Below are positions 1 through 59,525 of a stretch of DNA of 59,525 nucleotides, piece after piece. The stretch covers positions 1 to 59,525 of IMG/VR virus record IMGVR_UViG_3300022214_000006. The stretch is one strand, 5' to 3'. Source of the stretch: a virus. Numbering within the stretch: the first letter of the stretch is position 1; each line of letters opens with the position of its first letter. Both the position numbers and the translations under genes were made by a program. The notes beneath the pieces are model-generated. The model made no database searches, was not told the origin of the DNA, and was given only the letters and a program-made list of their open reading frames with translations.

Positions 1-1
1 A

Positions 2-3000
2 ATCAGTGTTACAGATTCGTGGGGCATCGCTGGAGTCTATATTAATAAAGTTCGTGAGGACTCTATTAAATACGGTGTGGATATGTCCAAACTTACCGAA
101 GTCAATCGGTCAGTAATGGCACCACTTTTGAGTGCTGGGATAAAATTACCAGAGATTCAAAAGTTCGCAACGGCTGGTGCGGTAGCTGTTAGCGCATTAG
201 GGCTTGGCGCTCAACAGTTTGTTCAGGAGGTGAGGGACCTCGCGACGGCTGGAATAACAGCCGCTAACTCAACACTGGCGACATCTTTGGGTGTTACCAA
301 CACAATGGTTAAGGAGTGGAAGAAGAACGGAACATTCATCGAAGAGATGCTGAAACGCCTTGACGGGTTTAATAAGACTTCCGAAGAGATGTTGCGTAAA
401 ACTTTAACAGGTTCTTGGGAAGTGCTGAAGGCTAAATTAGGTGCAGCATTACAAGACCCCGAAGCGTTTAAAGGTATCATACGCTCAATTAACGCTGTAT
501 CTGATGCCATATCATCACCAGCATTTAAAACTGGTGTAGAGTTTTATTGGGGAGCGATTAAAGGTATTGCTAGTTCGATGATGAACTTCATTGATGTCGT
601 AAAAACTCTAATGCCAGCATTAACTGCTTTGGCTGCTGTATGGACTGCGATGCGTGTTATAGAGGTAGTTAAAACAGCTATGCTTGCCACTACTATCCTG
701 TACGGAAGAGCTGTGACAGTTGTGAATGCTCTTACGGCAAGTACAATAACCTTAGCGGAAGCTGAGATAGTACAAGCTGCTGCGGCTAGAACTAGTGCGG
801 CGGCTATAACTGGAGTTGCTGCATCTGCCGTAGCAGCAAGTAATTCCATGACTAGGGCTGCTGCTGTAGGAGCTTTAGCACGCGGATTAGGATGGGTGGG
901 ATTATTTTTATGGGGTATCTACGAAGTAGCTGACCATTTCGGACTTGTTGATAAATATTTCACATCTATTGAAGATCGCGCAAAGAAAGCACAAGACGCT
1001 ATCAAAATAATGGGTGACGAGAGTTTAAAAGACAAATTAGCTGCTGCTGGGAGAGAAGTCACAAGGGCTGAGTCAGCTAAAGCGATGTGGGCTAAAAACC
1101 CATATTCAACCGCCGCTGATATGGTTAAAGCAGATAAAGTTATAGCTGATGCTAAAACAATATATGATATTTATTGGAATGAATGGGACAAACGCGCAAA
1201 CGAAGAGCAAAAATTTCGTGACATGCTTCCTAAAGTTGAGGGGAAGTTAGGGCTAGGTGATGATGCCGGGAAAGGTGCTTCAGACGCAGCTTTTCAATCC
1301 CGCATGGAGCAAGTAAAATTAGAAATGCAGGCGAAAGTCTCAGCTTCTGATAAAGAACTTTCAAACGTTGAAAGAGTTGAACTTGCTTGGCAAAAACTTT
1401 ACGCTGAGAAATATAAACACCTAACCTATTCGGAAAAACTTAAAGAGTTCAATGAATACACTTTAGGTAGAGAAGCTGCTAGATTAGCCGACATCAAAGA
1501 AGCCCACGAAAAAATCATGGACACTTTGAAAAAAGAAGCCGAGCATTATGAAAAACTTGGGCGCAAAGAACCCTCTCAAATCGAAGCCATCCAAGCCGAT
1601 ATTAAAGTTCGTGAAGAACGTTTGAAATCTTTGCGTGAAGAGATCAGTCTTCGTGAAAAATTGGAGACGGCACCTACTGCCGCCGAGAAGTTTCAAACAT
1701 TAGGTCGTATTGAAGAAGGTAGGATGGCTACAGATGCTTTAGCTGGCTGGCTTCCCGGAGAACAAGGTAAAAAAATAACAGCTCCCGGATCAGTTCGCGG
1801 TCGTAGTGATTTTGGTGTATTTTCTGCTACTGGGGGTTCAGGTATTACTGAAGCTACTCAGACATATGAAGAATTGAGAATGAAGTCAGAAAAGAAAATA
1901 AGTTTCTTCACGACTCAGCAGTTAATTGAACAAGCAGCGGCGGTAGATAAAAGTATAACTGATGGAAGAACAGCGTCGGTTAGAGTGATAGGTCTGGAAA
2001 CCCTAAAAATACAAGAAGAAACAGCTAAGATCGGGCTTGATAGAGAAGAACAAAACCTGTTGGATATAGAGAAAGCCAGAAAAAATATCGAGAAATCTGT
2101 AGGTGATGATAGATTAGCTTATCAAGAACAATTATTGGCTCTTCAAAAAAAGAACGAAGCCGAACTAGCCTTTGAACGTCGTAAAGAATTCGTGGCGATG
2201 TTTGACGGCCTATTGGCACCGGGCACTAATATTATGAATCAACTCGCAGCCAACTTTGGTAAAGCTGTTAATCAGCATATCCAGAGTGCTACCAGCAACA
2301 TAGCGATGAAGGTTTCATCTGGTAAAACATCTGAAATATCTAAAAGCGATTGGGTGATGACTGTAGTTGGTATCGTAGGTTCTCTGGTTTCATCAGGGGG
2401 AGCATCTGCCGCTCAAATAGCTAAAGTTACTGCCGCAGAGGTTCAAAAAACTACTGGAACAGGAACTATTCTAGGTGATATGTTGGCTCAAAGTAAATCG
2501 CTTAACAACTCCATGAATTTGCTGAACAGTACGGCATTTGCAACAAACAAATATACTATTCAGATGGTTGACAGTTTGAAGAATGTCGAGAACTCAATGA
2601 AGTCGTTTATCAACGTTCTAGGAAAGTCTTTGGGTGGAGATATAGCGGCTTCGATGGGGATAGCCAGAAGTTCTGAAGAATCTTCAAGATTTGCCAGATA
2701 CAATATACGGGTGGGTGATATTAGCCATAGCCAAGCCGGTGAGAATGTATTAGGGAGCGCATTTAGAACAAGACTAAATAATCTTGTTTGGGGTACTGTT
2801 ACCGACACTGTTACCGATACAGGCTTGATGATACGTGGAACACTTCAACAAATTGCTCAAGGCTTAGGCGTAACTCAGTATGCTGCCGGAACCAGTAAAA
2901 GTTCAGGCGTACTTGGTATCCTTGGCGGTAAAACATCAACTTGGGAACGTGAGGTAGCGGCACCTGAAAAACTAGCTATGGCTTTAGCTGATGTCTACAC

Positions 3001-4816
3001 TAACATGAAAGATGTGTTTAAGACAGCCAGCGAATCATTAGGTACAAGCGTAACCGATGTTGACCGTGTGTTCTCAACATTCCAAACACGAATTGGTAAA
3101 CTTAGTCTTGAAGGATTAAACGCCGAACAAAAATTAGAGGCTTTGAATACAGCCGTTAGTAAAGATGCGGATTTGATTGCCACTGAATTGTTCCCTGAGA
3201 TGTTAAAGTTTCAAGCTGCTGGTGAAGGTATACTGGAAACTTTATCGCGTGTAGTAGTTGAAATATCCATCATGGATGACTACTTTTCACGGATAGGTGT
3301 TACGTCTAAGACAACCGCCGAAAATGCCGATGCCTTGGTGACGGCTTTGGGTGGAGTTGATTCGGCTTCTCGCAAACTGCAAGATTATTACGCAAACTTT
3401 TTCACCGATGCCGAACGCAGCGCGCATGACATAAAAATACTTGGTGAGCATTTTAAAGAACTCCGGCTGACAATGCCAGCAACCAATGAAGAATTTAGAA
3501 AGCTGGTTGAATCGCAAGATTTGACAACAGCTTCAGGTATTGAAACCTATGCAGCGTTGATTGACATCAGCGATGCGTTTAATATGGTTACAAAGGCTTC
3601 AGAAGCTGCTACAAACGCTGCCAGAGAACAGTTTAGCCTTGTCATGACAGCGATAGATAGCCTGAGAAAGTTCGGGGTCTCTGTACGAGATTTGATGGAC
3701 TCTCTGCGGCGCGGCGATCAAGCACCAACTGCTATGGCTGCATCAACTCTCAGGAATGAGTTCAGAGCCATTAACGCCCTCGCTGCTGGCGGCGACATCG
3801 CAGCTCAGGGTAAGCTGGCTGGAGCCGCTACCGACTTCCTGACGGCTTCTAAAGCTCAGGCTAATAGTGCTCTTGAATACGCAAGAGATTTCGCCTTCGT
3901 TCAGGCTTCGCTTAACACGACTGCCACAACTACTGAAGACATCGTTAGTGCCTCCGATAAGTCTTTACAAGCAGCCGTAGAAGCTAATACATTCTTGGCC
4001 GACATTGCCGACAACACAAAGAATACAAAAAATAATATTACTGCTTTAGCTGTGGCGTTAGGTGAATTACCAAAATCAATTGTTGACGCTGGTGGCACTG
4101 TTCCGCAGGGGATGGTGGATGGTCTTAAAGATTTTAATACTGCTGTTACATCTGCTTATGGTCAGTTAAGTTCTCTGATGCAGCAGGGGTATATGCAGCT
4201 TCTTCAAGTTGTATCTATGAAAACAGGTGGTATGACATCTGAAATGGCTTCAATGACCCCGCCGCAGATAGCCTTGCCACCAGTTACCGTTGCGCCAACT
4301 CCGGCTGAAATAGTTGCTCCCGTTGAAGCAGTGCAAATTGCGGCGATACCTGTAGTAGATGTTTATACTGCTTCGCAAGAAAGAATAGCAGCTAAAGAAG
4401 CTGCTTTGGCGGCTTTTCGTGCGGCTGAAGCCGAATTGAGCTTTTATACGGAAATGGAAGCACTATCTGGTACGGGATACCATAATCCGTATATAGATAA
4501 TGTTCGAGATAAGTATACAACCGCAAAAAACTACTACGACTCCTTACCAGAATTCGCAATAGGTTCTAACTATATCGAACGCGATATGATTGCACAGGTA
4601 CACGCTGGTGAAGAAATAACTCCAAAACCTTACGTTGATATGCAGCGATCTGAACGCAGTGAAACCAATAGACTGCTTGCTGAATTCAGGGATTCTTTTA
4701 TTCAGGAACTCAGAGCAATAGGACTGCCGATTATTCAGAACACTCGTGACACTGCGAAGATATTGACTAGATTCGATGGTGATGGATTGCCCGAGACAAG
4801 AGTAGTTACAGCATAA
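2..4816 (+). CDS. Tail tape measure protein (5' end outside window)
   Basis: The frame is open from the window edge without a stop, so the gene begins upstream; the GTG at 77 is only an internal candidate start. At least 1604 residues are present. The N-terminal part reads like the tape-measure N-terminal domain, followed by alternating hydrophobic and Ala-rich helices, then a long Lys/Glu-rich coiled-coil stretch and more helical sequence. Near the C-terminus the motif ERDMIAQVHAGEEI is seen, a signature often found at the end of tape measure proteins. In the family the protein sets tail length, fills the tail tube and is ejected with the DNA. Length and position just before other tail genes agree. 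A tail length near that of long-tailed siphoviruses or myoviruses is inferred. Confidence 0.9.
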   Translation: MSVTDSWGIAGVYINKVREDSIKYGVDMSKLTEVNRSVMAPLLSAGIKLPEIQKFATAGAVAVSALGLGAQQFVQEVRDLATAGITAANSTLATSLGVTNTMVKEWKKNGTFIEEMLKRLDGFNKTSEEMLRKTLTGSWEVLKAKLGAALQDPEAFKGIIRSINAVSDAISSPAFKTGVEFYWGAIKGIASSMMNFIDVVKTLMPALTALAAVWTAMRVIEVVKTAMLATTILYGRAVTVVNALTASTITLAEAEIVQAAAARTSAAAITGVAASAVAASNSMTRAAAVGALARGLGWVGLFLWGIYEVADHFGLVDKYFTSIEDRAKKAQDAIKIMGDESLKDKLAAAGREVTRAESAKAMWAKNPYSTAADMVKADKVIADAKTIYDIYWNEWDKRANEEQKFRDMLPKVEGKLGLGDDAGKGASDAAFQSRMEQVKLEMQAKVSASDKELSNVERVELAWQKLYAEKYKHLTYSEKLKEFNEYTLGREAARLADIKEAHEKIMDTLKKEAEHYEKLGRKEPSQIEAIQADIKVREERLKSLREEISLREKLETAPTAAEKFQTLGRIEEGRMATDALAGWLPGEQGKKITAPGSVRGRSDFGVFSATGGSGITEATQTYEELRMKSEKKISFFTTQQLIEQAAAVDKSITDGRTASVRVIGLETLKIQEETAKIGLDREEQNLLDIEKARKNIEKSVGDDRLAYQEQLLALQKKNEAELAFERRKEFVAMFDGLLAPGTNIMNQLAANFGKAVNQHIQSATSNIAMKVSSGKTSEISKSDWVMTVVGIVGSLVSSGGASAAQIAKVTAAEVQKTTGTGTILGDMLAQSKSLNNSMNLLNSTAFATNKYTIQMVDSLKNVENSMKSFINVLGKSLGGDIAASMGIARSSEESSRFARYNIRVGDISHSQAGENVLGSAFRTRLNNLVWGTVTDTVTDTGLMIRGTLQQIAQGLGVTQYAAGTSKSSGVLGILGGKTSTWEREVAAPEKLAMALADVYTNMKDVFKTASESLGTSVTDVDRVFSTFQTRIGKLSLEGLNAEQKLEALNTAVSKDADLIATELFPEMLKFQAAGEGILETLSRVVVEISIMDDYFSRIGVTSKTTAENADALVTALGGVDSASRKLQDYYANFFTDAERSAHDIKILGEHFKELRLTMPATNEEFRKLVESQDLTTASGIETYAALIDISDAFNMVTKASEAATNAAREQFSLVMTAIDSLRKFGVSVRDLMDSLRRGDQAPTAMAASTLRNEFRAINALAAGGDIAAQGKLAGAATDFLTASKAQANSALEYARDFAFVQASLNTTATTTEDIVSASDKSLQAAVEANTFLADIADNTKNTKNNITALAVALGELPKSIVDAGGTVPQGMVDGLKDFNTAVTSAYGQLSSLMQQGYMQLLQVVSMKTGGMTSEMASMTPPQIALPPVTVAPTPAEIVAPVEAVQIAAIPVVDVYTASQERIAAKEAALAAFRAAEAELSFYTEMEALSGTGYHNPYIDNVRDKYTTAKNYYDSLPEFAIGSNYIERDMIAQVHAGEEITPKPYVDMQRSERSETNRLLAEFRDSFIQELRAIGLPIIQNTRDTAKILTRFDGDGLPETRVVTA

Positions 4817-4826
4817 CGGAGAACGC

Positions 4827-6224
4827 ATGAAAATAATAAGACCATTTATAATAACCGATGCTTCTTTGGTGGCGTGTAACGTCCCCGAAAACGATTACGC
4901 CCGTTGGGATGCTGCGACTACTTATGCAGATGGTGATAAAGTATTAGTCTGCAACCCGGCATCAAATGTAACGATAACTATAGCTACTCCGGGGGTTGTT
5001 ACATGGACGGCGCATGGTCTGGTAGCTAACACTGTTGTAATATTTAAAACAACTTCAGCGTTACCGACAGGTATTACTGCAAACATTGCTTACTATGTTC
5101 GTAATCCAGCAGCAAATACTTTTGAGATAAGTCTAACATCTGGCGGAGCATCAATCAACACCACTGGAACACAATCCGGCACTCACTCATGTCAGGCTAT
5201 GATTTCTCCGGTATCATCAACTGTTACGATGACTACTGCGAACCCTACTGTAATTACATGGGCGGCTCATGGGTTCCTAGACGATCAAAAAGTAATATTT
5301 TATTCTACCGGAACGCTCCCGACAGGAATAACAACTAACATACCATACTATATAACTCGTGCCGCAGTGAACACGTTTCAAATATCCTCATCTGCTGGAG
5401 GTGCAAGTATTGCGGTAACTGGTGCTGGTTCTGGAACACATTTTGCAATTGCTCAATACCATAAAGTTTATGAATCTCTTACCGCTGCGAATCTAGGAAA
5501 CGTTCCTCATAAAGTTGACACATCTTGGCTTGATACTGGTGCCAACAACCGCTGGAATATGTTTGACACGTCGATCACATCGCAGACATCTAACCCTGAT
5601 TCAATCGTGTGTTGGATTAGAACTACTGGTCGTGTAGATGCTGCCGCACTGTTAAATGTCCGTGCTAATAATGTGGTGATAACAGGTTATGATTCTTTAG
5701 GAGCTATTGTGTATGGTCCATCAACTTATTCGCTAGTTGATACTACCGCTGTTGGTGACTGGTGGACTTATTACTTTGAACCAATTACATATACAACCGA
5801 TTGGGTCGATATTGATTTTCCACCCTATGCAAATTTGTTACTTAAAATAGAACTTAACAATACAGGGCAATCAGTATTATGTGGAGGCGAAGTTTTAGGA
5901 CTGTCAAAATTGTTAGGTACAGTTCAGTACGGCGCAAATCTTGGTATCTTAGACTATTCTATAAAGCAGCGAGATACCTTCGGAAATTATAATGTACTTG
6001 AAAGAGCATTTAGCAAGAGAGGTAGATATAATTTATGGATTGACACATCATTGGTTGATTCAGTAGTTAATTCTCTGACTCAATATAGAGCTATTCCATG
6101 CGTTTATGTTGGTGTTGAGTCTTACCAGTCCAGTATTATTTATGGGTTTTATAAAGACTTTAACGTAGATATTAGTTATCCAACAATGTCAATATGTTCA
6201 ATTGATGTAGAAGGCTTGACTTAA
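4827..6224 (+). CDS. Tail/baseplate-distal protein with two inserted repeats
   Basis: A 465-residue protein that starts 10 bp after the tape measure stop with GGAG before the ATG. Two copies of a unit of about 75 residues lie at roughly residues 48-125 and 130-208; both contain W-AHG, then F-LPTGIT-NI-YY, then NTF-IS--GGASI and end in SGTH. They interrupt a carbohydrate-binding-like strip (Y-A-WDAATTYADGD before, YHKVYESLTAANLG after). The rest is beta-rich. Position after the tape measure suggests a distal tail or host-surface-binding component. The exact family is not recognised. Confidence 0.6.
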   Translation: MKIIRPFIITDASLVACNVPENDYARWDAATTYADGDKVLVCNPASNVTITIATPGVVTWTAHGLVANTVVIFKTTSALPTGITANIAYYVRNPAANTFEISLTSGGASINTTGTQSGTHSCQAMISPVSSTVTMTTANPTVITWAAHGFLDDQKVIFYSTGTLPTGITTNIPYYITRAAVNTFQISSSAGGASIAVTGAGSGTHFAIAQYHKVYESLTAANLGNVPHKVDTSWLDTGANNRWNMFDTSITSQTSNPDSIVCWIRTTGRVDAAALLNVRANNVVITGYDSLGAIVYGPSTYSLVDTTAVGDWWTYYFEPITYTTDWVDIDFPPYANLLLKIELNNTGQSVLCGGEVLGLSKLLGTVQYGANLGILDYSIKQRDTFGNYNVLERAFSKRGRYNLWIDTSLVDSVVNSLTQYRAIPCVYVGVESYQSSIIYGFYKDFNVDISYPTMSICSIDVEGLT

Positions 6225-6267
6225 CCATTAAAACCTGATATACACCAGACAAATTTAGGAGTCTTTT

Positions 6268-6972
6268 ATGACGATTACAGCTTTACCAACAGCACCAGCG
6301 AGAACAATGAGTAGCGATCAATTCGTAGCTGCCGCCGACGCTTGGGTAGCATCACTGCAAAACCTTGTTAACGAGATAAACGCTTTAGGTATAACCACTC
6401 TTACAGGGTCTATTCAGAGTACACCTATTGGTAATATTACACCGTCTACTGGTGCATTTACTACGTTGAGTTCGACTGGTAATACAACTGTAGGTTCTGC
6501 TGGAAACTATTCTATTGCTGCAAATGGAACTACCCCAAAGTATTTAGCATTACTTGCTGAGAACGCATCATATGCAGGATCATTAATTATCCAAGCTGGC
6601 GGCGGCAGTCTAGGCTTTGGTGGAAGTTTTACAGCATTTGGGCATTCTCACGCATCCAAACCCGGTTGGGTGGTAGCTGGAATATCTGCGACATCTGGAG
6701 GCAAATTCTCGGTGCAACCGCAGGCATTAGGGCTTGGCACTGATGTATTTACCGTAGATACTGTCGGCGCAACGATGGTGGGAGATTCATTAACTGTTAC
6801 AACCACCAGTAAGACTGGTGGTTATTTGGTAGCTACTTTACCGGCTGGGACTACTGGTATGGAATGTTATGTAACCGATGCCTTAGCCCCAGCATGGAAT
6901 ACTGCGTTGGTAGGTGGTGGTGCTGTTGTGGTTGGTGCTAGAAAAAATGCTACTGTATGGGTTGCTTTTTAA
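6268..6972 (+). CDS. Putative tail fibre protein
   Basis: A 234-residue protein rich in Gly, Ala, Thr and Ser with the phrase PIGNITPSTGAFTTLSSTG, which is typical of phage tail fibre and tail-collar-type proteins. An AGGAG ribosome site lies before the ATG. The low charge and beta-rich repeats suit a trimeric fibre. It sits between the tail protein and the lysis genes, the usual place for fibre genes. Receptor binding is inferred from this context only. Confidence 0.6.
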   Translation: MTITALPTAPARTMSSDQFVAAADAWVASLQNLVNEINALGITTLTGSIQSTPIGNITPSTGAFTTLSSTGNTTVGSAGNYSIAANGTTPKYLALLAENASYAGSLIIQAGGGSLGFGGSFTAFGHSHASKPGWVVAGISATSGGKFSVQPQALGLGTDVFTVDTVGATMVGDSLTVTTTSKTGGYLVATLPAGTTGMECYVTDALAPAWNTALVGGGAVVVGARKNATVWVAF

Positions 6973-6987
6973 TTTAAGGAGATTGGG

Positions 6988-7287
6988 ATGGCATTAGTAA
7001 TGTATGAACGGTTGGAGCGATACAATGAGCAAACTGGTGTGTTAAAGGGAGCGCATGTCAAATTATTTGATACCGTTACCGGCAAAGAAGGTGAAGCAAT
7101 GTCTTATACTTCCGCCGCAGCATTAGGTTTTGCTCAAAGCGATATTCTGACACAAGTTGAGACTGGCGCAATTGCTGCTTTAGACGCTAAGATAGCCGAA
7201 CACTCAGTAATAATTGCTATTAAAGATGAGCAACTAGCTATTAAAGACGCACAGATAGCAGCTCTTAAATCTCAGATTGCTGGGTAA
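6988..7287 (+). CDS. Small protein with C-terminal coiled coil
   Basis: A 99-residue protein with an AAGGAGATTGGG ribosome site. The last 35 residues (from about 62) form a heptad-like run built from KDEQLAIKDAQIAALKSQ, expected to coil. It directly follows the fibre gene, so a fibre-associated or fibre-assembly role is possible, but no family is recognised. Confidence 0.6.
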   Translation: MALVMYERLERYNEQTGVLKGAHVKLFDTVTGKEGEAMSYTSAAALGFAQSDILTQVETGAIAALDAKIAEHSVIIAIKDEQLAIKDAQIAALKSQIAG

Positions 7288-7293
7288 TTTATT

Positions 7294-7740
7294 TTGGAAA
7301 TTCTACAAAAACGTTATCTCTTCGGAGAAGATTTTACACTAAGTAAACTGTACATCAACGGTGAATGGTTTAAAGGTTGCCCATACATTCTTGAAGATAC
7401 TGTGCGAGAAATTAAAGGTTTATCCGTAGAAAAGTGGAAAGTTAAATGTGAAACAGCAATACCTGTAGGACGCTACGAAGTTAAAAAAACTTGGAGTGGT
7501 AGATGGTCTAAATTGATGTGGGAAATAACCGGGATCAATGGGTTTGTGGGAGTAAGACCTCACGCTGGAAATACGTCTTATGATACCGAAGGTTGCCCGT
7601 TAACTGGTAAAGAACGTGATGAAAAGCATGGGGAAGTTTCTGGTAGTCGTATAGCTCGTGACGCACTTTATGCTAAAATGGAACAAGCCGAATCATTTGG
7701 CGAAAAAATTTATTGGGCTGTGGAAGGATTACCAAAATGA
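7294..7740 (+). CDS. DUF5675 family protein
   Basis: A 148-residue protein opening with a TTG codon six bases after the previous stop, with no good ribosome site, so translation is probably coupled to the upstream gene. The pattern P-G-Y-V, then W-I-G-VRPHAGNTSYDTEGCPLTG (conserved core near residues 95-112) matches the DUF5675 family found in phage lysis regions and mobile elements. Its biochemical role is unknown; the His and Cys residues look like a possible active site. It lies immediately before the holin-like and spanin-like genes, which suggests a part in lysis. The ATG of the next gene overlaps its stop. Confidence 0.65.
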   Translation: MEILQKRYLFGEDFTLSKLYINGEWFKGCPYILEDTVREIKGLSVEKWKVKCETAIPVGRYEVKKTWSGRWSKLMWEITGINGFVGVRPHAGNTSYDTEGCPLTGKERDEKHGEVSGSRIARDALYAKMEQAESFGEKIYWAVEGLPK

Positions 7741-7985
7741 AAGAATGGTTAAAAGACAAACTTGGGCTAATCAAAGCTGATCTTAAAAAAGCTTGGCTAT
7801 CAATGACTATTTGGTTTGGTATTATTTGCGAGGGAGTTATAGAGTACCTGCCAGAAATTACCAAAGCTGTTTCAGAATCAGAAGAATATATGCTTCCAGA
7901 GACTTACAAACGGATCATGCAGGGTATCGTACTGATAAATATTATTTTACGATTTAGAACTACAAAAGCACTCCGTCACAAATAA
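7737..7985 (+). CDS. Holin-like membrane protein
   Basis: An 82-residue protein that starts at the ATG overlapping the previous stop (ATGA). A longer frame from 7713 exists, but the coupled start gives the cleaner N-terminus MKEWLKDKLG. One hydrophobic segment lies at about residues 21-36 and another at about 61-73, separated by an acidic stretch, and the C-terminus is basic. Size, charge layout and position before the spanin-like genes fit a holin-like or holin-associated protein of the inner membrane. No specific holin family is certain. Confidence 0.55.
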   Translation: MKEWLKDKLGLIKADLKKAWLSMTIWFGIICEGVIEYLPEITKAVSESEEYMLPETYKRIMQGIVLINIILRFRTTKALRHK

Positions 7986-8263
7986 TGGAAACAGTCTTAA
8001 TCACACTCCTGATTTACGCATCAGGAATCTATACTGGTGTCAGTTACGAACACACTAAACAATTAGAAACAGAAAAGATTGTTGCCGATGTTCGTCAAGC
8101 AAGTCAAGAATCTGCTGCCGCCGAGATAGCCAAGATTGAGATTAAACAGTCTACAATTCTTCAACCTGTTATAGAGACCATTCGTAGCGAAGTGAAATAT
8201 ACAGATTGTCGTCACGACGTTGCAACTGTTAAACGAATTAACGAGGCTTTGACTGGGAAATGA
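7985..8263 (+). CDS. Rz-like inner-membrane spanin
   Basis: A 92-residue protein with an N-terminal hydrophobic segment (residues 4-19), an alpha-helical Gln/Glu/Ala-rich periplasmic stretch, and the C-terminal phrase YTDCRHDVATVKRINEAL, which resembles the end of many Rz-type i-spanins. Its ATG overlaps the preceding TAA by one base (TAATG), and its own stop overlaps the next ATG. In the family, i-spanins pair with an outer-membrane partner and fuse the two membranes at the last lysis step. Assignment rests on topology, the C-terminal motif and gene order. Confidence 0.65.
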   Translation: METVLITLLIYASGIYTGVSYEHTKQLETEKIVADVRQASQESAAAEIAKIEIKQSTILQPVIETIRSEVKYTDCRHDVATVKRINEALTGK

Positions 8264-8499
8264 ATACTAAACTTATCGTAGGTTGCGTAGCATTAGTAGT
8301 CCTCGCTGGCTTGCTGTATGGTGCCTACAGTCTCGGAAAGCGTCAGGTGGTGGTAACGTATCAAACAAACCCTCTGGTGGCTGCTAACTGCCCTGAACCG
8401 ACACCGTTGGTTGGTGATGACTTCGGTTCAACAACTCTAAAGCTAATTAGTGTTGGCGGACAGTATGTAAAATGCCGCACTGCCTGTCTGTCTAAATAA
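8260..8499 (+). CDS. Rz1-like spanin partner
   Basis: A 79-residue protein overlapping the Rz-like gene by ATGA. The mature part reads NCPEPTPLVGDDFGSTTL and ends in QYVKCRTACLSK, resembling the C-terminal half of Rz1-like proteins. The N-terminus has a hydrophobic helix (residues 5-24). A nominal IVGC lipobox is at residues 6-9, before rather than after most of the hydrophobic stretch, so it may be anchored by an uncleaved helix instead of a lipid. It is the last gene of the rightward tail-lysis block. Confidence 0.55.
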   Translation: MNTKLIVGCVALVVLAGLLYGAYSLGKRQVVVTYQTNPLVAANCPEPTPLVGDDFGSTTLKLISVGGQYVKCRTACLSK

Positions 8500-8510
8500 A
8501 ACTCAAAAAG

Positions 8511-8535
8511 AAGCCCTGATGTTTAGTCAGGGCTT
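8511..8535. terminator. Bidirectional intrinsic terminator
   Basis: AAGCCCTGA and TCAGGGCTT form a perfect 9-bp stem around a 7-base loop. Read leftward it is followed by CTTTTTG, read rightward by TTTAAAG. It lies between the end of the rightward lysis genes and the end of the leftward block, where converging transcripts meet. Confidence 0.85.
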
Positions 8536-8539
8536 TAAA

Positions 8540-8558
8540 GACCTCCATTGCGGAGGTC
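8540..8558. other. Perfect hairpin GACCTCC/GGAGGTC
   Basis: A 7-bp GC-rich perfect stem with an ATTGC loop lies between the terminator and tRNA-Gly. On the minus strand it immediately follows the tRNA 3' end and could be a processing or termination aid. Function is inferred only. Confidence 0.5.
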
Positions 8559-8568
8559 AGAGGAAACT

Positions 8569-8644
8569 TGGAGCGGACTGTCGGCATCGAACCGACGACA
8601 TTCTGATTGGAAATCAGATGCTCTGCCAACTGAGCTAAATCCGC
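8569..8644 (-). tRNA. tRNA-Gly (anticodon TCC), CCA encoded
   Basis: The minus strand folds as a full cloverleaf: acceptor GCGGATT/AGTCCGC, D arm with AGTTGG, anticodon arm TCTGA/TCAGA with loop TTTCCAA giving anticodon TCC, and T arm with GGTTCGATGCC. The discriminator is T and CCA is encoded. It reads GGA (and GGG by wobble) glycine codons, which are common in an AT-rich phage. Confidence 0.95.
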
Positions 8645-8649
8645 GAAGC

Positions 8650-8715
8650 CTCTGTGGTCAGATTGATTACTGACATATTCAGCTTATAAGCTGCGCACTT
8701 TACTGCCACACAGAG
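8650..8715 (-). ncRNA. tRNA-like cloverleaf, degenerate
   Basis: Read leftward, 66 bases fold like a shortened tRNA: a perfect 7-bp acceptor CTCTGTG/CACAGAG, a two-base TG link, a small D-type arm GCA/TGC, a palindromic middle arm CAGCTTATAAGCTG and a 5-bp T-type arm GTCAG/CTGAC abutting the acceptor. The middle loop has six bases instead of seven and the T loop lacks GTTC. It lies five bases from tRNA-Gly in the same transcript. It may be a tRNA pseudogene or a tRNA mimic that keeps the cut ends of a tRNA. Confidence 0.5.
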
Positions 8716-8867
8716 TTTTGTTGGCGATGCTGACTGACTCTAGAAATCAATCACGTTCGGGTTTCCAAGGTTACGCGCACCATCCGGTACACTCCCGACC
8801 TCGATGTGTGGTTTTTTATACCATCATCCGTTTCGACAACGCTTGCATCACCAACAAACATATTATA
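8716..8867. other. Non-coding spacer between primase stop and tRNA cluster
   Basis: No convincing gene. On the minus strand it would be the 3' tail of the primase transcript leading into the tRNA genes. Short inverted segments such as TCGGG/CCCGA are present, but no defined RNA is recognised. Confidence 0.4.
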
Positions 8868-11819
8868 CTAAAAAGGCTTACCCGATGCAAGCACTTTCTC
8901 ATCTTTTTCGCCATCTTTCATCTTCACCACTTGTAACTGCACGTCGCCACTCATTTCACGGTGATTTAAATCAACCATCCAACAAGGTAATTGGCCGCTT
9001 TTAACTGTTTGTGATCCAATAGACAACACTTTATTTATGTTTTCGTTGATTATAACTTTCTTCTTCATCAGTTCGGCACGCATACCGTTATAGTCGCCGC
9101 CGCCTTCAGTTACCCATTTCCTGATGGCCGATCTCGATATGTAACCAATATTCTTGTCAATCTCTACACGGCACACCAACCCATTAGTAGGTTCTTGTTT
9201 AGCCCACATTGCGTTATCTTTACCGTTAGCGCCTGTACCACCACCCATGACAATCGTAGACCTGATCTGACTATTCATGAAGTCAACCAACAATGACAAG
9301 GCTGACCGGCGATTCTCGGATACAGAGCCACGTGCAGTGATACCTTGCTCCAATGCGAACGCATACATGTTCTCAACATTGAAAGTATTGAGTCCTAATT
9401 TGGCCGACAATTCGGCACCAGCTAATGTTGAGCCAATAATAGCTGCCCAATAGCGTTCTTTATTAGGTACATTGGCTTCAACGTCGTAGCGGTCGCGCCA
9501 GTATTTTACGCGGTCTTTTGCGTAATCTTGATTCTGCATCAACCAAGCTACAAAAATCTCTCCAGCATGTCCGTAGTTATCCCGTAGGGGTTCAAAAATA
9601 TTCTGAGCTTCTGACTTACTGAGTTTATGATTGCTACTGCGCACATGATATTCAAACACGCGCATGGCTTCAGCACTAGCATCTGATTTGAGCATACCGA
9701 GACGCTCATATAGGCTATGGTTAACTGATGTAGCAGCTATTGAACACCAACGAAGTTCTGAACCGCTCATAGCTCCTGTTTGCGTCAACCTACGCTTATC
9801 ACGACCTTGTGAAATAGCATAACAGAAGTCAGACAGTTCTTCCGGCTCAATATTACTGGCTTCATCATAGGTGGGGCAGATGCTGTTCATGGCCGCGATT
9901 TGTTTCATACGAGCATTGACCGTATCATCTTGCTGCAACATCAAATCTTCTGGATGTCCAAACACGCTATTAATAGTTTGCAATACCGTTGACTTACCAG
10001 AGCCTGTGTCACCGAGCAACGATACAATAGCTCCATGAAATCCTGTAAATCTGAACAGTAAACTTCCATATGCTATAGAATGCCCGAAAGCGTAGGGTTC
10101 GTACCCAGATTGGGTATAGGTGTTTATGATCTTAAGCCATTCTTCAAGAGTTCCCTTTTTACGGAAGCCTCTGGTAAACGATACAATATCTGATGACATT
10201 TCAGAGTCTACCACCGTACCGTCTTTCTTTATACACTTATCTTGTAGTACAAAAAACTCACCGTCTTCAGTCCAACCAAGTTGTGCATGACTTTTTGAAG
10301 CCGCCGCTTTGTTAATAATATGTTGCAAAAATGCGCTCATGAATTCTCCCATATACTTCTGTTCTTTACTACCGATTATACATCCTTGTCCGGCCAATTC
10401 ACTACAAACTTTAGCACCTTTTGAATCGCTGATGTCTCGCAGTTTAATTTTAAAATCTCGCCAACCGTCTTTAGGAAACTTGATTTTGAAATAGGCGATG
10501 TCCTCACACAATGCGAAATCACTGATACGCTCTATGAACCGTATCGGATACTGGCAGAATGTTATAGGTATAGTCTTATCTTCACCAATCACAGTGCTAA
10601 TACCGTGACTATTTAGAGTGTATTGAATAGGATATGCTATTTCAAATCCGTCAATGTGGTAGACGTTTTCTGGGATTATTTTACCGTTTTTAGGTTCATC
10701 AACTTGTACTGGCTTTACAGGTGCAACACCAAGTCCCGGACAAATTGTAACTGATGCCGATATTTCAGTATTATTTATTACTTGTGGTGCAGCTGGTCGT
10801 AAGCTTATTGGCGATCCTTGACGGCGTTCGCAGCCCTCACATTGTTTAAAATTACTGCGGAAATTGGCGCATGTGTGTGGTGTAAATTCACTGGCTTTAT
10901 GTACAGCAAATGATTGATTGTAGTCTTCATGATTTTCTGAAACTCTGCGGATACATTCTTCAGGTTCAGAACAGGCGTTAGCTATTGACAGTGCAGCACA
11001 CCATTGCGGATAAACTAGAGATTCATTGTGTTCAACTGCGTACTTCATAGCAGCACAATTATCTAAGATGTACTCAAAATCACCTTCAGGGTAATAATCT
11101 TCGACAATAATACCGTGCTGCTCCAATATCTCAATAGCTTTAGGATCGTACTTAACCCTAGCGACAGCCTCTTCAACTACCACATCATTAGCAGCCATAT
11201 ATGCATCCAACGGCTCAACAAATTCAGCTAAGGTGCAAGGCTCAGACCACTTCTCAACTTTTACAAGTGCTTGCGATTCACGTTTATAATTTATAGTTCC
11301 CGGTACTCTGAGAATACTGGCACGGTCAGATGTGCGCGTACTGTCGGCAATAAGTTTGGCATGAGCTACGACTTGTTTAAACTTCTGAGCAATCGGCAAC
11401 CAGTCGGCGGATGCTACGGGTTCAGTGAGAGTCCAATACACATGATAACCATATCCAGAATTGACTAGGATCGGTTTTGGCAGGTTTACTTTCTTGATGA
11501 ATACCTTGAGTGCTTCCAAGGCTACCGATTGGTTTAAATAGCCCTTACCATCCGTAAATTTATCTTCGCCGCAGTCGATGTCGATGAAGAATGATTTGAA
11601 TTGGAGAATGTTTTCAGTTTTGCGCTTCGCAGGCTTACCTAAGTTGTCTACACTTCCTACGGCGAAGTATGAATCTTTACCTTCTTCTGAATACTTTAAG
11701 GCTTCTTTATATGCTGTTTCAATATCAGCGAAAGATGATTGCGCATACCCGCCATTACTCGGATGCGCTACAAGATAATTTCCAGTGTCAGTCCATGTTT
11801 GTTGTAAGAATTTTAGCAT
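8868..11819 (-). CDS. Primase-helicase (PrimPol-like domain plus DUF927-type ATPase)
   Basis: A 983-residue protein. The N-terminal third looks like an archaeo-eukaryotic primase-type domain: FFIDIDCGED with the metal-binding D-I-D near residue 78, NSGYGYHVYWTL near 120 and ILRVPGTINYK near 168. A Cys/His cluster follows near 315-333 (C-C-C-C). The C-terminal half holds an ATPase with Walker A GDTGSGKST near residue 606, an acidic YDEASN motif and ATSVNHS as sensor, as in DUF927 helicase-like proteins. Such fusions prime and unwind DNA at the phage fork. No strong ribosome site precedes the ATG. The family A polymerase at 33.5-36.0 kb is the likely partner. Confidence 0.85.
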   Translation of the reverse strand: MLKFLQQTWTDTGNYLVAHPSNGGYAQSSFADIETAYKEALKYSEEGKDSYFAVGSVDNLGKPAKRKTENILQFKSFFIDIDCGEDKFTDGKGYLNQSVALEALKVFIKKVNLPKPILVNSGYGYHVYWTLTEPVASADWLPIAQKFKQVVAHAKLIADSTRTSDRASILRVPGTINYKRESQALVKVEKWSEPCTLAEFVEPLDAYMAANDVVVEEAVARVKYDPKAIEILEQHGIIVEDYYPEGDFEYILDNCAAMKYAVEHNESLVYPQWCAALSIANACSEPEECIRRVSENHEDYNQSFAVHKASEFTPHTCANFRSNFKQCEGCERRQGSPISLRPAAPQVINNTEISASVTICPGLGVAPVKPVQVDEPKNGKIIPENVYHIDGFEIAYPIQYTLNSHGISTVIGEDKTIPITFCQYPIRFIERISDFALCEDIAYFKIKFPKDGWRDFKIKLRDISDSKGAKVCSELAGQGCIIGSKEQKYMGEFMSAFLQHIINKAAASKSHAQLGWTEDGEFFVLQDKCIKKDGTVVDSEMSSDIVSFTRGFRKKGTLEEWLKIINTYTQSGYEPYAFGHSIAYGSLLFRFTGFHGAIVSLLGDTGSGKSTVLQTINSVFGHPEDLMLQQDDTVNARMKQIAAMNSICPTYDEASNIEPEELSDFCYAISQGRDKRRLTQTGAMSGSELRWCSIAATSVNHSLYERLGMLKSDASAEAMRVFEYHVRSSNHKLSKSEAQNIFEPLRDNYGHAGEIFVAWLMQNQDYAKDRVKYWRDRYDVEANVPNKERYWAAIIGSTLAGAELSAKLGLNTFNVENMYAFALEQGITARGSVSENRRSALSLLVDFMNSQIRSTIVMGGGTGANGKDNAMWAKQEPTNGLVCRVEIDKNIGYISRSAIRKWVTEGGGDYNGMRAELMKKKVIINENINKVLSIGSQTVKSGQLPCWMVDLNHREMSGDVQLQVVKMKDGEKDEKVLASGKPF

Positions 11820-11886
11820 ATTATACTGGTAGACGTTCTTCGTGAGGCGCGGAGATTACCACTAAATCAGCGGTAATGCAAGAGAA

Positions 11887-12387
11887 TTACGATTGCTTTA
11901 AAGCAATTTTTACTACCTCAATGATTTTGCACAGATATTCATAATCTGGATTTGTTTTGGTTGGTAAATATTCATACCAATCATCACCTAGAATATCACG
12001 AATCAAATCTTCTTCAATCAGACGTTCATCAAATTCTGAGCAATCTACTTCATTCCACAATTCTCTAGCATCCTCTTCTGTAAACTCAGAGTTCTTACGA
12101 CGTTCGCAAATTTCTTTAAATAGCACTGTTTTAATTCCGTCATAATCGTTTATTCTTCGTTGTACACGAGTCATCTTAGTAGCCAAATATTCTGTACTGG
12201 CTTGACTGAAGAATTGAGACATTGTACGATCACTCATAGCTCCCCAGTAATTACTCCAAGCCTCTCCGTAACAAGTAATGGTGATTTGACCTTTTCCAAG
12301 TTCATAATCTTCAATGTAGACGTGAAGCGTGTCTAAACCATTTTGAGATATTGTTAGTTTATTTACTGTTGACTTTTCGATGTGCAT
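11887..12387 (-). CDS. Hypothetical protein
   Basis: A 166-residue acidic protein. The motif CYGEAWSNYWGAM near residue 39 and following FF-QAS-EYLA-KM resemble a group of conserved phage proteins found near replication genes whose function is not known to me. The C-terminal half is Asp/Glu-rich. It lies between the primase-helicase and a methyltransferase. Confidence 0.65.
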   Translation of the reverse strand: MHIEKSTVNKLTISQNGLDTLHVYIEDYELGKGQITITCYGEAWSNYWGAMSDRTMSQFFSQASTEYLATKMTRVQRRINDYDGIKTVLFKEICERRKNSEFTEEDARELWNEVDCSEFDERLIEEDLIRDILGDDWYEYLPTKTNPDYEYLCKIIEVVKIALKQS

Positions 12388-12427
12388 GGTTTCTATCTAT
12401 TAGTGGTAATGCAAGTGATGCTTGAGA

Positions 12428-13243
12428 CTATTTTGTAAGTTGTTGATTCGCTTGACGCGCTTCTTCAATTCTTTGTTTTGCAATAGCAAAATACTTGTCG
12501 TCACGCTCTATGCCTATAAAGTTACGGTTAGTATTCATGCAGGCTACTCCGGTTGTACCGCTACCCATCGTGTTGTCTAACACCCACATGCCTTCGTTGG
12601 TGTAGGTCTTAATTAGGTACTCGCAGAGGGCTACGGGTTTTTGGGTGGGGTGGAATCTATTTTCACCTGATGGTATGTCAAATTCCAGAATTGTTGTAGG
12701 ATAGTTTGACCCTTTCACTTCATAATCCCCAGCATTAAGAGAGTTGTATTTGAATGTACCTGACGATTTTATTGCTGTCTTTCTAGTTTTTACATTATTC
12801 TTCCACACAACTCCCTGCGGGTTGTATTTTATAGGATTCAATGATCCTGTGTTACAGCCGCATTGACTAAATACAATAATATCTTCGTGAATCTTTAGGG
12901 GTTGATACTTTATAGCTACATGATTCGCGGCTTTATTCTTTTTCCAAACCCATGAATATTTATACCATTCAAGATTTGAAGAAATTAATGTGGTTGTAAA
13001 TGGTTGCGCCCCAAATAAAACAATAGTACCAAAAGGTTTTAATACTCGTTTGTATTCTAACCATAACATGTCTAAATCTATTATAGACTTTTTTGAAAAT
13101 TTAGACATATTTTTAAGAACTGTCTCAAATTCAGCATAAGTGGTCCCGTAAGGCAAGTCACACAGAATCATGTCAACACACTTGTCCGGCAGCGTAGCCA
13201 TGAGTTCTATGGTGTCACCTTGTTTAAGTTTTGCTATAGTCAT
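12428..13243 (-). CDS. DNA adenine/cytosine-N4 methyltransferase, beta-type order
   Basis: A 271-residue amino-methyltransferase. The catalytic motif DLPYGT (a DPPY variant) is near residue 29 and the AdoMet-binding motif DNTMGSGTTGVAC is near residue 222; this catalytic-first order is that of beta-class enzymes. FGAQPF and KPVALCEYLIKTY are further conserved blocks. The ribosome site AAGGAA precedes the ATG. It is clearly homologous to the cassette methyltransferase at 48.4-49.2 kb. No restriction partner is nearby, so protection from host restriction is the likely job. Target sequence cannot be read from the protein. Confidence 0.88.
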   Translation of the reverse strand: MTIAKLKQGDTIELMATLPDKCVDMILCDLPYGTTYAEFETVLKNMSKFSKKSIIDLDMLWLEYKRVLKPFGTIVLFGAQPFTTTLISSNLEWYKYSWVWKKNKAANHVAIKYQPLKIHEDIIVFSQCGCNTGSLNPIKYNPQGVVWKNNVKTRKTAIKSSGTFKYNSLNAGDYEVKGSNYPTTILEFDIPSGENRFHPTQKPVALCEYLIKTYTNEGMWVLDNTMGSGTTGVACMNTNRNFIGIERDDKYFAIAKQRIEEARQANQQLTK

Positions 13244-13333
13244 AATAATTCCTTAAAATATTTTCTATAAATTCTAATAAACTTATAGAAAATATCAGCG
13301 GAGCCGAAACCCCGCTGACACATCACTGACTAC

Positions 13334-14338
13334 TTAATCCCAATCAGCCAACTGATCGGCAACTGTTGCAGATGCTTCTTCAACCTTCGTAGAGGGTTGC
13401 GCCGTAGAAGCAACACTTGGCGCAGCTTTTGCAGCGGCTTTAGGCTTCTCTGCTGGTGCTACAGACGCTGGAGCGGTCTGGACTTGTTCGCCCTTGTGTT
13501 CAACTTGTGCTACTGGTGCAGGGGCTTCAATAGCTGGCTGAACAACTTTAGCAACAACTGGCTCACGATCAAGACCGAGAACTTTAATCACTGGCTCAGA
13601 ATGATAAAGTGGAAGAACTTTCTTCAACATTTCCGTAGGCAACACGCGAACCATTTTGAATAAGCATTTTGGCTGGCTGGCTTTCGCATCAAATTTCACC
13701 GTAGTCTCAACCATAATAGTTTTCGGGATACCTTGAGATTTCAGATATTCGACATAGGCATCGTATGCATACCATCCATTTTTCTTGTTCTCGGCTTCAG
13801 CAGCCTTATCTTCCCAAAGAGAGGTGATCGCCAATTGAAGTTTCAACGGTGTGTGTGATTTTTCTTCGTTAATTACTACAGCCAATCGACGATTAACTTT
13901 GCAGGCTTTAGCGTCAGGATTGTCGGCTGTTGCTCCGCTGCCTTTAACTTTCTGTGGGCAACTCTTGCAATCAACGTGTTGTGGTTCACGTACAGACGAA
14001 TCCGGTTTTTGACCATGTGTGCTATAACAATCAGGGGCTTTGTTAGAGCCTTCAACAAAACCTTCTTTGTAATAACTGTTACAACGATCCCACTTGCTCT
14101 CAGGTACTTGACGCAAAATGATTGCATTAATACTTGGAGCCGCCATAGGTTCCCCGTTAAACATCGTCTCAACAGTGGTTGTCTCACCGTCGATAGTGTA
14201 ACGGAACTTGGAACCTTTGATGGAAAGACTATTTACTTTTTCGGCAGAATCTTCTTCCGTTGGAATGTTAAATTGATCCAACATACCCAAAATTTCAGGG
14301 TTAATTTGCTCTACTACTGCTACTTGGTTCTCTGACAT
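13334..14338 (-). CDS. Putative single-stranded DNA-binding protein
   Basis: A 334-residue protein with a strong AAAGGAG site. The N-terminal 230 residues are folded, with a Cys-rich patch near 103-146 (CYSTHGQK, C-SC, AC) that could bind zinc. Residues 255-325 are a low-complexity Pro/Ala/Lys linker and the protein ends in DQLADWD, an acidic aromatic tip like that of SSB proteins. Together with the YqaJ-type exonuclease two genes downstream this suggests a replication or recombination ssDNA-binding role. This is an inference from architecture. Confidence 0.5.
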   Translation of the reverse strand: MSENQVAVVEQINPEILGMLDQFNIPTEEDSAEKVNSLSIKGSKFRYTIDGETTTVETMFNGEPMAAPSINAIILRQVPESKWDRCNSYYKEGFVEGSNKAPDCYSTHGQKPDSSVREPQHVDCKSCPQKVKGSGATADNPDAKACKVNRRLAVVINEEKSHTPLKLQLAITSLWEDKAAEAENKKNGWYAYDAYVEYLKSQGIPKTIMVETTVKFDAKASQPKCLFKMVRVLPTEMLKKVLPLYHSEPVIKVLGLDREPVVAKVVQPAIEAPAPVAQVEHKGEQVQTAPASVAPAEKPKAAAKAAPSVASTAQPSTKVEEASATVADQLADWD

Positions 14339-14351
14339 CTTTACTTCTCCT

Positions 14352-14576
14352 TTACTTTTTAGATTTTGCTACTGGTTTACGAACTGATGCTGGCTTCTTT
14401 ACTTCTGATACAAGTTCAAGACGTGACGGGATTTCTCGGACTTCGATTTTAGTGCCTTTGTAGAAGTCGAAGTCGGTAATAGATGGTACATACTCATCTA
14501 TCTGCTCGTGTAGTCCTTTCAAATCTTTACTACTGTAACAATGTGTTTCATCTTCTTTGTGTACTGCGAAAAACAT
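14352..14576 (-). CDS. Hypothetical small basic-tailed protein
   Basis: 74 residues, preceded by AAAGGAGAAGTAAA, the same leader used by its two neighbours. The C-terminus is Lys/Ala/Val-rich (KPASVRKPVAKSKK), suggesting nucleic acid contact. Family not recognised. Confidence 0.6.
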   Translation of the reverse strand: MFFAVHKEDETHCYSSKDLKGLHEQIDEYVPSITDFDFYKGTKIEVREIPSRLELVSEVKKPASVRKPVAKSKK

Positions 14577-14593
14577 TTTACTTCTCCTTTAGG

Positions 14594-14776
14594 TTAATCA
14601 GGTTTTACAGCATTTTCAACATTCTTCATCACGCTTTTCAATGCAGTCGCTGTATAAGGTTCATCTTTATCAGTGATACTACCTCCAAGTGTCAACATAT
14701 CTGCTGCTACTGCGATTGGCGTTTGAACCACCACACCTACAGTGGCTTTTGCTAAGTCTCCAATAAATCCAAACAT
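14594..14776 (-). CDS. Hypothetical small protein
   Basis: 60 residues with an AAGGAGAAGTAAA leader. The first half is hydrophobic and Gly/Val-rich (FGFIGDLAKATVGVVVQTP), the second half polar. It may associate with the membrane. It belongs to the SSB-exonuclease cluster. Confidence 0.6.
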   Translation of the reverse strand: MFGFIGDLAKATVGVVVQTPIAVAADMLTLGGSITDKDEPYTATALKSVMKNVENAVKPD

Positions 14777-14778
14777 TT

Positions 14779-15480
14779 TTACTTCTCCTTAGTTAAAAAT
14801 TTAATATCTTCTTCAATCTCCGCCAACACCTCAATAACCTCTGCTTCCAACGCCTTAATTAACGCTGTGTCAGGAACATTTTCGACAATCAGCAACTGGT
14901 TCGCTGGTGGCATACGAGGGTCGAAACTGACGAAGATTCGTTTGGTGCGCTTACAACTTGCCAACTGTAACAAAGTCTGTTCTTCATACTCTTCAGGTAT
15001 GCAATTAGCTTTCAAATACTCAATGTGAGTTGCCGAATTCGGGCATTTTATCTCAAGTATGGCATCGTCGTCAACTAGTCCATCTGGTGATGCTCCGCAC
15101 CATTCGATGTCGGGGTGATCTACGAAAGCTACAAGTTGCACTTTCTTGCCAGTAGCTTTTTCAAATGCTGCTACAGCTAGTTTTTCCGTAATTATACCAT
15201 GTTGGACAGCCCTCAAATTTGAGATGTCACCGTCAGCACTTACATTTGTCAGACGTTCGGCTACGATCTTGCCGATAAGTGTTTTAGCAGCCTTGGAGCG
15301 TGAACCATTTTTCAGTTTGCTCAGGGCATCCTTAACTCGGCTTCCAGTAACTTTACCAATCCTTCGCTTAAACCACTCTTCGGTTCGCTGAAGGTCTGGG
15401 TCGTCTTTGATGATACCGTGCTCTCGTAGGAGGGCTAGGGCTTCATCCTGTGATGGATAATCTTCGATTAGTTCAAACAT
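14779..15480 (-). CDS. YqaJ/lambda-exonuclease-type recombination nuclease
   Basis: A 233-residue PD-(D/E)XK nuclease. RTEEWFKRRIGKVTGS near residue 30, then AVQHGIITEKLAVAAF, then GASPDGLVDDDAILEIKCP near 126-144 give the catalytic D-E-K set of the YqaJ family, with YEEQTLLQL following. These enzymes degrade one DNA strand 5' to 3' and work with an annealing or ssDNA-binding protein in phage recombination. Start codon ATG lies three bases after the preceding gene's stop. Confidence 0.88.
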   Translation of the reverse strand: MFELIEDYPSQDEALALLREHGIIKDDPDLQRTEEWFKRRIGKVTGSRVKDALSKLKNGSRSKAAKTLIGKIVAERLTNVSADGDISNLRAVQHGIITEKLAVAAFEKATGKKVQLVAFVDHPDIEWCGASPDGLVDDDAILEIKCPNSATHIEYLKANCIPEEYEEQTLLQLASCKRTKRIFVSFDPRMPPANQLLIVENVPDTALIKALEAEVIEVLAEIEEDIKFLTKEK

Positions 15481-15482
15481 TA

Positions 15483-15770
15483 TTAATGTGCCTTAACAGC
15501 ATCGAGCGCATGAAGGCTATAGATGTGATACTCATCTCCCCACTTAGATAGGCAACCATCATAAGTTACATTATCTTTTTTAAGAGTATACCAAACACAA
15601 CCGCCCCATCTACCTAAACCAGTATATTCGTACCCTTGATAGCCAATAACTGAAAAACCATTAGCTCCCCAAGTCTCGGAAGCGTGAGCTTTTATAACAT
15701 CTACATTCTCATTAGAACATCCAATGAGAGATACTATTACGAAAACTGACACCATAAGTTTTGCAAACAT
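15483..15770 (-). CDS. Small lipoprotein
   Basis: 95 residues with a lipoprotein signal: hydrophobic VSVFVIVS followed by lipobox LIGC at residues 15-18. The mature part has three further Cys and several Trp/Tyr. GGAGGG precedes the ATG. It should be exported and anchored; superinfection exclusion is one possible use for an early phage lipoprotein, but this is a guess. Confidence 0.7.
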   Translation of the reverse strand: MFAKLMVSVFVIVSLIGCSNENVDVIKAHASETWGANGFSVIGYQGYEYTGLGRWGGCVWYTLKKDNVTYDGCLSKWGDEYHIYSLHALDAVKAH

Positions 15771-15798
15771 TCTTCAACCCTCCATCTCGTAAACTCGA

Positions 15799-16008
15799 TT
15801 AAAATTTAATACGGCCGCCACCTGTACGAAATTGTTTCTTATCTTTCTCGGATAGTTTAAAAAAGCCATCCAAATCGTTTAGGAACTTCTTACCACATCT
15901 GGTACGGAGTTCCCCATTTTTCTTAAGCTGCCAAACACTGTAGCCGTACTCGAAGTCCCAACCATTGTAGTGGTAAGTTTTAGCGAAGCAGATGTGTCCG
16001 GAAATCAT
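15799..16008 (-). CDS. Hypothetical protein
   Basis: 69 residues, basic and aromatic (HYNGWDFEYGYSVWQLKKNGELRTRCGKK). The ATG overlaps the stop of the upstream membrane protein, so the two are coupled. Family not recognised. Confidence 0.55.
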   Translation of the reverse strand: MISGHICFAKTYHYNGWDFEYGYSVWQLKKNGELRTRCGKKFLNDLDGFFKLSEKDKKQFRTGGGRIKF

Positions 16009-16190
16009 TTGGTTGAATCTTCTTTACCGGCAAGATATGCTAGAGTCGCTGCCAGCGCCAACATACCAAACATTAGTATAGGTAGCCACCATGAATACGG
16101 TTCTGGTGGGGTTTTAGGCAGTTGCCCTACTGAGGCAGTTGTCATACCTACAACAAACATGATATACCCGACACATATAATTTTATTCAT
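16005..16190 (-). CDS. Small two-helix membrane protein
   Basis: 61 residues: a hydrophobic N-terminus (residues 4-21), a Pro-rich link, and a second membrane helix (about 34-53) ending in a charged tail. GAGG precedes the ATG, which lies about 35 bases downstream of a sigma70 promoter. It is the first gene of that transcript. Confidence 0.65.
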   Translation of the reverse strand: MNKIICVGYIMFVVGMTTASVGQLPKTPPEPYSWWLPILMFGMLALAATLAYLAGKEDSTK

Positions 16191-16226
16191 TTTTCAACCT
16201 CATCTTAAATTATCCAGCGAGACATC

Positions 16227-16255
16227 ATTATCGCAGAAATCAAGGTGGTTGTCAA
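16227..16255 (-). promoter_or_regulatory. Sigma70 promoter, family A
   Basis: TTGACA, 17-base spacer, GATAAT on the minus strand, upstream of the gene starting at 16190. The -10 region is preceded by TGC, as in other promoters of this family. Confidence 0.8.
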
Positions 16256-16258
16256 CTG

Positions 16259-17824
16259 TTATTTCACCAGCCCCGCCTTAAACCATTCAGGCAAAATGTG
16301 GTTTACTTTTTGGAAGAAGGCGTGAAAGCGGGTGTCAAGTAGATACACAACGGATGAGTCATCCTTGCTTCTTGTACTTCTACCACACATCTGCATCACA
16401 TCAATTAAAGTCCGCCAATTATACCACACCCAATGCCCTTGTGAAAGTTTTGCATGTACATAAGGATCGGTGATTGCAGGATATGGTGGGCGTATAATAA
16501 TCTGCCATTTTGCCCTTGTTCCATGAGCGTCTATACCTTCACGAATTGATGGGCTAATAAATACTAATGGTTCTTTAGAATCATAAAACATTTGTAATTT
16601 TTTGGCAAATGTCTCAGGTGTATGTGTCACTATCCTACCAGTTTCTGAAAGTGATGCAGTTAATTCTTGCGCCATTTTATAAGAAGCTGCATGTATCAAT
16701 CCTTTCTGTAAATTATGGTGTTGCATAATCCTACGGATTTCATGTATAGCAACTGATGAATTAGTTGCCCACATCTTATGTGAAAGGTCTAGGTTAGAAT
16801 GACGTGGCATAACAACAGGGCGATTCTCTTTCGGAAAATCGCTATCAATATTAATAAACACTGCATCATTAGGAGAAATTCCAAGTCCTGAAAAGAAGGC
16901 ATTTTTATCCAATATCGTACCTGACATGAACACAATAACATCCCCAAAGGCTCCGAAAAATTGGTGGAACGCATTACCCACATAACTTGGAATCATAGTG
17001 ATAACTGTTTTATGTTTTCCTTGGATTACTTCGACAATTGCTAATTTTCCATAAGCGTCAATATTCTTTTCTAATTTCTCAAGTTTTTCCAAGTATGCTT
17101 CACGCGAGTCATTTGGAGTATGGAGGAACTGGTCATCTTGTTTGAGCCATTGTACCCATTGTAATGGTGTTTTTAAAGGTGATATGTCAGACAATGGAAC
17201 GTCTCGGTACACATTAAAAGTTACACTGAGTTGTGACCTCAAGTACGCTTCGATGCCGTGGCTTTCATCAATGATAATTATCCGCCGTTTTTCAAGACGG
17301 TCATACATCCCATTGAAAAAGAATGATGCTGTGTTGCAGCACACTATATCTTCTTTTAATGCTTCCGCTAGAGCAATATCATACGGGCAATCACCCGAAT
17401 TAACTTTGCAATCTTGGATACGCTTTTGCCGTGTCTCAGATTTAACTCCAACACATTCACCTGTAGCGCAGGAATCTTCAAGTTTCGGTTTCGGTACATT
17501 ATCACCAGCTCGAATCAACTTGATAATTTTTTGATTTGATGTTGGGTTTCCGTAAGTGCATTGGTATGCACCTTTACCCTTCAACACTTTCAGTTTATTC
17601 TTGAAATCTGCTCGGTATTGCTCTTGCAATGATTGTGTTGGGCAGGCGATGTATCCTTTACCATAATAATTACACAAAGAAACTGCCACCGCACTTTTAC
17701 CAAGCCCCACGGCGGCCTGTAGTCCGATGAACTTTGCTCCACCATCTATAGCAGCTTTAATTTTCTCAAGCGCGATTCGTTGATTTGGTCTGATTGTTTC
17801 TAGTGGAAAATGGTTTATTGGCAT
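16259..17824 (-). CDS. DinG/XPD-type helicase
   Basis: A 521-residue superfamily 2 helicase. Q-motif-like IRPNQ near residue 12, Walker A AAVGLGKSA near 40, DEAH-type box DESH near 196 and motif VI CGRSTRSKDD near 480. Between motifs I and II four Cys (near 118, 123, 139, 145) are spaced like the iron-sulphur cluster ligands of XPD/DinG. Such enzymes unwind 5' to 3' from single-stranded DNA, RNA-DNA hybrids or G-quadruplexes. The ATG overlaps the last ten bases of the upstream GIY-YIG gene, with no own strong ribosome site, so it depends on coupling. Confidence 0.85.
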   Translation of the reverse strand: MPINHFPLETIRPNQRIALEKIKAAIDGGAKFIGLQAAVGLGKSAVAVSLCNYYGKGYIACPTQSLQEQYRADFKNKLKVLKGKGAYQCTYGNPTSNQKIIKLIRAGDNVPKPKLEDSCATGECVGVKSETRQKRIQDCKVNSGDCPYDIALAEALKEDIVCCNTASFFFNGMYDRLEKRRIIIIDESHGIEAYLRSQLSVTFNVYRDVPLSDISPLKTPLQWVQWLKQDDQFLHTPNDSREAYLEKLEKLEKNIDAYGKLAIVEVIQGKHKTVITMIPSYVGNAFHQFFGAFGDVIVFMSGTILDKNAFFSGLGISPNDAVFINIDSDFPKENRPVVMPRHSNLDLSHKMWATNSSVAIHEIRRIMQHHNLQKGLIHAASYKMAQELTASLSETGRIVTHTPETFAKKLQMFYDSKEPLVFISPSIREGIDAHGTRAKWQIIIRPPYPAITDPYVHAKLSQGHWVWYNWRTLIDVMQMCGRSTRSKDDSSVVYLLDTRFHAFFQKVNHILPEWFKAGLVK

Positions 17825-19077
17825 TGTTTTAGTTGATCGTTTATAAAATCTATTACTTTGTTAGCATTGAAAATATTTGTGCATTCACGTTTAAAACTAA
17901 GAATTCCAGAATTTATACTTGGTATCTGTGCCTTCAATAATGACTCTATCCGTGCGGCTTCTGTCCCAGAACATTCAAATTTTGCTAAAACTTCATAATG
18001 TACGCGATGTTTTCTAAATTCTATTTCGTGTTGTGCGATTCTATTATCAAATACGTTACTAATACCATAACCACAATAAATATCACCTATATTTAGCACG
18101 TATATTATCGCAGGCAACGCTGTTTTAAAACCAGTCACGCTACAGGCAGGGCATCCGTGTTTAGCATGTAATATGTTTGTTGGTTCTGCTAACCATTCAT
18201 GACCACAATTTGTAGACAAACATTTAAATGTTATTTTTGTATCTACATTAACAAATTCACCAATTCGTTGTATCGAACTTCCTTCGAGTCTTACATCGAC
18301 TATTTCATTGGATAGTCTCTCAACTTTAGAACATCTAGCACAACCCTTACCTGCGAATAAATTTGATGCTAATATCGACCATTCTCTACCACACCCGTTG
18401 TTTTCGCATCTCACCTTAAACGGAATAGAATGCTTAATATAAGGAGATACCCTAATTATATTTCTTCCTATAAGTCGTGTATCTATAATCTCGTCAGTTA
18501 GTGGAGCACGTTTTGAGCATTTCGGGCATCCTTTACCTGATTGAATGGCTCCATATCTGGTGTACCATTCATATCCGCAAGTGGGGATACTACATTTAAA
18601 TTTTAATGGTTTATCAGACTGGGTATAGCTACCAACCCTGATAATATTTCGTCCTACTAAACGGGCATCTATTACAGTATTAGTTAGCGGTTCACTCCCC
18701 GAACATTTAGGGCATCCACTACCTCTACTAACTACGTTCAATACTTTAGTTTCCCAAACGTTAAGGCAACTATTAATCAAGCATTTAAATCGTAACTTAG
18801 ACTCACCACTAATTACTTCCCCAATACGCTCTATATTTCTACCCTTTAACCGAGAATCAACAATCTCATTAGTCAACCTCTCCTTCTTAGCACATCTAGG
18901 GCAACCATTTCCGCAACACGTAACATTGGGTGGGAACGTAGACCATTCACAATTACAACCATCTTTCAAGCATTTAAATTTTAACGAAGTTTTGCTGGAA
19001 ACATAATCCCCTATACGCTGTATATTGCGCCCAACCAATTTAAAATCTATGTCTGAATTTGTTAATCTCCTACTCAT
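17815..19077 (-). CDS. Homing-type GIY-YIG endonuclease with five zinc-ribbon repeats
   Basis: A 420-residue protein starting at the ATG after GGAGAGTGTGT; an open frame reaches 19164 but would run through the structured leader. Five repeats of about 65 residues follow the plan LTN-IVD-RL-GRNI-RIG, then KFKC----C--EW, then GCPRC. Each has four Cys, the pattern of a zinc ribbon of the DUF4379 kind. The C-terminal 100 residues contain IYVLNIGDIYCGYGISNVFDNRIAQH, a GIY-YIG-like nuclease core with the following R and H, and E-A--IE-LLK. This layout of DNA-reading ribbons plus a GIY-YIG domain is known for selfish homing endonucleases. It sits against the 5' end of the helicase gene. Confidence 0.8.
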   Translation of the reverse strand: MSRRLTNSDIDFKLVGRNIQRIGDYVSSKTSLKFKCLKDGCNCEWSTFPPNVTCCGNGCPRCAKKERLTNEIVDSRLKGRNIERIGEVISGESKLRFKCLINSCLNVWETKVLNVVSRGSGCPKCSGSEPLTNTVIDARLVGRNIIRVGSYTQSDKPLKFKCSIPTCGYEWYTRYGAIQSGKGCPKCSKRAPLTDEIIDTRLIGRNIIRVSPYIKHSIPFKVRCENNGCGREWSILASNLFAGKGCARCSKVERLSNEIVDVRLEGSSIQRIGEFVNVDTKITFKCLSTNCGHEWLAEPTNILHAKHGCPACSVTGFKTALPAIIYVLNIGDIYCGYGISNVFDNRIAQHEIEFRKHRVHYEVLAKFECSGTEAARIESLLKAQIPSINSGILSFKRECTNIFNANKVIDFINDQLKQCQ

Positions 19078-19097
19078 ACACACTCTCCTAAAACAAA

Positions 19098-19174
19098 GAG
19101 GCTTCACCTGAACTCTCAACCTTGCGGAAGTTGGAATAATGGGCTGACACCCACCAGAGTTCATGTAAAGCCTC
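19098..19174 (-). ncRNA. Three-way-junction leader RNA of GIY-YIG gene 1
   Basis: Between promoter and ribosome site, two 19-base arms (19098-19116 and 19156-19174) pair to a long stem with a small internal mismatch. Inside lie hairpin GTGGG/CCCAT and hairpin CAACTT/AGGTTG, giving a three-way junction. A TTTGTTTT run and AGGAG follow it, as in the leader of the gene at 54.4 kb. Confidence 0.6.
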
Positions 19175-19209
19175 GCCAGTTTAATTCGGATTCCAAGCCG
19201 ATAGGAGAG

Positions 19210-19238
19210 TTTATATACTAATTTATATTACTTGTCAA
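19210..19238 (-). promoter_or_regulatory. Sigma70 promoter for GIY-YIG gene 1
   Basis: TTGACA, 17-base spacer, TATAAA, reading leftward into the structured leader and the zinc-ribbon GIY-YIG gene. Confidence 0.75.
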
Positions 19239-19290
19239 GCAATTTCTGAATCGCCCAAGGTGTTTGATTTTTGGGGAAGTGAGTAATCAA

Positions 19291-19659
19291 TTAAGAAATC
19301 ACCCAAACACAGCCTACGATCACTCCAACAAGACAAATAAGCGCCATTAAGGTGATTACTGCACCAAACATAAAACTCATGAATTTATCTACAATTCTGT
19401 ACTCACTTTCGCTCCAAGCGAATATTACTCCACCTAGTAAACACAGCACGAAAAGAATCTTAAACACTACGATTGCATCAGTAGGTAGTTCATGCGGATG
19501 CAATCTATTTACACAACTTGAATATTCTTGCATTTGTGTAACGGTAGCTACTTTAGTATCGTAATTAGACACTATTGACTTACAAGCCATATCTTTGGCT
19601 TGCTCTGCTTCAATCAAAGCGATTGTGGAAATTGTTAGTGCTGCTGAAGATACTGGCAT
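19291..19659 (-). CDS. Membrane protein of unknown function
   Basis: 122 residues. A weakly hydrophobic N-terminus that may be a signal (SSAALTISTIALI), a polar middle with three Cys, then two membrane helices at about residues 64-81 and 97-120. AAGGAA precedes the ATG. The adjacent tiny genes are in the same transcript. Confidence 0.6.
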   Translation of the reverse strand: MPVSSAALTISTIALIEAEQAKDMACKSIVSNYDTKVATVTQMQEYSSCVNRLHPHELPTDAIVVFKILFVLCLLGGVIFAWSESEYRIVDKFMSFMFGAVITLMALICLVGVIVGCVWVIS

Positions 19660-19671
19660 TTTTGATTTTCC

Positions 19672-19845
19672 TTAAAATGTAATCGTAGTAGAACTACCCC
19701 CAGTAACCGTAGCCATCACCAGCCGTACCGAATGATCTTTATAAGTAATAAATTTCCACAACCTGACCAACCAACGTGTTTCAGGATAAGTGTAGGACAG
19801 CATATCACCGGCTTGGAGTCCGTGGTTTGAAGAGTATGTAATCAC
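19672..19845 (-). CDS. Hypothetical 57-residue protein
   Basis: Starts with GTG that overlaps the stop of the upstream gene (GTGA) and encodes ITYSSNHGLQAGDML at its start. Aromatic and basic residues in the middle, Thr-rich beta-like C-terminus. Supported by tight coupling on both sides; no family recognised. Confidence 0.55.
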   Translation of the reverse strand: MITYSSNHGLQAGDMLSYTYPETRWLVRLWKFITYKDHSVRLVMATVTGGSSTTITF

Positions 19846-20009
19846 AAACTCATCCCAAGAACTGCCGAACAGATAACGGCATTCATACCAACCATAAATA
19901 GGAAAGACTGTTCGCGGATATTTGGTTTACGTGTCATCAATAAATAAATTGTGGTGCTTACTGTAACACAGGATAATCCAAAACCAATTAGTGATAGTGT
20001 GTAAATCAT
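19842..20009 (-). CDS. Small two-helix membrane protein
   Basis: 55 residues: YTLSLIGFGLSCVTVSTTI forms one helix and FLFMVGMNAVICSAVLGM the other, with a short basic loop RKPNIRE. The ATG lies just after the preceding TGA. Function unknown. Confidence 0.6.
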   Translation of the reverse strand: MIYTLSLIGFGLSCVTVSTTIYLLMTRKPNIREQSFLFMVGMNAVICSAVLGMSL

Positions 20010-20010
20010 T

Positions 20011-20181
20011 TCAACCCCCAAACATCTTTAAAGCTGACTTCATAGCTTTAGCCTGCCTGTCGATCATAGCTGCAATCAACGTACCTTCTTTACTTGTGCA
20101 GATAAGACATTCAATTTCTGCATCTGCTCCGAAGGCAGATTTCTTCTTTTCTAAAGTGTTAATCAAGTCTTGTAATTTCAT
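20011..20181 (-). CDS. Hypothetical 56-residue protein
   Basis: Preceded by AGAGGATTC. Lys/Asp-rich, with EIECLICTSKEGTLIAAM in the centre. Charged and soluble; not recognised. Confidence 0.6.
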   Translation of the reverse strand: MKLQDLINTLEKKKSAFGADAEIECLICTSKEGTLIAAMIDRQAKAMKSALKMFGG

Positions 20182-20192
20182 TTTGAATCCTC

Positions 20193-20369
20193 TTAAAGTT
20201 TAATCTCGATCTCGCAAACATAATACGTTGGTTGCCCGATACCGTTAATATTCATTAAACTGATGCTCATCTTTCCATGATGGTCAAGCGCAAACTCATT
20301 AACCATCTGCGAAATCTTCAATTCAAGTTCGCGCTTGGCGGCTTTAACTTCTTCGATTGTTTTGGTCAT
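20193..20369 (-). CDS. Hypothetical 58-residue protein
   Basis: Amphipathic N-terminal helix (TIEEVKAAKRELELKISQM) followed by a beta-like half containing DHHGKMSISLMNING. The ATG overlaps the end of the upstream gene. Not recognised. Confidence 0.6.
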   Translation of the reverse strand: MTKTIEEVKAAKRELELKISQMVNEFALDHHGKMSISLMNINGIGQPTYYVCEIEIKL

Positions 20370-20638
20370 TTTTTGTACTCCATATTAGTCGCCCTCAGAG
20401 TGTCGATGATTTCCATCCATAACCTTTGGCCTTCATAATCCATTTGAGTTTTCATATAGGTTCTAACTTTGCGCAGGCAGTCTGCTAGTCTTTCACGATC
20501 CTCGGAGATACACCCAGCACTTAGGTCTGACTCTCCTTTGCCGCAAGTCTTACACAAAGCTAATACCACCTCCCCGTTATGGTCTAGGATTGCTTCAGGG
20601 CAGTTTGCATCTCCTGTCATATATAGTGTATGTGTCAT
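20366..20638 (-). CDS. Hypothetical protein with CxxC motif
   Basis: 90 residues. ANCPEAIL, then LALCKTCGKGESDL near residue 28, then a Cys near 43; a small metal-binding site is likely. Similar short Cys proteins are frequent in phage early regions. GGGGAG precedes the ATG. Confidence 0.6.
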   Translation of the reverse strand: MTHTLYMTGDANCPEAILDHNGEVVLALCKTCGKGESDLSAGCISEDRERLADCLRKVRTYMKTQMDYEGQRLWMEIIDTLRATNMEYKK

Positions 20639-20643
20639 CTCAA

Positions 20644-20979
20644 TTACTCCCCAAATCGTTCATAATAACAGCAGCCGCAATTAAACCAGACCCGCTCAAA
20701 GAACTCCTCAACACGTTCAAGACTGTCGTTTGTCAGGCACTCAACGTTGAAAGTGTTTCCGTGACGGTCTTTGAATTTTACTTCACTGCTGTAACTAAAC
20801 TTAGGTAACTGAGGATATTTCTCACTCCACTCACAGTTATTATACTCATAAAACTGAATGGGATATTTCCTACCTTCAGCATTGTCAAAACATTTCTGAT
20901 ACAGATACGTCGCGTACTGTTTTAACGGCAAGGGGAATTTTCGGTAGCCTGCGCGTTTTAGTTGGGTGGCGGTAATCAT
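20644..20979 (-). CDS. Hypothetical phage protein, CGCC tail
   Basis: 111 residues, aromatic-rich. Begins TATQLKRAGYRKFPLP, which recalls a conserved small phage family without known role, and ends with FNCGCCYYERFGE. AGGAGCC precedes the ATG. Confidence 0.6.
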   Translation of the reverse strand: MITATQLKRAGYRKFPLPLKQYATYLYQKCFDNAEGRKYPIQFYEYNNCEWSEKYPQLPKFSYSSEVKFKDRHGNTFNVECLTNDSLERVEEFFERVWFNCGCCYYERFGE

Positions 20980-21161
20980 TACAGGCTCCTAGCCTCTATA
21001 GCCAAATTATCAAGTTCTCGTGCTACATTACAGAATGCCGCATCGCCATAGGCAAGTGCATAACCATTGCGCTCACGTTCGGTATTCTCAGCCTTCATAC
21101 CTTCAATCTGAGCGTAGAAAGACATCATTTGACATTGAATAGCTACTACTTGTCCGTTCAT
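20979..21161 (-). CDS. Hypothetical 60-residue protein
   Basis: Mostly helical by composition, with AGGAGAG upstream. Its stop shares a base with the next start. Not recognised. Confidence 0.55.
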   Translation of the reverse strand: MNGQVVAIQCQMMSFYAQIEGMKAENTERERNGYALAYGDAAFCNVARELDNLAIEARSL

Positions 21162-21176
21162 TATTCTCTCCTAAAT

Positions 21177-21371
21177 TTATTTCTGCAAAACATACCTAAG
21201 ATTAGCGTTACTTTCCATTACAGCAGCACAGAAGATTAGATCAACAACAGCATCTGACAATTCCTCAGAATAGCTTGGGCTACCCCGCAAAAGAGTCCGC
21301 AAGGCAAGTTTAGCATGGTTAAGGCTATCTTCAGCAACTTCTGATATGTAAGTTATATTTGAACTCATCAT
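21177..21371 (-). CDS. Hypothetical 64-residue protein
   Basis: Helical, Leu/Ala-rich. GGGGAGG lies directly before two adjacent ATG codons (21371 and 21368); the second is better spaced. Not recognised. Confidence 0.55.
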   Translation of the reverse strand: MMSSNITYISEVAEDSLNHAKLALRTLLRGSPSYSEELSDAVVDLIFCAAVMESNANLRYVLQK

Positions 21372-21574
21372 TCCTCCCCAATACTATCAGACCAACCAAT
21401 CATATCATAAATATCCATACCCTCAATCCAGTATTCACCAAAATCATCCCTTACAACTTCACAACGAAATTTCTGACCATCTGTGGTGTAGCCAAGGAAT
21501 TTGTAGCCTTCCGAATTCGGCAAAGACGATCTTGGAAACAGTCGTTTTCCGCGAACCATTATGTTTTTAATCAT
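21368..21574 (-). CDS. Hypothetical 68-residue protein
   Basis: Starts at the ATG overlapping the upstream stop (ATGATTAA); the frame is open to 21598. Contains GYKFLGYTTDGQKFRCEV and ends DMIGWSDSIGEE, a compact beta-like protein. Not recognised. Confidence 0.55.
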   Translation of the reverse strand: MIKNIMVRGKRLFPRSSLPNSEGYKFLGYTTDGQKFRCEVVRDDFGEYWIEGMDIYDMIGWSDSIGEE

Positions 21575-21971
21575 CGCAGTCATCGCCACGAGTATCAATC
21601 ATAATATCCCCAAAAAAGAATACTCCTTTATAGGAAGATACTGTGAATGGTTTGTCGAACTTTGTGACGCTGATATAATCTTCTGCAAGGTCTGCTGCTG
21701 TTAGATGTTTGGCACTGATTATTCCTATAAGCCCCGCGTCTACGGGGTAGTCGAAACCGTCAGTCCCTGTAAATTCGCCATCGCCATCTGCTGTATCTGC
21801 CGCGAAGAACTCAATACCTGCTACTTCAGAGTGATTTTCTTTGAAAAATTCATGGCAAAAATCATCCCATACAGCAGATAGCGATTCAATGTAACACAGG
21901 TCTCCGATGTAATACTCGCCTTTTGGCAGAGTCAGGGAGCCGTCAGGGTTTGTTTTCCATTTTAGGGTCAT
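21567..21971 (-). CDS. Hypothetical 134-residue phage protein
   Basis: Acidic. LPKGEYYIGDLCYIE near residue 17 and TDGFDYPVDAGLIGII near 70 resemble a widespread phage family of unknown role that begins with a Y-IGDLCY phrase. AGAGGTAT precedes the ATG. Confidence 0.6.
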   Translation of the reverse strand: MTLKWKTNPDGSLTLPKGEYYIGDLCYIESLSAVWDDFCHEFFKENHSEVAGIEFFAADTADGDGEFTGTDGFDYPVDAGLIGIISAKHLTAADLAEDYISVTKFDKPFTVSSYKGVFFFGDIMIDTRGDDCDD

Positions 21972-21973
21972 TT

Positions 21974-22141
21974 CTATACCTCTAAATCAGTAACGTCCAA
22001 ACACTCAACCTGAACAACTGCATCCTGTTCAGAACTATCCAACGAATCCCACAACTGTTTACGAGCCTGTTTCTCAGTGCTGGCGGCAATCGTGACTTCT
22101 TTGTCCAAGCCTTCGATATAGAATAGGTAGGCGTATTTCAT
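21974..22141 (-). CDS. Hypothetical 55-residue protein
   Basis: Begins MKYAYLFYIEGLDKEVTIAA. Compact acidic protein; follows the stop of the upstream gene by one base. Not recognised. Confidence 0.6.
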   Translation of the reverse strand: MKYAYLFYIEGLDKEVTIAASTEKQARKQLWDSLDSSEQDAVVQVECLDVTDLEV

Positions 22142-22453
22142 TTAAAACTCGTAAGTAATACTAAGTTGTCCAGCAACACTTTTCATAGCCGATTCGCTGA
22201 ACAAGCTACGCAATTGAATAATCATTGATCCGTAACTCGATACTATACGCTTCCAGTCAGCATTATCAGAATCGTAAGAACTGATACTTACTTTCATACG
22301 TGCCACAATGTCACTAGCTGCTGTAACAGGTACACCTTGTTTCATCAATTCGCCAATAAGGTCTTCCATAAAACAGAAGTTAGGTTGCTTGCTGAAGTTA
22401 AGTGCTGCCATCTTTTCACACATGTCTGCCAGTTGTTTAAGTTGTTGCGTCAT
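22142..22453 (-). CDS. Hypothetical 103-residue protein
   Basis: Helical, Met/Ser-rich. GAGGAG precedes the ATG, and a promoter lies 36 bases farther upstream, so it is the first gene of its transcript. Not recognised. Confidence 0.6.
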   Translation of the reverse strand: MTQQLKQLADMCEKMAALNFSKQPNFCFMEDLIGELMKQGVPVTAASDIVARMKVSISSYDSDNADWKRIVSSYGSMIIQLRSLFSESAMKSVAGQLSITYEF

Positions 22454-22488
22454 TTTTAATCTCCTCTTTAATTATTCAACGAGGTAAT

Positions 22489-22518
22489 ATTATCGCATGA
22501 TTTAGGGGGTGGTGTCAA
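22489..22518 (-). promoter_or_regulatory. Sigma70 promoter, family A
   Basis: TTGACA, 18-base spacer, GATAAT preceded by TGC, on the minus strand upstream of the gene starting at 22453. Confidence 0.75.
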
Positions 22519-22531
22519 GGGTCATAAGTGG

Positions 22532-22747
22532 CTATTTCTTCCCAAGCCTATCTTGGATAACTTCTGAACAATTGTAAGCAATACGCGCATTCTGATGACT
22601 CCTGTCACCATAAGCATTACACTCATTAACGGCTTCTGCGATGGCGGCGTACCACGCGGATTCTGCGAGTTCACGCAGAGCCATATCAAACGCGGCTGGT
22701 TGACTAGTTGGTTTAAACTTTTTTGCCCAGTATTCATTGAAAGTCAT
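22532..22747 (-). CDS. Hypothetical 71-residue protein
   Basis: Starts at the ATG after AGAGGAACTAAG, giving TFNEYWAKKFKPTSQPAAFD. An open frame from a TTG at 22825 is longer but would start inside the promoter. The middle, ALRELAESAWYAAIAEAVNE, is an alanine-rich helix. The short phage family with an EYWA start is familiar but has no known role. Confidence 0.6.
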   Translation of the reverse strand: MTFNEYWAKKFKPTSQPAAFDMALRELAESAWYAAIAEAVNECNAYGDRSHQNARIAYNCSEVIQDRLGKK

Positions 22748-22796
22748 CTTAGTTCCTCTTTTGTCTAGTTGCTCAGTTTCATTACCGAGTTTGATT

Positions 22797-22825
22797 ATTT
22801 TACATTGGTTGGGGAGAGTTGTCAA
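22797..22825 (-). promoter_or_regulatory. Sigma70 promoter
   Basis: TTGACA, 17-base spacer, TAAAAT on the minus strand, overlapping the end of the gene at 22800 and driving the gene starting at 22747. Confidence 0.6.
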
Positions 22826-22991
22826 TCATCTCAAGAATTTTAATAGCACATTCATACCACTGAAACACCATAAAAAGTTCTCCGGTAGGTGAGTAATTAT
22901 AAATTTCCTCTGCTGTAAGCAAGCTACCATCAGATTTCTCAAGAATTTTAGCCTTTTCGATGGTCTCACACATTTGTCGAATACTCGGCAT
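22800..22991 (-). CDS. Hypothetical 63-residue protein
   Basis: Charged N-terminal helix (IRQMCETIEKAKILEKSDG), then an aromatic stretch. GGGGAG precedes the ATG, downstream of a strong promoter. Not recognised. Confidence 0.6.
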   Translation of the reverse strand: MPSIRQMCETIEKAKILEKSDGSLLTAEEIYNYSPTGELFMVFQWYECAIKILEMIDNSPQPM

Positions 22992-23025
22992 TTTTTACTC
23001 CCCTATTTATAATTAACGTTCGAGC

Positions 23026-23054
23026 ATTATAGATGTTTTAGATGGGGTTGTCAA
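23026..23054 (-). promoter_or_regulatory. Sigma70 promoter, family A
   Basis: TTGACA, 17-base spacer, TATAAT, followed by GCTCGAACGTTAA, the start-region block shared with the promoters at 33.1 and 32.4 kb. It overlaps the 3' end of GIY-YIG gene 2 and drives the gene starting at 22991. Confidence 0.85.
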
Positions 23055-23913
23055 GGGTGTTGGAGATTAAATTTAAGACTGCCGGGAGGTTGTGTAAATG
23101 GGTGGCTTCTTTTTTGAAACCTTCAATTCCGGTATTAACTATTGGGAATGTCTTTTGGATTAAGCGTTCTATCTGTTGTGCTTGTATGCCGGAGCATTCG
23201 TAGGTGGTGATTAGTTCTGCGTAGGCGTTGTGCTTTTTGAAGGAAGTTTTGTGCCTATCGGCACGTGTTTTAAAATTATTAGTTATTCCAAAACCACAAT
23301 GGGTATCGTTGATTGCATACACATATACTACTGAAGGCTTTTTTGAATTAAATCCAGTTTTAGCACAGTTAGGACAGCCAACACCATCTAAAACGCTCCC
23401 CACTACCGCACTCCATTTATTACCACAACATAAACAGCTATATTTCATTTTATGGCTGTTACGACCTGTGTATTCTGACTCTCGCTTTATTCCTCGTCCA
23501 AGCAATTTAGCATCTATACTGCTATTTGTCAGAGGATTACTCCCAAAACATTTAGGGCATCCGGTACCATTATTAATTACATTGCTATATTTAGCTCTCC
23601 ATGTATGCCCACAGATGCCTGAAAACTCCATTCCACTATCCGCCCCAACATACTCGGATAATCTAGATATGCCCCTCTTAACTAATTCAGCATCCACTTC
23701 TTCTATTGGTCTAGGAATTCTTCCACCGCATTTAGGGCAACCTCTTCCTTTTGACACAACATTATTTGGTAGTGCTGACCAAACCCACCCACAGGACAAT
23801 TTTGTGCATTTGAAACGTATCTTAGTGTGGCACATAACATAGGTATCTAAGAGAATTATATTTCTCCCAGACAATCTAGATTGTATAATCTCGTCAGTTA
23901 GTTTCTTAGCCAT
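23038..23913 (-). CDS. Homing-type GIY-YIG endonuclease with three zinc-ribbon repeats
   Basis: A 291-residue protein; an earlier in-frame start at 23970 lies inside the leader stem, so the ATG at 23913 is chosen. Three four-Cys ribbon repeats (LTDEIIQSRLSGRNI, then FKC--LSCGWVW, then GCPKC) are followed by VVYVYAINDTHCGFGITNNFKTRADRH, a GIY-YIG-like core, and IERLIQKTF. It is a shorter paralogue of the gene at 17.8-19.1 kb. The ribosome-site-like GAGGG lies in the 3' arm of the leader stem, so translation may be controlled by folding. Confidence 0.78.
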   Translation of the reverse strand: MAKKLTDEIIQSRLSGRNIILLDTYVMCHTKIRFKCTKLSCGWVWSALPNNVVSKGRGCPKCGGRIPRPIEEVDAELVKRGISRLSEYVGADSGMEFSGICGHTWRAKYSNVINNGTGCPKCFGSNPLTNSSIDAKLLGRGIKRESEYTGRNSHKMKYSCLCCGNKWSAVVGSVLDGVGCPNCAKTGFNSKKPSVVYVYAINDTHCGFGITNNFKTRADRHKTSFKKHNAYAELITTYECSGIQAQQIERLIQKTFPIVNTGIEGFKKEATHLHNLPAVLNLISNTLDNPI

Positions 23914-23916
23914 AAC

Positions 23917-23996
23917 AAAACCCTCAAAAATGTACACGAGCCGCCAAGCTGTAGTCCTGTAATAAAACAAGACCCGTGTACATATCTGAGGGTTTT
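23917..23996 (-). ncRNA. Three-way-junction leader RNA of GIY-YIG gene 2
   Basis: Arms 23917-23938 and 23975-23996 form a stem of about 20 bp with one short internal loop. Inside are hairpin TCTTG/CAGGA with loop TTTTATTA and hairpin AGC/GCT with loop TTGGCG. Both loops recur in the leader at 54.35 kb, while stem pairs change in compensating fashion. Confidence 0.7.
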
Positions 23997-24022
23997 ACAG
24001 TTGCTACATCTTGGCTAGGGTT

Positions 24023-24051
24023 CTTATAGCAAAATAATAGTAACTTGTCAA
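24023..24051 (-). promoter_or_regulatory. Sigma70 promoter for GIY-YIG gene 2
   Basis: TTGACA, 17-base spacer, TATAAG on the minus strand, overlapping the last codons of the SNF2-like gene and reading into the structured leader. Confidence 0.75.
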
Positions 24052-25625
24052 GCCTTATGGTCGATAACCATCTTGTACAAATCCAACAGTGCGTCCTGAT
24101 CGGTTTTTTTAGCAATAAGGCTATCAAACCTCTTCCACTCGATAGGCGTAGCGCCGATATAGTAGATATTCATCGGATGTTTCTGCAATGCTGATGCGAT
24201 ACGCTCATTACTTTGAAGAAAGTGGAGTCCACGTTGGCTAGGAGCTGCCCAAACTATTTTATCAGCAGCAGCCATCTCAAGACCATGGGCGCATACTTGA
24301 GGATGTGCGAGTAACACGCGGGGTTCTTCGCTGTTCTGGAAGTCGGTAAATATTCTATCTCGTTCTTTTTTACCTACTGATCCGTACACCATCTCACAGG
24401 TGAACTCTTTGCTTATTTCCCTATAGTAAAGTCTCAATGCTCCTGTAAAACTCACAAAGACAATGGTTTTTCTAGGTGTACTGCGGATACACCTCATGAT
24501 CGCATCAATACGAGATTGGCAGTCCAATTCCTGATAGGTGTCTAGTCCAGTCTTATAAGCCCCTAACGCAATCTGCAACAGTTTACCAACTTTATCGCTG
24601 GCGTTAATTGCTAAAAGTTTTTCGCCACTTTCATGTTCTAAAAGCATGTCTTTTTTCATACTATCATACATCTTCTTCTGTTCTTTACTGAGATCACATT
24701 CGATTCGTGTATGGGTGAGTTCTGGTAAGTTTAGGACATCTTTCTTCCTTATGCAAATGGCGGGTTGTAGAGCGCGGTGTACATGGATGTTCGCGTCTTT
24801 TTTAGGCTTCCAAATAGGTGGGTTTACGCAAATTTGATTCATCACTAACGAACGCCAAGCGCCAAAATATTTAGGAACGTTGTCAGGTGAAACCAATTTC
24901 ACCATGCTCCATACAGAAAGCGGATTTTCTCCAGTTGGCGTACCTGTCAACTCTATAAAACGCTGACTAGGTTTCAGCGCATCACGTATGGACTTCCACA
25001 TTAAACTTTGAGAATTTCCGAGGTTATCTGCTTCGTCCCAAACGATAATATCAATGTCTTTACTATTCATCAAATACTTTTTGATTGCATCATTCTTAAC
25101 TCCGTCATGGTTGATGATGGTTATGGTATAATTGGATTTCAGTTCTTCTTCAAATCGTGGATTGACAGAGTGGATCACTTCACTGCTGTAATTTGAAAAC
25201 GATTCAAGAGCCAACTGATGCCAGACAGTGCTTGTGGTAGATAGTGTTGTAAAAATAACCATGCGCCTAACATTTCCAAATTTCCGCAGGAAATCAAACG
25301 TGAGCATAGTTGAAAAACTTTTTCCAGTCCTCGGCTCGGAAAGATCGAAACAGCGTTTGTTATCAGCTTTAAACCGAGCTGTGATTAGTTGGTGCGGCAT
25401 CGGAGGATAGATACCTGCCAGCAATGGTGGTTCATACAACTCAAACGGATGCGGACAATCCAAAATCCCCCGTAGTTTTTGGTAAGCCTCCAAATCCCAT
25501 TTAACCGCAACCTTCGGCTGTCCAGATTCGTCTTGGATTATTTTATGTTTAAGATCGGTCAGGAAGGGAAGAAGGACGTGGCTGACGATTATGGACTTGC
25601 TGGGACGATGCACGGTTACGGTCAT
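24048..25625 (-). CDS. SNF2-type helicase/ATPase
   Basis: A 525-residue superfamily 2 protein: PMPHQ Q-motif near residue 75, Walker A SEPRTGKSFS near 95, DEAD box WDEADN near 197, motif III LTGTPTG near 227, a C-terminal helicase half with KTIVFVSFTGAL near 390 and motif VI QSNERIASALQ near 478. The family translocates on double-stranded DNA; phage members are common near polymerase and recombination genes. The ATG overlaps the stop of the upstream gene (ATGA). Confidence 0.88.
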   Translation of the reverse strand: MTVTVHRPSKSIIVSHVLLPFLTDLKHKIIQDESGQPKVAVKWDLEAYQKLRGILDCPHPFELYEPPLLAGIYPPMPHQLITARFKADNKRCFDLSEPRTGKSFSTMLTFDFLRKFGNVRRMVIFTTLSTTSTVWHQLALESFSNYSSEVIHSVNPRFEEELKSNYTITIINHDGVKNDAIKKYLMNSKDIDIIVWDEADNLGNSQSLMWKSIRDALKPSQRFIELTGTPTGENPLSVWSMVKLVSPDNVPKYFGAWRSLVMNQICVNPPIWKPKKDANIHVHRALQPAICIRKKDVLNLPELTHTRIECDLSKEQKKMYDSMKKDMLLEHESGEKLLAINASDKVGKLLQIALGAYKTGLDTYQELDCQSRIDAIMRCIRSTPRKTIVFVSFTGALRLYYREISKEFTCEMVYGSVGKKERDRIFTDFQNSEEPRVLLAHPQVCAHGLEMAAADKIVWAAPSQRGLHFLQSNERIASALQKHPMNIYYIGATPIEWKRFDSLIAKKTDQDALLDLYKMVIDHKA

Positions 25626-25945
25626 CTGCTACGATCCGAAAACCATTCAGTTGTTTCAGGAGTTTGTAGCAGTGCAGAGTCCTGATAAAGCTCATATCTA
25701 AGAATACTTAGAAGTTCTAAAGAGGTATTGTAAACTTCAGATTCAACCTTTGGAAATTTAGGATAATTAATAAGCCCAACAACAAAACCTAACTCTTCCC
25801 CACCAGTATAAATGAATGTTGTAGGCTCAATTGTTACACAAAGTCCGCGTGTTTTAACTTCCCTACGAAGAATTTGTTTGGCTACAGCAATGTCTCCAGC
25901 CATGATTATTTTACACCAATAGGTGCTAAGTTTTTCAATGTTCAT
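25622..25945 (-). CDS. Hypothetical 107-residue protein
   Basis: Coupled on both sides by ATGA overlaps between the PAPS-reductase-like gene and the SNF2-like gene. Mixed alpha/beta composition, with TFIYTGGEELGFVVGLINYP in the middle. Not recognised. Confidence 0.55.
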   Translation of the reverse strand: MNIEKLSTYWCKIIMAGDIAVAKQILRREVKTRGLCVTIEPTTFIYTGGEELGFVVGLINYPKFPKVESEVYNTSLELLSILRYELYQDSALLQTPETTEWFSDRSR

Positions 25946-26784
25946 TTAATATTCTCTGTAGTATACAACTCACAAGACTCTCCACACCCACTATTAATGT
26001 CGTCAATAATTACATCGTCGTCCTGTTCTGATAGTCTGAACAAATCCTCTGTAGATCGTCTACCTCTAAAGAATGTCCTAGCAACTGATTTATCTTTATG
26101 TGGTCCGACATGCGGATACATTTTCTCTATATACCTTGGAAAGTCGAAGATTTCAGGCATTTCGTTTACAAGCATCAGATGTTTCTTCAGAGACTTCTTC
26201 CAACACCATGTACAGTTTCCGTGGTGTTCCATAATATTTAGATCGAACGGCTGCTGCGCCCACCAATCTAATACTCCTTGTTTGTCGATTGGGTACATAT
26301 CAACTAATGGGTAAATTATATTTGCTTTCGTAGCGTCTTTACGAACCCTGCGTGTTTCATCAGTTCTGATTCCTATAGCTGTTAGAATATCACGCTTTTT
26401 CCAACCAATAGATTTCACATAACTATTAATTGGAGCTAATTTCAACTCTCGTGTGCAATGCGGGAAGGCTTGATTTGGGATACCGTGTTTACGGATAATT
26501 TCTTCAAATGGTTCGCCTTGCCTTGATGCCGTTTCAAATGTTACAACCTTATGAGTGTTGCCTTTACGCTCGTTGTGGTGAACTATAGCCTCAACCCAAA
26601 CTGTATTAAATCCGAAGTGCTTATCGCAGTTGTTTACGAACTCTAACGTCTTTTTATGCTCTTGCCCAGTATTGGCGAAGATTACAAGGAATTCAAATTC
26701 ATCTGATTTATTATCTAATAACCACTTCGTCATAAACCCAGAAGTGCGCCCACCGCTGAAACTAATTACCATTTTAGGTTTCAT
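25942..26784 (-). CDS. PAPS-reductase-like PP-loop protein
   Basis: About 280 residues from the ATG at 26784; a TTG five codons upstream is also possible. The PP-loop SFSGGRTSG (near residue 8) and VIFANTGQEHKKT follow the ATP-pyrophosphatase/PAPS reductase pattern. HCTRELKLAPI near 110 and later C-W-C and C-E-SC motifs may bind zinc or an Fe-S cluster. The chemistry is adenylation or sulphur transfer; whether this phage copy acts on sulphur metabolism or on DNA/tRNA modification cannot be told. It is in the replication operon. Confidence 0.78.
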   Translation of the reverse strand: MKPKMVISFSGGRTSGFMTKWLLDNKSDEFEFLVIFANTGQEHKKTLEFVNNCDKHFGFNTVWVEAIVHHNERKGNTHKVVTFETASRQGEPFEEIIRKHGIPNQAFPHCTRELKLAPINSYVKSIGWKKRDILTAIGIRTDETRRVRKDATKANIIYPLVDMYPIDKQGVLDWWAQQPFDLNIMEHHGNCTWCWKKSLKKHLMLVNEMPEIFDFPRYIEKMYPHVGPHKDKSVARTFFRGRRSTEDLFRLSEQDDDVIIDDINSGCGESCELYTTENIK

Positions 26785-26865
26785 ATCAAAATCTACCAAC
26801 GCAGAATAATTCCCATAGTTTATCTTTACAATTACGTAATAATATTCGTTTTTTAAAATAATTTA

Positions 26866-27177
26866 TCATTCCCCACAAACTTTCCTGAAGTAAGAGTAAA
26901 ATTGCTCATCAGTAGAAAATGAATGCTCAGTCCCATCAACCTCCACAATCTGTGCATGACCGTCATCGCACAGTTTCATCTCGTACAAGAAATATGCAGC
27001 ATCATCAAACGCATCACCAAACACTTCACGCATAAGACGTTCATTGACTCTAAGTAGGCTGTCAACGTGAGGATTGTCGAAAAATGCTGTAGAGATTTCA
27101 TGTGGGAGTGAATCCAGCCAACGTTCTTGGATTAGTTGTTGTTCTCTAATAAATTTTAAGGTTTCGGTTTTAGTCAT
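26866..27177 (-). CDS. Hypothetical 103-residue protein
   Basis: Start chosen at the ATG after GGAGACATTG; an in-frame start at 27207 is less well supported. Acidic and helical with a C-terminal EQFYSYFRKVCGE. Not recognised. Confidence 0.55.
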   Translation of the reverse strand: MTKTETLKFIREQQLIQERWLDSLPHEISTAFFDNPHVDSLLRVNERLMREVFGDAFDDAAYFLYEMKLCDDGHAQIVEVDGTEHSFSTDEQFYSYFRKVCGE

Positions 27178-27328
27178 CAATGTCTCCAACCACATAAGAA
27201 ATCTCACGCAACAGTTCTAAATTATTCATTGAATTTATATACTCCTCAAATGCCTCGTCGGAGTTATTTAGTTCGTGCTTAGTCTTGTCACGATACCATT
27301 GCTTAAATAATTGTCCGTAAATATCCAT
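27170..27328 (-). CDS. Hypothetical 52-residue protein
   Basis: Begins MDIYGQLFKQWYRDKTKHEL; strongly acidic end. Its last codons hold the ribosome site of the next gene. Preceded by AAGGAGAAATG-type spacing. Not recognised. Confidence 0.6.
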   Translation of the reverse strand: MDIYGQLFKQWYRDKTKHELNNSDEAFEEYINSMNNLELLREISYVVGDIDD

Positions 27329-27329
27329 T

Positions 27330-27860
27330 TCATTTCTCCTTAAATTTCAGCGCAACATCACTAGGCGACCACGACAGCACAATACCCGCCACAGCCTTAT
27401 TAAACGCTTCCATAGCCTCTTCAACCGCTGAGGGTACGTCCATATCGTCTGCGAGTTCATCACAGCAATAGTCGCTTTCCAACGGTGTTACATAGTTCGG
27501 TTTGCAAATCAGCAGTCGCAGTTCTGAAAGGTCTTGACCTTCTTCAAGATCATCGTATGCGTCCGCAAGATCGTAGTAATATTTATCTCTAGAATCAGAG
27601 TATATCATGGATTTGCCATCCCATTCGGCAATCGGGAGTGCGCAATAACGTTCAAACTCAGCTTTGGCTCGACAATCTTCACAGAGAGTATAGGGTTTCT
27701 CAGTTGGTTTTCCGCAGGATTTACAAAGTACATGGGTGCATCCAGCATAACGTGCTGAGGCTTCGTCAGTGTAGAAAAAGCCATTACCACTACGCCAACC
27801 GGAAACAGTGCATGGTTGCGCGGCTTCGTCGCTGTCTTGTAGGATTATTTTTGGGGTCAT
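27330..27860 (-). CDS. Hypothetical zinc-ribbon protein
   Basis: 176 residues. HVLCKSCGKPTEKPYTLCEDCR (Cys near 46, 49, 60, 63) is a classic four-Cys zinc ribbon. The C-terminal half is acidic and helical. AAGGAGAAGAA precedes the ATG. Related Cys-ribbon proteins occur in many phages; no function is known to me. Confidence 0.65.
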   Translation of the reverse strand: MTPKIILQDSDEAAQPCTVSGWRSGNGFFYTDEASARYAGCTHVLCKSCGKPTEKPYTLCEDCRAKAEFERYCALPIAEWDGKSMIYSDSRDKYYYDLADAYDDLEEGQDLSELRLLICKPNYVTPLESDYCCDELADDMDVPSAVEEAMEAFNKAVAGIVLSWSPSDVALKFKEK

Positions 27861-27869
27861 TTCTTCTCC

Positions 27870-28553
27870 TTATCTGCGCCCATTCTTAGGGCACGAAACT
27901 ACATCGCACCATTTTCCACACAAACCTGAAACTCTCATCTTCCACTGGTCAAACATGACACTGTTCTCAATTTGGTCAATCGTCTCAGCCAAATCCGAAG
28001 CCAGTTCTTGAACTCTGCTGCGCTCAACAATCTCGCTTGTTGGCGGATGATCTTTCTTCAACCAGATATACGTGTTCTTGGTCTTTTCAATTTCTGGAAG
28101 ATTACAGAATGTCAGCAAACTGAAGCATCGCAACTCATCAAAATCCTTTGGTTTAGCCTTACCCGACTTCCAGTCCAACACCTGCGCCTTATCTTCCTGA
28201 TGCACCAGCACGTCTAACTTACCTCGTAGCCATGCATTATCATCCCAGAACCCAGTTGGTGTCAAGTCTTTTGTAATTGCAAATTCTTGTTCGGCAGTCA
28301 CGTATTTTGACTTAAATTTTCGGATGCTATCAAGATATGGTTGCAACACTTCAAAACGCTCTACAGGGTTGCGATTCTCTTTGATACACTGTTCGGCTTC
28401 AGCATGGAGTTCAGTACCATAGATAGTGGCTTCGGTTGGCTTGAACTCTACAGACTTGTCGAAATATTTGGCTTTCCATTGGGTTGGGCAGGTTCGGTAC
28501 AGGTTTATCTTACTGAAGCTTAGAGGATACAACTTAAAATTTTCGTAGCTCAT
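27870..28553 (-). CDS. Cas4/RecB-like PD-(D/E)XK nuclease
   Basis: A 227-residue protein. SFSKINLYRTCPTQWKAKY near residue 13 is the RecB/Cas4 entry motif, GKLDVL near 112 and VLDWKSGK near 123 give the D-(D)XK catalytic residues. One Cys near 24 and three near the end (LCGKWCDVVSCP) fit the four ligands of a 4Fe-4S cluster as in Cas4/AddB-type nucleases. The ATG overlaps the upstream stop. There is no CRISPR array here, so a role in phage DNA end processing is more likely. Confidence 0.82.
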   Translation of the reverse strand: MSYENFKLYPLSFSKINLYRTCPTQWKAKYFDKSVEFKPTEATIYGTELHAEAEQCIKENRNPVERFEVLQPYLDSIRKFKSKYVTAEQEFAITKDLTPTGFWDDNAWLRGKLDVLVHQEDKAQVLDWKSGKAKPKDFDELRCFSLLTFCNLPEIEKTKNTYIWLKKDHPPTSEIVERSRVQELASDLAETIDQIENSVMFDQWKMRVSGLCGKWCDVVSCPKNGRR

Positions 28554-28717
28554 TTAACCTTAACCACTTTCGCTTCAAAGAATTCATTAGTTTTAAACTG
28601 CGGAAAACTACCGCGTCCAAAAGGGCAATTAAATGTTTTAGCTAAGTGTCTGTCCTTAGTCTTACCACAGTGCTTACACTTAGGCTTTGGGGCGTTACTG
28701 AAATCTAAATCAATCAT
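28550..28717 (-). CDS. Small zinc-finger-like protein
   Basis: 55 residues with KCKHCGKTKDRHLAKTFNCPFGRG: C-x2-C, H and C positions as in a small zinc knuckle. Coupled by ATGA to the nuclease gene. Similar short proteins accompany nucleases in other phages. Confidence 0.6.
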   Translation of the reverse strand: MIDLDFSNAPKPKCKHCGKTKDRHLAKTFNCPFGRGSFPQFKTNEFFEAKVVKVK

Positions 28718-28884
28718 CGCTCAATCTCCTCAACAATATCAGTAATCTCTTGCAGCCTATCAGACCATCTATTAAGCATCCGCTGTGCTTCTGCGATGTC
28801 TTCACGACTAAATAGTGTGTCACCAGTGAAAAAGGTGGCGTCTACTTTGTCAAATAAATCGTCTGTGTGTTTGTTGCTAAACAT
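28714..28884 (-). CDS. Hypothetical 56-residue protein
   Basis: Start at the ATG inside the end of the upstream gene; the frame is open to 28923. Acidic and helical (EDIAEAQRMLNRWSDRLQEI). Its stop overlaps the next start. Not recognised. Confidence 0.55.
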   Translation of the reverse strand: MFSNKHTDDLFDKVDATFFTGDTLFSREDIAEAQRMLNRWSDRLQEITDIVEEIER

Positions 28885-29071
28885 GTTTAACACTCTCCAA
28901 AGCATTCCTAGCCACAAATGCAATATCTAGGGTTACAAAAGCTGTATCCCCACCTTCATCATTTATTTCGTCTATCCATGACTGTTTTTTAGAATACCTG
29001 GAGTAACACGGATGCTCTTCTGCGCTTGACAGAATTTCTTTTAGGGCTTCAATTAGTATTTGGTTACTCAT
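28877..29071 (-). CDS. Hypothetical 64-residue protein
   Basis: Helical and acidic, with ALKEILSSAEEHPCYSRY near the start. Coupled to the phosphoesterase gene by an ATGA overlap. Not recognised. Confidence 0.55.
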   Translation of the reverse strand: MSNQILIEALKEILSSAEEHPCYSRYSKKQSWIDEINDEGGDTAFVTLDIAFVARNALESVKHV

Positions 29072-29817
29072 ATCTCAATCACCAGTTCAGGATTAAATTT
29101 CTTATTCTCACTACCACGCGAAGTCACATATCCTCTAGGATTACAAACAACTCTAGTGCCATTTGAGGTATAGTCCATACAGTCATGAGTATGTCCATGA
29201 ATCCACAGGTCACAGAAACCAAACATACCATCAAGATTAGACGCAAAGCAAGCCGATAGCAGGTCATTCTTGAACCTATCTGCAACACTCTGCATTGACG
29301 GGCAGTGATGCGTAACTACTACAGTCTTACCGTCGAACGGTTCAGACAGTTTAAGCTTCAACCATTTCACTGACTCTTCATGCAGTTCTTGTGACATCTT
29401 GGCTGTGAACAGTTTACCGTCTTCACGGATCAATCTGAAGTCGTTAAGCCCTCGCTGGGCGGCTTGGAGTGCGTAAGGCTCCTGATCGTAGCCGAACAGT
29501 CTGAAATCAGTCCACAAGGTCGCTCCGAGGAAGCGGACATTGTTTAGGATTACTTCGGAGCTGTCTAAGAGATGTATTCCTGTTTCAATGGCTGTAATAC
29601 CCATTGCCAGTTTAACATCAGATTTGTCAAAATTATAAAACTCATGATTACCTATCACCATTACGATTTCTTTATCAGGCCAAGTCTTTCGCGCCCAGTC
29701 AACCCCGTTTGAAGATTTTCCAATGTCACCCGCGAGTACGATAACCTCTGCATCCGTTTTAGGTGGGATGAAGTTGGAGAATTCTAGGTGGATGTCGGAT
29801 AGGATTTGGACTTTCAT
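29068..29817 (-). CDS. Calcineurin-like metallophosphoesterase
   Basis: About 249 residues from the ATG that overlaps the upstream stop. Metal-binding blocks are in order: LSDIHLEF near residue 5, VLAGDIG near 27, IGNHEFY near 54, VTHHCPS near 154 and HGHTHDCMDY near 204, followed by NPRGY. This is the full two-metal set. Phage members may act as nucleases, phosphatases or nucleotide hydrolases; the substrate is not known. Confidence 0.85.
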   Translation of the reverse strand: MKVQILSDIHLEFSNFIPPKTDAEVIVLAGDIGKSSNGVDWARKTWPDKEIVMVIGNHEFYNFDKSDVKLAMGITAIETGIHLLDSSEVILNNVRFLGATLWTDFRLFGYDQEPYALQAAQRGLNDFRLIREDGKLFTAKMSQELHEESVKWLKLKLSEPFDGKTVVVTHHCPSMQSVADRFKNDLLSACFASNLDGMFGFCDLWIHGHTHDCMDYTSNGTRVVCNPRGYVTSRGSENKKFNPELVIEI

Positions 29818-30017
29818 ATCAAACAAAATATCACAAAAATAATTGGGGATATTAAGAAAATCCAAGCTATTGACGCAGCATATATCCCACTGGTGCCTGG
29901 ATGCTCACAAGTCAGACTTTTTATCCATTGCTCACGTTGTGAAGAACATGACCAATATATGCTAAATGCAGCCATAACTATTACAGGCATTATAAATACT
30001 ATTTGCCAAGGTTCCAT
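29814..30017 (-). CDS. Small membrane protein
   Basis: 67 residues with two hydrophobic helices (about 6-23 and 47-67) around a polar CSSQREQW-ESP-type loop containing two Cys. Coupled to the phosphoesterase by ATGA. Function unknown. Confidence 0.6.
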   Translation of the reverse strand: MEPWQIVFIMPVIVMAAFSIYWSCSSQREQWIKSLTCEHPGTSGIYAASIAWIFLISPIIFVIFCLI

Positions 30018-30283
30018 TATTCCTCCGTCTGCCAGCCATGTAAAGCAATTTTAGGGTGTCCTTCAAATACCATGACAACTTTGTAATCGCGTCGTTTAAT
30101 TTCAACTTCGTCAGTATCGAAAGCTGAAATATCTGCTTGATATACTTCTTCACGTCCAATCTTTATGGCTTCAGTGATGTTTTCGGATTCCACTGCTGCT
30201 ACATACGTGTCCTTACCAAAAGGAGTTTCATTATACTTTGCAACATGTTCTGGTCTTAAAAATATTACGGTGTATGGTTTCAT
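30017..30283 (-). CDS. Hypothetical 88-residue protein
   Basis: Beta-alpha pattern, beginning MKPYTVIFLRPEHVAKY and containing DTYVAAVESENITEAI. Coupled by overlaps on both sides. Resembles small phage proteins with a V-A---AI motif; no function known. Confidence 0.55.
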   Translation of the reverse strand: MKPYTVIFLRPEHVAKYNETPFGKDTYVAAVESENITEAIKIGREEVYQADISAFDTDEVEIKRRDYKVVMVFEGHPKIALHGWQTEE

Positions 30284-30546
30284 TTACTCCACCTTTTATC
30301 ACGTTCACAAATCACATCTGCTGCATCATCCCCTAAAATAGTATACACTGGACATGACGAACAGCATCCATCTTCGTAGCCTTCGTCTGTATTATTCCAA
30401 CATACTGCTTTTTCTTTACGAAGAATTCTTTCAACTAACTTTTTAGCTTTTGTTTTTGTAAGAAACGTATAACATTTACATGGGTTAGATAATTCTTCAT
30501 ATTCGTCACTTGTAAGCAAAACAGAACCTTCTTCAATTTCAATCAT
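30280..30546 (-). CDS. Hypothetical Cys-rich protein
   Basis: 88 residues with C near 24 and 26, then CWNNTDEGYEDGCCSSCPVY near 50-69. Likely metal-binding. Coupled by ATGA. Not recognised. Confidence 0.55.
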   Translation of the reverse strand: MIEIEEGSVLLTSDEYEELSNPCKCYTFLTKTKAKKLVERILRKEKAVCWNNTDEGYEDGCCSSCPVYTILGDDAADVICERDKRWSK

Positions 30547-30773
30547 TCCGGTCTCTCCAAATTCAAAAATTTATGCAGCTTCAAATTGTCCACGATATGT
30601 CCTTGAGCGTTCTTAACCAAGAAATCACCTGTACGCATGTCTACTCGGACTTCAAGATATTTCAGGTCAATCTGATCTAGCCATGCCGTGTGACGGTCGG
30701 CGGCTGCTTTCAGAGCCTGTGAAAACGTTGTGAAGTCTTTGTGGCTGTACCAGCCGTTTGATTGTGGAGTCAT
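30543..30773 (-). CDS. Hypothetical 76-residue protein
   Basis: Begins MTPQSNGWYSHKDFTTFS. Mixed composition with a final acidic tip. Follows the upstream stop directly. Not recognised. Confidence 0.55.
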   Translation of the reverse strand: MTPQSNGWYSHKDFTTFSQALKAAADRHTAWLDQIDLKYLEVRVDMRTGDFLVKNAQGHIVDNLKLHKFLNLERPE

Positions 30774-31274
30774 TCACCGACCGTCTACAACTGCTACAAG
30801 CTCTTTAATATCGCCGTTAAGATCATCAATCTTTTTAGACAGCTTTTTAGGCTTATTTTCTATTGCGTTCATCTCTTTGATTTCCTTTTCCAAACTCTTA
30901 ATATGCTGGAAAATTTCAGTATCCTCAACAAGACGTGAATCTTTACCATAAATCAGTGTAATATTTGCTACAGCTTTGTTCAACATGTCAAACTCCTTTT
31001 GATTATAAATTGTAACTTCTTTTGAATACCTATCTTCCACTTGTATTTCACCATCTGAGAAATGCTTTAGAATAAATACTAGAGCCTCTTTCATTCCATC
31101 AAAACGATCTGTCTTACGGTACATATACCAGTTGTAGGTATTTATCAGTTTGCCGGGGATTGATACTACATCCCACTTATCTAACAACGGGCGGTACTCC
31201 AAACTAATACTATACTTGGAATTTGCTGCGCGCCATTTAGCGTGATTTGTATTTCTAATTGGTTTTAGTAGCAT
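30774..31274 (-). CDS. Hypothetical 166-residue protein
   Basis: GGAGA precedes the ATG. The N-terminal half is beta-like with many aromatics; the C-terminal 60 residues (FQHIKSLEKEIKEMNAIENK and on) form a coiled coil. Not recognised. Confidence 0.6.
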   Translation of the reverse strand: MLLKPIRNTNHAKWRAANSKYSISLEYRPLLDKWDVVSIPGKLINTYNWYMYRKTDRFDGMKEALVFILKHFSDGEIQVEDRYSKEVTIYNQKEFDMLNKAVANITLIYGKDSRLVEDTEIFQHIKSLEKEIKEMNAIENKPKKLSKKIDDLNGDIKELVAVVDGR

Positions 31275-31275
31275 T

Positions 31276-31515
31276 TTATCTCCACCCTAACTGATATGCA
31301 AATTTCTCAGAATCCTCTGGCAACGATTTAATGTTCAAGCTTAAGGATTCCCCGTAACAATGAGGTTTACCCTCAATGAACCTCACAACCCCTGCTGAAA
31401 CAATATGTCCTTTATGCCTCAACATCGTATTCGCAAGATCACGATGAGTAACTAAATCTGTCCGACGAAATGCTACGAAACCAAGTTCGGAATGATTAAT
31501 GTATTTGTGTGTCAT
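31276..31515 (-). CDS. Hypothetical 79-residue protein
   Basis: Basic, His-rich beginning (MTHKYINHSELGFVAFRRTD). Coupled by ATGA to the upstream gene. Not recognised. Confidence 0.55.
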   Translation of the reverse strand: MTHKYINHSELGFVAFRRTDLVTHRDLANTMLRHKGHIVSAGVVRFIEGKPHCYGESLSLNIKSLPEDSEKFAYQLGWR

Positions 31516-31715
31516 TTACCTATCTCCATCATAAAATCAACCGTAAAATTCTCAACCCGGTCAAAATACCTTCCACGAGTTTGTTCTTCAATATTAGCAA
31601 CAAACTCGTACCAATTAGTAGTAATATCAACAGATACGACATCATTAAGACCACAACGAGTCAGCGGCTGTTCTGGATTAATCCATGAAACTTTTACGAA
31701 ATAGTCTTTAAGCAT
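31512..31715 (-). CDS. Hypothetical 67-residue protein
   Basis: Starts inside the end of the HD-domain gene after GGAGGAGCG. Beta-like, aromatic. Not recognised. Confidence 0.55.
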   Translation of the reverse strand: MLKDYFVKVSWINPEQPLTRCGLNDVVSVDITTNWYEFVANIEEQTRGRYFDRVENFTVDFMMEIGK

Positions 31716-32143
31716 TTTTCACGCTCCTCCAAAAGTTCAGCATAAAACTGCCTGTAACGGATTACTCTTTCAAAATCTTTTTGACATACTGACTTCATTC
31801 GGCGGATGTCGGAGTTGTGGGTTAGGTCAGCCATTTTGACTTTTACGGCATCTGGGTTGGACTTTACTATATTCTTATAGGATTCGTAACTTTGACCGCG
31901 TTGTTTAGTCATTGTACAAATACCTGCTACAATCCGTTCATTCATCCCCGCAATAAATAGCTCTGCAATTGTTATCTCCGTGTCTTCCAAAAGATCGTGT
32001 CCTACGGCAATGCATTGCAACTCTTCATCATCAGTATTCAACAGCCGCATGACTTCGAGACAGTGCAGGAAATATGGCTTACCGGCTTTGTCGTATTGAC
32101 CTTGATGGGCTGTAGCGGCGATTGCAAGCATTTTGGAGAGCAT
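31694..32143 (-). CDS. RelA/SpoT-type HD hydrolase (MESH1-like)
   Basis: A 149-residue single-domain HD protein. YFLHCLEVMRLL near residue 24, VGHDLLEDTEIT near 47 (the HD pair), then TMTKQ near 78 and VKMADLTHNSDIRR near 101 match the hydrolase domain of RelA/SpoT and the small MESH1 enzymes that cleave (p)ppGpp. Length equals the bare hydrolase domain, with no synthetase or regulatory parts. A phage copy could relieve the stringent response or counter alarmone-based defence. AAGGAC precedes the ATG. Confidence 0.75.
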   Translation of the reverse strand: MLSKMLAIAATAHQGQYDKAGKPYFLHCLEVMRLLNTDDEELQCIAVGHDLLEDTEITIAELFIAGMNERIVAGICTMTKQRGQSYESYKNIVKSNPDAVKVKMADLTHNSDIRRMKSVCQKDFERVIRYRQFYAELLEEREKCLKTIS

Positions 32144-32152
32144 GGTTAGTCC

Positions 32153-32353
32153 TTAACCGTAGTAATCTTCATACATCTTCTCGGATTCAATCAAGTCCTC
32201 ATGAATGCATTTGTCGCACATTGTTCCCTGACCACGATTAGGCATAACACAAGCTCCGCATTGGCTGCAAATTGGATAGTCCTCAGCATCAACCATTTGA
32301 ATAAATCCAAATTCATTTGTGATTTCTCTGTAATTTCTGGAATCTACGCTCAT
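32153..32353 (-). CDS. Small zinc-ribbon protein
   Basis: 66 residues. YPICSQCGACVMPNRGQGTMCDKCIHED carries two CxxC pairs (near 27, 30 and 47, 50). Expected to bind one zinc. GAGGAG precedes the ATG; first gene after a consensus promoter. Confidence 0.65.
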   Translation of the reverse strand: MSVDSRNYREITNEFGFIQMVDAEDYPICSQCGACVMPNRGQGTMCDKCIHEDLIESEKMYEDYYG

Positions 32354-32384
32354 ATTCTTCTCCTCTGTGATTTATTGAACGAAC

Positions 32385-32413
32385 ATTATAACCTGTTATG
32401 CACGGGCTGTCAA
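32385..32413 (-). promoter_or_regulatory. Consensus sigma70 promoter, family A
   Basis: TTGACA, 17-base spacer, TATAAT: perfect in both boxes. Followed by GTTCGTTCAATAA. Drives the zinc-ribbon and HD-hydrolase genes. Confidence 0.9.
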
Positions 32414-32460
32414 ATTAATAATATGGCTTCAACTCTGCGATTTATTGAAGCCATATTATA

Positions 32461-32901
32461 CTAAACTCCCTGCCCCAAGTCAAGCGATTTCCCACAATAC
32501 CTATACCATTCAGGCTTCATAGCAATTTTCTCAGCAATCCTGTTGCGAATAATCGTGATGGCTTCGGCAGTCGGTACATACCCCCCAAACAGTTTAGGAT
32601 TGCCAGCAAACACATCATCACTGTCAAAAGCCGATAACTCGTTGAACTGCACTCCACGGACTCTAAGCTCGGCCTTCAACTGTTCGTAACGGTCGGCAAG
32701 ATATTTACCCTTGTCGTAGAAGAACATAACGTGTCCTGTATTCAGCGTAAACCGGCTTGGGATACTCCGCTGAACGCCAATAAGCCCTCTAGCGCGCAGG
32801 CTACGGTTCAGGGCTTTCGGAACCATTTTGATTTCTCGGAACTCTGCGAATAGGTGTTGATCGGTTAGTTCTGAGGGTGGGAGTAGGTTGATGCGGGTCA
32901 T
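32461..32901 (-). CDS. denV: Pyrimidine dimer DNA glycosylase (T4 endonuclease V homologue)
   Basis: A 146-residue protein that matches T4 endonuclease V along its length: MTRINLLPPSELTDQHLFAEF at the start, GHVMFFYDKGKYLADR near residue 57, and KPEWYRYCGKS at the end. Thr2, whose amino group is the nucleophile after Met removal, and Glu23, the catalytic acid, are both present. The enzyme removes UV pyrimidine dimers by glycosylase/AP-lyase action. It sits two bases from a small upstream gene with no promoter between them. Confidence 0.93.
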   Translation of the reverse strand: MTRINLLPPSELTDQHLFAEFREIKMVPKALNRSLRARGLIGVQRSIPSRFTLNTGHVMFFYDKGKYLADRYEQLKAELRVRGVQFNELSAFDSDDVFAGNPKLFGGYVPTAEAITIIRNRIAEKIAMKPEWYRYCGKSLDLGQGV

Positions 32902-32903
32902 GG

Positions 32904-33071
32904 TTAGTCTTTAACAGCCCTAATAGTTTCATCAGTATCCTTATCTAGCAGGAGGACACTACTCCACTCGTCAGAAGTAATAAGGCTACACCTATACTCC
33001 GTCAGAAGAGCCATAAGTTTTTCTCGGCACTCTTCAATGTCTCTCCTGCTTTCAGGGATTTTACATTTCAT
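32904..33071 (-). CDS. Hypothetical 55-residue protein
   Basis: Charged, helical N-terminus (IPESRRDIEECREKLMALL), Trp-containing middle, acidic end. Preceded by AAGGAG and the promoter at 33.1 kb; it is the first gene before denV. Not recognised. Confidence 0.6.
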   Translation of the reverse strand: MKCKIPESRRDIEECREKLMALLTEYRCSLITSDEWSSVLLLDKDTDETIRAVKD

Positions 33072-33103
33072 TTTTGAACTCCTTAATATTTTAGCGTTCG
33101 AAC

Positions 33104-33132
33104 ATTATCGCATTATTTTAGATTTTAGTCAA
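33104..33132 (-). promoter_or_regulatory. Sigma70 promoter, family A
   Basis: TTGACT, 17-base spacer, GATAAT preceded by TGC and followed by GTTCGAACGCTAA. Drives the small gene at 32904-33071 and denV. Confidence 0.85.
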
Positions 33133-33140
33133 GGGGAGTT

Positions 33141-33404
33141 TTAATCTTCAAGTCTTTCTGTACTCAATATAGAGTATCCTTGTTCGATACCTTCAAAGTC
33201 ATTACCTGAAAGAATATATGTTATTCTGAGCAATAATGTTCTACCAGTAGTTTCGTATGGTTGACCAAGCCTACCATCAATTTCTACAAGTTTAATCTCA
33301 TCTCCAATTTTGAAGTCTCTATCATGTTTACGGATTTCAAAGTTCTTAATACCTGCCGATTGAGCATCAAAATATTGTGGGAGTATTTTTAAGTTGTGGC
33401 GCAT
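33141..33404 (-). CDS. DUF3850 (ASCH-like) protein
   Basis: 87 residues. HNLKILPQYFDAQSAGIKNFEIRKHDR at the start, then F-IGDEI-L-E, fits DUF3850, a small PUA/ASCH-like fold often found in phages and thought to bind RNA or nucleotides. The role here is unknown. Confidence 0.75.
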   Translation of the reverse strand: MRHNLKILPQYFDAQSAGIKNFEIRKHDRDFKIGDEIKLVEIDGRLGQPYETTGRTLLLRITYILSGNDFEGIEQGYSILSTERLED

Positions 33405-33455
33405 TTTTATGACTTTCTAATTAAGGGATTGTTTTTTGGGGGTTTGGGGAGGGTT

Positions 33456-36035
33456 TTAATTCGTCAAATAATTAATCACTAACCCGATTTCTTCCTCAGT
33501 CATCTTCTGTTCCCACCGATCTTTAGGTAGGAATGGTAAACCTTTATTTGCTTCATCCAACTCAATCTGACCATAGGGTGCTTGTTCAGCATTCCACGGT
33601 TGATATGTTCGGCCAATAGCAATTGAGCAGTTCACCAAACACTTCTGAAAGAAATCATGGTCAAGCATGATTGTCCGTAGGTCTTTGATAAACTCCTGTG
33701 CCTGACTCTTGTGGCAACTGAAAACCAATTCATCGTGAACAGGGAACATAAAACGTGCATCATAGTTCTTTGTTTTAATAATTTTATTCATGTTCAAAAT
33801 TGTTCTCTTCGCCATCGTTGCGCAATACCCCTGCACTCTGGCATTCACTGACTGATTTCCTGAACGTGTTTGAATCTTTTTAATACAGAGGTTAGCGAAA
33901 TTTACCGCCCCAACCCCATAAGGTCGAAATTTATTACGGAAGGTGTCCGCCCATTCCTTTGTTGACTCATATCTATACCGTCGATGATGATCTGGGAGTT
34001 CAACAAATCCATTTCTTTTAGCTTCATCAATTGTGCCTATACGCCACGCTTCCATACCACTATAAAGAGTTCTAAATCGGTCAACCTTCTCCCAATGTTC
34101 TTCTGATGACCAGCCCATGACTGTTGCTGTAGAACCTAAAGCACCTGAAAATGCATATGAGAAGTTGGCCGATTTTCCAACATCTCTACGGAGAGCTTTT
34201 TTATCTGGGTGAATTTTGAATTCTTCTGGAGTCATTTCAAGGCAATATCCTGCTGTCAGAGAATGCATGTCATCATAGGGGATTGTAGAGAATGCTCGGC
34301 ACATTTCAATATCTCCAGAATATTCAGCCACAATTACCAATTCTATAGAATTCCAATCGCAAGAAATTACCAAATGATCTTCATTATCTGCCAAGAAAAA
34401 TCCGCGAACATACTCAGAAATTTTACCCTTCGGAAGCTGGCTTACATTCGGGTTAGACAGAGCCATTCGTCGCGTGTCAAGCTGGCTAGACAGCGTTGGA
34501 TACATCCGGCTAGTCTCAGGGTCAACGAGGTTCAAATAGTTCGTCAGGAACAGTTTAATGGTCGTGTCAATAGACCCAAGTTTCTTGAAGCATTCAAGAA
34601 CTCCTTTAATTGCATTGAAACGATCTTCTTCAATCTCGTGCTTACTCCGTACCAAACGTTCAAGCATCTTGTCTCGTGCATCACCATCTGATTGTGTCTT
34701 TCCATTCTCCTGAATATATGAAAGGTGGCAGAGGTCATAGAGCATCGTTCGCTGCGGCATGTAGTGGCTCAGGTTGACACCCTTAGACTCTTTCAAACCC
34801 TGTTCCTCAGCCCAAGCCTTAGACACTGGTGAGCGAACCTGATGGCACTGCTCAAATGAATCATCAGAATCAGGGGATGTTGCCCAATTAGTGATTGAAT
34901 CCCGATACTTCTGATAGCCCTTTGAAAACCATGAATCATACTTCAACAGTTTCTCATGTGGCTCATCATTGAATGGTAGCAGAACTTTTACATGGCTCTT
35001 CATCTCAGCCAGAACTTTTGCGTAATCTTCACGCTCAATGTCACGTTGCTTCAAGATTGCCTTCTGGTCAACTCTAATGCCTTCACACCATACCTGAGAG
35101 TACACCTGAGACATTGGAGCCTCTTGCTTCATAAATGTCTTCAGTACCTCGCTATTACCTTGAGTATTGATAAACTCTACGAGGGCATCCATAATCCATA
35201 CACAACACCAAGCATCATCTGCTCCATAACTAGATACTTCATCACCTGTCAGTTGACCCATGTGGGTCTTACCATTTAACACTTGGTCGAATGTGACTTG
35301 TTCATAGTTCAGGAATCGCTTGGAAAGTTTTTTAAGCCCATAACCGAATGCAAAATTCTTTACATAGCCACCATAACTGAACTCACTATCGGACTCTTTA
35401 GCGCAAACCTTCATCACCAGTTCTTGCTGCTCTGGAGTCATCGGCTTGCCCCACTGATACTCCGCGAACAGTTCTGGTGCTCCATGTCTCGTGGGAGAAG
35501 TCTTGCTGCTCATCAACTTCTTCAATCCAATCAAATCAGCTTCACGGAATTCCTGATGGTCGTAGGTGTCATTGTTGAATGCTGTGACAGCCAGTTGCAT
35601 CGTACATAGGACGCGCTTGCCCAAGTCATAGCCAAGTGAAGCCTGCATCATGGTCAATTCAAACGGGGCATTGTGACTGACAGTTGTGCAGGTGGGTGAA
35701 CGAGCATCTAGGATTTGTTTAGCCATAAACCAAGGCAAACGATTTTCCACATCTGCATGTGTTAGATTGACGTAGTAAGCGGTATCATCACCTTTTACGT
35801 AGATTGAGAATCCAGTTACGGTTGTTCGGCGGGTATCAAATACTAAAGACTTGTTGGATGCTCGTTTACCGTCTTCATTGACTGACATGAAACGATTGAG
35901 ACCTTCGTGGCGGTCAGGGTCGCAGGTTTCTATATCGAAACCACAAAAGGTTGCGGAAGCTATCTTGGAAATAATACTGGGCATAATTTCAGCCCAGTTT
36001 CGTAAATCAATTAATTGTGTTCTTGGAAAATCCAC
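33456..36035 (-). CDS. Family A DNA polymerase
   Basis: An 859-residue polymerase starting with GTG. N-terminal 3'-5' exonuclease: GFDIETCD near residue 32, SHNAPFELTM near 118 and an Asp motif near 271 (SYGADDAW). Polymerase part: TRRMALSNPNVSQLPKG near 523, motif A SCDWNSIELVIVAEYSGD near 556 (DWNSIEL replaces the usual DYSQIEL), motif B RRDVGKSANFSYAFSG near 614 and motif C PVHDE near 755. A replicative phage polymerase of the T7/Pol I kind. The unusual motif A residues are worth noting. Confidence 0.93.
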   Translation of the reverse strand: MDFPRTQLIDLRNWAEIMPSIISKIASATFCGFDIETCDPDRHEGLNRFMSVNEDGKRASNKSLVFDTRRTTVTGFSIYVKGDDTAYYVNLTHADVENRLPWFMAKQILDARSPTCTTVSHNAPFELTMMQASLGYDLGKRVLCTMQLAVTAFNNDTYDHQEFREADLIGLKKLMSSKTSPTRHGAPELFAEYQWGKPMTPEQQELVMKVCAKESDSEFSYGGYVKNFAFGYGLKKLSKRFLNYEQVTFDQVLNGKTHMGQLTGDEVSSYGADDAWCCVWIMDALVEFINTQGNSEVLKTFMKQEAPMSQVYSQVWCEGIRVDQKAILKQRDIEREDYAKVLAEMKSHVKVLLPFNDEPHEKLLKYDSWFSKGYQKYRDSITNWATSPDSDDSFEQCHQVRSPVSKAWAEEQGLKESKGVNLSHYMPQRTMLYDLCHLSYIQENGKTQSDGDARDKMLERLVRSKHEIEEDRFNAIKGVLECFKKLGSIDTTIKLFLTNYLNLVDPETSRMYPTLSSQLDTRRMALSNPNVSQLPKGKISEYVRGFFLADNEDHLVISCDWNSIELVIVAEYSGDIEMCRAFSTIPYDDMHSLTAGYCLEMTPEEFKIHPDKKALRRDVGKSANFSYAFSGALGSTATVMGWSSEEHWEKVDRFRTLYSGMEAWRIGTIDEAKRNGFVELPDHHRRYRYESTKEWADTFRNKFRPYGVGAVNFANLCIKKIQTRSGNQSVNARVQGYCATMAKRTILNMNKIIKTKNYDARFMFPVHDELVFSCHKSQAQEFIKDLRTIMLDHDFFQKCLVNCSIAIGRTYQPWNAEQAPYGQIELDEANKGLPFLPKDRWEQKMTEEEIGLVINYLTN

Positions 36036-36083
36036 GCTCTCACCAACCTTCTAAATTATTTTTAACTGTAAATCATAATGCGG

Positions 36084-36713
36084 TTATTCACAACGTTTAC
36101 TATTTCGCACGATAACCCAAAAGCAATGTGTGTTCTTTGCGTGATGCGCTGTTTTCCATCTACCACTTTTAAGATTTCCTCCGCACGGATCACGTTTAAT
36201 AATCAGGTCGCATGGTGTCATTCCAGATTCACGCACCGCTGCATTAAAAAGCTCAAGATTCCATTGATAGCGGTGGTTATGCACATAATCCTTGATCTTC
36301 GCAAAAATCAATCCGTCTTGTTTCAGCACTCGCTTTGCCTCTGCCAGAAATGGTGCGTGAAGTTCACCCACATTGTCGGCCTTTACACCTTTCCCAAGCC
36401 CGTAGTCCGTTCCATATCGTGCCAAAGATTTCGGGCTTGCCGCCGCATCAGGAAGGTGCGGGGGGTCATATACCAGCACATCCACGGTATTGTCGTCATC
36501 GGGTAGCGCATTCCACTCTGCAACAACATCAGGGTTCATTGCAGGGTCACGGTCGTAGTACGCGACTTTTGTTCCTGTCATGCAGCCCTTCCACATCCGG
36601 CGAGCGTTACAGCAAACATCAATTATTCTGTTTGCTTTCGGAGCGTAAAAGTCAAACATCGCATCAAGCAGTGCGTTGTCTTTGCCAATCCATACAGATT
36701 CAATTCTTGTCAT
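36084..36713 (-). CDS. Putative SAM-dependent DNA methyltransferase
   Basis: 209 residues. RIIDVCCNARRMWKG near residue 28 sits where the AdoMet-binding motif is expected, YYDRDP near 52 is an acidic turn, and VLVYDPPHLPD near 78 is the DPPY-type catalytic motif with His in place of Tyr. KRVLKQDGLIFAKIKD is a conserved late strand. Target is unknown. It directly follows the polymerase region in transcription order (upstream of it by about 50 bases). Confidence 0.7.
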   Translation of the reverse strand: MTRIESVWIGKDNALLDAMFDFYAPKANRIIDVCCNARRMWKGCMTGTKVAYYDRDPAMNPDVVAEWNALPDDDNTVDVLVYDPPHLPDAAASPKSLARYGTDYGLGKGVKADNVGELHAPFLAEAKRVLKQDGLIFAKIKDYVHNHRYQWNLELFNAAVRESGMTPCDLIIKRDPCGGNLKSGRWKTAHHAKNTHCFWVIVRNSKRCE

Positions 36714-36803
36714 GTTATTTAAACCACGTAATTAAAGTTCCAATCAAAAAACATATTGTCCCTACCATATAAAACAATAATGATATTTTAACATTTTAAT
36801 CTC

Positions 36804-37028
36804 CTAAATTATCCTACCAATTTCCTGCCAACAATAATCCGCGAATGCCGTGTCAAACTCAGCAGTCTTGCCGGTGCGTTTTAGTTCGTAGAGGTCGTCC
36901 AGACAAATCTGACCGTTGTTCTGTTTAACACAATCATAGCCAAGATTGTCCATTGCTTCGATAAGTTCTTCTTCGGTGAAATCGTCTAAATTAATTTCTA
37001 CGTCTACTGAGATGTTTTTAGTGACCAT
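36804..37028 (-). CDS. Hypothetical acidic 74-residue protein
   Basis: Begins MVTKNISVDVEINLDDFTEE, then LIEAMDNLGYDC. Starts right after the upstream stop. Small acidic proteins of this kind are common near phage polymerases; not recognised. Confidence 0.6.
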   Translation of the reverse strand: MVTKNISVDVEINLDDFTEEELIEAMDNLGYDCVKQNNGQICLDDLYELKRTGKTAEFDTAFADYCWQEIGRII

Positions 37029-37277
37029 TTAGAGTATCCTCATTCTACGCAACATTTTACGCCACCATTGGTCTTTCCGACACTCAGAAAACGTCTGAGT
37101 AACCATCCTGAATCGGCGCTGATGTTCAACCATATCACCAAATTCATAATCTACACGAATCCCTTCAAAAGTCCTGCGAGGTGTGCTCAGATATTTACCA
37201 CCCGTAGCACATAGGATTTCATGGAACTGTTGCCATTTTTCAATTTGTATCAGATCGTTGTGTGCTGTACTGGTCAT
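37029..37277 (-). CDS. Hypothetical basic 82-residue protein
   Basis: Arg/Gln-rich, C-terminus WWRKMLRRMRIL strongly basic. Coupled by ATGA. May bind nucleic acid; not recognised. Confidence 0.55.
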   Translation of the reverse strand: MTSTAHNDLIQIEKWQQFHEILCATGGKYLSTPRRTFEGIRVDYEFGDMVEHQRRFRMVTQTFSECRKDQWWRKMLRRMRIL

Positions 37278-37471
37278 GATATTCCCATTCTTTTGCTTAC
37301 AATATCAAAATACTCAGGTGATAACTCAATACCCAAAAATTCACGCTGGACACATTTAATAGCTTGCTCAAGTGTAAGCCCACGAGATACAAGATGAAAT
37401 ACTTGGTTAATCGAAGCTCCGCTGATACCGGCTGCACGGACTTGTGTGATTTCTGATGGGTGTGGTGTCAT
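37274..37471 (-). CDS. 65-residue protein: HTH-like segment fused to a methyltransferase tail
   Basis: Residues 1-42 (QVRAAGISGASINQVFHLVS and RGLTLEQAI) look like a small helix-turn-helix. Residues 43-65, ending FLGIELSPEYFDIVSKRM, closely match the C-terminus of the methyltransferase at 38.7 kb (FIGIELSPEYVDIARKRI). It may be a methyltransferase remnant or an in-frame fusion. Confidence 0.6.
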   Translation of the reverse strand: MTPHPSEITQVRAAGISGASINQVFHLVSRGLTLEQAIKCVQREFLGIELSPEYFDIVSKRMGIS

Positions 37472-37473
37472 GA

Positions 37474-37680
37474 TTATTTACCAACCTTATAACGCAAACC
37501 ATCAAATTCCTGTCTACCCTCACTCTTCGCGGAAGCTATTTGCAGTTTACGAAACTCTACATCTTTTTCAATCATGGCAACAGCTTCTTGAATATGTTGC
37601 AGCTCAAGTTTGCGACCGTCCAAATAAGCTTCAACATTTTTAAGATTATTTTCGTGCCATTCGATTTTATTTGTAGACAT
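37474..37680 (-). CDS. Hypothetical coiled-coil protein
   Basis: 68 residues, helical throughout (NLKNVEAYLDGRKLELQHIQ and on). GAGGAG precedes the ATG and a family B promoter lies about 40 bases upstream. Not recognised. Confidence 0.6.
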   Translation of the reverse strand: MSTNKIEWHENNLKNVEAYLDGRKLELQHIQEAVAMIEKDVEFRKLQIASAKSEGRQEFDGLRYKVGK

Positions 37681-37705
37681 GATTATCTCCTCAATTAGTT
37701 TTCAA

Positions 37706-37746
37706 TTTAAGAACACTCATTATACACTAATTGATGAAATGTGCAA
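37706..37746 (-). promoter_or_regulatory. Family B promoter
   Basis: TTGCAC, 16-base spacer, TATAAT, followed by GAGTGTTCTTAA. Shares this block with promoters at 38.0, 47.4 and 51.1 kb. Drives the gene starting at 37680. Confidence 0.85.
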
Positions 37747-37759
37747 CTGATTAGTAACA

Positions 37760-37954
37760 CATATTGAGAAATGGGCTGGGGACGATCCAGCGGCATCCTG
37801 TAATCCCGGTACTGTTCACATTGACCCAGTTGGCGTACTCGCGTTACAAATTACAAGTCGTCTTAGCCTAGCCCAGCTACTCCCTTTTCGCTCGGTAGAG
37901 GCTGACGACCCCATCTCCGCTATTCTGTTTCGCTTGCTACCATTCCTCAATATG
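37760..37954 (-). ncRNA. Candidate structured RNA of about 195 nt
   Basis: No gene is present. The ends pair as a closing helix: CATATTGAG with CTCAATATG, continued by GAATGG with CCATTT and one bulge. Inside, GGGGTCGTC can pair with either GACGAC or GATCGTCCCC, and GCTGGG with CCCAGC. A family B promoter starts 20-50 bases upstream and a second one follows at its end, so the RNA has its own start and is separate from the next gene. Confidence 0.6.
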
Positions 37955-37963
37955 CATTACTGA

Positions 37964-38006
37964 TTAAGAACACTCATTATACACGAACTGTAAAAATGTG
38001 CAAGCT
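37964..38006 (-). promoter_or_regulatory. Family B promoter for the structured RNA
   Basis: TTGCAC, 16-base spacer, TATAAT, followed by GAGTGTTCTTAA. It lies between the end of the gene at 38009 and the candidate RNA. Confidence 0.85.
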
Positions 38007-38008
38007 GT

Positions 38009-38191
38009 TTATGCAGCCTCAGGGGAATCTGAATTCCCGTAGAACGCTTGCGGGTTGGTTCGTAGTAGCTCTACCTCTGCCGCAGTCAGTGCTCGACCAT
38101 TTTCAGTCTGTACGTGATCGGTGCATTGCCCTGACTGGTAGCGGCGATAGTCGTTGGGGTTTGTGGTGATTAAGACTAATGGTGTTGACAT
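38009..38191 (-). CDS. Hypothetical 60-residue protein
   Basis: Contains NPNDYRRYQSGQCTDHVQ and ALTAAEVELLRTNPQAFYGN. AAAGGAG lies in the end of the upstream gene. Not recognised. Confidence 0.6.
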   Translation of the reverse strand: MSTPLVLITTNPNDYRRYQSGQCTDHVQTENGRALTAAEVELLRTNPQAFYGNSDSPEAA

Positions 38192-38367
38192 TTAACTTCT
38201 CCTTTGGATTTCATTTCAGTGTAAACGTCGAACAACCTATCAGCTACTTCAGGATTCTTGGCCGACACAACACATCCGGCACCTACTCCAAATACCAGAT
38301 TACCTTCTTGTCCGTCTGAGAACAGAATGTTTATACCTTGTGGTATTTGTGAGTAGGTGTAGTTCAC
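38176..38367 (-). CDS. Hypothetical 63-residue protein
   Basis: GTG start overlapping the upstream stop (GTGA). Beta-like with EGNLVFGVGAGCVVSA. Not recognised. Confidence 0.55.
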   Translation of the reverse strand: MNYTYSQIPQGINILFSDGQEGNLVFGVGAGCVVSAKNPEVADRLFDVYTEMKSKGEVKCQHH

Positions 38368-38588
38368 GATGCACCAACGAATACTTCATGGCCGCGAATT
38401 CTTTTCATTCGTGCTGCCCAGTCGATTCTACATTCATCATTACAGAAAAGTTTGGCTCCTTCTACGCACTCATCACAGTTGTAGCATCGTTGACGCGGCA
38501 GGAGTTTATGTTCAACGCGCCTGTTCGCTTCTATTGCCCTTTCAACAAAATCTTGACTTAGTTGTTGAGCCTGATCTATTTCATCCAT
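38364..38588 (-). CDS. TraR/DksA-like zinc-finger protein
   Basis: About 74 residues from the ATG that overlaps the upstream stop. MDEIDQAQQLSQDFVERAI is the typical start of phage TraR/DksA-like proteins; RCYNCDECVEG and LFCNDECRIDWA supply the four or more Cys. Family members bind RNA polymerase through its secondary channel and change promoter choice. The Cys spacing is not fully canonical. Confidence 0.6.
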   Translation of the reverse strand: MDEIDQAQQLSQDFVERAIEANRRVEHKLLPRQRCYNCDECVEGAKLFCNDECRIDWAARMKRIRGHEVFVGAS

Positions 38589-38742
38589 GTGATTCTTTAC
38601 CTTTCTGAAGTCCAAGTTTATATGCCTTTGCTAAAAGTAAGTATAACACAGAACGATCTATAGTCAACACTTTTTCATCGCAGCGGATGTTGAAGCCGAT
38701 TAGTAATAAATCGTCGATTTGTTGGGGGGTTAGGGAGTTCAT
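38581..38742 (-). CDS. Hypothetical 53-residue protein
   Basis: Begins MNSLTPQQIDDLLLIGFNIR. Overlaps the methyltransferase stop upstream and the zinc-finger start downstream. A promoter-like TTGACT, 16 bases, TATACT lies within it at 38643-38670. Not recognised. Confidence 0.55.
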   Translation of the reverse strand: MNSLTPQQIDDLLLIGFNIRCDEKVLTIDRSVLYLLLAKAYKLGLQKGKESHG

Positions 38743-39527
38743 TTTATGTTTTCAATTCGTTTACGTGCAATATCTACATACTCTGGCGACAATTCAATCC
38801 CAATAAACTTTCTATTGTTTAACAGCGCCATCTTACCAGTTGTACCGCTGCCCATGAACGGGTCTAGCACTATCTCACCTTCGTTAGACCATGATAGGAT
38901 GTGATCTTTAGCTAAGGCTTCGGGAAATCTCGCTGGGTGTACTTTTGCTATTTTACATCCCTCTGTGCTCCCTGTTCTGTAAGTAAAGATATTTCCAGTT
39001 ATTTTATTATCAGAGATTACCTTTTTCGATAACTTTGTAAGAACACCTGTATTGTCTTTGTATTGTGATGGTTGCCCCCAAGTCTCCTGCCCGGCATATT
39101 TACAAGGTACTTTGATGGGGTTAAATGATTTTGGCTTACCATTGCTGAATACAAACATGTACTCCCACTCCTGCTCGTATCTGTTATGTGTTAGCGGAGT
39201 ATAATTTTCTTTTCGATAAATCATAGTGTCATGCAGATTAAATCCGCACTCTTTAAAGAATAGTGCTTGCTTAAACGATGTGCCTGTCTCACTACCTTTA
39301 ACGGTAGCGTCACCTACTACCCACACTACAACTCCACCGTCCTTAGTAACTCTGTACAGTTCTTTAGCCAAGGCTTCAAAATCCCATGTAAACCCATTAT
39401 AAGTACGCAGGTTATCATAAGGTGGGCTGGTTACAGTCAGGTCAATCATTCCGTCTGGGAACTGAGCCAGTGCGGAAACATTATCGCTTGTGATTAGTTT
39501 TGCGTTACCTATGCGTTCGATGTTCAT
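38739..39527 (-). CDS. DNA methyltransferase, beta class (TSPPY type)
   Basis: 262 residues. TVTSPPYDNLRTY near residue 32 is the catalytic motif with the TSPPY form frequent among N4-cytosine enzymes; LDPFMGSGTTGKMAL near 224 is the AdoMet site. Catalytic-first order gives beta class. The C-terminus FIGIELSPEYVDIARKRI recurs in the 65-residue protein at 37.3 kb. Coupled to its neighbours by ATGA. Likely protects phage DNA from restriction. Confidence 0.88.
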   Translation of the reverse strand: MNIERIGNAKLITSDNVSALAQFPDGMIDLTVTSPPYDNLRTYNGFTWDFEALAKELYRVTKDGGVVVWVVGDATVKGSETGTSFKQALFFKECGFNLHDTMIYRKENYTPLTHNRYEQEWEYMFVFSNGKPKSFNPIKVPCKYAGQETWGQPSQYKDNTGVLTKLSKKVISDNKITGNIFTYRTGSTEGCKIAKVHPARFPEALAKDHILSWSNEGEIVLDPFMGSGTTGKMALLNNRKFIGIELSPEYVDIARKRIENIK

Positions 39528-40279
39528 TTAAAGTTCCAAGTAGCTGCCAAACCTTCTGGCTGGTTTAAAACGGGTTCGGTGAGTTTAATATGTTTTTGAT
39601 GGGTGTCAAGGGGTTTACGTTGCCTGTTCAATAAAAGTGTCATATAGAGTGCAAATGGGTCTAGGGCTAACGCAACCCCCAGAATCATCCAGCCAACAGC
39701 AGTTTCAATGCTTGCCCCAAACGAACCCGCGATACTCACAATCGGCCCAAGTTCCCCAAGACCATCAATGCTGCTAACTTGTGAGATTTCAAGTTTTTCG
39801 TTTACTGATTTCAAACTTTTAGCAATGTCTTTACGTTCTTCATCAAATGCTAAAATCAATTTCAACCTTCCATTGACAAACTCTTTCGGTAAATCTATAA
39901 CTTGTTGGTCTATAGAAGTGATACGAGCCTCTAGGCGGCTCTTCTCTGCTGTCAGGCTAGTCAGGTCTACCTCAATCTTTTGCACGGCTTTATGGTTCAT
40001 TTGGAAGGCGTTGGCGAGGTATCCATAGACACCTATACTTGTAAGCAAACTCACATATACAGCTACAATTACTACTGACAATTTAAACCTGTTGTTAAGG
40101 GTATACCACTGCTGCATGGCATAGGCTACCAACGAATATTTACCGAGTTCAATACCTACTCCAGCACAGACCATGGGCCAATATGCGCCTTTAAAGACTG
40201 CCCCGAGGCCAGTGATGGCACTGATTGCTGAAAATATGGCGATAATTAGGATACTTAATCGTAGTAAATTGACTATCAT
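39524..40279 (-). CDS. Membrane protein with central coiled coil
   Basis: 251 residues. Three hydrophobic helices in the first 90 residues, then a Glu/Lys-rich coiled coil (about 105-175, with LTAEKSRLEARITSIDQQV), then one or two further helices near 190-225 and a polar tail. Similar proteins occur in large phages without a known role. It is in the early leftward block. Confidence 0.6.
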   Translation of the reverse strand: MIVNLLRLSILIIAIFSAISAITGLGAVFKGAYWPMVCAGVGIELGKYSLVAYAMQQWYTLNNRFKLSVVIVAVYVSLLTSIGVYGYLANAFQMNHKAVQKIEVDLTSLTAEKSRLEARITSIDQQVIDLPKEFVNGRLKLILAFDEERKDIAKSLKSVNEKLEISQVSSIDGLGELGPIVSIAGSFGASIETAVGWMILGVALALDPFALYMTLLLNRQRKPLDTHQKHIKLTEPVLNQPEGLAATWNFK

Positions 40280-40483
40280 TTACCAATATCCATTACTACT
40301 ATGATAATCCCCCTGACCAAGATACTGCATGTCATCAAAAAGGCAACCGTGATTCATTGTTTCTGAACAGGTTGTATATTTTACCAATTCACCGTTAATG
40401 TTTGCGTAATTAATTTTCTTATGTAACAAGTCGCTGTAAACAGCCTCTTGTTTTTTAGAGTACCAGAAGTGATGGTTTTTCAT
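40280..40483 (-). CDS. Hypothetical 67-residue protein
   Basis: His/Tyr-rich (MKNHHFWYSKKQEAVYSDLL), with two Cys in the second half. Stop adjoins the next start. Not recognised. Confidence 0.55.
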   Translation of the reverse strand: MKNHHFWYSKKQEAVYSDLLHKKINYANINGELVKYTTCSETMNHGCLFDDMQYLGQGDYHSSNGYW

Positions 40484-40485
40484 TT

Positions 40486-40722
40486 TCAGAATCCTTTAAT
40501 CAGTACAATAGCATCTTTTAGATTTGATACTTTCTGTACAGTATCTGAACCACAGGCATGTTTAAATGTTCCAGACTCATTAAGAATCTGACAGATTATG
40601 CCATGATTCCAAACAGCATTGTCCGCTGGTACGCGCTTGATGATCACACCGATGTTGTCTTCAATCAAACGGTAGATATATGCGCCGTGACACAGTTCAT
40701 AGGTTGTGGATATGATTTTCAT
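40486..40722 (-). CDS. Hypothetical 78-residue protein
   Basis: Beta-like, with YIYRLIEDNIGVIIKRVPAD in the first half. Not recognised. Confidence 0.55.
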   Translation of the reverse strand: MKIISTTYELCHGAYIYRLIEDNIGVIIKRVPADNAVWNHGIICQILNESGTFKHACGSDTVQKVSNLKDAIVLIKGF

Positions 40723-40732
40723 TTTCTGGTAC

Positions 40733-40909
40733 TCAGTTATTTAAAATAAAGAAAATCCGCGGCTGAGAAGTTACTGAAGGCACTCCTATTAAAATTAGAC
40801 CAACCACATATGTATTAGCGTCTCCGCCTCGATAAAATGTTATGGCTCCAAGTGCAAACATTAGGACAGAGCCTATAATCTTTTGTTTATTTTTGATTGT
40901 TGGTATCAT
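40733..40909 (-). CDS. Small membrane protein
   Basis: 58 residues: helix IIGSVLMFALGAITF, loop YRGGDANT, helix YVVGLILIGVPSV. The ATG overlaps the end of the upstream gene. Function unknown. Confidence 0.6.
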   Translation of the reverse strand: MIPTIKNKQKIIGSVLMFALGAITFYRGGDANTYVVGLILIGVPSVTSQPRIFFILNN

Positions 40910-41076
40910 TTCCCACCTTTCTTAAATAACTTATCCCAATCTTCTTTTGAAAACGCTCCAACATAACCAAGACCTTCACAAGTCGGACAGTCCTCAACGT
41001 CTGGATGATCCGCTGACTTCTTTGGAAGTTCGGCGTAAACTTTTCCGGTGCCGTTACATTTCGGACACTTAATCAT
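40906..41076 (-). CDS. DnaJ-type zinc-hairpin protein
   Basis: About 56 residues from the ATG after AGGAAATACAG. IKCPKCNGTGKVY and EDCPTCEGLGYVG are two CxxCxGxG units forming one DnaJ-like zinc hairpin. No J domain is present. Such short proteins are frequent in phages; the partner is not known. Confidence 0.7.
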   Translation of the reverse strand: MIKCPKCNGTGKVYAELPKKSADHPDVEDCPTCEGLGYVGAFSKEDWDKLFKKGGK

Positions 41077-41404
41077 TTCTGTATTTCCTAAAAATCGAAG
41101 CGTACCTACCATTCACATCAAGCGTTCTAACCGATGTCTCCTGCTTAGGTTTCTTGATTGATGGAAACGGTCTGCCATTTCGTTGAGTCTCGCTGAAATA
41201 TTTTCCTGCGATAACTTCCCAAGCGGATTTAACATAGTAACGACTGCTACCATCAGAGTGTTCAATATTGACATTCATTGAGATGTTTGAGCCTGTACCA
41301 AGTTTTCGAGCCAAGCGAAAGGCTTTCAGTTTGGTGTCAGTCGAGTGCATCCCGTTGCCGGGCGTGTAATTTGGTTTGTAGACGGTGTAGGTGATGGTTT
41401 TCAT
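41069..41404 (-). CDS. Hypothetical 111-residue basic protein
   Basis: Begins MKTITYTVYKPNYTPGNGMH; basic with a C-terminal RYASIFRKYRND. Coupled by ATGA to the upstream gene. Not recognised. Confidence 0.55.
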   Translation of the reverse strand: MKTITYTVYKPNYTPGNGMHSTDTKLKAFRLARKLGTGSNISMNVNIEHSDGSSRYYVKSAWEVIAGKYFSETQRNGRPFPSIKKPKQETSVRTLDVNGRYASIFRKYRND

Positions 41405-41922
41405 CTCTTAATATCCTCATACAAAACACCGATTGCAAGATAAGCAATGGCTCCTAGTTGCTCTCGCTTACGAGCCTCCCCAGTCATTCCTTGACTTTCA
41501 GAGAGTTTCTTCGCTGCCTGTCCAAAGGCGAATCCAACACCATAAGTATCACATAAATCTTTCCACGGCTGATTGAGAAAATCTTTACCGTTCCCATGCC
41601 GCTCTTCGCCCTTCCCTTTGGAAACTTGGTTGATAACTTCATCGAAAACTTTTTGGAGTTGATGTGGTTCTGATTCTACCCATTTATCAAAATCAATTGC
41701 TATTTTATCATGATGTTCATCCAACCCTGTTTCTTTCAACATACCGTCAAGAACTTTTTTAGGCAAAGTTGCTTCAGAATAAGGTTTAGTATTTACCAAC
41801 GGTGCATAACCGCCACGATCATCTGCGACTTCCGTAAGCCTGCCAACAGTTTTACCAGCGGCTATAGACTCTTCCATCTGCTGTTCTTCATATAGTGCTG
41901 CGTCTTCGATTCCGCCACCCAT
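41401..41922 (-). CDS. Hypothetical 173-residue protein
   Basis: Start at the ATG after AAAGGAGACTGAG; the frame is open to 41967. Acidic helical N-terminus; middle with GLDEHHDKIAIDFDKWVESE; C-terminal YGVGFAFGQAAKKLSESQG. Not recognised. Confidence 0.6.
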   Translation of the reverse strand: MGGGIEDAALYEEQQMEESIAAGKTVGRLTEVADDRGGYAPLVNTKPYSEATLPKKVLDGMLKETGLDEHHDKIAIDFDKWVESEPHQLQKVFDEVINQVSKGKGEERHGNGKDFLNQPWKDLCDTYGVGFAFGQAAKKLSESQGMTGEARKREQLGAIAYLAIGVLYEDIKR

Positions 41923-41923
41923 C

Positions 41924-42097
41924 TCAGTCTCCTTTAATTGCTTCATCAATAGCATCGCGTGGATCACTTTTCCACGACGACATCCACTTACCGTTTATGC
42001 TGACACGAAAGTCATCATGGATTTCATTCACGAGTGCTTTATTTTCAATCAACCAATTCAAACGGTCGGTATCAGATATTTTAGAAATGTTAAACAT
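41924..42097 (-). CDS. Hypothetical 57-residue protein
   Basis: Begins MFNISKISDTDRLNWLIENK, then a beta-like SINGKWMSSWKSDPRDAI. One base after its stop the next ATG begins. Not recognised. Confidence 0.6.
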   Translation of the reverse strand: MFNISKISDTDRLNWLIENKALVNEIHDDFRVSINGKWMSSWKSDPRDAIDEAIKGD

Positions 42098-42279
42098 TAG
42101 TCGCCAGCCATTTCAGAAAAATAGTCGGCGAGATCACGGGCTGTTACTGAGTAGCCACAACCTGTCAAGAATTTTAAATATTCATCAGATAAATCAGTCC
42201 AAGTGTGACGATTCGAGATGATCATCTCTAATTTATCGTCGCCGCAGTATTGGATGAATTTTATGGTGTTTTCGGACAT
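42097..42279 (-). CDS. Hypothetical 60-residue protein
   Basis: AAGGAG precedes the ATG. Contains CGDDKLEMIISNRHTWTDLS. First gene after the tRNA pair. Not recognised. Confidence 0.6.
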   Translation of the reverse strand: MSENTIKFIQYCGDDKLEMIISNRHTWTDLSDEYLKFLTGCGYSVTARDLADYFSEMAGD

Positions 42280-42299
42280 TTGTTACTCCTTGTTAAATT

Positions 42300-42377
42300 T
42301 GGTGGGTCACGCTGGAATCGAACCAATCCGTCTGACGGTTATGAGCCGCCTGCTTTCACCAAGTAAGCTAGTGACCC
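42300..42377 (-). tRNA. tRNA with anticodon CAT (Met or Ile2), CCA encoded
   Basis: Cloverleaf on the minus strand: acceptor GGGTCAC/GTGACCC, anticodon stem GGCGG/CCGTC with loop CTCATAA, T arm with GGTTCGATTCC, discriminator A and encoded CCA. Whether it is an elongator Met or a lysidine-modified Ile tRNA cannot be told by eye. Confidence 0.93.
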
Positions 42378-42379
42378 GT

Positions 42380-42455
42380 TGGCAGGCTCTGATGGACTCG
42401 AACCATCGACACTCGGATTAGAAATCCGATGCTCTATCCTCTGAGCTAAGAGGCT
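42380..42455 (-). tRNA. tRNA-Arg (anticodon TCT), CCA encoded
   Basis: Cloverleaf with D arm GCTC/GAGC, anticodon stem TCGGA/TCCGA, loop TTTCTAA, T arm GATGG/CCATC, discriminator G and CCA. The acceptor AGCCTCT/AGAGCCT has a C-C mismatch at the third pair. It reads AGA, a codon rare in many proteobacteria. Confidence 0.92.
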
Positions 42456-42708
42456 ATACGTAGCAAACAATTTCTTCGATGAACGCGAACTTTGTAAGCG
42501 GAAATTTCGGCTTCTTAATCTGCTTCCAGTTTTCAGGATCACAACACGGTTCAAAACCTGTCGGCCCACCCATAGCAGGGCTATCTCTACCAAGGCATTT
42601 TCCATTACGCTCGTAAAGCACAATGTCCAATGTGCCGTCATCATACACAAAATTAATTCTACCAATTTGTGTATTACTTGCAACCCACTGTCCTCGATCA
42701 AATTTCAT
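42454..42708 (-). CDS. Hypothetical 84-residue protein
   Basis: CAGGGAG precedes the ATG. Contains RINFVYDDGTLDIVLYERNG. Its stop overlaps the first bases of tRNA-Arg. Not recognised. Confidence 0.6.
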   Translation of the reverse strand: MKFDRGQWVASNTQIGRINFVYDDGTLDIVLYERNGKCLGRDSPAMGGPTGFEPCCDPENWKQIKKPKFPLTKFAFIEEIVCYV

Positions 42709-42719
42709 TGTTTACTCCC

Positions 42720-42896
42720 TGTTAAATTCGTTTAAGCTATTGCAGGCATCATGTAATATCATTAAGTCGCACATGTTTACACGTTGACAGCAGGGTTATG
42801 AATGCTAAGGGACTCTGCGGTCGTGCTGCACTGCCTTGTTGCCACCAGCTTATCGGCGGTTGCCCGTAGGCTAGAGGAGCGACCCCTTACTTAAAA
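42720..42896 (-). ncRNA. Candidate structured RNA or leader
   Basis: About 180 bases without a gene, more GC-rich than the flanks. Read leftward, TAAGGGGTCGCTC near the start can close with GAGTCCCTTA about 75 bases later, enclosing further short inverted segments. No clear promoter is visible; it would be read through from 43.2 kb. It may be an untranslated leader for the next gene. Confidence 0.4.
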
Positions 42897-43226
42897 CTAA
42901 TGCACCGTATTAACATTATGTGTATTCAGCATCGAATGGTCTTGAATCGTCGAGCACATCTCAAACAGTTCTTTGACGTTCACATCATCAATGCATTCTG
43001 CATATGATAGCAGACTATCGCATACGCTGGCAAGTCGTGCAGCGTTGACGGTGACTGTTAGGTCGTCAAGATTCTGTTCCTTGTCAATGAGTGTATCAAG
43101 CTCGTAGAGGATAGATACACTGAAGTCGATAGCGCGGCTGATGGCTGTCTCGGAGCTTAGCGGCTTGTATTCTCCGCATTCAGCACAGTCGCCGCAGCAA
43201 GCGTCCTTTTGATCGTTGCAAGTCAT
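42897..43226 (-). CDS. Hypothetical Cys-rich protein
   Basis: About 109 residues from the ATG spaced after AAGGAG. N-terminus CNDQKDACCGDCAECGEY has six Cys in 18 residues, a likely metal site; the rest is helical. Not recognised. Confidence 0.6.
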   Translation of the reverse strand: MTCNDQKDACCGDCAECGEYKPLSSETAISRAIDFSVSILYELDTLIDKEQNLDDLTVTVNAARLASVCDSLLSYAECIDDVNVKELFEMCSTIQDHSMLNTHNVNTVH

Positions 43227-43228
43227 TA

Positions 43229-43363
43229 TCACTCCTTAAAAATTTTGAAAAATGTGGCTGTGTTAAAAAGTATAGTTGCTATAACAAATCCATAAATGTC
43301 GTGACTTGCTGCCACGCATATCATTGAAGCTGTCAGGAAGAACGTTGAGTGTTTGATATTCAC
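43229..43363 (-). CDS. Small membrane protein
   Basis: 44 residues with a GTG start after GAGG. Nearly all hydrophobic: FFLTASMICVAAS, then GFVIATILFNTATFF. The end of the gene carries the ribosome site of the next. Function unknown. Confidence 0.55.
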   Translation of the reverse strand: MNIKHSTFFLTASMICVAASHDIYGFVIATILFNTATFFKIFKE

Positions 43364-43366
43364 AGA

Positions 43367-43540
43367 TTACCTCACAACATTCTTACGTTTACGGGCTTGC
43401 TCAAGGTCATAATTGGCAAGATGAGTCAAAATAGTTGTTGGCAGGTAGAACATTTGAATGATGAATGCGAAGAACAAAACCAGCAGCAGAACGGCGAAGG
43501 CTGGGATTAGCATTATTGACATGTAGATGTAGTTTCTCAT
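43367..43540 (-). CDS. Single-helix membrane protein
   Basis: 57 residues from the ATG overlapping the upstream stop. One long hydrophobic segment (MLIPAFAVLLLVLFFAFIIQ) and a basic tail LEQARKRKNVVR. Function unknown. Confidence 0.6.
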   Translation of the reverse strand: MRNYIYMSIMLIPAFAVLLLVLFFAFIIQMFYLPTTILTHLANYDLEQARKRKNVVR

Positions 43541-43710
43541 TGGTTGTAAAAAATTCCGATAAAATCCATAAAGATTGCAACAGGTACTCCCACCACTATA
43601 AACAATAAGAATAGTGGTGTTTTCATTATAGTTAGATATAGACAATCTTTTTTAAATTCTTCAGAAAGCCTCCAAAAACAATAATGCAATGCAGTGTCTT
43701 CAAATTTCAT
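43537..43710 (-). CDS. Small membrane protein
   Basis: 57 residues from the ATG after GGAGG. Polar N-terminal half with two Cys, then hydrophobic TPLFLLFIVVGVPVAIFMDF. With the next two genes it forms a trio of small membrane proteins. Confidence 0.6.
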   Translation of the reverse strand: MKFEDTALHYCFWRLSEEFKKDCLYLTIMKTPLFLLFIVVGVPVAIFMDFIGIFYNQ

Positions 43711-43987
43711 TTTTATGTTCCTCCAAAAGTTTTTGTTGCAAGATGTCGTAGCCGTTAGTATGTCGTCCTTCTCGGTCGAAGAATATTTTAATCGCTTCCA
43801 AAAGTTCCTCAGCGTCGGAATCACTATCAGGTTGGCCTTTTATCTCGGCACGAAGTATATCAACTTCTGCTGGATCGGCTGGCTGCCAATGAGTTGCCGG
43901 AACGGATGGAATGTATCGGTAATTTACTACAAATACACAGCCACATATAGTTACTTCTGCTCCCTTTATGGTGATTGATTTGTTCAT
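43700..43987 (-). CDS. Hypothetical 95-residue protein
   Basis: GAGGAG precedes the ATG. Beta-like start SITIKGAEVTICGCVFVVNY, Pro-rich middle, helical acidic end. Not recognised. Confidence 0.6.
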   Translation of the reverse strand: MNKSITIKGAEVTICGCVFVVNYRYIPSVPATHWQPADPAEVDILRAEIKGQPDSDSDAEELLEAIKIFFDREGRHTNGYDILQQKLLEEHKNEI

Positions 43988-44008
43988 CTGCTTCTCCTCT
44001 ATCAGTTA

Positions 44009-44203
44009 CTACAAGATGTACGGAATAGTTACAGTGCCAACAAACTCTATTTTCAGCGAGTCTTTACCGTGGCGTTCACGAAATTCAGGTGGACACTTTT
44101 TATCCATAAACTCCCGAATTTGTTCTTCATTGTTGGCGAGCATTTCTTTAAATTCCCAACCCCAGTCTATTCCGCTAAACCATTCTACAAAATATTTGTT
44201 CAT
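44009..44203 (-). CDS. Hypothetical 64-residue protein
   Basis: GAGGAGAAGG precedes the ATG. Contains YFVEWFSGIDWGWEFKEMLA. It follows a leader of about 360 bases from the promoter at 44.57 kb. Not recognised. Confidence 0.6.
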   Translation of the reverse strand: MNKYFVEWFSGIDWGWEFKEMLANNEEQIREFMDKKCPPEFRERHGKDSLKIEFVGTVTIPYIL

Positions 44204-44208
44204 TTCCT

Positions 44209-44568
44209 TCTCCTCTAACAGTTATTTTAAACACACTCAAATCCAAATGCGTTTAAAAGCACCTACTCTTGCGAATGGATTCTTCAAGGTTGCCGACCTT
44301 GGTTACTATGTAGGTATAGCTTCAGATCGGAAGTCTATTAGATACTCTCTCAGTTGACGCAGCAAGTGCGAATTCCCTTTACCAGATTTCTCGCTAATTT
44401 ACCCACCTACATATTCATCTAGCTGGTTTCACTTGAGTTGTTACATCACGTTAAGGTAATGCACGTTACTTGCTACCCGATATACGGACAAGTCCTTAAT
44501 GAAGTGACAACCAACTCATTTTCACTAGACAGGCTATTTTCTTAAAGAGCGATTACTTCTACAACGTT
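44209..44568 (-). ncRNA. Long untranslated leader with BoxA-like motif
   Basis: About 360 bases between a strong promoter and the next gene contain no credible gene. CGCTCTTTAAG lies at 44541-44551, about 16-26 bases after the expected start of transcription, matching the BoxA element bound by NusB/NusE. Short hairpins such as AAGGT/ACCTT occur downstream. It may be an antitermination leader or contain a small RNA. Confidence 0.5.
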
Positions 44569-44573
44569 AAAAT

Positions 44574-44602
44574 ATTATAGCAAAACTGGTTATGGATGTC
44601 AA
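44574..44602 (-). promoter_or_regulatory. Consensus sigma70 promoter
   Basis: TTGACA, 17-base spacer, TATAAT, overlapping the stop of the gene at 44599 and reading into the long leader. Confidence 0.88.
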
Positions 44603-45090
44603 ATGTTATTTAAGGTTTCTACTTTTTGATGTTTCGGTATAACCATCCATTGTTCGTTCGTTACCCAAGTCCTATCACCACAATATCTACATTTTATATA
44701 GGCTATAGGAGACAAAGACATCTGTTTATTATCACGGAATAATGGTTGCCCATAATAGTCATAATTTGATGCTTCCCAATAATGATTACAATCTGTCATT
44801 TTATTTTGTCCTTGCTGTGTATGTGCGGCTTTTAGTAAATCGCGTATTGCTGCGCGAATTGGTTTGGCAAGAGGTTGGTCGAAATCGTCGGAAAAATTAC
44901 CATAATCATAAGCTTCAAATAGTAACTGTGGAACATGCAAACGTTTAATAGCAAATAGGATTTGTTCATTATCAGGTTCACACCCCAATTCATTCGCAGT
45001 TTCCTTTAACACAACCCCTAATGTATTCTCAACCTCTGCTAGTTGTTTTCGCAGTTGTTCGATTTCTTGACTGTCTTTGAGTGTTGTCAT
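44599..45090 (-). CDS. Hypothetical protein with C-terminal zinc ribbon
   Basis: 163 residues. Coiled-coil start (SQEIEQLRKQLAEVENTL), middle helix, then a C-terminal half with C-H near 102 and YIKCRYCGDRTW near 133. Coupled by ATGA. Not recognised. Confidence 0.6.
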   Translation of the reverse strand: MTTLKDSQEIEQLRKQLAEVENTLGVVLKETANELGCEPDNEQILFAIKRLHVPQLLFEAYDYGNFSDDFDQPLAKPIRAAIRDLLKAAHTQQGQNKMTDCNHYWEASNYDYYGQPLFRDNKQMSLSPIAYIKCRYCGDRTWVTNEQWMVIPKHQKVETLNNI

Positions 45091-45542
45091 TTTTTGACCG
45101 CTGCCTTTTTAGTTGGTAACAAGTAGAGCGGTACTGATGTTTCATCAGGGCATCCAACAGCTACAGAAAATGCTTGAGCAAAGGTTTCTTGTGATTGAAA
45201 CTTTTCAAGATCGCTTGGGTACATATGAGCAACTGGTTCCAATTTCTTCATCCACTCAATATGCGATGCTTCTAACCATTCTGCGGATTGACCAGAATCG
45301 GCAAAATATGCGATAGCGGCTTTGTTGTGTAACTCTCTACCTAGTCCAGACCCAGTGCTGTGATCGGTGTATTCGATATGTTCCCGTAGAGATTCAATCA
45401 GCATTGCGTTCTTCCGTTGCAGGTACTCATTTTTCTGCATAAGTGATAAAATTGTGTCACCAGCACGAATTAGGATGCCGTGCGACTCCCCGCCCTCGTA
45501 TCGTATTGCTGTGTCGTAACACTTTTTAGCTATATCACTCAT
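45087..45542 (-). CDS. Hypothetical 151-residue protein
   Basis: Includes a coiled-coil section (LSLMQKNEYLQRKNAMLIES) and ends in Lys/Ala-rich PTKKAAVKK. The C-terminal VGCPDETSVPLYLLP phrase resembles a widespread phage domain that ends in PLY-LP. Function unknown. Confidence 0.6.
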   Translation of the reverse strand: MSDIAKKCYDTAIRYEGGESHGILIRAGDTILSLMQKNEYLQRKNAMLIESLREHIEYTDHSTGSGLGRELHNKAAIAYFADSGQSAEWLEASHIEWMKKLEPVAHMYPSDLEKFQSQETFAQAFSVAVGCPDETSVPLYLLPTKKAAVKK

Positions 45543-45688
45543 ATCAAATACTCCTCTCTAACTGTTAAAAACTCTTTAGTCTTTTCTTCTGCACTCAGGT
45601 AGAACCAATAGGCGCTTGTGACGTTCCACAAATTAATCGGAGGGAACGTGAAGTCCGGCCAACTGATATCAGTCGTCGCTGTCGTCAT
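45539..45688 (-). CDS. Hypothetical 49-residue protein
   Basis: Starts within the end of the wHTH gene in another frame. Contains WPDFTFPPINLWNVTSAYWF. Stop overlaps the next ATG. Not recognised. Confidence 0.55.
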   Translation of the reverse strand: MTTATTDISWPDFTFPPINLWNVTSAYWFYLSAEEKTKEFLTVREEYLI

Positions 45689-46037
45689 TTATATCACCTG
45701 TCAACAGTCTCACCTGTTCAGCGTGTTCGCACGGATAAGGCTTGGCGAATAGGTCGGCAAACACGCCTTCAGTAATCAGTCCAAATTTGAAGGTGTCTTC
45801 TTTAGGGGCTGTGACTTTCTTATAAATATTCATCGGCTGTCCTCCTCTTGGATTGGCTTCGGTGCGGTCGAACATCAGTAACCCTTTTAACGTTAACTTA
45901 CGCAGTGACTTGTTGACAACCGATTTATGATCGCCTACCACATGGTAGAACATCGGTGCGGATATGTCGGCATCGTCTGGTAACGTGTTGACAATATCCA
46001 TTATCTTTTGTTGGGTGGTGGCGTTTAGTTCTAGCAT
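45669..46037 (-). CDS. Winged-helix DNA-binding protein
   Basis: 122 residues. An N-terminal helix-turn-helix pattern (TTQQKIMDIVNTLPDDA, then VNKSLRKLTLKGLLMFDR as recognition helix and wing) is followed by GQPMNIYKKV as the wing strand and an acidic tail. A regulatory or replication-adaptor role is possible. Its stop overlaps the next gene. Confidence 0.55.
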   Translation of the reverse strand: MLELNATTQQKIMDIVNTLPDDADISAPMFYHVVGDHKSVVNKSLRKLTLKGLLMFDRTEANPRGGQPMNIYKKVTAPKEDTFKFGLITEGVFADLFAKPYPCEHAEQVRLLTGDINDDSDD

Positions 46038-46196
46038 TTATTTAGATTTAAAAGTGTTTAGATTGATGAGAACTAGGAGCCCCCATAAACAATGCATTGA
46101 ACCTGTAGTTATCGCTATCGTACCAACACATAATACGGCTACAATTATGGTCAGCATGTTTTCGTAAATTGATAGTTTGTATAGGTCTGGGTTCAT
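46038..46196 (-). CDS. Small membrane protein
   Basis: 52 residues: NMLTIIVAVLCVGTIAITTG and LWGLLVLINL are hydrophobic. Stop adjoins the next ATG. Function unknown. Confidence 0.55.
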   Translation of the reverse strand: MNPDLYKLSIYENMLTIIVAVLCVGTIAITTGSMHCLWGLLVLINLNTFKSK

Positions 46197-46197
46197 T

Positions 46198-46353
46198 TTA
46201 TTCTACTCCAAATTCTTCAAGTTCTGCGATCATTTGGTCAACTTTATCACGCATGGCTATATGTTCGGCTTCTTCAAGTTCTGTACTTACTTCTTTTAGA
46301 AGTTGCAGGGTGTTGCTCAGTATTAGTACTGTGTTTAATGCGTATTTAGGCAT
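46198..46353 (-). CDS. Hypothetical helical 51-residue protein
   Basis: Leu/Glu-rich helix (TLQLLKEVSTELEEAEHIAM). GGGG lies before the ATG. Not recognised. Confidence 0.55.
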   Translation of the reverse strand: MPKYALNTVLILSNTLQLLKEVSTELEEAEHIAMRDKVDQMIAELEEFGVE

Positions 46354-46355
46354 GT

Positions 46356-46586
46356 TTAATCCCCCTTTATCTGTAAAACAACGTCGTCAAGAACACTTAC
46401 TGCAAAAGAGGCAGCACTATTTACGCGCCCCCTGTAAGTGTTTGCTGCTGAGACTTCTTCGGACTTTTTAGATACTATAGCAGCACAGTGAGTAATCGCT
46501 GCGTTCCACGCCATTTCAGCAGAGATAGCGTTACGATCTTGTTCAAATACGTTCTTGTCAAGCCAATCTTTATAGTGCATTTTCAC
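46356..46586 (-). CDS. Hypothetical 76-residue protein
   Basis: Begins MKMHYKDWLDKNVFEQDRNA, followed by MAWNAAITHCAAIV, a helix pattern seen in many short phage proteins. GGAGAG precedes the ATG. Not recognised. Confidence 0.6.
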   Translation of the reverse strand: MKMHYKDWLDKNVFEQDRNAISAEMAWNAAITHCAAIVSKKSEEVSAANTYRGRVNSAASFAVSVLDDVVLQIKGD

Positions 46587-47053
46587 TCTCCAAATTTAAT
46601 TGATTGTGCCGGTTTGTTGTATTTGTCGTAGCTGTCTTGCATCTCATCAAGTCTATGCTGTTGATGCCTTATTTCAGAATCCAAATTCCATATCTCACTT
46701 TGCGTTTGTGCGTTGCCGCGCAGCAATTGTGCATGGGCAATCTCTTGCCTTATTCTTGATTGCGCATTTAAGTTATCGCACTGGTTCATGATATATTCAC
46801 CTTTGGCTGCTTTAAGTATGTCGTTTACTTTTGGGATATTGAACTCTGGAATTGACTCTTTGCAGGCAGCTAAAAGTATCTCGACAGCTTCCAGCAGTGC
46901 ATCATGGCTATTCCAAGTGAGTGCTAGGCGCTTGGCGTTGTCGATATGGTTTACACCGTCAACCGCAGGTGTGTTTGCAACAACAACATCACCAATGCAT
47001 AACTGTACCGTTGCACCCATGTTGTAACCATTCAACTTTCCTTTAGTGTGCAT
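46583..47053 (-). CDS. Hypothetical 156-residue protein, possible fusion of two small genes
   Basis: Start at the ATG after GAGGAGAATATATC. Residues 1-100 contain a domain with NAKRLALTWNSHDALLEAVE, seen in many phage proteins. The C-terminal 65 residues are a coiled coil. Between them the DNA GGTGAATATATCATG repeats almost exactly the gene's own leader, suggesting fusion of two formerly separate genes. Confidence 0.6.
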   Translation of the reverse strand: MHTKGKLNGYNMGATVQLCIGDVVVANTPAVDGVNHIDNAKRLALTWNSHDALLEAVEILLAACKESIPEFNIPKVNDILKAAKGEYIMNQCDNLNAQSRIRQEIAHAQLLRGNAQTQSEIWNLDSEIRHQQHRLDEMQDSYDKYNKPAQSIKFGE

Positions 47054-47076
47054 GATATATTCTCCTCTTGTGTTAG

Positions 47077-47373
47077 TTATGCAATGCAAAACATCCAGCC
47101 ATCTTTCTGCGCGCCAATTATTGCTTCTTCGAGTGTAGTTCCAAATCCAGACCAAAACCTTCCGCTCGGATACCATACTACTATTTGGTTTGGCGCTTCC
47201 TTAGTTCCTTTTCCAAGGTACATAAATGTGTGCCCGGTTGCATTGAAGTTTTGCACCTTGTAAAACTTTGAATATGATTTTACGTATTCCGCATCCTTTG
47301 GCAATTCAGAAGAATCGCAGCTTGAAACAAAAAATGTGTGTCCTGAAAATGTGGAATGTATGGTTTTCTTCAT
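47077..47373 (-). CDS. Hypothetical 98-residue protein
   Basis: GAGGAGAATAGATC precedes the ATG. Beta-rich with YVKSYSKFYKVQNFNATGHT; contains two Cys. First gene after a family B promoter. Not recognised. Confidence 0.6.
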   Translation of the reverse strand: MKKTIHSTFSGHTFFVSSCDSSELPKDAEYVKSYSKFYKVQNFNATGHTFMYLGKGTKEAPNQIVVWYPSGRFWSGFGTTLEEAIIGAQKDGWMFCIA

Positions 47374-47405
47374 GATCTATTCTCCTCTTGTGTTAGTTAA
47401 TCAAC

Positions 47406-47448
47406 TTAAGAACACTCATTATACATGAACTGGAGAAATTTGCAAGCA
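47406..47448 (-). promoter_or_regulatory. Family B promoter
   Basis: TTGCAA, 16-base spacer, TATAAT, followed by GAGTGTTCTTAA. Drives the gene starting at 47373. Confidence 0.85.
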
Positions 47449-47452
47449 CTTT

Positions 47453-47896
47453 TTATTGTCGGAAATGGATTTCTAACTGTTTTCGGTGGTGGAGGAACTT
47501 TTTATAGTATTGATCTGCGCTTATCTTGGCTTTACCTGCTTTAAAAGTGCCAATCCCCACATTATAACTACGAATTGCGTTCTCAGAACTATCAAGTCTT
47601 TTGTAATACTGTCGAAGTAACCCTGTACCGGCTATCATGTTTTTGTCTAGGTCTTTGCTACCCCCTCGAACCTGCATAATACCGACGCTCGGTATCCCTT
47701 TTTCTGGGTTGATAGCATTGGTACGGTATGCACTTTCTACCCTAATCACAGCCAGTATATCTAAGTAGGTCGGAAAATCTGGATAAGCTAACTGTTTTGC
47801 AAGTTTTACGATACGCTTAGGAGGTGTAATAAAATTATCGACTGCACCCGCTTCGCAACTAACCAGTAACATCAAAAAACATGCAAATTTAAACAT
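47453..47896 (-). CDS. Lytic transglycosylase (SLT family) with signal peptide
   Basis: 147 residues. Signal sequence FKFACFLMLLVSCEAGA; RVESAYRTNAINPEKG near residue 53 holds the catalytic Glu, followed by SVGIMQVRGG near 70 and SYNVGIGTFKAG near 109. This is the conserved order of SLT-type lytic transglycosylases, which cut peptidoglycan in the periplasm. Since it lies in the leftward block and away from the lysis genes, a role in entry or in conjugation-like remodelling is possible, but the gene's timing is not known. Confidence 0.85.
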   Translation of the reverse strand: MFKFACFLMLLVSCEAGAVDNFITPPKRIVKLAKQLAYPDFPTYLDILAVIRVESAYRTNAINPEKGIPSVGIMQVRGGSKDLDKNMIAGTGLLRQYYKRLDSSENAIRSYNVGIGTFKAGKAKISADQYYKKFLHHRKQLEIHFRQ

Positions 47897-47924
47897 GTTA
47901 GCCCCTTTTAAAATGAGTTAACGA

Positions 47925-47953
47925 ATGATAACCGAACTTGAAGATTTTGTCAA
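47925..47953 (-). promoter_or_regulatory. Sigma70 promoter for the transglycosylase
   Basis: TTGACA, 17-base spacer, TATCAT, 29 bases upstream of the ATG at 47896. Confidence 0.8.
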
Positions 47954-48062
47954 GCCTGTATTTGTTACAGTTAATGTAAAGCATTAACTTCCATCCGTGA
48001 TTTTTTAGGATGCTATATAAAATTGCAATGTATTAAAATCAACAGCTTACGAATTATTTGCC

Positions 48063-48114
48063 GATATAGGCGACATTAGAAAGAAAATATCTTGTCGCCT
48101 ATATCATGTTCGAC
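48063..48114 (-). repeat. Terminal attC-like element with 13-bp stem
   Basis: Core GTCGAAC (48108-48114) is followed leftward by a perfect 13-bp stem, 48093-48105 with 48063-48075. No good right core follows; GTTGATT lies further left. It marks the downstream end of the array and may double as a terminator. Confidence 0.6.
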
Positions 48115-48118
48115 ACCT

Positions 48119-48319
48119 TCATGGTTGAGCAAACGGAGTTGGCGGTATCCAGTTACCATCGCACATCTTTCCAGATATTGCGGCTTCCCATGCTCGCTTA
48201 AAGCCAGCCTGAAACACCACGCGCCTATCTCTGTTGTCGATCTGTGGGCGTGCTGCAAAATACTCGTCCTCGGCAACTATGCAGTTGGCCTCCATTAGTG
48301 CATTGTCTCGTTCGTTCAT
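48119..48319 (-). CDS. Cassette gene, hypothetical 66-residue protein
   Basis: Preceded by AAAGGATTGAA. Contains AARPQIDNRDRRVVFQAGFK and AWEAAISGKM, a helical phage-like protein. The stop lies four bases before the terminal core. Not recognised. Confidence 0.65.
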   Translation of the reverse strand: MNERDNALMEANCIVAEDEYFAARPQIDNRDRRVVFQAGFKRAWEAAISGKMCDGNWIPPTPFAQP

Positions 48320-48348
48320 TTCAATCCTTTCTTCGTAGAACGGGCGGT

Positions 48349-48413
48349 GTCGAACCCGTCAATCAACCCGGACTCCGCAAAAGCGCGGAGCCGGTTATTT
48401 CTGTTCGTTATGC
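48349..48413 (-). repeat. attC-like site between methyltransferase and last cassette
   Basis: Left core GCATAAC, right core GTTCGAC, stem AACCGG-CTCCGC with GCGGAG-CCGGGTT and a CTTTT loop. The methyltransferase stop is within the site. Confidence 0.8.
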
Positions 48414-49153
48414 CCCTCAATCCGATTCCGCGCAATCTCAAAGTATTTTTGGTCTTGCTCTATCCCGATAAAGTTGCGCCCTGTATTTAGGCAAGCTACG
48501 CCCGTCGTGCCGCTCCCCATCGTGTTGTCCAGCACAGTCTCACCCTCGTTCGTGTAGGTCTTGATGAGGTACTCGCACAGGGCTACAGGCTTCTGGGTGG
48601 GGTGGAGCTTGGCATTTTCTTTGGCGAATTCCACGATCTGCTTAGGATAGTTTGTGAATTCTTGGAAGTGTTCCGCTGAGTGCGATTTTCGCGCAGGTGC
48701 GTTATCCCTACCTAGATTCTTCGGGCGAGTTGTGTCCACCGTCTTGCCGTAGGGTATCAAACCTTGCGGGAAATAAGGCATGTTATTTTTAGACCCATTC
48801 GCTGTCATGCCATCACTGAAAACACAAATGGTTTCGTAGCTCTTTAGCGGCTTGAGTTTCGCGTTCACGAATCCGCTAGTGTTCTTTTTATCCCACACCC
48901 AATCATACTTAAATCCCGCCAAGTTGGATAAACGCATCACACTAGAAAAAGGTTCTTCACCGAACAACACTATCGCCCCGTTCTTCTTTATCAACCGTTT
49001 ATATTGCTCCCACAGTGGCTCAAACGGAATTACCGTATCCCACTTGCACGCGGTCGTGCCGTATGGCAGGTCGCACAAGATCATATCTACCGATCCATCG
49101 GGTATCTGTGCCATCAAATCGAGGCAATCCCCCTGCCACAGCGTAAGGGGCAT
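48395..49153 (-). CDS. Cassette-borne DNA methyltransferase, beta class
   Basis: 252 residues from the ATG in the right core GTTATGC, the typical place for a cassette gene start. A longer frame to 49237 would run back through the attC site and is rejected. ILCDLPYGTTACKWD near residue 23 is the catalytic motif and LDNTMGSGTTGVACLN near 203 the AdoMet site. It is homologous to the phage methyltransferase at 12.4-13.2 kb, sharing KPVALCEYLIKTYTNEG. It most likely modifies adenine-N6 or cytosine-N4 and could protect phage or host DNA. Confidence 0.9.
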   Translation of the reverse strand: MPLTLWQGDCLDLMAQIPDGSVDMILCDLPYGTTACKWDTVIPFEPLWEQYKRLIKKNGAIVLFGEEPFSSVMRLSNLAGFKYDWVWDKKNTSGFVNAKLKPLKSYETICVFSDGMTANGSKNNMPYFPQGLIPYGKTVDTTRPKNLGRDNAPARKSHSAEHFQEFTNYPKQIVEFAKENAKLHPTQKPVALCEYLIKTYTNEGETVLDNTMGSGTTGVACLNTGRNFIGIEQDQKYFEIARNRIEGHNEQK

Positions 49154-49230
49154 AACTTTACGGTCAAGCGGACTTGCCGCCTGCGTCGCTTCGCTCCTAG
49201 TCGTCAATCCGCTTACCTCCATCGTTAGGC
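49150..49230 (-). repeat. attC-like site, consensus cores
   Basis: Left core GCCTAAC fits RYYYAAC exactly; right core GTTATGC. Arms AAGCGGA-TTG and CAA-GTCCGCTT pair, with a further hairpin inside. 81 bp. Confidence 0.88.
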
Positions 49231-49475
49231 CTACCATACATATAGTTTATGTGGCAGACTCCCTCATTAAATGTCATTGGTCGAGATGTGCTTTTTGTAC
49301 CTTCTCGCAATTTCATCCACCCACCCCATGATTCAACATAAAATTGCCAATACCCATCCATCCATTTATACGGGTTCCTTGGCAGGCTTGTTATTATTTT
49401 TTCTTTATCGCCTAACCCTGCGTTGAACCCAGACCCGCCGATACGTGCTTCGTTTTTAGTTTTTTGGTTTTTCAT
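49197..49475 (-). CDS. Cassette gene, hypothetical 92-residue protein
   Basis: GGAG precedes the ATG. Polar N-terminus; centre PRNPYKWMDGYWQFYVESW is aromatic. Ends within the attC site. Not recognised. Confidence 0.65.
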   Translation of the reverse strand: MKNQKTKNEARIGGSGFNAGLGDKEKIITSLPRNPYKWMDGYWQFYVESWGGWMKLREGTKSTSRPMTFNEGVCHINYMYGRPNDGGKRIDD

Positions 49476-49514
49476 AGTTCAAATCTCCGTTTCAAGTTTT
49501 CTAATCGGCGGGCT

Positions 49515-49534
49515 GGTTAACTGGTATGTTGGGC
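49515..49534 (-). repeat. Collapsed attC-like junction
   Basis: Left core GCCCAAC follows the upstream gene's stop, but only six bases separate it from GTTAACC, which stands where a right core could be. The stem is missing, so this looks like a deletion remnant. Confidence 0.5.
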
Positions 49535-49535
49535 A

Positions 49536-49745
49536 TCATCCACCCATACCTCCATCACCCATGCACTCACCATTGCATTCGCGGTCAAAGCAAACAGAGC
49601 AGGGCTCGCTATCGACTTCTTCTTCGCTGCTATCGTTTACAACCTCTTGGCAGTTTATTCCTCCGCAGCTTCCACATTGGGTATGGGTAAGCGCGACCAT
49701 CGGGCCTCGCCAAGTTACATGTCCACCACATAAAGAGCAAATCAT
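49536..49745 (-). CDS. Cassette gene, zinc-ribbon protein
   Basis: 69 residues with ICSLCGGHVTW, QCGSCGG and PCSVCFDRECNGEC: eight or more Cys. The end is Gly/Met-rich. AAAGGAACG precedes the ATG. Metal binding is likely; not otherwise recognised. Confidence 0.68.
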   Translation of the reverse strand: MICSLCGGHVTWRGPMVALTHTQCGSCGGINCQEVVNDSSEEEVDSEPCSVCFDRECNGECMGDGGMGG

Positions 49746-49774
49746 AGTACGTTCCTTTCTTCGTTAATCGTTAT

Positions 49775-49839
49775 GCCCAACCCTGCGCTCAAGCGGGATC
49801 GCACAAAATCGTGCGACCCCTTAGCTTGATATGTTCGGC
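49775..49839 (-). repeat. attC-like site
   Basis: Left core GCCGAAC, right core GTTGGGC (exact to GTTRRRY). Arms TCAAGC/GCTTGA, GGG/CCC and TCGCAC/GTGCGA pair with bulges. 65 bp. Confidence 0.88.
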
Positions 49840-50063
49840 GTCTTGAGCATAGCCGCATCAATCGCCTCTTCTGCGGTTGAGAATCGCTTGCCGTCCAAAT
49901 ACCAGCAGCAATTTCCACCTTGATGTGGCATTCCATGTTCAAGAACGTGGCGGTATCGTTCAGAGTCAAGTTCAAGTGCCGCAGCTCGATCCGCATACCC
50001 ATTGAGTGCGCTCCCGAAGTCTCCGCATTCGTGGTCTTGTTTTAATTGCTCGCTAAGTTTCAT
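49821..50063 (-). CDS. Cassette gene, hypothetical 80-residue protein
   Basis: AGGAG precedes the ATG. N-terminal helix KLSEQLKQDHECGDFGSALN, then ELDSERYRHVLEHGM and CCWYLDGKRFSTAEEAIDAA, a pattern seen in short phage proteins. Its stop lies in the attC site. Another frame over the same DNA (49742-50002) is rejected. Confidence 0.7.
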   Translation of the reverse strand: MKLSEQLKQDHECGDFGSALNGYADRAAALELDSERYRHVLEHGMPHQGGNCCWYLDGKRFSTAEEAIDAAMLKTPNISS

Positions 50064-50085
50064 AGTGCTCTCCTGTCAATTAGCC

Positions 50086-50145
50086 GCCGAACCCTTCATT
50101 CAACCCGGACGCGCTGATGCGCGCCGGTTAATTCAAATGTTCGAC
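50086..50145 (-). repeat. attC-like site
   Basis: Left core GTCGAAC, right core GTTCGGC, arms TTGAA-TTAACC-GGCGCGC and GCGCG-TCCGGGTTGAA. Nearly identical in the stem to the site at 50333, implying recent duplication or a shared origin. 60 bp. Confidence 0.88.
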
Positions 50146-50149
50146 CCCA

Positions 50150-50308
50150 TCAATTTCCAATTGCGCATATTGAAAAATATATCCCTGCAACAAATTCAGC
50201 TACGCCTGTTACGAATATTGCTAAATTACGTTTTCTTATTCCTTGCCCGAAAGAATCACCTGAAAGGATAAGTCCAGCAATACCGATTGAAAAGTTAAAT
50301 ATCATCAT
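50150..50308 (-). CDS. Cassette gene, two-helix membrane protein
   Basis: 52 residues from the ATG pair after GGAGATTCAAG; an earlier in-frame ATG at 50353 is within the attC site. Helix IFNFSIGIAGLILSG, basic loop IRKRN, helix LAIFVTGVAEFVAGIYFS. Small membrane proteins are common in integron cassettes. Confidence 0.7.
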   Translation of the reverse strand: MMIFNFSIGIAGLILSGDSFGQGIRKRNLAIFVTGVAEFVAGIYFSICAIGN

Positions 50309-50332
50309 CTTGAATCTCCGATTAAAATAGTG

Positions 50333-50393
50333 GTCGAACCCTTCATTCAACACGGACGCGCTGAAGCGCGCCGGTTAATTCAAAATGTTGGGC
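50333..50393 (-). repeat. attC-like site
   Basis: Left core GCCCAAC (exact), right core GTTCGAC, same stem plan as the site at 50086. 61 bp. The upstream gene's stop TAA lies in the site. Confidence 0.88.
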
Positions 50394-50608
50394 GGCAGCA
50401 ATTGCCCGCATTCTTTACAACGCTTTGGCATCGGTGTGCTGTCGAGGAAAGCAACCCACCCGTGATTGAGGTTTTTCGTTAGGTTTGCGCGCTGCATCCA
50501 CACCCATCCGATGAATTCCATGCTTGATTCTTCCAGCGGCCCGTTATATTTTGTGTGCCTTGCCAATCGCACAGGCCACCAACAAAATTTAGTTTTAAAG
50601 TTGCTCAT
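50375..50608 (-). CDS. Cassette gene, NADH-ubiquinone-oxidoreductase-subunit-like small protein of unknown function
   Basis: 77 residues. AAGGAGACC precedes the ATG. WWPVRLARHTKYNGPLEESS and FIGWVWMQRAN are distinctive; CKECGQLLPP near the end is a CxxC site. I do not recognise a family with confidence, and the label is only descriptive of size and a Cys pair; treat it as hypothetical. Confidence 0.6.
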   Translation of the reverse strand: MSNFKTKFCWWPVRLARHTKYNGPLEESSMEFIGWVWMQRANLTKNLNHGWVAFLDSTPMPKRCKECGQLLPPNILN

Positions 50609-50634
50609 GTGTGGTCTCCTTGTTCAAACGTTAT

Positions 50635-50726
50635 GCCCAACCCGGCGTTGCAGCGAAGCGCGGCCATAAGTCCGGCGGGTGTTATTCTGTTATTTTTTAG
50701 AGCGCTCGCTGAACTCGAGGTTATGC
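50635..50726 (-). repeat. attC-like site at the upstream end of the array
   Basis: Left core GCATAAC, right core GTTGGGC. The palindromic part spans about 50635-50687 (CCGGCG arms around GCG-CTT-CGC); an extra 33 bases between it and GCATAAC may be the remnant of a tiny or deleted cassette. Confidence 0.75.
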
Positions 50727-50891
50727 GTCAAGCAGATCATCAATAAATGCTCTCGCGTCAGCTCCGGTAAATCCCACGAAATACTCCATCCCGTACTGCA
50801 CCACCATGCACCACCGACGGTGCTCGTAACGTGATGCCGCTCTCCATGATTCCAAGCCAAAACCTCTGTATGTCGTGCTGTAGGCGCTCAT
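50721..50891 (-). CDS. Probable first cassette gene, 56 residues
   Basis: ATG after GGAGAGAGAT; protein begins MSAYSTTYRGFGLESWRAAS and ends FIDDLLDA, the stop TAA being part of the attC left core as in other cassettes. It overlaps the gene at 50758-51054 in another frame. The composition is that of a folded protein. Family not recognised. Confidence 0.6.
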   Translation of the reverse strand: MSAYSTTYRGFGLESWRAASRYEHRRWCMVVQYGMEYFVGFTGADARAFIDDLLDA

Positions 50892-51054
50892 ATCTCTCTC
50901 CGTGATGCGTATTAAAGGCTTGCCGCGCCCACTTGCCTAAGCACGCATAGGTATTCCCAGTTTCTTTAATCTCTGCTTCAAAGAGTGGTTTAAGATTAAA
51001 TGGCAATGCAATTAATATATCTTTTGCTAGTTTTATTTGCTTTTCGGTAAGCAT
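50758..51054 (-). CDS. Hypothetical 98-residue protein, probably with altered C-terminus
   Basis: Start at the ATG after GGAGGGACC; first gene after the family B promoter. Residues 1-45 (LTEKQIKLAKDILIALPFN and on) look like a real protein; the last 50 are read in a different frame over the first cassette gene and look random. A cassette junction may have cut the original gene. Confidence 0.5.
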   Translation of the reverse strand: MLTEKQIKLAKDILIALPFNLKPLFEAEIKETGNTYACLGKWARQAFNTHHGERYERLQHDIQRFWLGIMESGITLRAPSVVHGGAVRDGVFRGIYRS

Positions 51055-51086
51055 GGTCCCTCCAAAATAAAGACGTATAACCCTAC

Positions 51087-51128
51087 TTAAGAACACCCAT
51101 TATACCAGAACTGTAAAAATCTGCAAGC
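51087..51128 (-). promoter_or_regulatory. Family B promoter upstream of the cassette array
   Basis: TTGCAG, 16-base spacer, TATAAT, followed by GGGTGTTCTTAA. Reads into the cassette array. Confidence 0.82.
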
Positions 51129-51134
51129 ACTTTC

Positions 51135-53078
51135 TCAACCTTGTGCGATTATGTGCTGCTGCAACTGTTCAATATATTCTTCATCGGTATCTGGGAGGGC
51201 TTCAGAGCCTGTCAGACTGGCTTTGAAGGTCTCCAGTAGATATGATAGTTCATTGAGTCGTGCGGCTTCCGCAGGGTCTCCAATTTCAGGAATTTCGTCG
51301 AGAATACGGGTGATCTCATAGTCTGCACGTGTTTTGGCTGTGTATCTGCCGCTGTTATCTATCCACGGGCGGTCATCTGGCGACTCCTTATAATAGTCTA
51401 GCAGTCCTTGGTAGAACGGCAGGGTCAGCAGGTCTAATGAACCTTGGGCGGCGGCTAACTTCTCTTCGGCGCGGCGGGATTTTTCGGAGGCTATTGCCGA
51501 GATTATAAAATTGCTGATATTTTTTATATCTGTCGTAACATTCTCGAATCTGCTTACAGACCATTTCAACACTTTGTCTTCAGGTTGTTTATACACGGCT
51601 GCAAAGAACGCTTTGATAGTCATCTGCTTATTTTGGTAAATAATTTGATCTGTCGAATAAACGTTCAGCATTTCCATCATGTCAGATACTGTTACGTAGC
51701 TGTTGACATACTCACCGTCTTTAATGTCTTCGCAGGCTTCAAGGAATAGCTGCACGTTTTCGGCACGTCTTGACTCATCTTTAAGTGTATCCTTATCTAT
51801 GTTCTTGCAGTAGTACTCCCACAAGTCGAATCTTTTGTATATTGTCGGCAACACGCGCTCGACTTCACTGTTTAGGTAGTCTTCGGTGAACTGGTCATAG
51901 TCTTCTTCCTTTATATCTGATGGTATCAGTCCTTGCATTGTCACATAATCAATCTTTTTCTGCGCAGATGTTGCGTGTTCGCTTGTTCGACACGAATTAA
52001 TCAGCAGTTCATAATAGTCTTGGTCTACACCGTCTTCCCCAGTCAAGGCTTTATATGTAGCTCGTGCTGCGGCTGTCTCCATATTAAACATTTGTGTTAA
52101 CGTCTTACCATCGTAGTCCCTTGGCTGCGGGCGAGGCGGGAAATACTTGGCGGCAGTATCCTTGAACTTTTGTTTCTTTTCTGCAATGGTTAATGATTTC
52201 GTAGGTTGTGTTGTGGTGGGGGCTAATTGTTGGATGGTTACGCCGGTGTATAATTGCTGCATTGTTGGGAGTTTCGACACCTTCTTAGCTAATACCGCAA
52301 GTGATGCATCACTACCGTCACCCATTAGAAAGTCAATCAGGTGATCTTTATCTGCACAGTTGCACAGTGTCAGGAATTGCTTGAAGTTCTTTTTCTTATA
52401 TATCCTGCGGAGGTCTAGTTTATCATAATCTATGGTTTCATAGGTTAGGGCAGGTTCTTGTGGTGCCGCAACTTTTTCAGGTTCTAATATCTCACAACAT
52501 TGCTGCCGATACAACGCTAAACTACGCTCGACACCCGCCTGCCCATCAGGATGCTTTATGGTTAAACCTTTCGTAAAACGATTCATGACTTCATCTGAAT
52601 GTGAATACTTAGTGTGTGTATGTTTAGCCATATCTGCACTTATCAACTGTTTCAATACAGGTATTAGATGTTTTGCATTATAGTAAGGCTTCGCCGCGAA
52701 TAAACTATCTTTTTGAAACATCATCGGGTGGTGCGCAGGGATTATACCTTGCCTTGCAATTTCAGTATCTATAATACTTACAGGAAAACCAGAGAACTCA
52801 TGAACCATTTGCACTGAGAATAAAATATCTTTAATGATGGTAAGTTTTATAATGTTGTAGGCGTTAATATCTGCAATCCTAGTTGGTGGAGTTCCGCGAT
52901 ACATTAAGTAGCTACGAAAGCCGTCTTTATCCCACGCAAACATAGCTGATTCTGTATAATAACTCCTCAACTTCAAAAAGTTAATATCATCTGAAAATTC
53001 AGAATTTAGTACGTTTTTTTCTTCTAATTTATAGCGCATTGATGCACTAATGTTGTTAAGTTTACAGAAATATTTCAT
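51135..53078 (-). CDS. Large protein of unknown function
   Basis: About 647 residues from the ATG at 53078 after GGAG; the frame is open to 53231 but would pass through the tandem repeat and promoter. Mostly helical and acidic. Pieces seen: KPYYNAKHLIPVLKQLISAD near 155, a Pro/Thr-rich link near 300-330, and helical regions to the end (AEEKLAAAQGSLDLLTLPFY). No motif is recognised. It is the first gene of the leftward block after the control region, so it is probably expressed early and may act on the host or in regulation. Confidence 0.75.
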   Translation of the reverse strand: MKYFCKLNNISASMRYKLEEKNVLNSEFSDDINFLKLRSYYTESAMFAWDKDGFRSYLMYRGTPPTRIADINAYNIIKLTIIKDILFSVQMVHEFSGFPVSIIDTEIARQGIIPAHHPMMFQKDSLFAAKPYYNAKHLIPVLKQLISADMAKHTHTKYSHSDEVMNRFTKGLTIKHPDGQAGVERSLALYRQQCCEILEPEKVAAPQEPALTYETIDYDKLDLRRIYKKKNFKQFLTLCNCADKDHLIDFLMGDGSDASLAVLAKKVSKLPTMQQLYTGVTIQQLAPTTTQPTKSLTIAEKKQKFKDTAAKYFPPRPQPRDYDGKTLTQMFNMETAAARATYKALTGEDGVDQDYYELLINSCRTSEHATSAQKKIDYVTMQGLIPSDIKEEDYDQFTEDYLNSEVERVLPTIYKRFDLWEYYCKNIDKDTLKDESRRAENVQLFLEACEDIKDGEYVNSYVTVSDMMEMLNVYSTDQIIYQNKQMTIKAFFAAVYKQPEDKVLKWSVSRFENVTTDIKNISNFIISAIASEKSRRAEEKLAAAQGSLDLLTLPFYQGLLDYYKESPDDRPWIDNSGRYTAKTRADYEITRILDEIPEIGDPAEAARLNELSYLLETFKASLTGSEALPDTDEEYIEQLQQHIIAQG

Positions 53079-53103
53079 AACTTTTTTACTCCAAAATTGA
53101 AAA

Positions 53104-53152
53104 ATCGTGTCCAAGGTACAAGGAATCGTGTCCAAGGTACAAGGAATCGTGG
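53104..53152. repeat. Tandem 21-bp direct repeat
   Basis: Two perfect copies beginning ATCGTGTCCAAGGTACAAGG and a partial third. Located over and downstream of the leftward -10 region. Confidence 0.9.
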
Positions 53153-53186
53153 CCGTTGTCAAGACATTTTTAGCGGTTAGTAAAGG

Positions 53187-53277
53187 AATTATGTCCGTCG
53201 AGATGGTAGTAATTCCTAATGTTTCGGACAAAAGTGTCGGTTGAGAGGCGATGAATTTCCATTAGACGGACATAATT
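53187..53277. repeat. 13-bp inverted repeat pair
   Basis: AATTATGTCCGTC at 53187-53199 and GACGGACATAATT at 53265-53277, perfect and 65 bases apart. Their spacing suits two operator half-complexes or a looping repressor. Confidence 0.85.
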
Positions 53278-53682
53278 TTGAGTGTTTTCATTATACTTTT
53301 GGACTTTTTCGTGTTTTCGGCACTATCCGAAAATGCTGGAAAATCGAAAAAATTTTAGAGGAATGATGCTGGTATTGGGATTGCAGGTTAGTGGTCGCAT
53401 ACTACGATGAAAATAAGTATAGAGCAAGTTTTTAAAATAATTTTCTCAGATTTGCAGAAAAATATTTTCTGGAACGAGGTTGTACTTATTTATGCATATT
53501 ATGTATAATATATATAATAAGTACATAGGTAACACATTGATTTCATTGCAGTTTTATCGTAAGATGCTGCTGAAAATACATAATATGTGGCTACCTGAAT
53601 CGCTGCAAGGTATGTAAATAAAGGCTTGCAGAGGTGCTTGCAGCCACAAAACTGTGTTATGATGTGTTTTTAGGAGGCACAC

Positions 53683-54039
53683 ATGCGTACTGTTTACAAG
53701 CTGAAAATGACACACAAATTTGCTAAAAAGCACTTCACCTATTTTCCGAAAGGTGGGGTTTTGAAACTACGTGCAGATATTTTAGAGACTCGTTTTATAC
53801 AGAAAACTGCTGAGTGGTGGCAGGAGATGCCAGAGCCTGAAAAAGTTACAACGGTTGTAGCGATCAAAGGCTCACCAGTGGCATTTAAAGCTGATGGGAA
53901 GCTATGGGTGCAGCATAATGGTCTACGATGCCTTGCAACCGACTTCATAGGCTTCCTAAAGTATGGTTGCTGGTTCCGGTACGATCCGAAAGATGGTGAT
54001 TATTGCAATTTACGATGGAGTAATCTTAGGAGGTCTTAG
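53683..54039 (+). CDS. Hypothetical 118-residue protein
   Basis: Strong AGGAGG site before the ATG. Basic N-terminus (YKLKMTHKFAKKHFTYFPKG), later WVQHNGLRCLATDFIGFL. C-terminus WSNLRRS. It is the first rightward gene beside the control region and might be a regulator; no DNA-binding motif is clear. Confidence 0.65.
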   Translation: MRTVYKLKMTHKFAKKHFTYFPKGGVLKLRADILETRFIQKTAEWWQEMPEPEKVTTVVAIKGSPVAFKADGKLWVQHNGLRCLATDFIGFLKYGCWFRYDPKDGDYCNLRWSNLRRS

Positions 54040-54241
54040 ATTTTGAGTGTTTTCAGATAGTTGCAGCAGCCTTCTACACCAGATTCTACATAATACTTGA
54101 GTGTTTTGTTAAGTTTCGTTTGACATAAAATGTATTATTGTCACTAGAATCTACATACACTTTCCAAAGTAAGTTTATGATTCTTCTATGTTTTCTATAA
54201 ATAATCTTAAAACGTTGACAATTATCAAGAAAATAAATCGC

Positions 54242-54270
54242 TAGACAGATTCAAATAATTTTGGTATAAT
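54242..54270 (+). promoter_or_regulatory. Sigma70 promoter P1 for GIY-YIG gene 3
   Basis: TAGACA, 17-base spacer, TATAAT on the plus strand, upstream of the structured leader. Confidence 0.72.
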
Positions 54271-54292
54271 ATAAGGTTTGAAAACTATTTAC

Positions 54293-54321
54293 TTGACAAA
54301 CTAGAAAATTTTTGGTACAAC
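54293..54321 (+). promoter_or_regulatory. Sigma70-like promoter P2 for GIY-YIG gene 3
   Basis: TTGACA, 17-base spacer, TACAAC. Both promoters contain ATTTTTGG-like sequence just before the -10 box, as if duplicated. Confidence 0.55.
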
Positions 54322-54346
54322 CTAGCTGCCAAATAGTTATTTAGTC

Positions 54347-54421
54347 ACATCCGTTATATGCTCATCGTCTGGTTTTAATACCGGATAACTGTTTGGCGAC
54401 AGGTGAGCATATAACGGATGT
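54347..54421 (+). ncRNA. Three-way-junction leader RNA of GIY-YIG gene 3
   Basis: Arms 54347-54364 and 54404-54421 pair perfectly for 18 bp. Inside are hairpin TCTGG/CCGGA with loop TTTTAATA and hairpin CTGT/ACAG with loop TTGGCG. TTTTTGTTTAGGAG and the ATG follow. Loops and plan match the leader at 23.9 kb. Confidence 0.75.
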
Positions 54422-54440
54422 TTTTGTTTAGGAGTAAGAA

Positions 54441-54956
54441 ATGCAATTAGGAATAATTTATAAGTATACGTGTAATGAAACAGGAAAGTCGTACATTGGT
54501 CAAACTATAAACCCTGAAGCTAGAAACCAAAGTCATTACCATGACATTAAAGGTGGTACAACTACATTGTTTGCAAAAGCAGTTACAGAATATGGTTGGC
54601 GGAATTTTGAATATGAGATTTTATGGTGCGGAGATGCATTGAAGTTAGATATGATGGAGTGTGATTACATAGATAAATTTGACACATACCGAAATGGTTA
54701 TAATTCTACACAAGGTAATAGATCAAAACCTAAAACATGTAAGGTTAAATGCAAACCTAGCAATAATATAGTTTTTAAAGATGGACTGCCGGAAAATTTG
54801 GATGATTATATAATGTCAATTGAGGCAGAAATATTAATTAAAGCCCTTAAATTATCTGGGGGAAATCAGACAAAAGCAGCAGATTTGCTAGGTATAACTT
54901 TTAGAGTGATAAGATACAAAATAGAAAAATATTCTTTGAGAGAACAAATAATTTAG
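54441..54956 (+). CDS. GIY-YIG endonuclease with Fis-type HTH
   Basis: 171 residues. GIIYKYTCNETGKSYIGQTI at the start is the GIY-YIG motif with Y-I-G; conserved Arg near 28 and Glu near 60 follow. Residues 125-165 (LIKALKLSGGNQTKAADLLG, then ITFRVIRYKIEKY) form a Fis/NtrC-type helix-turn-helix. A homing-type endonuclease with this DNA-binding domain is unusual compared with the usual NUMOD or zinc-ribbon tails. AGGAG precedes the ATG. Confidence 0.85.
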   Translation: MQLGIIYKYTCNETGKSYIGQTINPEARNQSHYHDIKGGTTTLFAKAVTEYGWRNFEYEILWCGDALKLDMMECDYIDKFDTYRNGYNSTQGNRSKPKTCKVKCKPSNNIVFKDGLPENLDDYIMSIEAEILIKALKLSGGNQTKAADLLGITFRVIRYKIEKYSLREQII

Positions 54957-55342
54957 GAAAAGAGAAATCATGTTTTCGATGTTTTGCGCCGGTCAGGAGG
55001 ACTAGATCTCGCAATGTTTTCACTTACAGCCAAAAAGGGAATCATATAAACCATGTTTTCGTTTAGAATCAACAAGTTACGTTAAGTAATTACTAAGTTA
55101 CAACAAACTAAACAACTGACAAATATCAATATAATAGTTGAGTATAAAGTGTGGCTTCTTTTGGGAACTAAAAAGCCCAAAATTGTCACATTACAAATAT
55201 AATAAAATCAATGATTTAATAAATTTACGCTATTTCCGACACTTTCCAGCCAGTAAATAACCATACTAAACCAGTCAACAATCATTATACAAACTACTAA
55301 TTATTATACACTTTATAAAATAGTTTCTGGAATTGTATAATG

Positions 55343-55358
55343 TGGCATGACCTTTGCA
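55343..55358 (+). promoter_or_regulatory. Sigma54-like site
   Basis: TGGCATG, four bases, TTGCA: the -24 GG and -12 GC are correctly spaced, with one change from TGGCACG. No enhancer site or activator is known here, so this could be chance. Confidence 0.35.
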
Positions 55359-55381
55359 TATATCCTTGGCATAAATAAAGT

Positions 55382-55410
55382 TTGACACAGTTATAAAATA
55401 GGCTTTATTA
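55382..55410 (+). promoter_or_regulatory. Sigma70 promoter of the rightward operon
   Basis: TTGACA, 17-base spacer, TTATTA, 36 bases before the ATG at 55446. Confidence 0.6.
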
Positions 55411-55445
55411 TTCGGGTTCGTTAATTACTTAATAGGAGTTTTAAA

Positions 55446-55718
55446 ATGGCAAAAATTAATTTTGAAGTATGCGGCGCAGATGTAGAGTATGAGCTGCACG
55501 ATTTAGGCAAGCGCGAAGAATTGCGGATCAATGGCGAATCTATAATAGATTGCTGGGGTGATGTAGGTGCATGGGGCGCAGATTATCACATGGCGGTAGC
55601 GGGCTTGCATGGCGCTGCAAAAGAATCAGCAACATATAAATATTTGCGTACCCGCGCGGAACAATTGATTATCCAAGAAATATTTAGTTTGCGTGAGATG
55701 GTGAAGGAGTTACAATGA
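55446..55718 (+). CDS. Hypothetical 90-residue protein
   Basis: AGGAG precedes the ATG. Contains DVEYELHDLGKREELRINGE and an Ala-rich helix. First gene of the operon; stop overlaps the next start. Not recognised. Confidence 0.65.
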   Translation: MAKINFEVCGADVEYELHDLGKREELRINGESIIDCWGDVGAWGADYHMAVAGLHGAAKESATYKYLRTRAEQLIIQEIFSLREMVKELQ

Positions 55719-56038
55719 TACATATAATAGACACCCTCGCCACCGAACACGAAACACTAGCCAAAATCACTGCACATCTAGCCAATGGTGAAGACAATCA
55801 AGCCAAGGCCGAACTATCTGAAATGGTATGGAGACTTGCAGGGATTGCGGATAGTTTACAAACTCAATTTATTTGTACAGTCAGAAGCAAGTCTGGAGCG
55901 CTTTATGATTATTACAAAGGCTATGAGTGGCATAATTTAGTACCTCATGACTCCCCTGCACCGACAAGCGGCTATGTTAAACCGGAATATATTTTTAGTA
56001 TTAAAGGTTGCGAAATCAACAACTTAAAAAATAATTAA
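55715..56038 (+). CDS. Hypothetical 107-residue protein
   Basis: ATGA-coupled. Helical N-terminus, then TVRSKSGALYDYYKGYEW. Not recognised. Confidence 0.6.
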   Translation: MIHIIDTLATEHETLAKITAHLANGEDNQAKAELSEMVWRLAGIADSLQTQFICTVRSKSGALYDYYKGYEWHNLVPHDSPAPTSGYVKPEYIFSIKGCEINNLKNN

Positions 56039-56120
56039 AAATAGTTGAAAAAAGAGTTGACACACTTTCGAAAATAGCCGAAGATGCGGCTTCTAACAAC
56101 AAACAAAGAGGAGTAACAAA

Positions 56121-56252
56121 ATGAAATTCGACTTCGCAGCGTTTAAAAAATTTGCTGAATGTGGTTTGACACTGGCACGCAGCTTGGCTATTGCGAACGG
56201 TATCTCACCGGCACAAGCTGATTTATGGGTGTTGAAAGTGAGCGCAAAATGA
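56121..56252 (+). CDS. Hypothetical 43-residue protein
   Basis: GAGGAG precedes the ATG. FAAFKKFAECGLTLARSLAI then NGISPAQADLWVLKV, a compact helical peptide. Not recognised. Confidence 0.6.
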   Translation: MKFDFAAFKKFAECGLTLARSLAIANGISPAQADLWVLKVSAK

Positions 56253-56323
56253 TTGAGCTTTTTACAATCTGCGCATTTTTCGGCATACTGGCGACAATCG
56301 CCGCTTTGAAAGGAGAGTTATAA
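56249..56323 (+). CDS. 24-residue membrane peptide
   Basis: ATGA-coupled to the previous gene; IELFTICAFFGILATIAALK is one hydrophobic helix. Its end carries GGAGAG, the ribosome site of the next gene. Confidence 0.5.
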   Translation: MIELFTICAFFGILATIAALKGEL

Positions 56324-56324
56324 A

Positions 56325-56729
56325 ATGCTTAACACCTTACATAAAACATTCAACCGGCAAGCTGAATACATCGGGACCGGGAACGTTTACGGCACTTGTC
56401 AAGTATCAAACTATATCCGCGCTGCGAATACTCTTGACTGTAACGGCATGACAAACAAGCCGGGCAAGTTGCAGGATTTTGACATTTCACTTTTTCGCAG
56501 ATTGCCCCAAAACGTGGAAAGACTGGCGCGCAAAGTTGCAGACGATGCAGGGCAGGCGATATTGTATAAAATCCGGCACTGGCGCGGCAAGGTTGAAATT
56601 GTAGACGGCTGGATTATCACGGAGGGGCATAAAACCGGATATAAACTTCATCATATCGTCAAGGGACACCGGGCAACTTACAAACAGCGCGATATTTTGC
56701 AGGTAGTGGCAAAGGAGCTTACAAAATGA
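56325..56729 (+). CDS. Hypothetical 134-residue protein
   Basis: GGAGAG precedes the ATG. Polar mixed protein with RHWRGKVEIVDGWIITEGHK in the second half. Not recognised. Confidence 0.65.
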   Translation: MLNTLHKTFNRQAEYIGTGNVYGTCQVSNYIRAANTLDCNGMTNKPGKLQDFDISLFRRLPQNVERLARKVADDAGQAILYKIRHWRGKVEIVDGWIITEGHKTGYKLHHIVKGHRATYKQRDILQVVAKELTK

Positions 56730-56977
56730 GCCGCGATAATTTTTATATCTGTACTGACCGCGATAATAAAAGGCTGCACCTAACCCGCAGCAAGCCTTCA
56801 GTTTTGTGCAGCTACTGGATAGAATACCGCGACAATAAGCCATTGCGCGGTCATCTGCACCCCGAAGAGGTGCAGATTTACGATTATTCAGTGCAGGAGT
56901 TTTTCGCAGTACATGACGGCTCCATCAGTTTGACCGGGCACGCAATGCCTAAAATTCAGAATTTTCAATTCATATAA
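56726..56977 (+). CDS. Hypothetical 83-residue protein
   Basis: ATGA-coupled. DNFYICTDRDNKRLHLTRSK at the start; aromatic and charged. Not recognised. Confidence 0.6.
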   Translation: MSRDNFYICTDRDNKRLHLTRSKPSVLCSYWIEYRDNKPLRGHLHPEEVQIYDYSVQEFFAVHDGSISLTGHAMPKIQNFQFI

Positions 56978-56997
56978 TTCAAGAGGAGAATAAAACC

Positions 56998-57213
56998 ATG
57001 AAACATGCCATTAGAAACAGCTCAAGAATAAGCCGCAGGGCCGTCCGCAAGGCGCAAAGTGTCTTTTTGCAAGGTATCCTATACCCGGCACTCGAAGAGG
57101 CGCGGCAAGCGTTCGCAAAGGTTGAGCGGGTGCCGTATATGCCGGAGGTTGAGGAGGCCGGGATTAGCTGGTCAATTGATGAAAATTACGCTGAGATGTG
57201 GGAAGGACGCTAA
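56998..57213 (+). CDS. Hypothetical 71-residue basic protein
   Basis: GAGGAG precedes the ATG. N-terminus IRNSSRISRRAVRKAQ is strongly basic; C-terminal half acidic. Not recognised. Confidence 0.6.
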   Translation: MKHAIRNSSRISRRAVRKAQSVFLQGILYPALEEARQAFAKVERVPYMPEVEEAGISWSIDENYAEMWEGR

Positions 57214-57214
57214 A

Positions 57215-57400
57215 ATGAGCATACGCTCGGATTATGATGATGCACTAGACAGCTTCGTTAACGGCCAAAAACGGCAATTTGTCAAACAGTTTGACGAATT
57301 AGAGTCAAAATCAGATTTTATTGACTACATTTGCGATTTAGGGCGCGCAGATGAAGTTCTGGAAATGTTGAAGAGTTACTTTAACATTAAAGCCCGTTAA
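57215..57400 (+). CDS. Hypothetical 61-residue protein
   Basis: Start at the ATG after GGAAGGACGC; the frame is open from 57059 over the upstream gene, which is rejected. Helical acidic protein with QFDELESKSDFIDYICDLG. Not recognised. Confidence 0.6.
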   Translation: MSIRSDYDDALDSFVNGQKRQFVKQFDELESKSDFIDYICDLGRADEVLEMLKSYFNIKAR

Positions 57401-57430
57401 TCAATAACTTACAAAAGAGGATAAAATATC

Positions 57431-57859
57431 ATGACTAAACGCGAACAGCAGGAAAAACAATGGATGATCGAAGCATTGCAGCGCATCGGCATAGCCCTTG
57501 AAGATATACAACAATTGCGCCGCATATCAATGACATTGCGCCGCTGGTTCGAGCTTGAATGCGGAACCGGAACCGATACAGTATCGGAAAGCGTAGAGCG
57601 CGACGAAACAACAGACAAGCCATATCGCCGCGTACAGTACATGAGCCGCTCAGGATGGATAGATAAGCGCTACCCTATAGCCGACCGGGAAAAGGGCGCT
57701 ATGAAGCGTTTAGAGGTATTCCGGGCTAAGTATTCAAGCATTATCTTTTATGTACAAGGTGACCCGCGTGGCTGCGCATTGTATGCGCTAACATCCGACA
57801 AGGTGCCAGCTGGCGAGGATGTAGGCGCGGTTTATAATCGTGGCATTGCGATTTATTAA
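57431..57859 (+). CDS. Hypothetical 142-residue protein
   Basis: Preceded by AGAGGAT. N-terminal helix EQQEKQWMIEALQRIGIALE, then RRWFELECGTGTDTVSESVE. Not recognised. Confidence 0.65.
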   Translation: MTKREQQEKQWMIEALQRIGIALEDIQQLRRISMTLRRWFELECGTGTDTVSESVERDETTDKPYRRVQYMSRSGWIDKRYPIADREKGAMKRLEVFRAKYSSIIFYVQGDPRGCALYALTSDKVPAGEDVGAVYNRGIAIY

Positions 57860-57869
57860 GGGGCATAAC

Positions 57870-58058
57870 ATGCTGATAAATATCAGATTCTTCAAATACG
57901 ATACTGAGTCAGACAATATTGATATTGTAGAGTGCGATGAATCAAACTTTCTGGATCTGGTTGGGCAAGGCTTCAAGATCGAATATGAGCGTAACACAGT
58001 ACGCGAGAATGGTTGCGCTCAGGTATGCTTAACCGTTGATAACTTGGGGGATTGTTAA
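57870..58058 (+). CDS. Hypothetical 62-residue protein
   Basis: Start at the ATG after AAGGGGCATAAC. Beta-like, with LINIRFFKYDTESDNIDIVE. Not recognised. Confidence 0.6.
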   Translation: MLINIRFFKYDTESDNIDIVECDESNFLDLVGQGFKIEYERNTVRENGCAQVCLTVDNLGDC

Positions 58059-58059
58059 A

Positions 58060-58272
58060 ATGATAATCACACTACCAGCACGATGGTCCAGCGCAATCAT
58101 TAACTTTGACTATTCCGGTTTAGACAAAGAAGAGTGCGCAAAGCTCAACAATACTTTAGCAAACAATGGCTTATCGTTTACCGATTGCCTACACGTTAGC
58201 GAAGAGTTTTACGCACAGTTTGACGGGCTAGGCGACACTGTGGCCGATTATACTTTTGCGAGAGGTTGTTAA
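58060..58272 (+). CDS. Hypothetical 70-residue protein
   Basis: Start one base after the previous stop, with GGGG just before. Contains IINFDYSGLDKEECAKLNNT. Not recognised. Confidence 0.55.
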   Translation: MIITLPARWSSAIINFDYSGLDKEECAKLNNTLANNGLSFTDCLHVSEEFYAQFDGLGDTVADYTFARGC

Positions 58273-58274
58273 TT

Positions 58275-58571
58275 ATGAAAATATCAGAACGTTACGGCAC
58301 AGTCTTACGCCTTTACGATAACGGCGGCAAGTCTTTTGACCGCTACACAATCATACCGCCACGATGGGCAAAGCAATATAGAGAACGTAGCAGGTTATTT
58401 GAGGCTATCGGGGCCAGTAAGTATCCATATAGTCCGCAAGGCTTCGGAATGCACGTATCAGCAATGCCGGGCGCGCACCTTGGCAAGCGTATCAAGTGGC
58501 AAGACTTGCCCGAAGATGTGCAACGGTTTGCAAGCCAATCATTCCCGGAGTATTCACCATGTCAATTGTGA
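58275..58571 (+). CDS. Hypothetical 98-residue protein
   Basis: Preceded by GAGAGG. Basic middle (YTIIPPRWAKQYRERSRLFE), then WQDLPEDVQRFASQSF at the end. Not recognised. Confidence 0.6.
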   Translation: MKISERYGTVLRLYDNGGKSFDRYTIIPPRWAKQYRERSRLFEAIGASKYPYSPQGFGMHVSAMPGAHLGKRIKWQDLPEDVQRFASQSFPEYSPCQL

Positions 58572-58618
58572 TAGCCATATTGCTGATTCTTTTACGTCGT
58601 CGTATCGGTTTTAAATAA
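58559..58618 (+). CDS. Short hydrophobic peptide
   Basis: About 18 residues, SIVIAILLILLRRRIGF, starting within the end of the preceding gene. A possible single-helix membrane peptide; weak support. Confidence 0.35.
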   Translation: MSIVIAILLILLRRRIGFK

Positions 58619-58636
58619 TTTTGGAGGGATCAAAAA

Positions 58637-58723
58637 ATGCGGCCATTTTTCAATATGCAATTTTTAGCTGGTGTACTTTTTGGTATCGGTTTATTTTTAA
58701 TAGTTTTAAGCATTATTTTGTAG
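58637..58723 (+). CDS. 28-residue membrane peptide
   Basis: GGAGGGATCAAAAA precedes the ATG. FNMQFLAGVLFGIGLFLIVL is one membrane helix. The leader is almost the same as that of the next gene. Confidence 0.55.
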   Translation: MRPFFNMQFLAGVLFGIGLFLIVLSIIL

Positions 58724-58752
58724 AGACACATTAACTTTTGGAGGATCGAAAA

Positions 58753-58974
58753 ATGTATAAGAATAAGAAAGAAGAATTTATTGTCAATTTTTGTAATGCG
58801 ATGCGCGATGAGGCTCTTAAAAAAGTAGATTTAATGCCTGATAATTGGGACGGGCACGAACTACGGACATATCTCGCTGATAAGTTTGCGTTTGAGACAT
58901 CATCACAGATGCAAAGCGGAAAGTCCTCACGCATGAGGGAATACAGGAGAGTTATTGCAAATACCCCGTTATAA
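58753..58974 (+). CDS. Hypothetical 73-residue protein
   Basis: GGAGGATCGAAAA precedes the ATG. Charged and helical; DLMPDNWDGHELRTYLADKF resembles a short phage family with a conserved W-G-ELR. Not recognised in function. Last gene before the terminator. Confidence 0.65.
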   Translation: MYKNKKEEFIVNFCNAMRDEALKKVDLMPDNWDGHELRTYLADKFAFETSSQMQSGKSSRMREYRRVIANTPL

Positions 58975-58998
58975 CCCCTAACCTTCCCCAACCCTCCG

Positions 58999-59022
58999 CC
59001 GCCCTTCGGGGCGGTTTTTATT
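58999..59022 (+). terminator. Intrinsic terminator of the rightward operon
   Basis: CCGCCC, loop TTCG, GGGCGG, then TTTTTATT. A tetraloop hairpin with U-tract. Confidence 0.93.
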
Positions 59023-59151
59023 GTCCGCTAGTTATTCATAACTCATTGATTAATAAGGGGTATATAGCCCCCTTATTATACAGATTCACCCGTGGATACT
59101 AGCACGGAAATCTCGAAGACTTGGATAACAGTATCTTTTTTAAGACACTCC

Positions 59152-59180
59152 TTGACTCTCCACCACAACTCAAGTATAAT
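59152..59180 (+). promoter_or_regulatory. Sigma70 promoter
   Basis: TTGACT, 17-base spacer, TATAAT, upstream of the gene starting at 59205. Confidence 0.88.
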
Positions 59181-59204
59181 AGTCAGACTTAAAGGAGAAT
59201 TAAC

Positions 59205-59453
59205 ATGCGTGGAAAATACAGCCCGACAGTTTCAGGATGGTACTCCGATGACCAGAAATGGTGGCGAAACAATTGCGTCAAAGCTGAACACTATCAGGAA
59301 TTTGATAAAGACGGTTATGATTCTTATGGATACGATAAAAACAATATAGATCGTGCGGGGGTTCACGAAAACGATTATGCGTTAAATGAAGAACTGTTTG
59401 AGAATGTTTGGAGTGAGTGGTGGAGCAAGCCTATGCCGAAAATAAATTATTAA
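59205..59453 (+). CDS. Hypothetical 82-residue protein
   Basis: AAAGGAG precedes the ATG. Acidic and rich in Tyr, Trp and Asn (SGWYSDDQKWWRNN, DKDGYDSYGYDKNN). A single gene between its own promoter and another promoter. Not recognised. Confidence 0.65.
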   Translation: MRGKYSPTVSGWYSDDQKWWRNNCVKAEHYQEFDKDGYDSYGYDKNNIDRAGVHENDYALNEELFENVWSEWWSKPMPKINY

Positions 59454-59460
59454 ACAACCC

Positions 59461-59490
59461 TTGACACTATCCCATTTGTGAGAGTATAAT
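59461..59490 (+). promoter_or_regulatory. Sigma70 promoter
   Basis: TTGACA, 18-base spacer, TATAAT, upstream of the gene starting at 59515. Confidence 0.85.
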
Positions 59491-59514
59491 GTGTTAAATT
59501 TTGAAAGGAGTAAA

Positions 59515-59525
59515 ATGTCTAATAC
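59515..59525 (+). CDS. Start of a gene cut by the window edge
   Basis: ATG after GAAAGGAGTAAA, just downstream of a strong promoter. Only the first three codons and part of a fourth are present. Confidence 0.6.

Follow-up and report, generated by a model that had tools for sequence, protein, structure and literature searches.

The window, that is, the whole stretch of DNA analysed, is an IMG/VR virus record of 59,525 bases (41% GC) that carries phage genes for tail, primase/helicase, polymerase, exonuclease and methyltransferase proteins; in an Rfam scan of it, tRNAs were the sole matches above gathering score. Three genes (P0001, P0002 and P0003) match GIY-YIG/endonuclease families and are putative homing genes, and a structured leader lies before each of them (leader A before P0001, leader C before P0002, leader B before P0003). 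The coordinates are collected in Table 1. Single-protein searches of IMG/VR with P0001, P0002, P0003 and the neighbouring helicase returned no close relatives; the nearest named phage carrying both primase and helicase was Pseudomonas phage Rollin (protein identity to the window: primase 29%, helicase 35%), and from these protein comparisons the phage appears to be nearly an orphan. Also recorded in the window were a 698-aa ORF without PHROG match (51135-53231, minus strand) that has a perfect 21-bp tandem repeat of 2.3 copies near its 5' end (53103-53151); three phrog_67 DNA methyltransferases in the one phage (12428-13243, 38739-39527 and 48395-49237 (minus)); and a fourth methyltransferase-like gene (36084-36713).

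Table 1. Coordinates of the GIY-YIG genes, promoter-like sites, 5'-end segments (ANTI) and leader elements in the window.
Feature	Position	Strand	Description or basis
P0001	23038..23913	-	GIY-YIG (T5orf172-type) endonuclease with DUF4379 treble-clef zinc fingers; behind leader A
P0002	17815..19077	-	GIY-YIG (T5orf172-type) endonuclease with DUF4379 zinc fingers; behind leader C
P0003	54441..54956	+	GIY-YIG endonuclease with C-terminal Fis-type HTH_8; behind leader B
Promoter-like site A	24023..24051	-	TTGACA, 17 nt, TATAAG; sequence
Promoter-like site B	54293..54321	+	TTGACA, 17 nt, TACAAC (weak -10); sequence
Promoter-like site C	19210..19238	-	TTGACA, 17 nt, TATAAA; sequence
ANTI segment A	24004..24015	-	GCCAAGAUGUAG, predicted RNA 5' end; pairing with CUACAGCUUGGC
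ANTI segment B	54328..54340	+	GCCAAAUAGUUAU; pairing with AUAACUGUUUGGC
Leader A, three-way junction	23917..23996	-	RNA folding, inverted-repeat and stem scans
Leader A, outer stem arms	23975-23996 and 23917-23938	-	
Leader A, hairpin 1	23953-23974	-	Loop UUUAUU
Leader A, hairpin 2	23939-23950	-	Loop UUGGCG
Leader B, three-way junction	54347..54421	+	RNA folding, stem scan
Leader B, outer arms	54347-54365 and 54403-54421	+	
Leader B, hairpin 1	54367-54386	+	Loop UUUAAU
Leader B, hairpin 2	54389-54402	+	Loop UUGGCG
Leader C	19098..19174	-	Plan common with A and B, sequence different; RNA folding, stem scan
Leader C, outer arms	19156-19174 and 19098-19116	-	
Leader C, hairpins 1 and 2	19138-19155 and 19117-19133	-	

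Layout and stability of the leaders

Endonuclease genes: P0002 and P0001 share 36% identity across the aligned C-terminal part and both match PHROG 681 (2e-52 and 1e-36, respectively); the Pfam T5orf172 match was below cut-off for P0001 and was not listed for P0002. The GIY-YIG type of P0003 differs from that of the other two, and its fusion to a Fis-type HTH_8 domain is not known to be common among homing endonucleases. The gene after P0001 has a perfect sigma70-type promoter (TTGACA-17-TATAAT, 23026-23054, minus strand) within which the stop codon of P0001 partly lies, an arrangement that resembles the embedded promoters of T4 homing genes.

Order of elements: promoter, ANTI segment (A and B), three-way junction, U-tract, ribosome-binding site (RBS) and GIY-YIG ORF follow one another at these loci. 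The promoter-like sites are consensus matches only, the -10 box of B being a poor one; site A is omitted by the promoter scan, as the last base of its -10 hexamer is not T. In a promoter-leader scan, the leaders of the other promoter-bearing genes of the phage were mostly shorter.

Folding: the three-stem leaders that the original prediction had placed before the GIY-YIG genes were obtained at the same positions, with energies of −40.5 kcal/mol (A, z −9.05), −41.0 kcal/mol (B, z −9.04) and −39.8 kcal/mol (C, z −5.35), no shuffle being equally stable in any of the three cases; each has a promoter-like site on its upstream side and a GIY-YIG ORF on its downstream side. A structured leader common to these genes is supported. 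A and B are the two top-ranked inverted repeats in 59.5 kb. When the whole window was scanned for stems whose enclosed 24–60 nt form a pair of hairpins, A gave 23 pairs, B 20 and C 18, every other element giving 15 or fewer, and A, B and C were the only elements with two hairpins on a stem of more than 17 bp. For B, folding is more favourable with the sense strand than with its complement (−40.4 vs −31.3), and U-G wobbles are kept in both hairpins, which favours the sense RNA.

U-tracts and RBS: a U-tract follows each stem (A, UUUUGUU; B, UUUUUGUUU; C, UUUGUUUU). The 8 nt after each stem contain 6–7 T; 8-mers with at least 6 T make up 1.2% of those in the window, and a U-tract after 3/3 stems would arise by chance with a probability of ca. 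2e-6. None of the three stems was called by a consensus terminator scan, the rule of which is restricted to loops of 3–8 nt. A Shine-Dalgarno-like GAGGG is buried within the 3' arm of leader A; the RBS of B (AGGAG, 54430-54434) and of C (AGGAG) lie outside the stem, after the U-tract, ca. 9 nt downstream of the stem.

Rejected candidates: a leader peptide was considered, since every leader has an AUG in its 5' arm, but the frames run to 19 codons (A) and 6 codons (B) and stay open in C; a guide RNA was set aside, as neither a variable segment nor other support for it was found.

Relation between the leaders and search for relatives

Homology of A and B: a structure-blind local alignment of A with B extends over the whole region bounded by the -35 box and the start codon, with a score of 68 (maximum of 500 shuffles, 47), and on this alignment the two are homologous from promoter through start codon. 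The corresponding A/C and B/C alignments were not significant; leader C keeps the three-stem plan that had been ascribed to it, without demonstrable sequence homology to A or B.

Covariation: the core alignment of A and B (54 columns, one N) was placed by hand, and as it holds two sequences its statistics are weak. All 20 pairs hold in both leaders; 5/20 differ between the leaders at both bases and 2 at a single base, and none is broken. This degree of covariation was equalled by 14/500 shuffles, and slid structures gave zero two-sided changes. The compensating changes claimed earlier are thereby supported, and the three exchanges that had been named (T-A to G-C in hairpin 1; C-G to T-A and A-T to T-A in hairpin 2) were read correctly. 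On structure-blind automatic alignments, where gaps are misplaced, no helix is significant alone. The outer stems had been described as unrelated in sequence; this applies to their lower halves only, since the upper 8–9 bp can be aligned (AUGUACAC vs AUGCUCAU) and include two exchanges that are compensatory. The loop sequences UUUUAWUA and UUGGCG are conserved between A and B.

Leaders and proteins: leaders A and B are similar but precede proteins of different kinds; P0001 and P0002 are similar proteins, but the leaders before them do not resemble each other. Because A and B are alike, and by alignment homologous, before endonucleases of different families, the leader is taken to be a module that is kept as such and is not co-inherited with its protein.

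Relatives: no Rfam family matched the leaders (weak miRNA-type stem matches lay far below threshold), in agreement with the view that no known RNA class is represented. Scans of IMG/VR for the loop and hairpin pattern gave matches that, wherever structurally examined, were without flanking or outer stems; the examined matches of a pattern scan of GTDB genome contigs failed the stem check. A covariance model (R1), with which A scores 78 bits and B 71 bits, found nothing credible beyond A and B in 589 kb of GIY-YIG and related loci, no further element in nine whole phage records and, in 369 whole bacterial genomes, two matches of ca. 25 bits (E about 0.005–0.008), both inside ORFs. In Rollin no A/B-like element was found, and those named phages with P0001/P0002-type endonucleases that were examined are mostly without an intergenic leader at that place. 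Conservation beyond this one phage is therefore not supported: the IMG/VR, GTDB and covariance-model searches returned chance matches only, and no further homologue with covariation was found in IMG/VR, GTDB, the 369 genomes or the GIY-YIG loci. The element, as judged from these searches, is known from one genome and is a candidate rather than a demonstrated RNA class.

Predicted pairing of the 5' end with hairpin 2

ANTI segments: in A and in B the predicted RNA 5' end, directly after the predicted -10 box, is complementary to the junction and, within hairpin 2, to the 5' strand plus the loop; this pairing, like the U-tracts, had been overlooked in the original prediction. ANTI A pairs with its target at 11/12 positions, an A-G being the sole defective pair, and ANTI B at 13/13, with one G-U. 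Between A and B, 4/12 pairs of the ANTI helix are changed two-sided (30/500 shuffles do as well), P-values for ANTI being weak as they come from a single pair of homologous leaders. Several hairpin-2 bases covary with two partners simultaneously, i.e., with those of the hairpin and with those of ANTI.

Competition of the folds: on folding of the growing transcript of A, the ANTI fold (−23.5 kcal/mol) is the most stable one at lengths of ca. 73–91 nt; for B (−21.3 kcal/mol) this holds at ca. 70–82 nt. After the 3' arm has emerged, it is replaced by the three-way junction (A, −42 kcal/mol; B, −41 kcal/mol). Shuffled or random 5' ends reach the stability of ANTI in about 0.5–2% of trials for A and about 0–1% for B. 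The refolding barrier out of ANTI was 17–19 kcal/mol over nested paths, an upper bound, as pseudoknotted paths are not included. A pseudoknot could accommodate ANTI together with the base of the outer stem, in which case ANTI need not block termination. The candidate switch is known from two sequences, A and B; leader C gave no significant ANTI pairing in a 5'-end replacement test.

Complementarity in leader C: 15 nt of the region of the predicted transcription start (19202-19216) are complementary (87%) to the RBS of the leader-C gene (19076-19090), possibly as a second pairing that hides an RBS, possibly by chance.

Proposed function and comparison with known systems

We consider it likely that the leaders are, in the broad sense, cis-acting RNA control elements of the endonuclease genes. 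The more specific reading, a promoter-proximal attenuator or kinetic switch that would keep endonuclease output low or conditional, is held with moderate confidence, its chances of being right or wrong being about balanced. What the computation shows in its favour is a pair of competing folds in each of A and B, conserved together, a U-tract behind every stem and the place before three GIY-YIG genes. Transcription would start ca. 20–35 nt upstream of the stem, at a position inferred from the sigma70-type promoter. In the emerging RNA, the predicted pairing of ANTI would begin at the U-turn loop UUGGCG and take in the junction together with the 5' strand of hairpin 2; transcription of the 3' arm would then allow the three-way junction, the more stable fold, to form, and its base runs into the U-tract as a predicted intrinsic terminator. 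In leader A the junction would additionally bury the RBS. Passage of the polymerase into the endonuclease gene would then depend on the lifetime of the ANTI fold, a presumed trigger acting on the switch and the presumed effect being on expression. The association of stem and gene rests on one phage and a modest enrichment elsewhere.

Known systems of the T4 type: in T4, RNA structures that cover the RBS restrain the homing-endonuclease genes (PMC2988022), a link that had not been drawn for these leaders before; in seg43 of Aeromonas phage 25 a very stable hairpin of unknown effect lies just upstream of the RBS (PMC2988022) and on inspection is a simple, 9-bp one. Like A, B and C with their putative homing genes, the leaders of this group (I-TevI/II/III, segB, Aeh1 mobE, seg43) belong to phage homing endonuclease genes, many of them GIY-YIG, and have a very stable RNA structure at or before the RBS that is presumed to limit expression; the RBS is outside the stem in B and C, as in seg43 of phage 25, and inside it in A. 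Unlike A, B and C, with their three-way junction, upstream sigma70-like promoter and U-tract, they are simple hairpins, and most go with a middle or late promoter that is located within or next to the hairpin; the self-complementary 5' end and the two loops common to unrelated endonucleases set A and B further apart.

Translational control of the T4 style alone, in which the stem at or beside the RBS lowers translation on some transcripts and the U-tract is a translation feature, is judged unlikely. It would suit the GAGGG inside the stem of leader A and has precedents in I-TevI/II/III, segB and Aeh1 mobE, the RBS of which is hidden in a hairpin (PMC2988022), and in the IMG/VR GIY-YIG genes L295, L296, L312 and L313, where a stem occurs with a TATAAATA-like late promoter. 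The RBS of B and C, however, lie outside and downstream of the stem; a late-type promoter is not seen inside A, B or C, where neither a TATAAATA-like nor a sigma70-like site was found by eye or by scan (the motif may not be this phage's); and ANTI and the conserved loops are left unexplained.

An effect on RNA processing or stability, with the 18–22 bp stem as an RNase III site or as a protective, 5' cap-like structure, is improbable. Perfect stems of ca. 20 bp suit RNase III, cap-like protection of mRNA 5' ends is known from T7 early mRNA and ompA leaders, and ANTI would tuck the extreme 5' end away; neither the conserved loops nor the covariation of ANTI nor the U-tracts are required for such a role.

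Binding of a protein, be it the endonuclease in autoregulation, a phage RNA-binding protein or RNA polymerase in the manner of HK022 put, has in our estimate quite a small probability. The conservation of the loops from A to B would agree with it, and put RNA is described as a promoter-proximal phage antiterminator RNA (PMC9378689). On the other hand, UUGGCG is already accounted for by ANTI; A and B precede different DNA-binding domains, and A and C precede related proteins yet their loops differ. Binding by the downstream endonuclease is disfavoured because likeness of leader and likeness of protein disagree.

Still fainter is the prospect that promoter, folded RNA of ca. 105 nt and terminator form a separate gene for a trans-acting small RNA, the endonuclease being expressed by read-through only. 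The targets would be other copies, host or rival-phage RNAs, or the GIY-YIG enzyme as a partner, and the self-complementary 5' tail would give each copy its own specificity.

A palindrome that acts at the DNA level (a cruciform, or a recombination or insertion mark of a homing cassette) and has no RNA function is the least credible of the explanations: long palindromes do stand here at the start of mobile genes, and GIY-YIG enzymes can act on branched DNA, but conserved wobbles, the orientation matched to the gene, the U-tract and ANTI make sense only in the sense RNA.

Attenuators and antisense systems: intrinsic terminator/antiterminator attenuators share with the leaders a promoter-proximal stem and a U-tract, and ANTI in A and B is a candidate for their mutually exclusive upstream pairing (a pseudoknot being possible), whereas C gave no significant one; A, B and C differ from them by the two-hairpin top, the lack of a leader peptide and of a known ligand, and a stem of 18–22 bp that is very long compared with those of intrinsic terminators, and termination is in their case predicted. 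The motif 5'-rUUGGCG-3' is named as the loop of the ColIb-P9 antisense target (repZ; Asano et al., as listed in the references of PMC10724649), and loop recognition in hok/sok is by a single-stranded tail at the 5' end (PMC4485353). With plasmid antisense and attenuator leaders such as that of ColIb-P9 repZ, A and B have in common a U-turn-type loop (UUGGCG/YUNR) and a complementary GCCAA and, the pT181 and pIP501 attenuators included, competing folds; in contrast to the plasmid antisense systems, the GCCAA strand is supplied in cis, from the RNA's own 5' end. A search for a gene encoding an antisense RNA was negative: on the opposite strand, promoter matches around A did not exceed background and there was none just downstream of B, in a scan that might miss a weak promoter; the likeness of A and B to plasmid antisense control is therefore seen as a resemblance of mechanism and not as membership. 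HEARO/omega RNA (IscB) likewise adjoins a nuclease gene as a structured RNA; A, B and C differ in having no Rfam match, no variable guide segment and a different nuclease fold, and nothing indicates a guide function for them. The three-way-junction architecture with a self-complementary 5' end appears to be a new form of structured homing-gene leader.

Survey of GIY-YIG leaders in IMG/VR: folds with z < −3 were obtained for 16/53 non-redundant GIY-YIG leaders vs 24/403 control ORFs (p = 1e-6); against intergenic controls the excess shrinks (9/25 GIY-YIG vs 15/93, p = 0.05). A stem of 12 bp or longer that ends close to the start was present in 7/25 GIY-YIG leaders vs 7/93 intergenic controls (p = 0.01). 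No surveyed GIY-YIG leader has a two-hairpin junction. At L295, L296, L312 and L313/L314/L329/L344, an outer stem of 11–17 bp, in the region ca. 20–100 nt upstream of the start codon, ends near that codon; inside most of these stems there are a hairpin of terminator-like form and a TATAAATA-like sequence, a layout like that of I-TevI.

Low expression of homing endonucleases spares the phage, and its control is known mainly from T4-like phages, by way of simple hairpins. The IMG/VR survey supports, as the broader theme, some generality of strongly folded GIY-YIG leaders. If the proposed attenuator or kinetic switch is true, unrelated endonuclease genes in one phage would share one RNA module, which by its U-turn loop and complementary 5' tail would resemble an antisense control directed at itself; RNA control of homing genes would then extend past the relatives of T4, and the leaders would represent a compact natural attenuator.
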